From contig DATBHW010000035.1 of assembly GCA_036557285.1 (NCBI GenBank), positions 1-35,405 on the forward strand: 35,405 nucleotides of DNA, given 5' to 3'. Below, piece by piece: positions 1 through 35,405 of the stretch. This stretch comes from Ktedonobacterales bacterium (GTDB lineage Bacteria; Chloroflexota; Ktedonobacteria; Ktedonobacterales; DATBGS01). The notes beneath the pieces were generated by a model. It was not told the DNA's origin, made no database searches, and was given only the letters and a program-made list of their open reading frames with translations. Positions within the stretch are counted from its first letter, which is position 1, and each line of letters begins with the position of its first letter. The position numbers were made by a program, and so were the translations under genes.

Positions 1-102
1 GTGTAGCGCCGCCGTCCCGGCGGCCAAACGCTGGCACGTGGAAACGCTGAACGGGCAGCCCTGGTCGCCGGTGAGGCGTTCAGCCGCCGGGACGGCGGCG
101 CT
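1..102. repeat. Interspersed palindromic repeat, truncated by window edge
   Basis: This stretch carries a perfect 20-bp inverted repeat (5-24 with 83-102) built on the TAGCGCCGCC/GGCGGCGCT core that recurs throughout the window. The interior (25-82) is unique to this copy. There is no open reading frame of interest. The left end may extend beyond the window. From 103 to 228 no gene is visible. Confidence 0.75.
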
Positions 103-228
103 CCGCTCGGTCCGGTGCGGCTTTCCGCCAGCGAAGCCACCAGCCAGGAGCATTGACCAAGACGGTCTAGAAAATTCGGGATGACCCATGTTTGGGGCGA
201 AAGCTGGTCTGGCCTGCTCTCCCCGTCA

Positions 229-460
229 CCAAAGGGTGGACCTTTGATACACCCTTTGGCAAAGTCAGAAACGAAACGGCCATCTCCTGAATTGTGCCTG
301 GTGCGACGGTTGCCAGTGAAACGCTTCGCCCCAACCGTTAAGGAGATGGCCGCTGGGAGGAAAAATCCTGGTGGATGATAGAATGCCCCAGCCGCATCTC
401 CTGATATGTTCAGGAGGCGGGGTGAGTGATGCGGCCAGTATTAGAGACTGGCCGCATCAC
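229..460. ncRNA. Candidate structured RNA or hairpin block (unidentified)
   Basis: Four strong inverted repeats follow one another with little spacing. They are 229-238 with 250-259 (perfect 10 bp); 277-288 with 341-352 (perfect 12 bp), enclosing 306-312 with 332-338 (7 bp); 392-404 with 410-420 (11 pairs around a two-base bulge); and 426-439 with 447-460 (perfect 14 bp, 7-nt loop). A short T-run follows at 470-475. No convincing coding frame crosses the block. I compared it by eye with tmRNA, RNase P RNA, SRP RNA and common riboswitch signatures and saw no match. Strand is unknown, because the symmetry reads equally on both; the T-run slightly favours plus. Palindromic DNA of a small mobile element is the main alternative. 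Confidence 0.4.
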
Positions 461-504
461 ATATTCCCATTTTTGGGATCGGACGTTGGGTGTAATATAG
501 CGCC

Positions 505-755
505 ACTTGTAGCGCCGCCATCCTGGCGGCCACCGCTGCGCCAGGGCGAACGCTCGCCCTCCAGGGCAACCTATCAGCAGACCAGCGTCCAGCCGCCTGG
601 AAGGGACGCGCGAGCGACCAACGGGAGCGAGAGTGCGGGAACCCAGTTCCCGCAAGGGCCGCTCCCCGTAGGGGGCCGCAAGCGGCCCTTCCCGAAGGGA
701 GGCGGCGCTACAAGTAACATATCTCGCCTGCCAACGTCTCCTGTGTGGTGGAGCG
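505..755. repeat. Interspersed palindromic repeat, long variant
   Basis: The 15-bp ends at 505-519 and 701-715 are perfect inverted repeats (ACTTGTAGCGCCGCC and its complement). The right end continues into a 40-bp tail (716-755) related to the tails of the copies at 5259, 29615 and 35016. One arm is expanded by an extra module (about 600-700) also seen in the copies at 16405 and 31332. It is ORF-free apart from chance frames. Nothing else was recognised between 756 and the promoter at 804. Confidence 0.8.
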
Positions 756-803
756 TGGCGCCTTGAGGTTTTGCGAGGCGAAAGCAAGCGATATATGAGC
801 CGC

Positions 804-832
804 TTGACGCGCCAGAGCGGGTCTGGTATGCT
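804..832 (+). promoter_or_regulatory. Predicted sigma-70-type promoter of the CHAT-WD40 gene
   Basis: TTGACG at 804-809 and TATGCT at 827-832 are separated by exactly 17 bp. Transcription would start near 840 and give a leader of about 65 nt before the ATG at 904. The same architecture (TTGACA, 17 bp, TATGCT preceded by GG) precedes the next WD40 gene at 3491. Confidence 0.55.
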
Positions 833-903
833 TGGCTCGCGCGAGGCCAGATAATTGCTGGGGACGCGGCAAGCACTGTGCAATTGGACTGGAGGCGCGG
901 GCA

Positions 904-3489
904 ATGGCCTACCTTGATATTGATCTGGAGATTGGTCGTGGCAGCGGGCGCGAGTACCCGCTGGTGGCGCGCTCGGCGGCGGGCGAGGCGCGGGTGATGA
1001 TGCGCTTCCCCTTCGATGAGTTTGCTCTGCAAGGCCGATTGAAGGACTTGCAAATTGCGCTGCTGCGCTCGGCGAATCTGCATCGGCGGGTGCTGTCAGA
1101 GGAAGAGCAGGCAGTGCAAGATTTCGGGCGCAAGCTTTTCGAGGCGGTGTTAGACGGGGATACGCTGGCCCTTTTCGACAAGAGCCGGGCGCAGGCGGCG
1201 CAGGAAGGGCTGGCGGGGGTGCGGCTGCGGCTGCGCATTCAAGCGCCGGAACTGGCGGCGCTGCCCTGGGAATATCTCTATGACGCGCGCCAGGGTGAGT
1301 ACGTTTGTCTGTCACGCGGTACGCCGCTGGTGCGCTATCCTGAGACGGCCCAGCCGATGCAGCCGCTGAAGGTAACGCCGCCCCTGCGTATCCTGGGGAT
1401 GATCTCGAACCCTGACGATCTGGATACGCTGGACGTGAGCCGCGAAAAAGAACGGATGCAGCAGGCGCTGGCGAAACTGGAAGAGGCCGGACTGGTGGAA
1501 CTGACCTGGCTGGCGGGGCAGACGTGGGAAGACTTGCAGGAAGCGATGTGGGGTGGTCCCTGGCATATCTTTCATTTCATCGGGCATGGCGGCTTTGATT
1601 CGCGCAGTGAGGAGGGCATGTTGGCGCTGGCGGACGAGGCGGGCAAGATGAACCTGCTGAGCGCGACGCAGGTGGGTCGCCTGCTGGCGAACCACAGCGC
1701 CCTGCGGCTGGCGCTTCTGAATGCCTGCGAGGGCGGCAAGAGCAGCACCCGCGATCTGTTCTCCAGCGCGGCGGCGACACTGGCGCGGCGCGGTATTCCG
1801 GCTGTGCTGGCGATGCAGTATGAGATTACGGATCAGGCGGCCATCCAACTGACGCGCACGTTCTATCGGGCGCTGGCGCATGGCTTGCCGGTGGACGCTG
1901 CCGTGACGGAAGCGCGAACGGCGATCAGCATGAGCGCCGCGCAGACGCTGGAATGGGGGACGCCGGTTCTGTACCTGCGAACGTCCGACAGCCTGCTTTT
2001 TGACGTGACAGAGCAGCCGATGCCGAGCCAGCCGATGCGCCCGCCGGAAGAACCTGTGCAGGCTGCTGCGCCGGAGACCGCGCCAGCCGCGCCAGCGCAG
2101 GCGAGCGAGCCAGCCAAAGCCGAGCAGAAAACGCCGCGCCAGCAGGCGGAAGAGGCCGAGCAGCAGCGCAGGCGCTATGAGGAGCAACTGGGGGAGGCGG
2201 AGCAGGCTATCGCGCAAGACCCGGCGGACGCCGACGCCTATTATACGAAGGGGTCAAGCCTGTACGCGCTCAATCGTCACGCGGAGGCGTTGGAGGCGTT
2301 CAAGCGGGCCATCGAGCTGCACCCGAAGTTTATCTGGGCCTACATTGGCCGGGCCTACGCGCTGAATGGCCTCAAGCACGCTGCTGAGGCGCTGGCCTCG
2401 GCGGAACAGGCGATTACGCTGATCGGCAAAGATCACCTGTTCTACCGCGAGGTTGCCGCTGCCGCGTTTCGGGCGAAGGGCTACGCGCTGGTGGGATTGA
2501 GGCGCGCCGATGACGCGACGAGCGCGTTTGATTACGCGATTGAGCTTGAGCCAAACAATATTCTGGCGCATCGCGGGAAAGAGGCAGCCCAGGCGCTGTT
2601 CAGCCCGTTCAGAGACACGCCGCTGCTCACCTACAAGGGCCATAAAGATTCGGTTTTTACTGTCGCCTGGTCGCCGGATGGCGCGTGCATCGCCTCTGCC
2701 GGTTACGATAAGACGGTGCAGGTCTGGGAGGCGCAGAGCGGCAAGACGCTGCTGGGCTATCGCCGCCACAGCAGCCTGATCAACGCGCTGGCGTGGTCGC
2801 CCGATGGGACGCGCATCGCTTCGGCCAGCGCCGATAAGATGGTGCAGATCGGAGAAGTGGCGAGCAAGAAGGCGCTGACGATCTATTCCGGCCACGCGAA
2901 AGAAGTCTACGCCGTTCTCTGGCTGCCGGATGGCGTTCGATTGGTTTCGGCAGGCAACGAAGCAAAGGTGTTGATCTGGGAAGCAGCGACGGGAAAGACG
3001 CTCTTGACCTACAAGGAGCATAGCAATTGGGTGGGGGCGCTGGCCTGCGCGCCCGATGGGAGGCGCATCGCGTCGGGGTCGGCGGATGGCACCCTGCACA
3101 TTTGGGATGCCGCCACAGGCAAGACGCTGCGCGTCTACACCGGCCACAGCGGTACGGTGTCGGCGCTGGCGTGGTCGCCGGATGGGACACGCATCGCCTC
3201 TGCGGGGAGCGAGCAAACGGTGCAGGTGTGGGAGGTGGAGACGGGCAGCGTACTCCACACCTATTCCGGCCACAGCAGTTGGGCTAACGCGCTGGCGTGG
3301 TCGCCGGACGGAAGCAAAATCGCTTCGGCCAGCGCCGACGTGCAGGTGTGGGAAGCGACGACGGGAACCCTGCTCTGCGCTTACACCGGCCACAGCGACG
3401 CGGTGCGCGCGGTAGTCTGGTCGCCTGATGGAGCGCGTCTTGCGTCCGGGGGGAACGATAACAGCGTGCAGGTCTGGGAGCCTGCCTGA
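904..3489 (+). CDS. CHAT-domain protease fused to TPR and seven-blade WD40 propeller
   Basis: The 861-residue protein has an N-terminal CHAT (caspase HetF-associated with TPRs) region, roughly residues 90-375. The probable catalytic dyad is His228 (motif FIGHGGF) and Cys275 (motif LLNACEGG). A Pro/Ala/Glu-rich linker and short coiled coil (about 375-437) lead to TPR-like repeats (about 438-560). Seven WD40 blades (about 572-861) each contain a W(S/A)PDG motif; the sixth is two residues short. The ATG at 904 is chosen because GGAGG lies about 8 nt upstream and the domain begins directly after it; an in-frame ATG at 832 lies inside the predicted promoter. In the family, CHAT domains are cysteine proteases of the caspase/separase clan, and the TPR and WD40 parts bind partners. 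Inferred role: a soluble, regulated protease or signalling scaffold. Its substrate is unknown. It probably acts with the WD40 gene downstream. Confidence 0.9.
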   Translation: MAYLDIDLEIGRGSGREYPLVARSAAGEARVMMRFPFDEFALQGRLKDLQIALLRSANLHRRVLSEEEQAVQDFGRKLFEAVLDGDTLALFDKSRAQAAQEGLAGVRLRLRIQAPELAALPWEYLYDARQGEYVCLSRGTPLVRYPETAQPMQPLKVTPPLRILGMISNPDDLDTLDVSREKERMQQALAKLEEAGLVELTWLAGQTWEDLQEAMWGGPWHIFHFIGHGGFDSRSEEGMLALADEAGKMNLLSATQVGRLLANHSALRLALLNACEGGKSSTRDLFSSAAATLARRGIPAVLAMQYEITDQAAIQLTRTFYRALAHGLPVDAAVTEARTAISMSAAQTLEWGTPVLYLRTSDSLLFDVTEQPMPSQPMRPPEEPVQAAAPETAPAAPAQASEPAKAEQKTPRQQAEEAEQQRRRYEEQLGEAEQAIAQDPADADAYYTKGSSLYALNRHAEALEAFKRAIELHPKFIWAYIGRAYALNGLKHAAEALASAEQAITLIGKDHLFYREVAAAAFRAKGYALVGLRRADDATSAFDYAIELEPNNILAHRGKEAAQALFSPFRDTPLLTYKGHKDSVFTVAWSPDGACIASAGYDKTVQVWEAQSGKTLLGYRRHSSLINALAWSPDGTRIASASADKMVQIGEVASKKALTIYSGHAKEVYAVLWLPDGVRLVSAGNEAKVLIWEAATGKTLLTYKEHSNWVGALACAPDGRRIASGSADGTLHIWDAATGKTLRVYTGHSGTVSALAWSPDGTRIASAGSEQTVQVWEVETGSVLHTYSGHSSWANALAWSPDGSKIASASADVQVWEATTGTLLCAYTGHSDAVRAVVWSPDGARLASGGNDNSVQVWEPA

Positions 3490-3490
3490 C

Positions 3491-3519
3491 TTGACAAAGC
3501 AGTGCCAGTTTGGTATGCT
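3491..3519 (+). promoter_or_regulatory. Predicted sigma-70-type promoter of the second WD40 gene
   Basis: A perfect TTGACA (3491-3496) is separated by 17 bp from TATGCT (3514-3519). It starts two bases after the upstream stop codon. The leader to the start codon is about 140 nt. The element resembles the promoter at 804-832. Confidence 0.7.
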
Positions 3520-3665
3520 GTGAGTGATACCAGCAGACCGCTGATTCAGCAGCGCCGACAGGGCCGAATAGCAGCATGTAAGCCGACAGTGTAAGAAGAG
3601 AAGCGAGCAAGGGTTGGGTGCGGCAATCGTGGTAGCAGAGCCTGTGAGAAAGGATGGCGCGCGGG

Positions 3666-4595
3666 ATGAGTATACGCTACTCTGAGAAGACCGCCGGGCA
3701 GGAGGCGCTTCCAGCCATGCGCTCCATTGCCTGGTCGCCTGATGGGCGCTGTATTGTGACGGGCGGCCATGACGGCATCGCGCAGGTGTGGGATGCCGCC
3801 AGCGGCTATTTGCTCTTTACGTATCGCGGTCACGGGCAAGGTCTGACGGCGGTGGCCTGGTCGCCCGATGGCAAGCGTATCGCTTCGAGCGCGCTGGATA
3901 AGACGGTGCAGGTCTGGCAGGTGGGGGAGGAGCGCGCGCTGCTGACCTACCAGGGCCATACCGATCTGGTCTCTGCTGTGGCGTGGGCGCCCGACAGCAG
4001 TTGTATCGCCTCCGGCGGCTTCGACAGCGCCGTCCACATCTGGAATAGTAAGAGCGGCGATTCCGCCCGCACCTATCGCGGCCACGAGCTTTCTTGTGGC
4101 TTTATTACGGCGCTGGCGTGGTCGCCCGATGGCAAACGCATGGCCTCCAGCGCGGGAAATGAGGAGGTGCAGGTGTGGGAAACCGTGACCGGAGATACCC
4201 TGCTCACCTATCAGCACTATATCAGTTGGGTGCGCGTGGTGGCGTGGTCGCCCGATAGCAAGTATATCGCCTCCACCAGCGATGATACAGTGCATTTGTG
4301 GGACGCGGCTACGGGCAAGCATCTGTTTACCTATCGCGGCCACGCGCCCACTATCGAGCGCCAGGAGCTTCAGTGGATAAGCGCGCTGGCGTGGTCCCCC
4401 GACGGCGCGCGCCTGGCTTCGGCCAGCGGCGCTGTTGTTCTGGTGTGGAGCGCCCGGACGGGCGAGACGCTTTCGACACACCGCTGCTCCAGCGGTATCT
4501 CCGCGCTGGCGTGGTCGCCCGATGGCAGCCAGATCGCCACCGGCGGCGAGCAAAAGACGCTGGAACTCTGGCATCCCCGCCAGGCCGGAGCTTGA
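3666..4595 (+). CDS. Stand-alone seven-blade WD40 beta-propeller protein
   Basis: The 309-residue protein consists almost entirely of seven WD40 repeats, each with a W(S/A)PD(G/S) turn and a VxxW-type strand. The sixth has a 5-7 residue insertion before its ISALAW strand. No enzymatic domain, signal peptide or membrane segment is visible, so it is probably a cytoplasmic protein-interaction platform. ATG 3666 is preferred over ATG 3654 because an AAGG element ends right at 3653, leaving no spacing for the earlier codon. Blade sequences closely resemble those of the CHAT-WD40 protein just upstream, suggesting duplication of its propeller and possible mixed binding of the same partner (inference). 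The next two small genes follow at short spacing, up to a terminator at 5196. Confidence 0.88.
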   Translation: MSIRYSEKTAGQEALPAMRSIAWSPDGRCIVTGGHDGIAQVWDAASGYLLFTYRGHGQGLTAVAWSPDGKRIASSALDKTVQVWQVGEERALLTYQGHTDLVSAVAWAPDSSCIASGGFDSAVHIWNSKSGDSARTYRGHELSCGFITALAWSPDGKRMASSAGNEEVQVWETVTGDTLLTYQHYISWVRVVAWSPDSKYIASTSDDTVHLWDAATGKHLFTYRGHAPTIERQELQWISALAWSPDGARLASASGAVVLVWSARTGETLSTHRCSSGISALAWSPDGSQIATGGEQKTLELWHPRQAGA

Positions 4596-4641
4596 TATTT
4601 GTCAGCCATTTTGGTACAAAAGCAGCAGGAGGTATCGAAAA

Positions 4642-4854
4642 ATGAGCGTGCGGACTTTCGCTGCTGTTATACATAAAGAAGAAAACCTCTATGTAGCCGA
4701 ATGCCCAGAGGTGGGTACGACCAGCCAGGGAACGTCTATCGAAGAGGCGCTTGCCAATCTGAAAGAAGCTACTGAACTCTATCTCGAAGAGGTTCCTTTG
4801 CCTGAAACCAGCCACCCAATCCTGACGACCTTCGAGGTCGAGGCTTCTATCTAG
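4642..4854 (+). CDS. Orphan HicB-like antitoxin (UPF0150 family)
   Basis: The 70-residue protein begins with strands typical of HicB-like antitoxins, which fold like a partial RNase H. It includes the signature-like stretch YVAECPEVGTTSQG followed by an amphipathic helix (SIEEALANLKEATELYLEE). A perfect AGGAGG (4627-4632) lies 9 nt before the ATG, so the start is firm. In the classical system HicB neutralises the RNA-cleaving toxin HicA encoded next to it. No HicA-like frame is present on either side, and the gene lacks the C-terminal DNA-binding extension of long HicB proteins. It may be a solitary regulator, or its toxin may be elsewhere or lost. Confidence 0.75.
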   Translation: MSVRTFAAVIHKEENLYVAECPEVGTTSQGTSIEEALANLKEATELYLEEVPLPETSHPILTTFEVEASI

Positions 4855-4871
4855 ATATATAGGGAACAACT

Positions 4872-5165
4872 ATGAGCCAGACAATTAGCCCCGAAATGCC
4901 GCCCAATCACGAAGTCGCCCAGGTCAGCGCAGCGTATGGGGGGATGCCCTGGCTGCTGGAGACAGACCGGCTGCTGCTGCTGCATCTGTACGCCCAGCGC
5001 GGCGAGCAGCTTGAGCAGCTTGCCGCGCTGCAACTGGCGCGGGCGAATCCCAAATCCATTCGCATCGTAGAGGGCCAGATTGCTATGCTCGATCATGCCA
5101 TCCGCGATGCTGAGGAGCAGGCAGCCCTTCACATCAGCCAGGCGGAGATACGGCAAGTACGCTGA
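4872..5165 (+). CDS. Hypothetical small helical protein, last gene of WD40 operon
   Basis: The 97-residue protein is not recognised. It appears mostly helical: LETDRLLLLHLYAQRGEQLE and a second helical stretch around residues 55-92. There is no signal peptide, membrane segment or catalytic motif. It starts 17 nt after the HicB-like gene with an AGGGAA element upstream and is followed 30 nt later by a strong terminator, so it is probably the last gene of the transcript starting at 3491. It is not HicA-like: it lacks the small double-stranded-RNA-binding-like fold pattern and the conserved histidine. Confidence 0.6.
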   Translation: MSQTISPEMPPNHEVAQVSAAYGGMPWLLETDRLLLLHLYAQRGEQLEQLAALQLARANPKSIRIVEGQIAMLDHAIRDAEEQAALHISQAEIRQVR

Positions 5166-5195
5166 TCGTTCTCATGCGTTTGGCTGCCATCCGAG

Positions 5196-5240
5196 CGGGC
5201 CAGGGAGCGAACGATCATCGCTCCCTGGCCCGTTTTGTTT
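5196..5240 (+). terminator. Rho-independent terminator of the WD40-hicB operon
   Basis: A perfect 15-bp stem (5196-5210 with 5218-5232) with a 7-nt loop is followed directly by TTTTGTTT (5233-5240). It sits 30 nt after the stop codon of the preceding gene. Confidence 0.92.
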
Positions 5241-5258
5241 GGCAGGAGCTGATGGGTG

Positions 5259-5436
5259 GGTCCACCATCTATCGGTGGTTGCCACTTGTAGCGCCGCCAT
5301 CTTGGCGGCTCAACGCTGGACTGCCGGTACGGTGGCCTGGAGGGCGAACGCGCGCCCTGGCGCAGCGGTGGCCGCCTGGAAGGCGGCGCTACAAGGAACA
5401 GGTCTCGCTTGCCAGCACCTCATGTCTGGTGGAACT
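5259..5436. repeat. Interspersed palindromic repeat, complete copy
   Basis: The copy runs from GGTCCACCATCTATCGG to a CTGGTGGAAC end, with TTGTAGCGCCGCC and GGCGGCGCTACAA cores inside. The centre holds a GGGCGAACGC(G)CGCCC-like hairpin common to the family. It begins 18 nt after the terminator of the preceding operon. Frames crossing it are chance translations. Confidence 0.85.
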
Positions 5437-5507
5437 TGCCGGGTGGAACCGCTTGCCCTTCGCCCGTTTCAGGCGTATGATGAAATGCGCCAGCTTTGCC
5501 AGCCTTT

Positions 5508-5729
5508 GCAGCGCCACCGTCTCGGCCTTTCTCCCTGAGAGGTGTTCGAGGGGCAGCCGCGCGCGGCCTGCGCCACACCCTGCCCCACCCGCGCCGCCAG
5601 GGACGGCGGTACAGGCGGTAGGCCGCTGCCTGTACCGCCAGCCTCCGTGCTGGCGCGGGCGGGGCAGGGAGCGCCAGGCGCTTTGGCTCGAAAAAGTGGC
5701 AGGGAGAAAGGCCGAGACGGCGGCGCTGC
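5508..5729. repeat. Second palindromic element with 30-bp terminal inverted repeats
   Basis: The ends 5508-5537 and 5700-5729 are inverted repeats of 30 bp with one mismatch. Inside lies a perfect 12-bp hairpin (5605-5616 with 5628-5639). The 222-bp unit has no gene and resembles a miniature inverted-repeat element. It differs from the main repeat family in its ends, but its inner hairpin shares the GGCGGTACA motif seen in copies at 16405 and 33551. No target duplication was evident. 5437-5507 and 5730-5762 hold nothing recognisable. Confidence 0.65.
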
Positions 5730-5795
5730 GGATGGCATCGGCGCGTATTCAACCGGATAACGTATAAAAAAAGGCAGCGAGAAAGAGAGCAGACC

Positions 5796-6992
5796 ATGCA
5801 AAAGCGAAGCGTCCAGGGTGTTCACGTCGCCGACCAGGAGAAGATAGCCTCAATTCGTGACGAGTTACCAGCCCTGCAAAACATCATCTTCATGAACGCG
5901 GGTACCAATGGCCCTTTCCCCCGGCGCAGCCACGAGGCGCTGGTTCAGTATGCCCAGGTGGAACTGACGGAAGGGCGTATTGGCATGGAGACGTTTATGC
6001 GCATGTTTGAGGTCTGGAACCAGGCGCGGGCGCATATGGCGACTATCCTGGGGTGTGATCCGCTGGAGGTTGCGCTGACGCATAACACGACGGAAGGGAT
6101 GAATATCGCGCTGATGGGGCTGGACTGGCAGAAGGGTGATGAGGTGGTGACGGCGACGACCGAGCATCCGGGGGGGCTATATCCGGCATATCTAGTGAAG
6201 CATCGCTATGGGGCCAGGCTGCGGATGACAGAGATCGGGCTGCCGCGCGTCGATCCGGTGGAAGAACTGCGGCGCGCGCTGAGTCCGCGCACGAAAGCAG
6301 TGGTGCTTTCGCATGTTTCCTGGGCAACGGGCATGGTCTTGCCGATTCGTGAACTGGCTGATCTGGCGCATCAGAGCGGCGCTGTGTTCATCTGCGATGC
6401 GGCGCAAGCCTGTGGGATGGTGCCGTCCAGGGTCTACGAGTTGGGGGTGGATGCGTATGCCTGTTCGGGGCAGAAGTGGCTTTGTGGGCCGGATGGGACG
6501 GGGGCGCTGTTCGTTCGCAAGGACCGCCTGACCGATATTCTTCCGACGTATTTTGGATACTGGGGGATTAAACATGGGATGAGTACCACTGAAGGGTACT
6601 TTCTGCCGTCGGATGGCGCGCAACGCTATGAGGCGGCCTCGCTGTATCCTCCGGCGATGAAGGCGTTTGTGACGAGCCTGGGTTGGATTCTTGAGGAGAT
6701 TGGCCTGGAGTGGGTCTACGAACGAATTGCGGGGCTTGGGCACTACTGCTATGATGCGCTTGGCGCTGTTGAAGGGGTGACGGTGCATTCGCCGCGAGAA
6801 CAGATGGCGGGGCTGCTGCACTTTTCGCTGGAGGGCGTAGCTGCGGCTGATGTGACGACCAGGCTGCGCGAGCGCGGGATGATTATTCGTGATACGCCGC
6901 AGCCCGCGTTCAATCGGGTCTCGCTTGGCTTTTACAATACGGAGGAGGAGATCGATCAGCTTGCCGAGGCGGTTGCGGCGCTGCGTTCTTGA
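5796..6992 (+). CDS. PLP-dependent class V aminotransferase (cysteine desulfurase/isopenicillin-N-epimerase-like)
   Basis: The 398-residue cytoplasmic enzyme has the fold-type I layout of the class V family. It shows an N-terminal substrate region (IIFMNAGTNGPFP), the phosphate-binding THNTTEGMN segment, ATTEHPG, the cofactor-ring aspartate in FICDAAQACG and the Schiff-base Lys227 in SGQKWLCGPDGTG. Length is normal for the family. No conserved cysteine loop typical of sulfur-mobilising NifS/IscS enzymes is obvious in the C-terminal part, so epimerase, lyase or kynureninase-like activity is as likely as desulfurase activity. The ATG at 5796 follows GAAAGAG. A TATAAA at 5763-5768 could serve as -10, but no good -35 accompanies it. 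The gene stands alone; the next gene starts after a short gap. Confidence 0.85.
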   Translation: MQKRSVQGVHVADQEKIASIRDELPALQNIIFMNAGTNGPFPRRSHEALVQYAQVELTEGRIGMETFMRMFEVWNQARAHMATILGCDPLEVALTHNTTEGMNIALMGLDWQKGDEVVTATTEHPGGLYPAYLVKHRYGARLRMTEIGLPRVDPVEELRRALSPRTKAVVLSHVSWATGMVLPIRELADLAHQSGAVFICDAAQACGMVPSRVYELGVDAYACSGQKWLCGPDGTGALFVRKDRLTDILPTYFGYWGIKHGMSTTEGYFLPSDGAQRYEAASLYPPAMKAFVTSLGWILEEIGLEWVYERIAGLGHYCYDALGAVEGVTVHSPREQMAGLLHFSLEGVAAADVTTRLRERGMIIRDTPQPAFNRVSLGFYNTEEEIDQLAEAVAALRS

Positions 6993-7023
6993 GAGGTATC
7001 ATCAGAGGTGAGGAGGGGAGAGC

Positions 7024-7357
7024 ATGAACCGGCAGGAGATCGAAAAATATCTGCGTCTGGTGGGCGAGGAGCTACAAAAGCGCCAGATCACGGGCGAGAT
7101 CATCCTTGCTGGGGGCGCGGGAATATCCAGGACTGCGGGTGTACACCGTCGCGCCACAGTACCTGTTTGCAATGAAGGCGAGTGCCGGGCGTCCGCAAGA
7201 TGTCCGTGATCTTCAGGCGTTAGTGACATATCTCCATCTCGGCACTGTACAAGAAGCGATGGATATTGTACAGCAATATATTCCTGCCCATTTGCTCACG
7301 CCAAGACTACAATATATAGTTGAGGGTCTCTTTGAGCCTGAAGAACCAGAAAGATAA
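7024..7357 (+). pseudogene. Decayed DUF6036-type nucleotidyltransferase (internal deletion and frameshift)
   Basis: Two frames hold the two halves of one family. The first, from ATG 7024 behind AGGAGGGG (7011-7018), encodes NRQEIEKYLRLVGEEL and ends in the start of the nucleotidyltransferase GGA motif. The second frame continues with AREYPGLRVYTVAPQYLFAM and KASAGRPQDVRDLQAL, the typical C-terminal part of DUF6036-like proteins, ending at 7357. The residues between GGA and PGLRV, including the catalytic aspartates, are missing, so an internal deletion near 7110-7125 also shifted the frame. Family recognition is from pattern memory. With a lost active site no nucleotidyl transfer is expected. 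The intact partner-like gene starts 9 nt downstream. Confidence 0.7.
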
Positions 7358-7366
7358 GGGGAAACG

Positions 7367-7792
7367 ATGGCAAAACAAGGCGCTGCTGCGACGAGCCAGA
7401 AACGTCAATATCAGCCACAGACCGCTGCGGCTGCCTTTGATCGTCTCCTCCAAGGGACTGATCCCTGGGTAGCTATTGGTGATTTTCTTGATGATTGGCG
7501 TCGTTCGCCAGAAAGAAAGCGTGCGGCGCTCATAGCGGAGCCGATAGCCGAGGCTGGCGCCAATCCTGAGTTTCAGCGTTGGGCCGCTTTCTTTGCAGGA
7601 ATGGTCGAGCGGCTCTGCTGGAGTGCTGGATTGCCTGCTCCTGCCTGGACAACCAGGCCAGCTTATTACTTACCCAAGCCCTGGTATCTGTATCCAGGTA
7701 CACGTATACGCGCCTGGTTGGAAGAAACCACTCCTGCCTCGTTCAAGATGCGCAATATCTTTGGCGGTGATCGCATGCTTGATCGGGTCTAG
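7367..7792 (+). CDS. Hypothetical partner gene of the DUF6036-like nucleotidyltransferase
   Basis: The 141-residue soluble protein starts with a polar disordered stretch, then DPWVAIGDFLDDWRRS and a C-terminal half rich in Trp, Pro and Tyr (PAWTTRPAYYLPKPWYLYPG). It is not assigned to a named family. Proteins with this 'DPWxAxGDFLDDW' pattern are often encoded beside DUF6036-type nucleotidyltransferases in Actinobacteria and Chloroflexota (from memory, not checked). The arrangement resembles nucleotidyltransferase toxin-antitoxin pairs, but no toxin or antitoxin role is shown. AAGGGGAAA precedes ATG 7367 at good spacing. Unlike its neighbour it appears intact. Confidence 0.7.
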   Translation: MAKQGAAATSQKRQYQPQTAAAAFDRLLQGTDPWVAIGDFLDDWRRSPERKRAALIAEPIAEAGANPEFQRWAAFFAGMVERLCWSAGLPAPAWTTRPAYYLPKPWYLYPGTRIRAWLEETTPASFKMRNIFGGDRMLDRV

Positions 7793-7888
7793 CCCTCTAG
7801 CCTCCCTCGAACAGATGGTGTATAATGGGCGGGATGACTGAAAGCAAGGTTCGGGCGTCTGCCCGATTCAGGCGGAAAGGGTGGCGAG

Positions 7889-8359
7889 ATGCCACGCTCT
7901 TTTTCGAGGTACGAGCGCCTGCTGGCCCTGGTGGCTGGTCTCTTCAACCTCGTGGTTGGCGTCATCTTCTTCTTTCATCTTGAAGCGAAGCTCTGCCTGG
8001 CTCAGACCACTCTGTGTGTCTGGCCGAAAGCAACCGAGCCTACCCCTATTCTGAGCCATTTTATTGGCGCTATTGTGCTGGGTAACGCTGTTGGGGCTTT
8101 CCTGCTGGCCCGCGAGCATGACTGGCTGCGCGTCCGCCCGCTGGTAGTGGTGGGCATCGTGTATGGCGCGCTGGTTCCGGCTGGTTTGTTGTACGATGCG
8201 TTTCAGCCCAACTTCAATTCGTTTTTCTGGGCGTATATCATCTTCGATCTCGCCTTTGAGATGGTATTTATCGCTCTCTTTGTCTATCACGAACGCTACC
8301 AGCCGCCAACTCCTGCCGCCTCTCAAGCGGTTGGTAAGCCAATCGGCCAGGAACAATAG
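7889..8359 (+). CDS. Small four-helix integral membrane protein
   Basis: The 156-residue protein has about four hydrophobic segments: residues 10-30 (LLALVAGLFNLVVGVIFFF), about 55-75, about 88-105 and about 115-135. It ends in a short polar Pro/Ala/Gln-rich tail. No family motif or catalytic residue was recognised. ATG 7889 is preceded by AAAGGGTGG. A TATAAT at 7821-7826 and a small GC hairpin (7851-7866) lie in the upstream region. The large LuxR-type regulator begins 32 nt downstream, so the two are probably cotranscribed. Confidence 0.75.
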   Translation: MPRSFSRYERLLALVAGLFNLVVGVIFFFHLEAKLCLAQTTLCVWPKATEPTPILSHFIGAIVLGNAVGAFLLAREHDWLRVRPLVVVGIVYGALVPAGLLYDAFQPNFNSFFWAYIIFDLAFEMVFIALFVYHERYQPPTPAASQAVGKPIGQEQ

Positions 8360-8391
8360 CCAGGCACGCCCCTGGTAGGGCAGGGACAACG

Positions 8392-11300
8392 ATGATACAG
8401 TGGCCCTTCGCCAGCAGCCCACCACCTGAGCGGCCAAAACCATCGCCAGCGCCGCTGGTGGGACGCGAGCGGGAGATGGAGCTTCTGCGGCATGCTTTAC
8501 AAGCTATCGTGACGAGCGGCGACCATTTTGCGCCGACAACGCCTCACGCGCTTTTTGTCGCCGGGGCGGCTGGTGTTGGCAAAACACGGCTGCTGCGCGA
8601 ATTGAGCGTGGAGGCTGCGGAGAGCGGCGCGATTGTGCTGTGGGGCGGCGCGTATGAGTCCGGGCTGCTGCCTCCCTATCTGCCCTTCACCGAGGCGCTG
8701 CGCCCCCACCTGCGCAGCCTCTCGTCCAGCCAGCTTGCGCGCCTGCTGGGTCTTTCCACCACCAACGGGGCCAGCGGCCAGAGCGCGGCGCTGCCCCAGC
8801 TTGGGCTGCAATGTCTGGCGCAGCTTTTTCCGCAGATTGCCACGCTGCCCGGCCTGCCAGCGCCCCAGGAGGCGCTGACGCCGGAGCAGGAGAAGTTTGG
8901 CTTGCTGGATGGCATCGCCACGCTGCTTGAGCGCATCGCCGCGCCGATGGAGGGGAAAGCGCACAAAACCCAGCCCATTCTGCTGTGTCTGGATGATCTG
9001 CAATGGGCCGACAGCGCCAGCCTGGAACTCTTGCTGTATCTGACGGCGCGGCTGCGCAATGCCAGTGTTCTGCTGCTGGGGGCGCTGCGCAACGGCTTTA
9101 TTGACCCCAGCGCGGGCAGCGCGCTGGGGCGGGCGATTGCCGAACTCAACCGCCAGCGGCTTTTCACGCTGCTGCTGCTGACTCCGCTCAGCGAAGGGGC
9201 GTCGAGTGTGCTGCTGGACGCGCTGTTGCCAGGAGGGGTTGCGCCCGATCTGCAACAGGCGGTTCTGGCGCGCGCCGAGGGCAACCCCTTCTTTATAGAG
9301 GAATTGGTTCACGCGCTGCAAGGGTCCGGCCAGATTGTGTTGCAGGATGGCCGCTGGCAGCGCGCGCGGGGGGGGCAGCAGGCGCTGAACGGGCCGCTGC
9401 CGGAACTGCCGCCCAGCATCAAGATGACGCTGGCGCTGCGTCTGGAGCCGCTGAGCGCGCCTTGCCGTGATCTGCTGCGCGCTGCGGCGCTCTGCGGGCC
9501 AGCGTTCTATCCCGATGTGCTGGCTGCCGCTACGGGTCAGAGCCAGGAAGCGGTGCTAGACTTGCTGGATGAAGCCAGCGAGGCGGGATTGATTGAGGCT
9601 GCCCCTGATGATGAGATCGAAAGCGTGGGCGCGCTGGGCGCGTTCAGTTTCGCGCAGCGCATCGCCCGTGAGTTATTGGCGGGGCAACTGCCCCGCCAGA
9701 GTCGGCGACGGCTGCATGCCGCGCTTGCCAGCGCCTTGCAGGCTCGCTCGCGCAGCCGCCAGGCCGCCGAACGCAGCGCCGCCGAGATCGCGCACCATTT
9801 CACGCAGGCCGGACGCACGCGCCAGGCGATTCACTGGACGGTGCTGGCGGGGGATGTCGCGGCGGGGCGGCACGCGCAGCGCGAAGCCATCGGGTTTTAT
9901 CGCAGCGCGCTCGCCCTGCTGGACACCAGCGCGCCAGAGCCGGTAGACACTGATGAGGTGGGCAGCGAGGAACCAGGCGAGGTGTATCGTTCGGGGCAGT
10001 TACACTGGCGGCTGGCCGAAAGCTGGTTTCGGCTGGGTGAGTTTCAATCCGCGCTGCGCAGCTTTCAATCGGCTTTGGACGAGGAGCGCGCCAGAGGTGA
10101 CGCGCTGGGCCTGGCGAAGCTGAACCGGCTGATCTCCGACGCTTACCGCCAGTTGGGGCAGTATGACCAGGCGTTTGGCTATCTTCAGGCGGCGCAAGCG
10201 GCGCTGGGAACATTCGAAGCGCCGGAGGCGGGCCAACCAACAGATGCCGCGCTGGTTGAGCAGATGTTGCAGCGGCAATCGCTGGCGGTGCTGATGATTG
10301 GCGCGGGACAGGGCGAAGCCGCCGAAGGGGCGCTGCGCGAGTCTCAGCAGCTTGCCATCCGCACCGGAGATCGCAGCGGCCAGGCGTTCGCGCTGCATAT
10401 GCTGGGCTGGATTAAAGGCTGGGGCGAACAGATCGCCCAGGCGATCCAACTCCAGGTGCAGGCCCGCGATCTGCTGCTGGAGATTGGCGATCCGTTTCAC
10501 GCCGCGCTGGGCTATGAAGGGCTGGGCATCGTCTATCAGGCTATCGGCGATACGCAAAACGCGCTGAAAGAGACTGAAGCCGGGATGGCGCTTGCCACGC
10601 GCTATGGCATTCTGCGCTCTATTCCCTGGCTGCGCTATAACCTGGGAGTGCTGGCGCTGGCGCAGGGTCGTTGGGCCGACGCCGCGCAGACGCTGGAAGA
10701 GGCGCGCAGCGAAAGCGAGCGCGCGAATGACGCGCGCCTGAAGCCGATTTTGCGGCAGGCGCTGGGTATCCTGGCGTGGCGTATGGGCAAACAGGAGCAG
10801 GCCAGGAAGGCGCTGGAAGATAGCTATCAGGCTGCCCAGGTCAGCTTCGAGTGGCTGCCAGGGAGCGCCGGGCTGCTGGGGTGGTTTCTTGCGATGAACG
10901 GCAGCCCCGACGCAGCCAGACCGTATCTCGATCAGGCCACCATGCGATCCTTTTTCACTCCGGTTGGCTTTGCCGCCGATTACTATCTGCCCTTCGTGAT
11001 GGAGGGTCTGCTGGCCTGTGGGGATGTGGAGGCGGCTGCCAGCCTGGCCGAGCGCGTCAAACCCTGGAGCGAGCGGCAATATTATGGCGTCAGCGCGCAG
11101 CGCATCCTGGGCCGGGTGGCCGCAGCGCAAGAGCAGTGGACGGAGGCGCAACGCTCTTTTGCTGCGGGGCTGGAGTTCTGCCGTCGCGCGGGCAGCCGAC
11201 CTGAGCAGGTCAGCACGCTGCTGGCCTGGGCAGGCGCGGCGCTGGATCAGGCGCGGGCGCAGCCCACCCAGGCGTCGGCGCTGATGGATGAGATCGAGCG

Positions 11301-11649
11301 GCTGACGGAAGAGGCCGAAAGCCTGAGCGGCGTCCTGAAGCTTCCTGAGCAGGCAGAGCAGGCGGTGGCGCTGCGCGCCGAAGCTGCGGCGGTTCACAAG
11401 CAGGCGGTGGCAGCAGCGGCGCTGCCGGGGACGCAGCGTATCGATCCCGCCGTGCTGAAGGGTCTGACGCCGCGCGAACTGGAGGTGCTGCGCCTGGTGG
11501 CCGACGGCAAGACCGATAAGGAAATCGCCGAAGAATTAGTGATCAGTCCACGTACCGCGAACCGGCACATCGCCAATATCTTTCTCAAGATAGATGTGAC
11601 TTCACGCGCCGCTGCGGCGGCTTACGCCATTCGTAACCGGCTGGTCTGA
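8392..11649 (+). CDS. Large ATPase-TPR transcriptional regulator with C-terminal LuxR helix-turn-helix (LAL/MalT type)
   Basis: The 1085-residue protein starts with a STAND/AAA-type ATPase: Walker A GAAGVGKT with Lys64 and Walker B LLCLDDLQWAD with Asp201-Asp202. A winged-helix/arm region follows. About residues 480-1010 are helical repeats of TPR type (for example YRQLGQYDQAFGYLQAAQAA). The last 60 residues are a LuxR-type DNA-binding domain (LTPRELEVLRLVADGKTDKE, with recognition helix around SPRTANRHI). Such proteins sense a ligand through their repeats, use ATP binding as a switch and activate nearby genes. The effector and target genes are not known here. ATG 8392 follows CAGGGACAACG. 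No signal peptide is present. Confidence 0.93.
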   Translation: MIQWPFASSPPPERPKPSPAPLVGREREMELLRHALQAIVTSGDHFAPTTPHALFVAGAAGVGKTRLLRELSVEAAESGAIVLWGGAYESGLLPPYLPFTEALRPHLRSLSSSQLARLLGLSTTNGASGQSAALPQLGLQCLAQLFPQIATLPGLPAPQEALTPEQEKFGLLDGIATLLERIAAPMEGKAHKTQPILLCLDDLQWADSASLELLLYLTARLRNASVLLLGALRNGFIDPSAGSALGRAIAELNRQRLFTLLLLTPLSEGASSVLLDALLPGGVAPDLQQAVLARAEGNPFFIEELVHALQGSGQIVLQDGRWQRARGGQQALNGPLPELPPSIKMTLALRLEPLSAPCRDLLRAAALCGPAFYPDVLAAATGQSQEAVLDLLDEASEAGLIEAAPDDEIESVGALGAFSFAQRIARELLAGQLPRQSRRRLHAALASALQARSRSRQAAERSAAEIAHHFTQAGRTRQAIHWTVLAGDVAAGRHAQREAIGFYRSALALLDTSAPEPVDTDEVGSEEPGEVYRSGQLHWRLAESWFRLGEFQSALRSFQSALDEERARGDALGLAKLNRLISDAYRQLGQYDQAFGYLQAAQAALGTFEAPEAGQPTDAALVEQMLQRQSLAVLMIGAGQGEAAEGALRESQQLAIRTGDRSGQAFALHMLGWIKGWGEQIAQAIQLQVQARDLLLEIGDPFHAALGYEGLGIVYQAIGDTQNALKETEAGMALATRYGILRSIPWLRYNLGVLALAQGRWADAAQTLEEARSESERANDARLKPILRQALGILAWRMGKQEQARKALEDSYQAAQVSFEWLPGSAGLLGWFLAMNGSPDAARPYLDQATMRSFFTPVGFAADYYLPFVMEGLLACGDVEAAASLAERVKPWSERQYYGVSAQRILGRVAAAQEQWTEAQRSFAAGLEFCRRAGSRPEQVSTLLAWAGAALDQARAQPTQASALMDEIERLTEEAESLSGVLKLPEQAEQAVALRAEAAAVHKQAVAAAALPGTQRIDPAVLKGLTPRELEVLRLVADGKTDKEIAEELVISPRTANRHIANIFLKIDVTSRAAAAAYAIRNRLV

Positions 11650-11662
11650 CAATACTTTTATC

Positions 11663-11691
11663 TTGTATTTTCAACCTGGTTCTACTACAAT
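11663..11691 (+). promoter_or_regulatory. Predicted promoter of the toxin-antitoxin operon
   Basis: TTGTAT (11663-11668) and TACAAT (11686-11691) are spaced by 17 bp. This is the only AT-rich stretch between the LuxR-type gene and the small genes that follow. Transcription would begin near 11698. Confidence 0.5.
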
Positions 11692-11727
11692 GACTCTGTA
11701 CTGCTACGCTGACCAGAGGAGGCGCAC

Positions 11728-11766
11728 GTGACCACAAGGGGAGCAAAGCATGGCGACAATCACTGA
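11728..11766 (+). other. Possible 12-codon leader ORF overlapping the antitoxin start
   Basis: A strong AGAGGAGG (11715-11722) lies 5 nt before a GTG at 11728. The frame runs 12 codons to a TGA at 11764-11766, crossing the antitoxin ATG at 11750 in another frame. It could set antitoxin translation level by coupling. Alternatively the ribosome site is fortuitous. Confidence 0.3.
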
Positions 11767-11980
11767 AATGGTAGACCAGATCAAAGCCCAGACGGCACAG
11801 CTTGATAGGGACGGGCAGGCAGCGTTGGTGGATGCTCTGGAGGAGTGGCTGGATGAATTGAGGTGGGATCTCAGCTTCAGCAGCCCGGAGGGCCAGGCCA
11901 CACTGGACCGCCTGACAGCGGAGGCAATGGCCGATGTTGCCAGGGGCGACGTGGAGGATGGTGGTTTTGATGGCCGCTAG
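11750..11980 (+). CDS. Putative antitoxin of a RelE/ParE-type toxin-antitoxin pair
   Basis: The 76-residue acidic protein is mainly helical. Its N-terminal half (ITEMVDQIKAQTAQLDRDGQ) is followed by an EEWLDELRWD helix and a charged tail with many Asp/Glu residues, as in antitoxins that wrap a RelE-fold toxin. No ribbon-helix-helix or other DNA-binding motif is certain. AGGGGAG (11737-11743) sits 6 nt before ATG 11750. The toxin gene begins inside its 3' end (11-bp overlap). The identification rests mainly on size, charge and the neighbour. Confidence 0.72.
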   Translation: MATITEMVDQIKAQTAQLDRDGQAALVDALEEWLDELRWDLSFSSPEGQATLDRLTAEAMADVARGDVEDGGFDGR

Positions 11981-12272
11981 GCTGCGCTCCCGGCGCACCA
12001 AGCGGTTCAAAGAGATGCAGACTGCTCTCCCCGCCGAGATCCAGCGTCAGGCTGAGGCTGCTTACGCTCTGTTCCGCGTAGACCCGTCGTATTCGAGCCT
12101 GCACTTTAAGCGGCTGGAGGATAGCCAGCCACCGCGATATGGCGTGCGCATTGGCGCCCACTACCGCGCCGTCGGCTACCTGGAGGGCGATCTGGTGACA
12201 TGGTTCTGGATAGGGTCGCATGAAGCCTTCAACAAGGCTTTTGCTGAGAACAAGAGGCGGCATCATGGCTGA
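11970..12272 (+). CDS. RelE/ParE-superfamily toxin-like protein
   Basis: The basic 100-residue protein has the order expected of a RelE/ParE/HigB-fold toxin. There are helices at the N-terminus (RSRRTKRFKEMQTALPAEIQ), a variable FRVDPSYSSLHFKRL segment, and then the beta-hairpins YGVRIGAHYRAVGYLEG and DLVTWFWIGSHEAF, ending in basic residues. Toxins of this fold cleave mRNA on the ribosome or inhibit gyrase; which applies here is not known. The start is uncertain: ATG 11970, TTG 11967 and ATG 11958 are in frame behind GGAGG (11953-11957). ATG 11970 was chosen as the first with workable spacing. The frame overlaps the antitoxin upstream and the next gene downstream by 8 nt. Confidence 0.8.
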   Translation: MAARLRSRRTKRFKEMQTALPAEIQRQAEAAYALFRVDPSYSSLHFKRLEDSQPPRYGVRIGAHYRAVGYLEGDLVTWFWIGSHEAFNKAFAENKRRHHG

Positions 12273-12810
12273 TCTGGAGAACAGCGAACATATCGAGCAG
12301 CCGACGGGAGCGCCCGCGCATGGGGGCCGCGAAGGTTCCGGCCAGCCCGCCGCAAATGAGGAGACTTCTGATCCTGCGCCTGCCGGAGCGGCAGATGGGC
12401 AGGCCGCGCCAGCCCCGTTGGCCGGGCTGCGCGGCGCGGAGTACGTGAAGGCGCTCAGCGGGCATCGTCTGGTGAGTGTCGAGGTTCCCTTGATCCCCAG
12501 CGAGCGACGCGGGGACTGGGAGCGCGCCAAAGGGGTGAAGATTCGCGTCACGACACGCCAGGCGCCCGACCAGGAAGGGACCGGCAGCCCTCGGCTGGAC
12601 CGCGACCACGCGCTGACGGCGCTGGTGATCGCGCTTCAGCGCCCCGGCGCGACACGCTTTGATCAGATTGATTTGCGCGGCAATCCGGCGAAAGAGGCTA
12701 TCGAACGCCTTTCCGATTACGTGAACCAGGCGCGGCTGCGCGCGCAGGCTCAGACGGGCAAAAAATGGACGGCAAGCCAGGTCTTTCTCGTTCCTATTGA
12801 GGATGCGTGA
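12265..12810 (+). CDS. Hypothetical protein, third gene of the toxin-antitoxin transcript
   Basis: The 181-residue protein starts with a disordered, Ala/Pro/Glu-rich region (residues 1-50). It continues as a compact domain with the phrases LAGLRGAEYVKALSGHRLVS and DHALTALVIALQRPGATRFD, ending in FLVPIEDA. No family was recognised and no membrane segment or catalytic motif is visible. ATG 12265 overlaps the toxin stop codon by 8 nt, with AAGAGGCGG upstream, indicating translational coupling to the toxin gene. Whether it contributes to the module or is a passenger is unknown. A repeat begins 40 nt after the stop codon. Confidence 0.65.
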   Translation: MADLENSEHIEQPTGAPAHGGREGSGQPAANEETSDPAPAGAADGQAAPAPLAGLRGAEYVKALSGHRLVSVEVPLIPSERRGDWERAKGVKIRVTTRQAPDQEGTGSPRLDRDHALTALVIALQRPGATRFDQIDLRGNPAKEAIERLSDYVNQARLRAQAQTGKKWTASQVFLVPIEDA

Positions 12811-12849
12811 TGGGGTCTTATACCGCATCCGTATGAAGCGGAGCGTGTT

Positions 12850-12962
12850 ACCTGTAGCGCCGCCGTCTCGGCGGCCACCGCTGCGCCAGGGCGAGCGTTC
12901 GCCCTTGGGGCTAGCGTCCCAGCAGGCCAGCGACAAGCCGCCTGGAAGGCGGCGCTACAAGT
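12850..12962. repeat. Interspersed palindromic repeat, short copy
   Basis: The copy has TGTAGCGCCGCC and GGCGGCGCTACA cores and the internal GGGCGAGCGTTCGCCC hairpin, but lacks the outer GGTTCCACCA ends. The rest of the gap to 13127 (12963-13055) holds a 17-bp sequence shared with the window's right edge (12980-12996) and otherwise nothing recognisable. Confidence 0.8.
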
Positions 12963-12979
12963 CGAAGCCGCAAGCATAC

Positions 12980-12996
12980 AACAGGATTTGGTATTA
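12980..12996. mobile_element. Possible solo end of an insertion sequence
   Basis: AACAGGATTTGGTATTA here is identical to the complement of 35268-35284, which lies just beyond a putative transposase stop codon at the right edge. It may be a remnant left by a past insertion. It is a single 17-bp match, so chance is not excluded. Confidence 0.3.
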
Positions 12997-13055
12997 TCAG
13001 GCTGCGAGCCGCTTGCCAGGCCGTATGATCTGGCCTTCTACCAATTTCCCCCCTC

Positions 13056-13064
13056 TGCTATAAT
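13056..13064 (+). promoter_or_regulatory. Extended -10 promoter of the cNMP/FHA membrane protein gene
   Basis: TGCTATAAT is a perfect -10 (13059-13064) with the TG of an extended element. No good -35 is visible at 17 bp. The start codon lies 64 nt downstream. Confidence 0.6.
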
Positions 13065-13127
13065 AGTCCATAGGAAACGGGCGTATTCGATCCGGAGGGA
13101 ATTGGTTTTAAGAAGGGATGGGTTTCT

Positions 13128-14951
13128 ATGGCAGCAAAGGCCCGGCGCAACAACCTCCTGCGCTTCTCCAACGTTCCACCCAGTATCCTGATTGTCACTA
13201 TCGCGGCTTCCTGGTTAGGCATGGCTACCAGCATTATCCTGGGCTATCCGCTGGCAATCATCGGCATCGTCACGATCCTTCCCTGGCTCCCGGTGTTCGC
13301 ATCGGAGGCGCTCTGGAAATATCGCCACTATGCCTGGTTCGCCCTCTTTGAGATTCTGATCGTAACCCAGGGACTCCACTTTATCGAACACATTGCTCAG
13401 ATCATCGAAGTAGATGTGATCGGCTGGCCTCGCTCGCTCTCGCGGGGCATCATCGGCAACCTGGATGCTGAGTATGTCCATTTCTTCTTTGACACGTTCC
13501 TTTTAATTGGCACGAGCGTTCTGCTCTTTGGCAAGTTCAGGAGAAATATCCCCCTCTGGATTGCCTGGGTCGTGGCCGTCTGGCACACTATTGAACACTG
13601 GTACATCACGTACTTTTACACCTTCGACTTCCCCAATTACGACGGGAATAATCCGCTTGGCCTGCGCGCGCATGAAGGGCTGCTGGGCCACAATGGCCTG
13701 CTCTGGCCGAGTTCGCCTTTCCCGCGCATCGAGCTGCATTTTCTGTATAACCTGATCTATACCACTCCGCTGGTCTGGGCCTTTGTGCTGGTGGTGCGCA
13801 CCGCCTATGACGAATATCTGAGGAAGGCGTTCCCCCGTCTCTCCGAGGCGCACCTGGGCAGGCTCAACAGCAATCTGGAATCGCTGCAAGCGCGCGCGGG
13901 CGAGATAATTATTCGCCAGGGCGAGCCTGCCGACAAGTTCTATATCATTTCCAGAGGCGAGGCGGAAGTGCTTCAGGAGACAGGCGGGCGGGCAGTGGTC
14001 ATCAACACTCTGGCGAGCGGCCAGTTCTTCGGGGAGGTTGGTCTGCTTACCGGCGCGCCGCGCAACGCTTCGGTGCGGGCGCGCACCTTTTGCGATCTGC
14101 TGGCCCTTGACCGCGATACCTTCCGCTCGGTGATTGGCAGTTCTGTGCCCACCGCCCAGGACTACGCGCAGGTGCTGGCGCTGCGGAGCGGCTCGCGCAT
14201 TCCAGCCGTGAACGTCGCTGGAACCGGCGGGGGGGCTGGAGTTCCTGGCGGGGTCTTCCCGTCGGGCGGGGGCGCGTTCCCACCGGGCGGAAGCAGCAGC
14301 CCGGCCATAAAGCCGCCAGCCATGATGCCACCAGCCATGATGCCGCCAGCCATGACGCCGCCAGCCATGACGCCGCCAGTCATGACGCCGGGCGGGAGCA
14401 GCAGCCCGGCTATAACGCCACCAGTCATGACGCCGCCTGCTATGACGCAGCCCAGGGCGCCGGTTTCTGCGCCGCCAGGGGAAACCCTGATAGAGAACAC
14501 CTTCGTGGAACCGCCTACTGTACCTACTCTGGTCAATGCCGCGCCACAAACGCCCAGGCTGGAGCCTGACGTTTCTGGCGAGAAGACGATAGGCGATCCA
14601 ACGCCACAGTTCCGCCCGGCGAATATTGGCTGGGTGTATGGCCTGATCTTCTTGAACGGCGATCAGCGTGGACAGGGGGTGGTTCTCAGCGCCGAGCGGA
14701 TGCAGATTGGCCGCGCGGTGAGCAGCGAGATTCGTCTGGCGAACGATTCGCTGGTTTCGCGCCATCATGCTGAACTGGTTCGTCTGCCCAATGGCGATTA
14801 TCAGGTTCGTGATCTGGGCAGCGCCAACGGCATCTTTATCAACAATCAGCGTCTGGCGTCCAACGAAGCACAAACCCTTCACCCTGATGACCAGATGCGC
14901 ATCGGCGCTTCGACGCTGGCCTTTCGCCGCGTGAGCGCCCGCGTTGTGTAG
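13128..14951 (+). CDS. Membrane protein with cyclic-nucleotide-binding and FHA domains
   Basis: The 607-residue protein joins three parts. Residues 1-225 form about six membrane segments containing two identical-pattern motifs, H84-F-I-E87-H88 and H153-T-I-E156-H157, plus H182 and H188; this suggests a metal- or haem-binding membrane core of unknown function. Residues about 238-345 are a cNMP-binding domain (IIIRQGEPADKFYIISRGEA, GQFFGEVGLL). Residues about 360-450 are a low-complexity linker with PPAM(M/T) pentapeptides. Residues about 505-603 are an FHA domain (IGRAVSSEI, SRHHAEL, GSANGIFIN) that should bind phosphothreonine. Inferred role: coupling of a second messenger and a Ser/Thr kinase signal to a membrane activity. 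AAGGGA lies 9 nt before ATG 13128. Confidence 0.88.
   Translation: MAAKARRNNLLRFSNVPPSILIVTIAASWLGMATSIILGYPLAIIGIVTILPWLPVFASEALWKYRHYAWFALFEILIVTQGLHFIEHIAQIIEVDVIGWPRSLSRGIIGNLDAEYVHFFFDTFLLIGTSVLLFGKFRRNIPLWIAWVVAVWHTIEHWYITYFYTFDFPNYDGNNPLGLRAHEGLLGHNGLLWPSSPFPRIELHFLYNLIYTTPLVWAFVLVVRTAYDEYLRKAFPRLSEAHLGRLNSNLESLQARAGEIIIRQGEPADKFYIISRGEAEVLQETGGRAVVINTLASGQFFGEVGLLTGAPRNASVRARTFCDLLALDRDTFRSVIGSSVPTAQDYAQVLALRSGSRIPAVNVAGTGGGAGVPGGVFPSGGGAFPPGGSSSPAIKPPAMMPPAMMPPAMTPPAMTPPVMTPGGSSSPAITPPVMTPPAMTQPRAPVSAPPGETLIENTFVEPPTVPTLVNAAPQTPRLEPDVSGEKTIGDPTPQFRPANIGWVYGLIFLNGDQRGQGVVLSAERMQIGRAVSSEIRLANDSLVSRHHAELVRLPNGDYQVRDLGSANGIFINNQRLASNEAQTLHPDDQMRIGASTLAFRRVSARVV
14313..14447 (+). repeat. 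15-bp tandem repeat encoding PPAM(M/T) linker
   Basis: Five tandem 15-bp units (14313-14387) encode PPAMM, PPAMM, PPAMT, PPAMT and PPVMT. A spacer (14388-14417, PGGSSSPAIT) and two further units follow (14418-14447). The spacer repeats the phrase GGSSSPAI found just before the first unit, giving a higher-order repeat. The array lies within the linker between the cNMP and FHA domains, and its length can vary without breaking the frame. Confidence 0.85.
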
Positions 14952-15068
14952 CGTGTGATCAGCAGCGCGTGTACGAGAGGAACGTTCGTGCTCTGGGGCA
15001 GCGTGCAGGCTAGCGAGCGATTCGCCGCCAGGGACGGCGGCGGTACACGCCTTTCAAGGAGGAAGTCT

Positions 15069-15596
15069 CTGAACGAGCGGAACGTTGTAATTGTCGCGGG
15101 GTTGATGCGCCGGGGAGATGCTCTTCTTCTGGTGCAGGAGCAGGGGCCGCGTGACCCCGCGCCATTCTGGGCGCTGCCTGGGGGAAGGGTCGAGGCGGGG
15201 GAACTGCTGCCCGAAGCGTTGATCCGCGAAGTGCGCGAAGAAACCGGGCTGGAGGTGTTTAAGCTGGGGCGTCTGCTCTACGTCACCCAACACCACAGCC
15301 CACAGGGATTTGACTGGGTGGCGGCAGCAATCCCCGGCGAAAGTGCGCAAGCCACCGCCTTTATCTTCGAGATTATCGAGTGGGGAGGCGATCTTCGCCC
15401 TGATGATCCCGACGCATTCGTGGTAGATGCGCGCTTTCTGGAGCTTGCTGGCGCTGTCGCTTCTCTTGAAGCCGCTCCGCGCGTCATGACTGAACCGCTG
15501 CTCGCCTTCCTGCGTGGCGAGGTTCGCCCAGGGGCAGTCTGGTTCTATCGCCGCCAGCCCGACGGAAGCGATCAACTGCTAGACCTTTTGGAGTGA
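15069..15596 (+). CDS. Nudix hydrolase, apparent CTG start
   Basis: The approximately 175-residue protein contains a complete Nudix box, from GRVEAG through REVREETGL, which binds the divalent metal and hydrolyses nucleoside-diphosphate-linked substrates; the substrate here is unknown. A perfect AAGGAGG (15056-15062) lies 6 nt before a CTG at 15069, and the first beta-strand (NVVIVAGLM) begins a few codons later. The in-frame ATG at 15105 would cut that strand. The frame is open back to ATG 14955, but the extra residues would translate a fragment of the interspersed repeat. The start is therefore proposed, not proven. The next gene begins 3 nt after the stop codon. Confidence 0.82.
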   Translation: MNERNVVIVAGLMRRGDALLLVQEQGPRDPAPFWALPGGRVEAGELLPEALIREVREETGLEVFKLGRLLYVTQHHSPQGFDWVAAAIPGESAQATAFIFEIIEWGGDLRPDDPDAFVVDARFLELAGAVASLEAAPRVMTEPLLAFLRGEVRPGAVWFYRRQPDGSDQLLDLLE

Positions 15597-15599
15597 CAT

Positions 15600-16301
15600 A
15601 TGGCCGATGCGCCTGGAGAACGGATACCAGAGATACGGCATGCTCAGCAGAAAATGCCCGTCTGGCTGATCGTGCTGGCCGCCATTGGTATCCCGCTGCT
15701 GCTGCTCGCGCTGGTCGCGGGCGCGTTTCTGCTCTTTATTCGCCCGGCGTCCAGGGCTGATACGCGGCCCGCGCTCTATGCCGACAGTCTGACCAGCGAT
15801 CAGGGCGCGTGGGAGTGTGAACATGGGGCCACCTGCCAGTTTGAGGCCAATGGGCTGCACATTCTGGCTCCTACCGATCATCTGTACTTCAGCCAGTTGA
15901 GCGGGCGGCGCTTCGACGAGCAGGTCATCGAGGTGCAAGAGAAGATGGACAATGGCGACCCCCGGATCGTCGGGATCGCTATTGCATTCCGCTCTACTGG
16001 CCTGGATGGCTATGGATTTGTGGTCTTTATCAACGGCACGTATCAACTGGTGAGGTGGGATGAAGCGGGCGCGGCAACCAATCTCATTCCGCTCACGTCT
16101 TCGGCAGCCATCCGCACTGGCCTGAACCAGATCAATGACCTCAAGGTGATTGCGCGGGGCGCTGAGATCACGCTCTTTATCAACGGCCAGCGTCTCGGCC
16201 AGGTCAGTGATCATTCATATAGCAGCGGCAGTATCGCGCTGGGGGCCGCGCGCATCTACGCGGATGCCGTTTTCTCCAACCTTACTATCACCAGCCCGTG
16301 A
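15600..16301 (+). CDS. Single-pass membrane-anchored protein with lectin-like/concanavalin-type domain
   Basis: The 233-residue protein has a short cytoplasmic N-terminus, one membrane segment (about residues 19-47, LIVLAAIGIPLLLLALVAGA) and an extracytoplasmic beta-rich domain. The domain's pattern recalls DUF1080/laminin-G-like folds: DGYGFVVFINGTYQLVRW, NDLKVIARGAEITLFINGQR and a terminal YADAVFSNLTI. Such domains bind carbohydrate or surface polymers; no catalytic residues are identified. ATG 15600 lies 3 nt after the Nudix stop codon, with TTGGAG overlapping that stop, so translation is coupled. There is no lipobox. Confidence 0.75.
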   Translation: MADAPGERIPEIRHAQQKMPVWLIVLAAIGIPLLLLALVAGAFLLFIRPASRADTRPALYADSLTSDQGAWECEHGATCQFEANGLHILAPTDHLYFSQLSGRRFDEQVIEVQEKMDNGDPRIVGIAIAFRSTGLDGYGFVVFINGTYQLVRWDEAGAATNLIPLTSSAAIRTGLNQINDLKVIARGAEITLFINGQRLGQVSDHSYSSGSIALGAARIYADAVFSNLTITSP

Positions 16302-16404
16302 GCAGGAGCCTTGGCATCTCGCGTGCTTCCTCACTATGAGAGGCCGCTCCCTTTCTGTCGGAGCGCGTACCTATACCCATGTTCAGGTGAGAAGCGCCGC
16401 CTCT

Positions 16405-16593
16405 CCTTGTAGCGCCGCCTCCCTTCGGGAAGGGCCGCTTGCCTCGGCTATGCCTCGGCATTCTCGCTCCCGTTGGTCGCTCGCGCGTCCCTTCCAGGCG
16501 GCTCAACGTTGGGCTGCTGGAACGTGGCAATGGAGGGCGGACGCTTGCGCGGGCGCAGCGGTTCGCCGCCAGGGACGGCGGCGGTACACGCGG
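16405..16593. repeat. Interspersed palindromic repeat, hybrid copy
   Basis: The left core is CCTTGTAGCGCCGCC with the expanded arm seen at 505 and 31332. The right end is of a different type (GACGGCGGCGGTACACGCGG), shared with 28920 and 33551. It thus looks like a recombinant of two repeat subfamilies. 16302-16404 and 16594-16710 hold no recognisable gene. Confidence 0.75.
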
Positions 16594-16710
16594 CAGTGCG
16601 CGGCACGCAGAACGCCTCTATACTTTTCACCTGGGCATCGCTATAGGCGCCTCAGCGACGCCGGAGGGCAGGCGCAGAAGCAGCAAAAAGGAAGAAGAAA
16701 GAAGAAAGCT

Positions 16711-16941
16711 ATGAAACAACAACTGCCTGATGTTATCCAGGGGAGCCGGATTGGGACGTGGTGTCATTGGGGGGCGTGGATTATCGCCGGGCTGGGAGCC
16801 TTGCAAATCTTGATTATCTTGACGCAGAATCAGGTATTGCCTGTTCTCGGAGTCCTCTCAGGAACGATCTTCTCCGCTCTCATTCTTTACGCGGTGGGGA
16901 CCATTGTGAAGCACAGCGTTGGCGGACGGCCCACGCCGTAG
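16711..16941 (+). CDS. Small two-helix membrane protein
   Basis: The 76-residue protein has two hydrophobic segments (about residues 19-38, WGAWIIAGLGALQILIILTQ, and 43-65, LPVLGVLSGTIFSALILYAV) and a short basic tail. It belongs to no family I recognise; small proteins of this shape are common and uninformative. ATG 16711 follows a purine-rich GAAGAAGAAAGAAGAAAG stretch. An 8-bp inverted repeat (16929-16936 with 16944-16951) overlaps its stop codon. The accC-fabF-accB operon approaches from the other side, with its last stop codon at 17018. Confidence 0.6.
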   Translation: MKQQLPDVIQGSRIGTWCHWGAWIIAGLGALQILIILTQNQVLPVLGVLSGTIFSALILYAVGTIVKHSVGGRPTP

Positions 16942-16951
16942 AAGCGTGGGC
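16929..16951. terminator. Possible bidirectional terminator hairpin
   Basis: A perfect 8-bp GC-rich stem (GCCCACGC and its complement) with a 7-nt loop lies between the convergent small membrane-protein gene and accB. No clear T-run follows on either strand, so termination activity is doubtful. Confidence 0.3.
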
Positions 16952-17017
16952 TGCCTGCCTTGCTGTTCCCAGTGACCTGTTGTCTGGCCGCCTGGAAGGC
17001 GACGCTGCAAGCAGCGT

Positions 17018-17545
17018 TCAGTCTGGCTGGATGCGCACCAGCGCGTCGCCTTTTTGCACCAGTTCGCCATTCTTTGCCGGAATGGCGACGACCTTGCCAG
17101 CCACTTCGCTTTTGACCTCGTTGAACACTTTCATGGCTTCCACAATGGCGACGACCAGCCCGGCCTGAACGCTGTCGCCCACTTTGACGAACGGGTCCGA
17201 GGTGGGCGAAGCCGCGCTGTAATAGACGCCGGTGAGCGGCGAAACAACGGCCACGCTGCTGTCGGCGACTGGCGGGCGCGTCGCGCGCCTGGCTGGAACG
17301 CTCGACGTGGGGGCGTGGTTGGTTCCCCCGATGGGCATTGCTCCAGGCGCGGCGGGCATGACGGCTGGCGGGTAAGCAGGAAACGGCGCGGCAGGCGCGG
17401 CCAGCACCGTTGGCGTCACCGCCGAAGCGCGTTTAATCTGGATGCGCGTGCCGCCTTCGGTCAGTTCGATCTCGCTGACGCTGCTGTCTTCCAGCGCCTC
17501 AACGAGCAATTGCACGCGGGTGATGAGAGGTGGTTGATCACTCAT
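17018..17545 (-). CDS. accB: Biotin carboxyl carrier protein of acetyl-CoA carboxylase
   Basis: The 175-residue protein has the usual BCCP layout: an N-terminal helical region (residues 1-40), an Ala/Pro-rich flexible linker (about 45-95) and a C-terminal biotinyl domain. The biotin-accepting Lys139 lies in VEAMKVFNEV. The family's thumb region is present (SPLTGVYYSAASPTSDPFVK). The attached biotin is carboxylated by AccC, and the carboxyl group is then passed to acetyl-CoA to make malonyl-CoA. It starts 12 nt after fabF as the third gene of the accC-fabF-accB operon. GAGAG precedes the ATG. Confidence 0.95.
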   Translation of the reverse strand: MSDQPPLITRVQLLVEALEDSSVSEIELTEGGTRIQIKRASAVTPTVLAAPAAPFPAYPPAVMPAAPGAMPIGGTNHAPTSSVPARRATRPPVADSSVAVVSPLTGVYYSAASPTSDPFVKVGDSVQAGLVVAIVEAMKVFNEVKSEVAGKVVAIPAKNGELVQKGDALVRIQPD

Positions 17546-17557
17546 GCTTCTACTCTC

Positions 17558-18796
17558 TTAGCCTTCGTATTTCCTCAATATCAGGCAGGCGTTGTGGCCG
17601 CCAAAGCCCATCGAGTTCGACATGGCAACCTGAATGGGCTGATGGCGCGCTTCGTTCGGCACGTAGTCCAGATCGCAATCCGGGTCGGGATGATGCAGGT
17701 TGATCGTCGGCGGCAGGATGCCATGCTGCAAGGCCAGCGCGGAGAAAATCGCTTCGATGCCGCCCGCCGCGCCCAGCGTGTGGCCGGTCATGGACTTGGT
17801 GGAACTGATCGCCAGCTTACGGGCGTGGTCGCCAAAGGTGGTTTTGATGGAGGTCGTTTCGGTGCGGTCATTGAACGGCGTAGACGTGCCGTGCGCGTTG
17901 ATGTATTCAACCTCTTCAGGGCGGATGCCTGCTTTCTGGATGGCGCGCTGCATGGCGCGAACCAATCCCTCGCCGCCGGGGGCTGGCTCGGTGATGTGAA
18001 AGCCGTCGGCGGTGGCGGCGTAGCCGATGACTTCGGCAATGATTGGCGCGCCGCGCGCGCTGGCAAACTCCAGGTCTTCCAGCACGACGACGCCCGCGCC
18101 ATCGCTCATGACGAAGCCGTCGCGGGTGGAGTCGAAGGGGCGGCTCGCGCCCTGGGGATCGTCGTTGCGGCGTGAAAGGGCGTGCATGTTGGCGAAGGCT
18201 CCTATCCCCATAGGGGTCACAGCGCACTCGCTGCCCCCGGCGATCATGGCTTTGGCGTCGCCGCGCCGGATCATCTCCCAGGCTTCGCCGATGGCGTGGG
18301 CGCTGGTGGCGCAGGCGGAGACGATGGCAAAGTTCGGACCCTTCGCGCCAAACTGAATCGAGATATAGCCAGCGGCAATGTCGCTAATCATCATGGTGAT
18401 GAAGAAAGGGCTGATGCGGTCTGGCCCGCGATCATAGAGCACCTTGAACTGATCGTGCGTGGCGTGCAGGCCGCCGATGCCGGAGCCGACCAGCACGCCG
18501 ACATCGGGCGCGTTGGCGGCTACATCCAGCTTCGCCTGGTCAATGGCCTGTTTTGTCGCGGCAACGGCGAAATGGACAAAGCGGTCGTTGCGGCGCGCCT
18601 CTTTGCGGTCCATGTATTGCGTGGCGTCGAAGTCTTTGATTTCGCCGCCAAATATTACCTCCTGCTGGGAGGTGTCGAACTCGGTAATCGGGGCGATGCC
18701 GGATTCGCCGCGACAGGCTGCCCTCCAGGACGTGGGTACATCATTGCCAAGAGGTGTCACCATGCCCATGCCGGTGACGACAACACGAGAACTCAT
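17558..18796 (-). CDS. fabF: Beta-ketoacyl-ACP synthase II
   Basis: The 412-residue enzyme has the condensing-enzyme triad at canonical positions: Cys162 (SACATSAHA), His302 (NAHGTSTPFND) and His339 (MTGHTLGAAG). It extends acyl-ACP by two carbons using malonyl-ACP in the cytoplasmic type II fatty-acid pathway. ATG 18796 is chosen over a GTG at 18814 because GGAGGGGAGG lies just upstream of the ATG and the resulting length equals that of typical FabF. It sits between accC (46-nt gap) and accB (12-nt gap), linking malonyl-CoA production with its use in elongation. Confidence 0.97.
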   Translation of the reverse strand: MSSRVVVTGMGMVTPLGNDVPTSWRAACRGESGIAPITEFDTSQQEVIFGGEIKDFDATQYMDRKEARRNDRFVHFAVAATKQAIDQAKLDVAANAPDVGVLVGSGIGGLHATHDQFKVLYDRGPDRISPFFITMMISDIAAGYISIQFGAKGPNFAIVSACATSAHAIGEAWEMIRRGDAKAMIAGGSECAVTPMGIGAFANMHALSRRNDDPQGASRPFDSTRDGFVMSDGAGVVVLEDLEFASARGAPIIAEVIGYAATADGFHITEPAPGGEGLVRAMQRAIQKAGIRPEEVEYINAHGTSTPFNDRTETTSIKTTFGDHARKLAISSTKSMTGHTLGAAGGIEAIFSALALQHGILPPTINLHHPDPDCDLDYVPNEARHQPIQVAMSNSMGFGGHNACLILRKYEG

Positions 18797-18842
18797 GAGA
18801 AACCTCCCCTCCACGTGGGGTCACATAGATACCTGTACATCA

Positions 18843-20201
18843 TCAGGCGCTTACCTGTAAGAGTTGTTCGGCATGGTCCTGCAAGAAGGTCGTGGTCATT
18901 TCGCCGCGCAGGAATTGTCGGTTGTTGAGCAACCACTTATGAAATGGGATGGTCGTCGTCAGACCCTGGATGACAAACTCATCCAGGGCGCGGCGGCCTC
19001 GCGCAATCGCGGCCTCGCGGTTCGGCCCCCAGACGATCAGCTTTGCCAGCAGCGAATCGTAGTGCGGCGGAATGGCGTAGCCCCGGAAGAGATGCGAATC
19101 CACGCGCACGCCTGGCCCGCTGGGCGCCAGATACTCTTCGACGGTTCCGGTCTGCGGGCGGAAATCCATGCTCATGTCTTCCGCCGTAATGCGGAACTCG
19201 ATGGCATGGCCGCTAAAACGGATGTCGCTTTGCTTCAGTTTCATACGGTCGCCCGCCGCGATGCGAAGCTGTTCCTGCACGATGTCTACGCTGGTGATGG
19301 CCTCGGTGATGGGATGCTCGACTTGCAGCCGGGTATTCATCTCCATGAAATAATAGTGATTTTTCTCGTCAACCAGAAACTCCATCGTTCCCGCATTGCG
19401 ATAGCCGATGTTCAACGCGCCCTGAATGGCTTTGCTGCAAATCTCTTCGCGTAGTCTGGCGGCCAGCAGGTGGCTGGGCGCTTCCTCCAGCATCTTTTGT
19501 CGGCGGCGCTGCACCGAGCAGTTGCGCTCGCCGAGATGGACGCCGTTGCCGTGATGATCGCAAAGCACCTGCACTTCGACATGCCGGGCGTTTGTTACGC
19601 ACTTCTCAAGATACATGCCATCGTCGTGAAAGGCTTCGCGCACTTCGCTCTGAGCGGTGGTGAAGAGATGCACAAACTCTTCTTTGCGGTTGACCATACG
19701 GATGCCGCGCCCGCCGCCGCCTGCCGCCGATTTAATCATCAGCGGATAGCCGATATGGACGGCTTCTTGCTCGGCTTCGCCGACGAAGCGCAGGATGCCG
19801 GTGCCAGGCAGCACCGGCAGGCCCGCCTGATCCATTGCCAGGCGCGCCTGCACCTTGTCGCCCATCGTGGCGGCGACGGCGGGCGTCGGGCCAATGAAGG
19901 TGATATGGCAATCGGCGCAGATTTCGGCAAAGCTGGTATTTTCGGCCAGGAAGCCATAGCCGGGATGAATGGCTTCGGCGTTGGTCAGCAGGGCGGCGCT
20001 GATGATATTGGTGATGTTCAGGTAACTCTTTGTGCTGGAGCCGGGGCCGATGCAGATGCGCTCGTCGGCCAGCTTGACGGGCAGCGAGTCGCGGTCGGCC
20101 TCGGAGTAGGCAATCACCGTCCGAATACCCAGTTCGCGGCAGGCGCGAATGACGCGCAGGGCGATCTCGCCCCGGTTGGCGATCATGATTTTACGAAACA
20201 T
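18843..20201 (-). CDS. accC: Biotin carboxylase subunit of acetyl-CoA carboxylase
   Basis: The 452-residue protein opens with KIMIANRGEIALRVIRACRE. It contains the ATP-grasp glycine-rich loop (SAAGGGGRGIRMV), the HPGYGFLAEN signature and the active-site block MEMNTRLQVEHPITE. It uses ATP and bicarbonate to carboxylate the biotin on AccB. Length is standard for a stand-alone AccC. Start ATG 20201 follows AGGGGAA at short spacing. It is the first gene of a three-gene operon with fabF and accB. The carboxyltransferase subunits (accA/accD) are not in this window. Confidence 0.97.
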   Translation of the reverse strand: MFRKIMIANRGEIALRVIRACRELGIRTVIAYSEADRDSLPVKLADERICIGPGSSTKSYLNITNIISAALLTNAEAIHPGYGFLAENTSFAEICADCHITFIGPTPAVAATMGDKVQARLAMDQAGLPVLPGTGILRFVGEAEQEAVHIGYPLMIKSAAGGGGRGIRMVNRKEEFVHLFTTAQSEVREAFHDDGMYLEKCVTNARHVEVQVLCDHHGNGVHLGERNCSVQRRRQKMLEEAPSHLLAARLREEICSKAIQGALNIGYRNAGTMEFLVDEKNHYYFMEMNTRLQVEHPITEAITSVDIVQEQLRIAAGDRMKLKQSDIRFSGHAIEFRITAEDMSMDFRPQTGTVEEYLAPSGPGVRVDSHLFRGYAIPPHYDSLLAKLIVWGPNREAAIARGRRALDEFVIQGLTTTIPFHKWLLNNRQFLRGEMTTTFLQDHAEQLLQVSA

Positions 20202-20308
20202 AGATTCCCCTCACCGTTGGGCGTGTGGATTGTGGAGAGAATGAAATAGCCTCTGGTCCCTATGACAAGATTCGCAATCCACAAGCCAGAATGGCCCAAG
20301 GCGCAGAC

Positions 20309-20317
20309 ATTATAGCA
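20309..20317 (-). promoter_or_regulatory. Extended -10 promoter of the accC-fabF-accB operon
   Basis: On the minus strand the sequence reads TGCTATAAT, a perfect -10 with the extended TG. Transcription would start near 20302 and leave a leader of about 100 nt. That leader contains a perfect 9-bp inverted repeat (20224-20232 with 20275-20283, 42 nt apart). No known fatty-acid regulator operator was recognised. Confidence 0.6.
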
Positions 20318-20353
20318 TGAAGCCCGGCGAAAGGGTAGCAGAGGGCAGGCGAT

Positions 20354-20533
20354 GGTTCCACCACACATGAGGTGTCGGCAAGCGATGGGTGTTACTTGTA
20401 GCGCCGCCGTCCCCGGCGGCCACCGCTGCGCCAGGGCGAGCGTTCGCCCTCCAGGCCACCGTACCAGCGGGCCGACGTTGAGCCGCCAAGATGGCGGCGC
20501 TACCAGCGGCAACCCCCAATCATTGGTGGAACC
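20354..20533. repeat. Interspersed palindromic repeat, complete copy (first of tandem pair)
   Basis: The copy is bounded by perfect GGTTCCACCA (20354-20363) and TGGTGGAACC (20524-20533) ends. The TTGTAGCGCCGCC core is on the left and GGCGGCGCTACCA on the right, with the GGGCGAGCGTTCGCCC hairpin in the middle. It lies in the gap between the accC promoter and tetR. Confidence 0.9.
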
Positions 20534-20542
20534 GTCCGTGTC

Positions 20543-20719
20543 GGTTCTAGCAAAAATGAGGTGTTGGCAAGCGAGGCATGGTACTTGTAGCGCCGCCGTC
20601 CCCGGCGGCCAACGCTGCGCCAGGGCGAGCGTTCGCCCTCCGGGCCACGGCGCCAGCAGGCCAACGTTGGGCCGCCAAGATGGCGGCGCTACAAGTGACC
20701 CCCGATAGGTGGTGGAACC
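20543..20719. repeat. Interspersed palindromic repeat, complete copy (second of tandem pair)
   Basis: The copy is bounded by GGTTCTAGCA and GGTGGAACC. It starts 9 nt after the previous copy in the same orientation. Its right end lies 10 nt from the tetR stop codon. The interior is about 80-90% like the first copy by eye. Confidence 0.9.
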
Positions 20720-20729
20720 GCAGGCGATT

Positions 20730-21326
20730 TTATTTGCCAGCGACCAGGCAGCGGACCATGCCAGCCAGGAGATCAATGGCCTGCCTGTCGTCAAGCCTCT
20801 GCTGACGAACAAGCGAGTGCCAGGTCTGGAAGTCGAGCGCGTGGCCGAGCGCGGCCTCCAGAAGCCGCTGCTGAGGCGCAGAAACCTCCCATGCTGTGAG
20901 AAGCACTGCTCGCATCTGGCGCCAGCGCCCAATATAGGGGGCGGCGAACTCAGCGATCTCAGGATGCGCTTGCCCGTCGTAGGGAATGTTCAGCCAACGC
21001 TGTTCAGTGCGACGATAGTAGGCGTAGACCTCGGCAAGCGCCACACGCAAACGAGTCAGGGGATCGGCGATCAGCCCCCAGGAGGTGGGATCAGGCAAGG
21101 GGTGCGTGACCAGATAGTGATCGGAGCAAGCCCTCAAAAGTTCATGCTCATGGGGGAAGTGGCGATAGAGGGTAAGGCGCTCCACCCCTGCCCGCTCTGC
21201 GATGGCGCTAATGGTCGTCTGGGCAAGGCCAATCGTTGTGTGAAGCTCAACCGCCGCTTCGATGATCCGCTGGCGGGTTTCTTCCTGGCGCTGCGCGCGC
21301 TGCTTGAGTTGGTATTTGCGTGCCAT
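20730..21326 (-). CDS. TetR-family transcriptional repressor
   Basis: The 198-residue protein has an N-terminal TetR helix-turn-helix (RQRIIEAAVELHTTIGLAQT followed by SAIAERAGVERLTLYRHFPH) and a helical ligand-binding domain (about residues 70-198). It would bind DNA as a dimer and be released by a small ligand, which cannot be predicted. It is divergent from a cupin gene, with a 160-bp shared control region that contains palindromes and promoters for both directions. Start ATG 21326 is 26 nt downstream of a minus-strand TATAAT (21352-21357). The ribosome site is weak. Confidence 0.92.
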   Translation of the reverse strand: MARKYQLKQRAQRQEETRQRIIEAAVELHTTIGLAQTTISAIAERAGVERLTLYRHFPHEHELLRACSDHYLVTHPLPDPTSWGLIADPLTRLRVALAEVYAYYRRTEQRWLNIPYDGQAHPEIAEFAAPYIGRWRQMRAVLLTAWEVSAPQQRLLEAALGHALDFQTWHSLVRQQRLDDRQAIDLLAGMVRCLVAGK

Positions 21327-21351
21327 AGGACCAGTATATCACCTTGATTTC

Positions 21352-21428
21352 ATTATACACATTCGTTCACTGAATATTGACAAACAGACCCGCGCGTGTT
21401 ACTATTGCAATATCAGTATACAATACTG
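21352..21428 (+). promoter_or_regulatory. TetR/cupin divergent promoter-operator region
   Basis: On the plus strand TTGACA (21377-21382), a 17-bp spacer and TACTAT (21400-21405) with an extended TG (21397-21398) form the cupin promoter. The palindromes TATTGCAATA (21403-21412) and CAGTATACAATACTG (21414-21428) cover its start site, where a TetR dimer could block transcription. On the minus strand TATAAT (21352-21357) would serve tetR. Confidence 0.65.
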
Positions 21429-21486
21429 TTTTGTGAAATGGCTGGACAAGCAGTTGTTCTGGCCGATAGCACCAAGGAGAAGCGAT

Positions 21487-22005
21487 ATGCAGGTCAACAC
21501 AAGGGACGTTCTCGCAGCGCCAGGCGTGGGGGAGGCGGTTGCGTTGGGTGGGGTGGGGGTGATCTTCAAGGTTCCTGGCTCCCAGACCGGGGGCGCGTTC
21601 TCCATCGTTGAGCATCCCATCGAACCGGCGACGCTCGTCCCGCCGCATACCCATAGCAAAGAGGATGAGCTTTCCTACGTGTTGGAGGGCGAAGTGGGGG
21701 TGAAGATCGGCGACCTGGTGTTGCAGGCGACCCCTGGTTCCTATGTCTTTAAGCCAAGAGGCATCCCCCACACGTTCTGGAACGCTGGCCCTGGCCCGGC
21801 CCGGCTTCTGGAGATCATCTTCCCAGCGGGCTTCGAGGCGTTCTTCCGGGAAATGGCGCTCTTGTTCCCTCCTGGCGGGCTGCCCGATTTCGAGGAGGTT
21901 GCAAAGCTTGCCAGCGGGTATGACCTGACGTTCAACCCGGACTGGATTGAGGAACTGGCGGCAAAGTATCACTTGAAGCTGCTGGGGCGACAGGCAGACG
22001 GTTAG
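21487..22005 (+). CDS. Cupin-domain protein
   Basis: The 172-residue protein has both cupin motifs complete. Motif 1 has the metal ligands His54, His56 and Glu61, with Gly68. Motif 2 is GSYVFKPRGIPHTFWN, with His95 and Asn99. It is a single-domain beta-barrel that should bind a divalent metal. Cupins of this layout include dioxygenases, isomerases and ligand-binding proteins, and the substrate cannot be told. A C-terminal helical extension (about residues 112-172) is longer than in minimal cupins. AAGGAG lies 6-7 nt before ATG 21487. The divergent TetR gene and overlapping operator indicate repression that is relieved by a small molecule, perhaps the cupin's substrate (inference). Confidence 0.88.
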   Translation: MQVNTRDVLAAPGVGEAVALGGVGVIFKVPGSQTGGAFSIVEHPIEPATLVPPHTHSKEDELSYVLEGEVGVKIGDLVLQATPGSYVFKPRGIPHTFWNAGPGPARLLEIIFPAGFEAFFREMALLFPPGGLPDFEEVAKLASGYDLTFNPDWIEELAAKYHLKLLGRQADG

Positions 22006-22219
22006 CCAGCAATCCGCCTTACCCTGGCGGTTCATGAAGAGGATGGGCTGGCGGCTGAAGGCTGCGTCTGGAGGCTGCGCCTGCGGCGGCGGGCGCTTGC
22101 CTCGGTTGTTGCCCCGTCCTCTCGCTCGCTGCGCTCGCTCGCGCGCCCGCGCCGCCAAGTCCGTCTACACGGACTCCCCACCCGCAGCGGCGCAGCGTCT
22201 ATTGCGTGCAGCGCCGCTG

Positions 22220-22356
22220 CTTTTGTACCGCCGCCGCCCCGGCGGCCAACTGAACGCCTGGGCGAGCGTTCGCCCTCCGGGCCACCGTACCAGCGGGCCG
22301 ACGTTGAGCCGCCGAGACGGCGGCGCTACAAGTGCCCCCCTATAGGTGGTGGAACC
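22220..22356. repeat. Interspersed palindromic repeat, left end truncated
   Basis: The right side is intact (GGCGGCGCTACAAGTG through GGTGGTGGAACC), ending 10 nt from the stop codon of the minus-strand MFS gene. The left side starts at TTTTGTACCGCCGCC without the outer end. Positions 22006-22219 are GC-rich and hold no recognisable gene. Confidence 0.8.
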
Positions 22357-22366
22357 TCTGGCGGTT

Positions 22367-23725
22367 TCACCCGCCAGGGCGCTCTCGCAGTGTTCCCAGA
22401 TGCCGCATTTCCGGCCAATACCCGGCCACCAGCGCCACGACCAGGATGGTGCCGATGCCCCCAAGCACGACCGAGCCGATAGGGCCGAATAGCTGCGCGG
22501 TCAGGCCCGACTCGAAGCCGCCAAGCTGATTAGAGGTGCCGATGAAGAGCGAGCTAACCGCGCCGACGCGCCCGCGCATCTGGTCGGGCGTGCGCACCAG
22601 CACGAGCGTGGAGCGAATGACTACGCTGATGTTATCGAGCGCGCCCAATACGAACAGCATCAGGAACGAGAGCCAGAACCAGTGGGAGAGGCCGAAGAGA
22701 ATGGTTGCCACACCAAACCCGGCCACCGCCAGCAGCAAAGCTGGCCCGGCGCGCTTGAAGGGTGGCCGCTGCGCCAGGAAAAGCGCCATGCTCACCGCGC
22801 CAAGGGAATCAGCGGCTTGCAGCCAGCCCAGCCCGAACGGGCCAACGCCCAGGATGTCTTTGGCAAAGATGGGCAGCAGCGTTACCGCGCCCCCCAGCAG
22901 GACCGCGAAGAGGTCGAGGGTGATTGCCGCCAGCAACACCTGCGTCCGGCCTAGAAAACGCACGCCCTCGACCAGCGCGCTCAGCTTTCTTCCCGTCGCG
23001 GCAGGCTCCTGTTGTGGCCTTACCCGCGTAAAGAGCAGCAGGATGACGACTACCAGGGAGAGGCCGCCGCTGATGACATACACAAAGCTGGCGCTGCCGA
23101 GCAGACCGATCAGCAGGCCGCCTGCTGCCGGTCCCAGCACCGCCGAGAGCTGTGACGCGCTGCTGCGCCAGGTGACGGCGTTCTCGAAGGCTTCCTCCGG
23201 CAAGACCTGCGAAACCAGGGCGGAACTGGTGGGCAGGCTAAACGACTGAGCCGCGCCCAGGGCGAGCAGGCAGGTATAGATCAGCAGCAGCGGGCCATGT
23301 TGAAACGAGAGCGCGGCCAGGCCCAGCGTTGCCAGCATCGAGATCGCCTGGGCGACGACGAGAAGATATTTGCGGCTCAGGTGGTCGGCGGCGTATCCGG
23401 CGGGCAAAAACAGGAAGATGAGCGGAATGACCTGCGCCAGTCCGATGCCCCCCAGCACCAGCGCCGATCCAGTGCGGTTGTATAGCTCCCAGCCGATAGA
23501 GACGGTGAGCATTTGCTGTCCAAAGGTGGTGAGAAAAACGCTGCTCAGCAGGAGGCGAAAATCACGGAAGCGTAAGGCTCTGTAGGAGTCATGGCGGCGG
23601 GTCTCGGCTTCGACTTCAGTTTCTGGTTTCAATGGTTTGTCTTTTCTACTCGTGGTGATGGGTTGGCTGGCAGGGCAGGCGGCGCTTAGGTGCGGGGGAG
23701 ACGCCGCGCTGGGGCGGACGACCAA
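22367..23725 (-). CDS. MFS transporter (multidrug/enterobactin-exporter type)
   Basis: The transporter has about twelve membrane segments and the MFS loop motif after helix 2 (AGYAADHLSRKYLLVVAQ). The second half has a matching DQMRGRVGAVSSLF motif, as in the MFS_3/EntS-like exporters. The start is unclear: the open frame reaches a TTG at 23725, which would overlap the upstream GNAT gene by 40 nt. The first helix begins only near residue 55, and a TTG at 23629 gives a more usual 420-residue protein. Neither has a strong ribosome site. The position behind two acetyltransferase genes suggests one transcript. The substrate is unknown; the family exports drugs or siderophores by proton antiport. 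Confidence 0.87.
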   Translation of the reverse strand: MVVRPSAASPPHLSAACPASQPITTSRKDKPLKPETEVEAETRRHDSYRALRFRDFRLLLSSVFLTTFGQQMLTVSIGWELYNRTGSALVLGGIGLAQVIPLIFLFLPAGYAADHLSRKYLLVVAQAISMLATLGLAALSFQHGPLLLIYTCLLALGAAQSFSLPTSSALVSQVLPEEAFENAVTWRSSASQLSAVLGPAAGGLLIGLLGSASFVYVISGGLSLVVVILLLFTRVRPQQEPAATGRKLSALVEGVRFLGRTQVLLAAITLDLFAVLLGGAVTLLPIFAKDILGVGPFGLGWLQAADSLGAVSMALFLAQRPPFKRAGPALLLAVAGFGVATILFGLSHWFWLSFLMLFVLGALDNISVVIRSTLVLVRTPDQMRGRVGAVSSLFIGTSNQLGGFESGLTAQLFGPIGSVVLGGIGTILVVALVAGYWPEMRHLGTLRERPGG

Positions 23726-24513
23726 CGCGAGTGCGTCTGGAAGCCCAGTTTCGTATAGACATGAACGGCGGGGCCGTTCCCTACCTCCACGTTGAGGATG
23801 ACATCCTGGCAGCCCCGGGCCAGTAACTCGGTGACGAGCGCGGATACCACCGCCTGGGCGTGGCCGCGTCCGCGCCGATCCGGGTGCGTGAAGATGTAGC
23901 CCAGGACGGCAAGGCCATAAGGCAGGGCAACGACATGCGTGCCGCCTGCCGCGACCAGCCCCGTCCCTTCGCGGATGCCATAGAACACCCCTTCTTCGAC
24001 CAGGGCTGGTCGCAGGTGAGTCGCGGGATAGAGGTCATAGAGGGCGAGCAGCGCGGGCAGGTCATCTTTCGTCATGCGCTGCGCCGCTGGCAAGGCAGGC
24101 GGCAGCGATGGGCGCTGAAATGTTTGCGCGGTCAGGCTCATGCGCAGCAGGTCGCGCCCGCTGGCGGGCAGATCATAGTAAGAAGCCAGCCGCGCCCAAT
24201 GCTCCACAGGGGTGTGAATCACCGGAGACGCGGGAAGGCCCAGGCTCATCAGCAGCGCGGCCACGCCCTCTGGATGCCCAGTCGGGGAGAGGATGTTTAG
24301 CTCTGGATGCTCCACGATCAGCAGCGCGGCCTCCTGGCCGGTCTGCGCGCGCGAGGCGAGCGAGACGCGCGTGTACTGCCGGAAGGGTGGGAGCAGGTCG
24401 GCAAGGGCAAAGCAGTTCATGATGCGATCACGCGTGAGGATCGGGTAGGCTTCTTCGTTCGTGGCGGCAACGGTGATGCGCCAGCCTTCATCTGTGGTGA
24501 GCTCATTCCACAT
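23686..24513 (-). CDS. GNAT-family N-acetyltransferase
   Basis: The 275-residue protein has a degenerate N-terminal half and a C-terminal GNAT fold. The acetyl-CoA-binding motif A reads YIFTHPDRRGRGHAQAVVSA, followed by VEVGNGPAVHVYTKLGFQTH. The two-part layout resembles FR47-like or tandem GNAT proteins in which only the second domain binds acetyl-CoA. ATG 24513 is chosen because GGAGG lies 5 nt upstream; an ATG at 24552 is too early. It is 23 nt downstream of another acetyltransferase gene, and its end overlaps the longest reading of the MFS gene. The acetylated substrate is unknown. Confidence 0.85.
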   Translation of the reverse strand: MWNELTTDEGWRITVAATNEEAYPILTRDRIMNCFALADLLPPFRQYTRVSLASRAQTGQEAALLIVEHPELNILSPTGHPEGVAALLMSLGLPASPVIHTPVEHWARLASYYDLPASGRDLLRMSLTAQTFQRPSLPPALPAAQRMTKDDLPALLALYDLYPATHLRPALVEEGVFYGIREGTGLVAAGGTHVVALPYGLAVLGYIFTHPDRRGRGHAQAVVSALVTELLARGCQDVILNVEVGNGPAVHVYTKLGFQTHSRWSSAPARRLPRT

Positions 24514-24536
24514 GAGCGCCTCCATTTCTTCTGTTC

Positions 24537-25094
24537 TTACGCTCCAGGCCATTCTGAGCGGAGCAGGGCATAGAGATATTCATCGCACCATTCGCCTTTG
24601 TACCAGGCGTGTTGGAGAAAATGACCCTCGCGGCGCATGCCGACCCGTTCCAACAGGCGGATAGAGGGCGTGTTTCGGCAATCAACCGTCGCAGTGATGC
24701 GGTGGAGGTGAAGCGTCTCGAAAGCATAAGCCAGCACTGCCCGAATGGCTTCCGCAGCGTAGCCCTGGTGCTGGTGCGCGCGGGCGAGCGAATAGCCTAT
24801 CTCGCCCTGGCGCGGTTCATCGGCGCGCACGTAAAGCATACAGTCTCCGATGAGCGCGTCAGTCGTTTTCAGCGCAATGGCGAACTGAAACCCGCTTCCT
24901 GGCGTCCCTGGCTGCAAGAGGCGCAGCTCGCTGATGAAGGCGCGCGCCGCGCGTTCGGTGATCGTTTCCCAACTTTGATAACGAGCGATCTCAGGATCAT
25001 TGCGATAGGCGAGAAAAGCAAGCAGGTCTGTAGCGGTGAAGCGCCGCAGGCGCAGGCGCGCGGTTTTCAGCGAACGAAAAGGCGGGGCTGTCAT
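24537..25094 (-). CDS. RimJ/RimL-type GNAT acetyltransferase
   Basis: The 185-residue protein carries the RimJ/RimL pattern: TARLRLRRFTATDLLAFLAY near the start and GEIGYSLARAHQHQGYAAEA for acetyl-CoA binding, then NTPSIRLLERVGMRREG. Relatives acetylate ribosomal protein N-termini, antibiotics or metabolites; which applies here is open. A minus-strand TATAAT (25138-25143) lies only 5 nt before the ATG at 25133, which would make that start leaderless. ATG 25094, with TTGGAG upstream, is therefore preferred. It is the first gene of the GNAT-GNAT-MFS set. Confidence 0.87.
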   Translation of the reverse strand: MTAPPFRSLKTARLRLRRFTATDLLAFLAYRNDPEIARYQSWETITERAARAFISELRLLQPGTPGSGFQFAIALKTTDALIGDCMLYVRADEPRQGEIGYSLARAHQHQGYAAEAIRAVLAYAFETLHLHRITATVDCRNTPSIRLLERVGMRREGHFLQHAWYKGEWCDEYLYALLRSEWPGA

Positions 25095-25137
25095 CAGTGG
25101 CGTCTCCAACAATTCATGCTTCGTAGGACTCATGTGT

Positions 25138-25143
25138 ATTATA
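25138..25143 (-). promoter_or_regulatory. -10 element for the acetyltransferase/MFS set
   Basis: The minus strand reads TATAAT. Transcription would begin near 25132, about 37 nt before ATG 25094. No good -35 was found. Confidence 0.4.
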
Positions 25144-25172
25144 TCGAATATCATGCGAGCCGGGCGTAATTA

Positions 25173-25274
25173 GTTAAAAATAATATGTGTATTGACTTTA
25201 TTGAAGAGATATGTTATAAAATTAAGCAAAGACTCATGGATATTGAATGCCAGACAAAAGGCAGCTTGCCAGGC
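25173..25274 (+). repeat. Promoter-leader cassette, copy A
   Basis: These 102 bp align with 32591-32691 with one single-base gap. The -35 (TTGACT), the extended -10 (TGTTATAAA) and about 30 downstream bases are identical, while the 17-bp spacer between the boxes differs at many positions. The two copies precede unrelated genes (an MFS exporter here, a DUF4097 protein there). Confidence 0.85.
25192..25220 (+). promoter_or_regulatory. Promoter of the second MFS gene (cassette A)
   Basis: TTGACT (25192-25197), a 17-bp spacer and TATAAA (25215-25220) with extended TG (25212-25213). Transcription would start near 25227, giving a leader of about 105 nt before the MFS start codon. Confidence 0.8.
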
Positions 25275-25343
25275 GGTCCTGACCGAGCAGGGATGGAGCG
25301 CCTGCCTATTTCATCAGGAACGAGGGATCAGTATGTCGCTTGA
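25236..25343 (+). CDS. Possible 35-codon leader peptide upstream of the MFS gene
   Basis: ATG 25236 opens a 35-residue frame that ends in a TGA at 25341-25343, overlapping the MFS start codon by 11 nt in another frame. It begins MDIEC, then has SLPG near residue 10 and M-x-RLP near 20. The second cassette encodes the same pattern (MDIEC, SLPG, MxRLP) with synonymous changes at several codons. No clear ribosome site precedes the ATG. It may control MFS translation by termination-reinitiation. Alternatively the similarity simply reflects duplicated DNA. Confidence 0.4.
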   Translation: MDIECQTKGSLPGGPDRAGMERLPISSGTRDQYVA

Positions 25344-26628
25344 TACCCAGGATTCACTGTCGCCAGCTCTCGCCGCGCCGTCCGCGCCACGCAGCCTGTG
25401 GCGCGAGGGCGGCTTTATGAAATTGTGGATTGGGCAGACGATTTCGATGGCCGGTTCGGCGGTGACAGACCTGGCCTTGCCGCTGACAGCGATTCTGCTG
25501 CTGCACGCCAGCCCATTGCAGTTAGGGCTGCTGCTGGCGGTTAATTCGGCGGCGGCGGCGGTGTTTGGCCTGTTTGCGGGGGCGTGGAGTGACCGTGTGC
25601 GCCGCCGCCCGCTGATGGTGCTGGCCGATGTGGGGCGGGCGCTGCTGATGGGCGCTGTTCCGGTGGCGGCGGTCCTGGGCGCGCTGCGCATCGAGGAGCT
25701 TTATGTGGTGGCGGCGGGCGTTGGCGCGCTCGACAGCCTTTTCGCGGCGGCGTACCAGGGCTTTTTGCCGTCGCTCGTTCGCCGCGATCAGTTGGTGTCG
25801 GCCAACAGCCGCTTCGAAGGGAGCCGGGTGCTGGCGCAGGTGCTTGGGCCAGGCTTAAGCGGCGCGCTGGTGCAATTGCTGACGGCCCCCTTTGCGCTGC
25901 TGGTGGACGCGCTCTCTTTCCTGTTTTCGGGAGGCTGCATCTGGTTCATTCGTGACCCGCAATCTGCGCCAGCGAAAGTGTCAGAGCGCGTCGGCCTCTG
26001 GCGTCAGATTGGCGAAGGGCTGCGCTTTATGCTGGCGCATCCGCTGGTGCGATCTCTGCTCTTGACGGTGGTTATCTTCAACCTGTTCAACCCGCTGCTC
26101 AATGCTCAGTCGGTGTTGTTCGCCACGCGAGAACTGGGCCTCAGCCCACTGCTGCTGGGCCTGGGAATTGTCGCGGCGGGCGCGTGTGGCGTGCTGGCGT
26201 CTATGGCGACGAGCGCGATCACGTCCCGCCTGGGTATGGGGTGGACGATGACGGTTGCAACCGGGATGATCTGCGGCGGCTGGCTGCTGGTTCCGTTCGT
26301 GCATGGCGTTGTGCCGGTGGCCTTTGCGCTGTTCGCGTTGGGGGCGTCGGTGGGAACGATGGGGGATGTCCTCTTCAATATCAACGCGGCCACCTTGCGA
26401 CAGATCGTGGTACCGGATCGGCTGCGGGGGCGGGTCAGCGCGAGTATGATGGTGGTGAGGCTGGGTGTTCAGCCGCTGGGGGCGCTGGCGGGCGGTGTGC
26501 TGGGCGAGCAGATCGGCCTGCGCCCTACCCTGCTGATCGCGGCGCTGGGGTTTGGCCTGGGGTTTCTCTCGATGTTCTTCTTGCCGCTGCGCCGTGTGCG
26601 CCAGCCTGATGCCGCGCAGGCGGAGTAA
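25333..26628 (+). CDS. MFS transporter (EntS/macrolide-efflux type)
   Basis: The 431-residue protein has about twelve membrane segments. The start reads SLWREGGFMKLWIGQTISMA, typical of MFS_3-type exporters, and the loop motif is AGAWSDRVRRRPLMVLADVG. Near the second loop it has PDRLRGRVSASMMVVRLG. It is a paralogue of the exporter at 33745 by its N-terminal signature and motif order. GAGGGA lies before ATG 25333. The gene is driven by the promoter-leader cassette at 25173 and overlaps a possible leader peptide. The substrate is unknown; the family exports lipophilic drugs or siderophores. Confidence 0.92.
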   Translation: MSLDTQDSLSPALAAPSAPRSLWREGGFMKLWIGQTISMAGSAVTDLALPLTAILLLHASPLQLGLLLAVNSAAAAVFGLFAGAWSDRVRRRPLMVLADVGRALLMGAVPVAAVLGALRIEELYVVAAGVGALDSLFAAAYQGFLPSLVRRDQLVSANSRFEGSRVLAQVLGPGLSGALVQLLTAPFALLVDALSFLFSGGCIWFIRDPQSAPAKVSERVGLWRQIGEGLRFMLAHPLVRSLLLTVVIFNLFNPLLNAQSVLFATRELGLSPLLLGLGIVAAGACGVLASMATSAITSRLGMGWTMTVATGMICGGWLLVPFVHGVVPVAFALFALGASVGTMGDVLFNINAATLRQIVVPDRLRGRVSASMMVVRLGVQPLGALAGGVLGEQIGLRPTLLIAALGFGLGFLSMFFLPLRRVRQPDAAQAE

Positions 26629-26664
26629 CGCCCTGCCCTGCGCAGGCGGTTGAAACAGGGCCTC

Positions 26665-26693
26665 TTGCCTCTCTCGCTGCTTCCTGCTATAAT
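26665..26693 (+). promoter_or_regulatory. Promoter of the membrane/coiled-coil gene
   Basis: TTGCCT (26665-26670), 17 bp, then TATAAT (26688-26693) preceded by an extended TGC. The start codon lies 48 nt downstream. Confidence 0.75.
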
Positions 26694-26741
26694 CGGCCAA
26701 ACCGCCTCAACCATACGGGAATACTGAAGGAGGAAGGGCTG

Positions 26742-27533
26742 ATGAACGAATTTATCCTTCCAATTATTACGATAGCTTTGAGCGGCCTGATTACCATTGG
26801 CGGCGCGGTCTTTAATTACAATCTCACGCAGCGATCCAAGCGGCTGGACGAGCAGCGCCAGCGCCAGGCGGAAGCGGAGCGGCTGGCGGCGCGCTACGCC
26901 AAGCCGTTGTTGCAGGCGGCCTATGAACTGGAGGGTCGGCTGGAGGCTATTCTGGATGAAAAGCGGAATGGCCGTCTGTGGCTCTGGCCCAACTGGCAGC
27001 CCGACCCAACGAACGCCGAGCTTCCCCCGCTCACGTTCGATTATTATCTGAAAAGTTCGCTCTATCTGATCGGCCAGTTTTTCGCCTGGATTGATATTAT
27101 GAAGAAAGAAGAGATTTTCCTGCCGCTGAGCGACAAGGCGATCAACCAGGAGTTCCAGACGCTGCTGGACAATTGCATCAAGGCGTTTTCAGATTCGCGG
27201 GTCGCCTCTGGCGTTGCCATCTTTCGCCAGCAGCAGCGCGCTATCGGTGAGCAGATGTCGGAGGAATCGGCGAAAGACAGGACGCTGCACTGCGCCAGCT
27301 ACTCCACCTTTGTGGACAAATACGAGCAGGATGAACGCTTTCGCCGCTGGTTTGAGCCTGCCGAAAGTCTGATCTTACAGATTGAGCGCGAAGGTGATCC
27401 GCGCATGAAGCGGCTCCAGGCGATCACTCTCCAGTTGAAGCACTTCAAGCATTTTATCAATACCAAAATGGGCATTCAGATTGCTGAGCAGCGCCTGCCG
27501 ACCAGTGCTATGGAGGCCCAGGCCAGCAGCTAG
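26742..27533 (+). CDS. Hypothetical membrane-anchored coiled-coil protein
   Basis: The 263-residue protein begins with one membrane helix (residues 4-25, FILPIITIALSGLITIGGAV) followed directly by a charged coiled coil (about residues 30-60, RSKRLDEQRQRQAEAERLAA). The rest is soluble and helical, rich in Phe and Lys (FDYYLKSSLYLIGQFFAWID; LQAITLQLKHFKHFINTK). No family or catalytic motif was recognised. AAGGAGG lies 8 nt before ATG 26742, so expression should be efficient. The convergent membrane gene ends only 26 bp away and no terminator is visible in between. Confidence 0.75.
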   Translation: MNEFILPIITIALSGLITIGGAVFNYNLTQRSKRLDEQRQRQAEAERLAARYAKPLLQAAYELEGRLEAILDEKRNGRLWLWPNWQPDPTNAELPPLTFDYYLKSSLYLIGQFFAWIDIMKKEEIFLPLSDKAINQEFQTLLDNCIKAFSDSRVASGVAIFRQQQRAIGEQMSEESAKDRTLHCASYSTFVDKYEQDERFRRWFEPAESLILQIEREGDPRMKRLQAITLQLKHFKHFINTKMGIQIAEQRLPTSAMEAQASS

Positions 27534-27559
27534 CCGTGTGAAGATGTCTCTGGCGGGGG

Positions 27560-28495
27560 TCAAGTCGCGGGCTGACCAGCAATCGTCGGCATGGCAGCAG
27601 CGGGGGCGTCCGGCGCGCGCCCCCGGATGAGCGCGGCAATGGCAACGGCGGTAGCAACCGCCATCAGCGCCAGAATCACGAGCCAGGTGAGGGTGGTATT
27701 GCTCGCCAGCAAGCCCTCGTCTTCTGCGAAAAGCTGCGGGTCAGCCGCCCTGGCCGCGATGCCATAGACAAGCGTTGCCGCAAACATGACGATCATTGCC
27801 AGGGTCGTGATGATCGCTGGAATGCGGGCGAAGCGAAAGAGCTTTTCGCTGATCTGGCTGCGGATGACGACAATGCAGACCGCCGCTGCGCTGGCGATGG
27901 CCGCCAATCCGAACAACCCGAAAAACAGCCCACCAACGAGGATACGCTGGAGGATCGGCCTCGACAAGAAGTCGCCAGGGGTGAGCCATAACAAGAGCGC
28001 ACCAGAGCCAATCCAGACGGCCAGGGAGAGAGGCGGAACGGCAAAGAGGGCCAGTAAGCGCCAGCGTTTCGCAGCGATGGCCGAGCGCGCCACTGCAACG
28101 GCGAGGGGCAGGCCGCCCACCAGGACCGCCAGCAGCGCGGCGAATGCGCCAGCATAGAGCGCCCAGTAGGAAACGGCAACGCTAGTGGTGCTGTCGAGCA
28201 GGTCGGTGAAGTCGTCGTATTCGACCATTTTGCCAAAGGCCAGCCCGGCGACGACAAAGCCGATGTAGGCGCAAAAGACGATCACTGCCGTCGTGCGTAA
28301 TCTGTTCATAAGCGGAAACATCCTCCCGGTAACGGATTCAAGATGCAGGTGCGCGTCAACGGCCCCCAGGCAGACATCCCAAAGCGTCCAGAGCGAGAAG
28401 GGGCAGGCTTCCAGCAGCGCCAGAAACTCTTCCCCGTAGCGGGCGCGCCACGCCTGCGGGTAGAGGTACAGCAGCCAGTGTTTGCGATGTTTCAT
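27560..28495 (-). CDS. Multi-pass membrane protein paired with PadR
   Basis: The 311-residue protein starts with a soluble segment (KHWLLYLYPQAWRARYGEEF) followed by about seven hydrophobic helices. The N-terminal 'YPxxWRxRYGEEFLALLE' pattern is common in membrane proteins encoded next to PadR regulators in Chloroflexota and Acidobacteria (from memory). Its ATG overlaps the padR stop codon by 4 nt (ATGA), so the two are translationally coupled. The function is unknown; the context suggests a target of PadR-controlled stress or envelope response. Confidence 0.8.
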   Translation of the reverse strand: MKHRKHWLLYLYPQAWRARYGEEFLALLEACPFSLWTLWDVCLGAVDAHLHLESVTGRMFPLMNRLRTTAVIVFCAYIGFVVAGLAFGKMVEYDDFTDLLDSTTSVAVSYWALYAGAFAALLAVLVGGLPLAVAVARSAIAAKRWRLLALFAVPPLSLAVWIGSGALLLWLTPGDFLSRPILQRILVGGLFFGLFGLAAIASAAAVCIVVIRSQISEKLFRFARIPAIITTLAMIVMFAATLVYGIAARAADPQLFAEDEGLLASNTTLTWLVILALMAVATAVAIAALIRGRAPDAPAAAMPTIAGQPAT

Positions 28496-28809
28496 AGCGC
28501 GGCCAACCTCCGCAGCCCTAGATGGGCTACCTGTTCCAGACTGGTGAGTTGTTCGCGCAGCGCGGCAGCGCCAGCCGCCGTCAGGCGATAGGGGCGGCGG
28601 CGATCTTCGGCGGGCAGGGCTGCAATCCAGCCGCGCTGCTCCAGGCGAGCCAGCGCGCCGTAGAGGGTGCCTGGCCCCAGCCGGACCAGGGCGAAGGCTT
28701 CGATGTCCTCCATCATGGCGTACCCATGCCTGGGGCCACCCGCCAGGCTTGCCATGATGAGCAGCGATGGGTCGGAGAAATGGCCGAGATCGAGCAAATC
28801 CTCAGTCAT
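28492..28809 (-). CDS. PadR-family transcriptional regulator
   Basis: The 105-residue winged-helix protein carries the PadR pattern: LLIMASLAGGPRHGYAMMED, GPGTLYGALARLEQRGWI, and the wing RRRPYRLTAAG. It lacks the long C-terminal dimerisation helices of classical PadR, so it is a short (PadR-s1-like) member. AAGAGGAG lies 7 nt before ATG 28809. A 36-bp imperfect palindrome lies 17 nt upstream of the start codon, overlapping its promoter, which implies self-repression. It is cotranscribed with the membrane gene at 27560. Confidence 0.92.
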   Translation of the reverse strand: MTEDLLDLGHFSDPSLLIMASLAGGPRHGYAMMEDIEAFALVRLGPGTLYGALARLEQRGWIAALPAEDRRRPYRLTAAGAAALREQLTSLEQVAHLGLRRLAAL

Positions 28810-28826
28810 CAGCGGCTCCTCTTACG

Positions 28827-28888
28827 CTATTACGTGAGACGATATATCATCTGACGTAATAGTACTTGATGAAGCAGTGTGTTGTCAA
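28827..28888 (-). promoter_or_regulatory. PadR operon promoter with 36-bp operator palindrome
   Basis: On the minus strand TTGACA (28883-28888) and TACTAT (28859-28864) are 18 bp apart. Positions 28827-28862 form a palindrome in which 16 of 18 base pairs match, with arms containing ATTACGT and ACGTAAT and a GATATATC centre. It overlaps the -10 and the start site, as expected for an autoregulatory PadR operator. 28865-29111 otherwise holds one repeat fragment. Confidence 0.75.
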
Positions 28889-28919
28889 GGGGGGTATTCC
28901 AAACTCTCGATTGAACGCT

Positions 28920-28982
28920 GCTTGTAGCGCCGCCTGGAAGGCGGCCAACGATGCGCCGCCAGGGACGGCGGCGGTACACGCG
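28920..28982. repeat. Interspersed repeat fragment
   Basis: A short composite: the TTGTAGCGCCGCC core on the left and the GACGGCGGCGGTACACGCGG end on the right. The central hairpin is missing. The rest of the gap 28983-29111 holds nothing recognisable. Confidence 0.7.
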
Positions 28983-29111
28983 GCGATACTTCAGCCGAAG
29001 TTGATATGATACGCGCTGGGGATGAACACGGCAGCCGCTGCGCGGGAGATTACCAGCAGCGGCTGCTACTTGTTCCCTGAGTGGGTTGGGTTTCGCAGCA
29101 TGTGGATCGCG

Positions 29112-29498
29112 TTATTCTGAGGCTGCCCTGAGCCGTAGCCCGCTTTTCAGGCTGCCCAGCGGCTTGCCAAAGAGGCGCTGGGGTTCGGCAATGATGGTTG
29201 GCATGTTGCCCTCAAGCGCGTGGCCGATGGCGATGCAGGCCAGACCGGCGCCGCTGAGGGCCAGTGAGAGTCTCCAACGCCTTCCCAACAAGGCGACTGG
29301 CGCGGCCACCAGGCAGGCGCAGGCTGCTACGTGCGTGGCGCGGTTGAGTGGGCTGCGGTGGCGGCTCAGATACCAGCGCGTCCACTCGCCCCAGCTTTCG
29401 TCGGAGCCTTGCGCCAGCGGCTCTAAGCCATCTATCGCCACTGGTGGCATTTTATCTGGCCGCCGCAGCATTTCAGGGACTTTCCCAGGAACCTTCAT
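29112..29498 (-). CDS. Mpo1-like (DUF962) small membrane protein
   Basis: The 128-residue protein contains the DUF962 hallmarks: WYLSRHRSPLNRATHVAACA, two hydrophobic stretches, then IGHALEGNMPTI. The paired His residues (in HRSPLNRATH and IGHALEGN) match the iron-ligand pattern of the family. In yeast the relative Mpo1 is a 2-hydroxy fatty-acid dioxygenase that works at the membrane; whether that reaction occurs here is an inference. ATG 29498 is chosen because GGAGGG lies 5 nt upstream; a longer frame to 29588 has no ribosome site. The gene stands alone. Confidence 0.75.
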   Translation of the reverse strand: MKVPGKVPEMLRRPDKMPPVAIDGLEPLAQGSDESWGEWTRWYLSRHRSPLNRATHVAACACLVAAPVALLGRRWRLSLALSGAGLACIAIGHALEGNMPTIIAEPQRLFGKPLGSLKSGLRLRAASE

Positions 29499-29614
29499 CG
29501 GTCCCTCCATTCGAGTAAGAATAGGCAGGCAGCGATACAATGCTGCCTTTTCTGCTGCCCTGCTTTTATCATACCACATACTGTCCATAGCTCTGCAACA
29601 TGCTGACTTCTGGC

Positions 29615-29827
29615 GGTTCCACCACCTATCGGGGGGGCGCTACTTGTAGCGCCGCCATCCCTTCGGGAAGGGCCGCTTGTAGCGCCGCCTTCCAGGCGGC
29701 TGGACGCTGGCCTGCCGAGACGTGGGACTTCAGAGTGCAACGCTCGCGCTGGCGCAGCGTTGGCCGCCAGGATGGCGGCGTTACAAGTAACAGGTCTCGC
29801 TTGCCACCACCTCATTTTGGTGGAACC
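29615..29827. repeat. Interspersed palindromic repeat, complete copy
   Basis: The copy is bounded by GGTTCCACCACCTATCGGGG and a TTTTGGTGGAACC end. One arm is expanded and duplicated (TTGTAGCGCCGCC appears twice, near 29645 and 29679). The right core is GGCGGCGTTACAAGTAACAG. It fills most of the gap before the M20 peptidase gene, so it lies just upstream of that gene's promoter. Confidence 0.88.
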
Positions 29828-29854
29828 ACTTTTGGCTATCGGGTGGGGAGGTCG

Positions 29855-29863
29855 TGGTACAAT
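29855..29863 (+). promoter_or_regulatory. Extended -10 promoter of the M20 peptidase gene
   Basis: TGGTACAAT, a 5/6 -10 with extended TG. There is no -35 at the best spacing. The start codon is about 100 nt downstream. Confidence 0.45.
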
Positions 29864-29966
29864 GGCGCCAGTCGCGTCTTTCACCTGGAATGAAGAATGC
29901 AGGCATCGCGTGGCGCTGCTCAAGCAGCTTGATTCCACCATTATATTGTGAAGGAGACCTATCCCC

Positions 29967-31331
29967 ATGCCCGATCCCATCACGCAGGAGCAAATCGATC
30001 AGCATATCGTTGAGCATCTGGACGACTCCCTGCACGATCTTTCGGTGCTTTGTCGCCAGCCCAGCGTCGCTGCTCAGAACTATGGCATCCGCGAATGCGC
30101 CGAGTTAGTTGGCACGTTGTTGGAGGCGCGCGGCTTTTCGGTGCAAATCCTGCCCAGCGGGGGCGCGCCTGTCGTTGTCGCTGATGCCCCTGGGCGCAGC
30201 AAAAAGACGATGCTGCTCTATAACCACTACGATGTGCAGCCTGCCGAGCCGCTGGACCTGTGGACAACGCCGCCTTTTGAGCCAGATGTCCGCGACGGCA
30301 AGTTTTTTGCGCGCGGGGCAGGCGACGACAAAGGGCATATCATCTGTCGCCTGGCCGCGCTGGATGCCTTAAAGGCTGTGCAGGGCGAATATCCCTGCCA
30401 TATCAAGTTCATTATCGAGGGTGAAGAGGAGATTGGCAGCGTTCACCTGCCCAGCTTTATCGAGCAAAATCAAGACATTCTGAAGGGCGACGCCTGCCTG
30501 TGGGAGTTCGGCGGCGTTGATTATGAAGAACGTCCGGGCCTCTACCTGGGCATGCGCGGCATCTGCTATGTGGAACTGCGTGTCAAGACGGCCAAACTGG
30601 ACGCGCATTCTGGCCTGGCGGGCAGCATCTTCCCCAACGCCGCCTGGCGCTTGATCTGGGCGCTGAATACCCTCAAGGACCAGGATGAGCGTATCCTGAT
30701 TCCGGGGTTCTATGACGCGGTGCTGCCGCCCAGCGAGCGCGATCTGGCGCTTTTGGCCGGGCTGCCTTCGGAAGAGGAGGAGTTGAAACACACCTATGGG
30801 ATCGGCGGCTTTCTCAAGGGGCTGGCTGGTGTGGAACTGCGGCGCGAGGCAGTGTTTGTGCCGACCTGCACTATCTGCGGGGTCACGACCGGCTATCAAG
30901 GGCCAGGCTCCAAGACGGTGCTTCCGGCGGAAGCCTCGGCCAAGGTTGATTTCCGCCTGGTCCCCAATCAAGACCCGGCAGATATTGTCGCCAAACTGCG
31001 CAAGCATCTGGACGAGCAGGGTTTCAGCGATGTGGATGTGCATCAGCATGGTGGCACGAAGCCCGCGCGCGTGAACCCCGACGATCCCTTTATCGCTATC
31101 TGCGCGCAGGCGGCGGAAGAGGTCTATGGCAAGGCGGAGACCATTGCGCCGATGATCGGTGGCTCCGGCCCGATGTACCCGTTTGTGCATGTCCTCAACG
31201 TGCCGATTGGCGCGGCGGGGATCGGCTACCCCGGCGGGCGCGCCCACGCGCCAGACGAAAACTTCCGGCTGGATGATTTCGTCAGAGGCGCGCAGCACAC
31301 GGCGCGCATTCTGACGCGCTTCAGCGAGTAG
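29967..31331 (+). CDS. M20-family metallopeptidase (dipeptidase-like)
   Basis: The 454-residue cytoplasmic enzyme keeps the di-zinc site of the family: His87 and Asp89 (YNHYDVQPAEP), Asp120 (ARGAGDDKGH), the catalytic pair Glu154-Glu155 (IEGEEEIGS) and His427 (GGRAHAPDE). A dimerisation lid domain is inserted at about residues 200-360. The layout matches CNDP/PepV-like dipeptidases and related amide hydrolases. AAGGAGA lies 10 nt before ATG 29967. The stop codon is followed at once by an interspersed repeat. No cotranscribed neighbour is apparent, so the physiological substrate remains open. Confidence 0.93.
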   Translation: MPDPITQEQIDQHIVEHLDDSLHDLSVLCRQPSVAAQNYGIRECAELVGTLLEARGFSVQILPSGGAPVVVADAPGRSKKTMLLYNHYDVQPAEPLDLWTTPPFEPDVRDGKFFARGAGDDKGHIICRLAALDALKAVQGEYPCHIKFIIEGEEEIGSVHLPSFIEQNQDILKGDACLWEFGGVDYEERPGLYLGMRGICYVELRVKTAKLDAHSGLAGSIFPNAAWRLIWALNTLKDQDERILIPGFYDAVLPPSERDLALLAGLPSEEEELKHTYGIGGFLKGLAGVELRREAVFVPTCTICGVTTGYQGPGSKTVLPAEASAKVDFRLVPNQDPADIVAKLRKHLDEQGFSDVDVHQHGGTKPARVNPDDPFIAICAQAAEEVYGKAETIAPMIGGSGPMYPFVHVLNVPIGAAGIGYPGGRAHAPDENFRLDDFVRGAQHTARILTRFSE

Positions 31332-31573
31332 GGTTCTACCAACTATCGGGGGTTGCCACTTGTAGCGCCGCCTTCCAGGCGGCCAACGTTGGCCTGCTGG
31401 TCCGCTGGCCTGGAGGGCGCACGCTCGCCAGGGCGCAGCGGTGGCCGCCTGGAAGGGACGCGCGAGCGACCACCGGGAGCGAGGACCTCTCGCTCGACGA
31501 GGCACAGCCGAGGCAAGCGGCCCTTCCCGAAGGGAGGCGGCGCTACAAGTGACCCCCGATAATTGGTGGAACC
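31332..31573. repeat. Interspersed palindromic repeat, long copy abutting a stop codon
   Basis: The ends GGTTCTACCAACTATCGGGG and CCCCCGATAATTGGTGGAACC are inverted repeats of about 40 bp with few mismatches, including the TTGTAGCGCCGCC core. One arm carries the expanded module also found at 505 and 16405. The left end begins on the base after the M20 peptidase stop codon. Confidence 0.92.
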
Positions 31574-31588
31574 GCGAGTAGTTTACGC

Positions 31589-31617
31589 TTGCCCCTGGCT
31601 GGTTCTTATGGCACAAT
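31589..31617 (+). promoter_or_regulatory. Candidate promoter of the nucleotidyltransferase gene
   Basis: TTGCCC (31589-31594), 17 bp, CACAAT (31612-31617); 4/6 matches in each box. The start codon at 31675 is 58 nt downstream. Confidence 0.4.
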
Positions 31618-31674
31618 AGCATTGTCTGATGAAAAACAAAACGATTGGGCCATTACCAGCCAGGGGCAGGCGCT

Positions 31675-32523
31675 ATGGAAGCATCCTTTACCGATACGTC
31701 GCCAGAAGCAGAGCAAGTGCAGATTGCTTTGTTACGCAAGGCTTCGGACACCAAACACTTCCAGGTGGTCTCCGATCTGAGCCAGATGGCTCTGCAACTT
31801 TCCTGGCGAGGGCTGCAACGCCTCCACCCGGACGCCAGCGAACAGGAAATACGGCTGCGTTCGGTGGCGCTGAACTATGGGCAGGCGCTTGCAGATTGCC
31901 TGGCAGCGATGTTGGAGGAGCGGCCTATCATGAGCATCCCACCTACGATTTTAGCCGCCATTATGCCGGTTATTGATGCCTTTGAGCAGCTTGGGGTCGC
32001 TTATTACATTGGCGGCTCTGTCGCCAGTTCCATCTATGGCATGCCGCGATCAACGCTGGATGTAGACCTCATCGCTGATCTGCGCCAGGAGCAGGTACAG
32101 CCGCTGGTAGCGCGGCTTCAGGATGCGTATTATCTTGATGAGGAGGCCATGCGCAAAGCGATTCAACGGCGCTCCTCCTGTAACCTCATCCACCTGGCAA
32201 CGATGCTGAAAGTGGATGTTTTCGTGGCGCGAGCGCGTCCCTTTGATCGGGAAGCGTTCCAGCGCATCCAGCAGAGCCGGGCAAGCGAAGCCGAGCCTGA
32301 TCGTATGCTTGCGTTATCCTCGGCGGAGCATATGGTGCTTGCCAAGTTGGAATGGTATCGCATGGGCAACGAAATCTCTGAGCGCCAGTGGAATGACGTG
32401 CTGGGCATTCTGAAGGTGCAGGGGGTAGCCCTGGATACAGCCTATCTGCGCCGCTGGGCTGCTGATCTGCGCCTGGCCGACCTGCTGGAGCGCGCGCTCA
32501 CCGAAGCAAATCTGGCCGGGTGA
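31675..32523 (+). CDS. Fused two-part nucleotidyltransferase (AbiEii-like) protein
   Basis: The 282-residue protein seems to join two units usually encoded separately (from memory). Residues 1-85 resemble a small helical protein with LSWRGLQRLHPDASEQEIRL. Residues 86-282 begin MSIPPTILAAIMPVIDAFEQ and contain a polymerase-beta-type nucleotidyltransferase core: Gly113-Gly114-Ser115 and Asp129-x-Asp131 (GGSVASSIYG, DVDLIADL). An internal ATG at 31930 has GGAGGAG about 9 nt upstream, so the second part might also be made alone. Family members include AbiEii-like toxins that transfer nucleotides to tRNA. The role as toxin, antitoxin or neither is not shown. ATG 31675 follows AGGGGCAGG. A strong terminator closes the transcript. 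Confidence 0.8.
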   Translation: MEASFTDTSPEAEQVQIALLRKASDTKHFQVVSDLSQMALQLSWRGLQRLHPDASEQEIRLRSVALNYGQALADCLAAMLEERPIMSIPPTILAAIMPVIDAFEQLGVAYYIGGSVASSIYGMPRSTLDVDLIADLRQEQVQPLVARLQDAYYLDEEAMRKAIQRRSSCNLIHLATMLKVDVFVARARPFDREAFQRIQQSRASEAEPDRMLALSSAEHMVLAKLEWYRMGNEISERQWNDVLGILKVQGVALDTAYLRRWAADLRLADLLERALTEANLAG

Positions 32524-32547
32524 GAACCGCGCGCTGGCAGAGGACAC

Positions 32548-32590
32548 AAGGACTGGACCAGCATTCAACGCTGGGCCAGTCCTTCTTTTC
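32548..32590 (+). terminator. Rho-independent terminator after the nucleotidyltransferase gene
   Basis: Arms 32548-32562 and 32570-32584 pair at 14 of 15 positions around a 7-nt loop, followed by CTTTTC. The next promoter cassette begins immediately afterwards. Confidence 0.88.
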
Positions 32591-32691
32591 GTTAAAATAA
32601 TATTAGTATTGACTTTATCAATTTATCATGTTATAAAATTAAGCAAAGACTCATGGATATTGAATGTCGGGCAAAGCGCAGCTTGCCAGGC
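32591..32691 (+). repeat. Promoter-leader cassette, copy B
   Basis: This is the second copy of the cassette at 25173-25274. Identity is concentrated in the promoter boxes and in the bases from the -10 to just past the ATG at 32653, whereas the spacer between -35 and -10 diverges. Confidence 0.85.
32609..32637 (+). promoter_or_regulatory. Promoter of the DUF4097 gene (cassette B)
   Basis: TTGACT (32609-32614), a 17-bp spacer and TATAAA (32632-32637) with extended TG (32629-32630), the same boxes and spacing as at 25192. Confidence 0.8.
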
Positions 32692-32739
32692 ATCTCCAGA
32701 CGATCACACATGGGGCGTTTGCCCAGAAAGAGACAGACG

Positions 32740-33453
32740 ATGCAAAAAGTAACCGCTACCGAATCTCAGGGCTTTACAGTAACGGAGCCTCCCAAGATTA
32801 TTATTCGGAACCCCGTCGGCGCGGTAGATGTTATCGCGGGCGAGGTTGATCAGGTCACGGTTCAGGCCACGAAGAAGGCGCGTAATTCTTCCTACGAGGC
32901 GGCTGAGCGTGATCTGGAAGAGATTACGGTGAGCATGGAGCAAAACGGCAATACGGTGACGGTTCAGGTCGATCTGGGCCAGGCGTTTCCGTCCTGGTCG
33001 CAGCGTTCGGTGCGCCTGCTGGTGACTGTGCCGGAACGGGCCGATCTTGATGCCGATGTGAAGGTGGGCAAGCTGCACATTTATGGTTTGACGGGGAAGG
33101 TGCTGGCCCAGGTTGCCACCGGACAGGCGGAACTTCGCCGCGTGACGCTGGCGGATGAGTCGCGTCTGCTGGCGCATACCGGGCAGGTGGACCTGGATGG
33201 GGCGTTGGTCGCGGGCGCTTCGCTGGATGTGCGCGTGCATGTTGGCAGCGCAGACCTGCGATTGCCTGCTGCGACCTACGCGCATCTGGATGCCAGCACG
33301 CATATCGGCCAGATTGACGTGTCGGGCTGGCCGGTGTCGGTCTGGCGGCGCAATCTGGGCGCGCGGGCCTCTGGCGATATGAGTACCGAGCCGACGGGCG
33401 CGCTCAATGTCCAGGCGGATGTGGGCAGTGTGAGCCTGGCGGCTTCCTCATGA
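32740..33453 (+). CDS. DUF4097-type beta-helix protein
   Basis: The 237-residue protein is made of short repeating beta-strands with regular Val/Leu and Gly/Asp positions (IIIRNPVGAVDVIAGEVDQV; ADVKVGKLHIYGLTGKVLAQ), the pattern of DUF4097 adhesin-like proteins. It has no signal peptide or membrane segment. The frame stays open upstream to ATG 32653, so a 29-residue N-terminal extension (MDIEC..SLPG..MGRLP) is possible. ATG 32740 is preferred because the domain starts there, AGAAAGAG precedes it and the upstream part matches the separate leader peptide of cassette A. The function is unknown; the family is often found near envelope-stress regulators. Confidence 0.8.
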   Translation: MQKVTATESQGFTVTEPPKIIIRNPVGAVDVIAGEVDQVTVQATKKARNSSYEAAERDLEEITVSMEQNGNTVTVQVDLGQAFPSWSQRSVRLLVTVPERADLDADVKVGKLHIYGLTGKVLAQVATGQAELRRVTLADESRLLAHTGQVDLDGALVAGASLDVRVHVGSADLRLPAATYAHLDASTHIGQIDVSGWPVSVWRRNLGARASGDMSTEPTGALNVQADVGSVSLAASS

Positions 33454-33458
33454 GTATG

Positions 33459-33467
33459 TGCTATACT
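33459..33467 (+). promoter_or_regulatory. Candidate extended -10 promoter upstream of the third MFS gene
   Basis: TGCTATACT, a 5/6 -10 with extended TG, lies just after the DUF4097 stop codon. If used, the transcript would carry a 270-nt leader that includes the repeat at 33551. No -35 was found. Confidence 0.4.
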
Positions 33468-33550
33468 GGTGGTTCTGAACACGAGCGAACGCCCTCGCCA
33501 GCACGGAGGCGTAGCCCAGAGTGCTGAGGCATAGCCGAGGCAAGCGGCTG

Positions 33551-33670
33551 CCGCGTGTACCGCCGCCGTCCCTGGCGGCGCAACGCTGGCCTAAGCGAAC
33601 CTTGCCCTCAAATGAGCAGCATTTGTGGTAGCGCAGCGTGCGCCAGCACGGAGGCTGGCGGTACACGCGG
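33551..33670. repeat. Palindromic repeat, GTACACGCGG-type subfamily
   Basis: The 120-bp unit is bounded by a perfect 14-bp inverted repeat (CCGCGTGTACCGCC at 33551-33564, complement at 33657-33670). This end type also occurs at 16593 and 28982. The gap 33454-33744 otherwise holds a GC-rich flank (about 33482-33550) with related words but no gene. Confidence 0.75.
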
Positions 33671-33744
33671 GCGTCTGCCTGTAGGATGTTTCATGGCTAC
33701 CAGCAGCCGTGATCTGAAATGTAATCAGGGAAGGCAGGCAGTGT

Positions 33745-35016
33745 ATGCTGACGAGCAGTGACGAGACGGCAGCTATCGTAGAGGCGTCCCCCAAAAAACC
33801 TGGATCGCTGTGGCGCAACCGCGATTATTTGCTGCTCTGGAGCGGGCAGACGGTTTCGAGCTTTGGGACGCAAATCTCTGGCTTCGCCTTCCCGCTGCTG
33901 GTGCTGTTTCTGACCGGCTCGCCTGGGCAGGCGGGCCTGGTTGGCGCGGCGCGCTCGGTTCCGTACATCTTTTTGAGTCTGCCGGTGGGCGCGCTGATTG
34001 ATCGCTGGGACCGCAAGCGCGTGATGATTCTGTGTGACGCCGGGCGCGCGCTCATCCTGGGGAGCATTCCGCTGGCCTACGCCATCTGGGGGACAGCGCC
34101 AATCTGGCAGCTTTATCTGGCGGCGCTGACGGAGGGTACGCTTTTCGTCCTCTTTAATATTGCCGAAGTGGCCTGCCTGCCGCGCGTGGTCCCCCAGGAG
34201 CAGTTGCCGGCTGCCGTTGGGCAGAATCAGGCGTCGGAGATCACCGCTGTGCTGGCTGGCTCACCGCTGGGCGGCGCGCTCTATGCGGCGAGCCAGTTGC
34301 TCCCGTTTCTGGCCGATGCCATCTCCTACGCGGCCTCGGTGGTCTCGCTCTTTTTTATTCGGACGGCGTTTCAAGGCGAGCGCACCGCCGAGCGGCGTCG
34401 GCTGCGCGTGGAGATCGGCGCGGGATTGCGCTGGCTCTGGAATCAGCCGCTCATCCGCTTTATGGCGTTTCTGACCGGCGGCCTCAACTTTACGAACGGT
34501 GTGACACTGGTGGTCATTATCATCGCGCAGCGCCAGGGCGTCTCCGCGCCGGTCATTGGCTTGATCTTCGCTGTCGGCGCGATTGGCGGCGTCCTTGGCT
34601 CTATGGCCGGGCCATTCTTCCAGAAGCGGTTCAGCTTTGGCGCGGTGATCATCGCTACCGTCTGGATTCAGGCGGTGGCCTGGCTGTTCTACGTGTTTCA
34701 GCCCCAGGTCTTGCTGCTGGGCGTGATCCTGGCGGTCATCTGGGTCACGGGGCCGGTGTATAACGTGGTGCAGTTCAGCTATCGGATCGCCCTGATTCCT
34801 GATGAGTTGCAGGGGCGAGTGAACAGCGTCTTCCGCCTGCTGGCGTTTGGCTTTCAGCCGCTGGGCCTGGCGCTGACAGGCTTGCTGCTTCAATGGGCCG
34901 ATGTTGTGCCGACTGTGCTGATCTTTGGCGCGTGCCTGATTGGCCTGGCTCTCGCCACGACGCTCAATCCCCATGTGCGCCACGCGCGCCCGCTGGAGGA
35001 AGTGAAGGCGGAGTAG
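33745..35016 (+). CDS. MFS transporter (EntS/macrolide-efflux type)
   Basis: The 423-residue protein has about twelve membrane segments. It opens with SLWRNRDYLLLWSGQTVSSF, and the loop motif reads GALIDRWDRKRVMILCDAGR. The second-half motif is PDELQGRVNSVFRLLAFG. It is a paralogue of the exporter at 25333. ATG 33745 follows a GGGAAGG-rich stretch. The upstream leader includes a palindromic repeat, and the stop codon's last base is the first base of another repeat copy. The substrate is unknown; the family exports drugs or siderophores using the proton gradient. Confidence 0.92.
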   Translation: MLTSSDETAAIVEASPKKPGSLWRNRDYLLLWSGQTVSSFGTQISGFAFPLLVLFLTGSPGQAGLVGAARSVPYIFLSLPVGALIDRWDRKRVMILCDAGRALILGSIPLAYAIWGTAPIWQLYLAALTEGTLFVLFNIAEVACLPRVVPQEQLPAAVGQNQASEITAVLAGSPLGGALYAASQLLPFLADAISYAASVVSLFFIRTAFQGERTAERRRLRVEIGAGLRWLWNQPLIRFMAFLTGGLNFTNGVTLVVIIIAQRQGVSAPVIGLIFAVGAIGGVLGSMAGPFFQKRFSFGAVIIATVWIQAVAWLFYVFQPQVLLLGVILAVIWVTGPVYNVVQFSYRIALIPDELQGRVNSVFRLLAFGFQPLGLALTGLLLQWADVVPTVLIFGACLIGLALATTLNPHVRHARPLEEVKAE

Positions 35017-35258
35017 TTCCACCAGCTATCGGGGGTTGCCACTTGTAGCGCCGCCATCCTGGCGGCTCAACGCTGGCCTGTCGGTACGTGGCGCTGGAGA
35101 GCAAACGCTCGCCCTGGCGTAGCGTTGGCCGCCAAGATGGCGGCGCTACAAGTGGCTCCGGCCAGCGCGAACGCTCGCCAGGGCGCAGCGGTGGCCGCCT
35201 GGAAGGCGGCGCTACAAGTACCATGCCTCGCTTGCCAACACCTCATTTTTGCTAGAAC
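35016..35258. repeat. Interspersed palindromic repeat, double copy overlapping a stop codon
   Basis: The left end GTTCCACCAGCTATCGGGGG begins on the last base of the MFS stop codon. The right end is TTTTTGCTAGAAC. Inside are one full core pair and an extra right half (GGCGGCGCTACAAGT appears twice, near 35140 and 35205), so it is a partly duplicated element. Confidence 0.88.
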
Positions 35259-35298
35259 TAGGCGGAGTAATACCAAATCCTGTTAAATAGCAGTGCTA

Positions 35299-35405
35299 TC
35301 ATGCGAGTTGCGGCCACCAATGGAAGGCGGTGAGGCCACAGATACGCTCAGGGTTTGCCTGAAGCGTCAAGCAGCGGCTGGCTTGGGTCTCGTGCAGGTC
35401 GTCCA
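35299..35405 (-). CDS. Partial gene at right edge, possibly transposase C-terminus
   Basis: The minus strand is open from the window edge to a TGA at 35299-35301, giving at least 34 residues that include SRCLTLQANPERICGLTAFH and then WWP. The style recalls C-termini of some insertion-sequence transposases (from memory, not checked). The sequence just beyond the stop codon (35268-35284) is identical to 12980-12996 on the other strand, as expected if it is an insertion-sequence end. The bulk of the gene lies outside the window, so confidence is low. Confidence 0.35.
   Translation of the reverse strand, partial: DDLHETQASRCLTLQANPERICGLTAFHWWPQLA

Follow-up and report, generated by a model that had tools for sequence, protein, structure and literature searches.

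DUF2089 proteins form a widespread family, described as previously uncharacterised in an mSystems paper of 2024 (PMC11237479). The same source unifies DUF4097, DUF2154 and DUF2807 as toastrack, and independently places DUF2089, as a ZnR-HTH-SHOCT protein, in toastrack gene contexts. The literature searched holds predictions for DUF2089 and no operator; this report proposes an operator, a target list and a mechanism, and, for a little-studied bacterial group that is probably Chloroflexota, would bring toastrack envelope-stress proteins and drug-type exporters together under common control. The reading preferred here, with a probability of roughly 0.6 on the strength of sequence comparison, is an envelope-stress and export regulon in which the operator overlaps the −35 box, exporters and toastrack proteins are the targets, and DUF2089 is the likely regulator.

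The window, which is the whole analysed stretch of 35,405 nucleotides, contains two copies of a cassette on the forward strand. Copy 1 (25177–25274), which comprises the promoter and the first part of the leader, lies upstream of the exporter gene MFS-A, and copy 2 (32594–32691) upstream of a DUF4097 gene. They align without gaps at a constant offset of 7417, with 83 of 98 bases identical (E 8e-26 in a BLAST search of the genome). Both carry a sigma-70-type promoter with an extended −10 element (25192–25220 and 32609–32637, both +), defined as −35 and −10 hexamers 16–18 nt apart with TGN before the −10; each reads TTGACT-17-TATAAA, with the TG one base before the −10 box. An identical run of 39 bases (25211–25249), covering the extended −10, the start site and the first ~25 nt of the leader, arises in only 0.3% of cases when the 15 differences are shuffled (P 0.003), and the spacer between the boxes holds eight of the 15; divergence is therefore non-uniform. 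A preliminary description of this DNA had reported a near-gapless alignment of about 100 bp, the same boxes with their extended TG, and an identical downstream stretch beside a diverged spacer. All of this is confirmed, and the differences are clustered, where uniform divergence had been named as the outcome that would count against selection.

The cassette core has a GC content of 17%, against 62% for the window. The full cassette is present twice in the genome, as is its 36-bp −10/leader part; with only two full copies and no plasmid match, a dispersed repeat, MITE or mobile element was ruled out. The window does hold a dispersed repeat, CTTGTAGCGCCGCC...GGCGGCGCTACAAG, of about 110–150 nt, in many copies and both orientations (5256–5395, 12825–12962, 20354–20697, 22180–22333, 31333–31456 and 35013–35219), which has the appearance of a family of intergenic palindromic repeats. 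A coding region at 2610–4571 contains WD40-like tandem repeats, each about 126 bp long.

MFS-A (25333–26628, +) encodes a 431-residue MFS_1/MFS_3 exporter (Pfam MFS_1, 1.7e-33), and a divergent gene upstream of cassette 1 (24537–25154, −) encodes a GNAT acetyltransferase (Pfam Acetyltransf_3, 5.8e-36). Named homologues of MFS-A include Chloroflexi; the best are ~40–45% identical over most of the length, and TATTGACTTTWT is found at none of their loci. Cassette 2 comes just after the intrinsic terminator of the upstream gene (32548–32589, +; a hairpin of −24.4 kcal/mol followed by a T-rich tail). The DUF4097 gene behind it (32740–33453, +) encodes a toastrack-like protein that scores 22.0 bits against PF13349 (E 1.2e-4), just under the cut-off of 22.9, and is 38% identical to a relative's DUF4097 protein above the Pfam cut-off. 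MFS-B (33745–35016, +), which has the same Pfam families as MFS-A and is 33% identical to it, follows after a gap of ~290 bp with no predicted promoter or terminator, and is possibly co-transcribed with the DUF4097 gene. To call the genes behind the two cassettes unrelated, as was done at first, is thus misleading: MFS-B stands behind the DUF4097 gene, and at L230 in a relative from another family a single promoter precedes an MFS and a DUF2807 gene. The gene at 26742 was considered as a second DUF4097 gene and rejected as unrelated. At 27560–28809 (−), a PadR regulator precedes a membrane protein for which Pfam has no family; the pair resembles the HAAS-PadR pairs of PMC11237479.

About 50 nt of 5′ leader are common to the two cassettes. 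The predicted leader of MFS-A spans 25226–25332 (+), its first part being shared with copy 2 only. A mechanically called, candidate ORF of 35 codons, MDIECQTKGSLPGG... (25236–25343, +), begins in it; its translation is putative, and the same ATG in copy 2 is in frame with DUF4097, whose reading frame is open from 32653, within the leader. The shared leader might itself be the regulatory element (a riboswitch, attenuator or leader peptide), with the likeness of the promoters incidental, given that the 39-base identity extends into it and that the end of the ORF overlaps the MFS-A start. This is most improbable. Rfam has no match, which together with ordinary folds (no better than shuffles; z −0.40 for the MFS-A leader and −0.33 for the other) ruled out a riboswitch, attenuator or known leader RNA; exact matches were likewise absent from viral and genome collections. 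The leader occurs only twice in the genome and is absent at the other three sites, where the operator-promoter is present on its own. The most plausible view treats the shared leader as a paralogous tract, one cassette having been derived from the other by local duplication or gene conversion, and not as a regulon signature. The shared signal is the operator overlapping the −35 box together with the promoter, not the 5′ leader.

This promoter part is found again at three further loci of the genome, and also in related families. The recurring element is a 15-bp imperfect near-palindrome, ATTGACTTTWTYAAT, that overlaps the −35 box. The proposed operator reads ATTGACTTTATTGAA in copy 1 (25191–25205, +), a motif common to four other sites of the genome and to relatives, and ATTGACTTTATCAAT in copy 2 (32608–32622, +), with the dyad ATTGA-N5-TCAAT. 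BLAST with copy 1 also matched C73:46449 (E 0.001), and the pattern TATTGACTTTAT-N13-TATAAA, with nine matches against two for a reversed control, added C12:43302 and C47:21037. The C73 site precedes DUF2089 and then a DUF4097 gene; the C47 site precedes a DrrA-type ABC ATPase and an ABC-2 permease; the C12 site precedes a protein without a Pfam family and then FdhD. A sequence-only model, partly built from these sites, finds exactly five in the genome at 42–45 bits, the next match scoring 12.5. Pattern or BLAST matches at L025, L028 and L033 were judged by eye to be chance matches. Elsewhere in the same genome (G000; C55:30566, C73:36733 and C77:10233), sigma-A promoters carry a LexA-box-like TAGAA...TTCTA palindrome in the spacer.

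A rival account would invoke strong housekeeping promoters and a local duplication of recent date, with boxes that match as sigma-A needs them and no common regulator; TTGACT-17-TATAAA with an extended TG is, after all, a near-consensus sigma-70 promoter. However, when the sites of this genome are aligned with two from another family, TATTGACTTTWTYAA is common around the −35 box, so that conservation goes past the hexamers. Generic TTGAC/TGNTATAA extended −10 promoters of the same genome are mostly TTGACA and lack the TTWTYAA extension, and the motif thus stands upstream of several unlinked genes beyond what generic promoters share.

The geometry of the sites speaks against the housekeeping account as well. 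The box is near-identical to its own reverse complement, and enrichment of a minus-strand copy, taken over 32 sites, is confined to the one offset of −21 bp (0 of 500 shuffles; mean −5.7 against a shuffle maximum of −17.1, sd 0.7). The five sites of this genome have only a weak upstream box, the strongest examples being in family f4; at this genome's C47 site and in G017, the inverted copy lies at about −32. At such spacings of two or three helical turns, the paired boxes face the same side of the DNA, which is expected of protein binding and not of a −35 element. An inverted box at a fixed −21 bp, or two helical turns, is unexplained by a bare −35 box.

In relatives from the order, whose genomes reach 13.7 Mb, the motif is kept before functionally similar genes. 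Outside its training set, the first model matched before orthologous MFS genes in G024 and G009, and in G009 also before a DUF2807 gene. Held-out matches of a second model, R2, built from 19 sites, lie before MFS and DUF2807 genes in G002, an orthologue of that MFS gene in G014, a DUF2807 gene in G020, MFS genes in G009, G024, G005 and G017, and ABC ATPase genes in G008, G011 and G014. MFS, DUF2807 or ABC exporter genes follow 10 of 22 held-out R2 sites in families f1, f3 and f4 against 1 of 20 in f2 (P 0.003); by hand-assigned ortholog groups the enrichment is marginal (6/17 against 1/16, P 0.05). In f2 genomes R2 mostly matches assorted genes, as it would generic promoters, which is what the housekeeping account predicts; the repeated association with exporters, toastrack proteins and DUF2089 is not expected of a bare −35 box, and the account as a whole is quite unlikely. 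The search of the genome and its relatives, with the genes behind each copy listed, therefore supports the regulon joining an MFS exporter with a DUF4097 protein that the preliminary description had suggested, with the promoter part recurring before exporters, toastrack genes and DUF2089. Its concern that only two copies might exist applies to the leader and the full cassette, and not to the operator-promoter. Of the selection it had seen on the boxes and on the 5′ leader, the former gains from the further sites here and in other families; the latter falls, no other regulon member sharing the leader.

DUF2089 is encoded in 42 of the 47 genomes of the order, usually once. The present genome has a single gene, at C73, outside the window and behind the same promoter. 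At L038, the protein matches DUF2089 (1.5e-21), a zinc ribbon (1.7e-12) and, below the cut-off, a SHOCT-like domain (2.4e-4), and the next gene encodes DUF4097 (2.5e-15), which makes this a toastrack/DUF2089 context. A position weight matrix trained on the four non-DUF2089 sites of this genome, with a pass mark above the 99th percentile of same-locus windows, finds the motif upstream of DUF2089 in 13 of 13 scorable f3/f4 relatives (P 8e-10; 9e-7 against AT-rich windows), L171 being left out as an incomplete locus. Together with the C73 site, this is the arrangement expected for autoregulation. Counted across f1, f3 and f4, the motif lies beside DUF2089 in 14 of 14 scorable genomes. Of its four zinc cysteines the f2 protein has lost three; its helix-turn-helix is changed as well, with AYNTAR replacing SYPTV[RK], and only 1 of 13 upstream regions of DUF2089 exceeds the same cut-off (L199, 11.8). 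This covariation of protein and operator favours DUF2089 as the binder, with f2 counting as one clade. An AlphaFold2 model of DUF2089 (pLDDT 83) gives weak matches to helix-turn-helix folds of the LuxR/NarL type and of sigma region 4, and a search of solved structures by sequence returned nothing convincing. Next to DUF2089 in other orders of the phylum the motif signal is weaker (median 7.5 against 1.3, P 3e-6) and only a hint, because the controls were not GC-matched. From these comparisons we infer that DUF2089 would be the protein that binds the operator.

The regulon and its operator could also be real with a different protein bound, of the ArsR/SufR-like, TetR or PadR type, and DUF2089 as one more target. 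SufR-like regulators of relatives adjoin TTGAC-type palindromes, the C47 site and its operon have a TetR gene immediately upstream, and DUF4097 operons in Listeria are under PadR (PMC6624303). Yet in this genome the site of the SufR-like orthologue (C5) is another one, TTGACTTGCTTGACAAAG, which ruled out the ArsR/SufR-like regulator of L160/L161 as master, and neither TetR nor PadR genes were seen to accompany the motif repeatedly, as DUF2089 does; a regulator of another family is on balance unlikely. In L160 (2290–3649) and L161 (130–1825), with which L254 and L255 are grouped, the ArsR/SufR-like gene is divergent from DUF2231 or DUF2231-Rieske genes, and the TTGACTTTCTTGACAA-type palindromes there are apparently a separate operator. 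At L041 (C20:8014, −), a PadR gene precedes an ABC exporter; its promoter is overlapped by copies of an inverted TTATATCGG..CGTTATAA element, and the gene is probably autoregulated.

With DUF2089 as the regulator, the computed results (the common motif, the genes it precedes, its position before DUF2089 and the 21-bp phasing) can be drawn together as follows. Near-consensus housekeeping promoters would have their −35 box buried in the 15-bp operator, and would drive MFS exporters, DrrA-type ABC exporters and toastrack (DUF4097/DUF2807) proteins. DUF2089, with its zinc ribbon, helix-turn-helix and SHOCT-like tail, is predicted to be made with a toastrack protein from the same promoter at C73. 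Its dimers would bind the operator (ATTGACTTTATYAAT DNA), often together with the second inverted box two turns upstream, and so block access of RNA polymerase to the −35 box. Release of DUF2089 would come with a membrane signal, perhaps passed on by the toastrack partners, and would allow exporters to be made; signal and release are suggested by those partners and by proposals in PMC11237479. Repression is likelier than activation because near-consensus extended −10 promoters should not need an activator and because the box covers the −35. The regulon is probably autoregulated by DUF2089. The fuller proposal, that DUF2089 is an autoregulated zinc-ribbon repressor of an export and envelope-stress regulon with boxes often two helical turns apart, and that f2 lost or changed the zinc ribbon, recognition helix and operator together, stands at about even odds on present sequence comparisons.

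Among described systems, the ArsR/SufR-like regulator with DUF2231/Rieske targets (L160, L161) shares a TTGAC-type palindrome overlapping the −35 box; it differs in the form of the motif, in its targets, and in that its orthologue here has a distinct site. Listeria PadR repressors such as LltR (PMC6624303) control membrane-associated genes, including DUF4097, as the proposed repressor would, but belong to another regulator family, and no PadR gene recurs beside the present motif. The PSP/Lia-type envelope-stress contexts of PMC11237479 are also alike: there DUF2089 is encoded with toastrack proteins (DUF4097/DUF2154/DUF2807) and predicted to pass a membrane signal on to transcription. The available part of that paper gives a prediction from gene context without a named operator or distributed targets, whereas the present proposal has a specific operator and, as targets, unlinked genes for MFS and ABC exporters.
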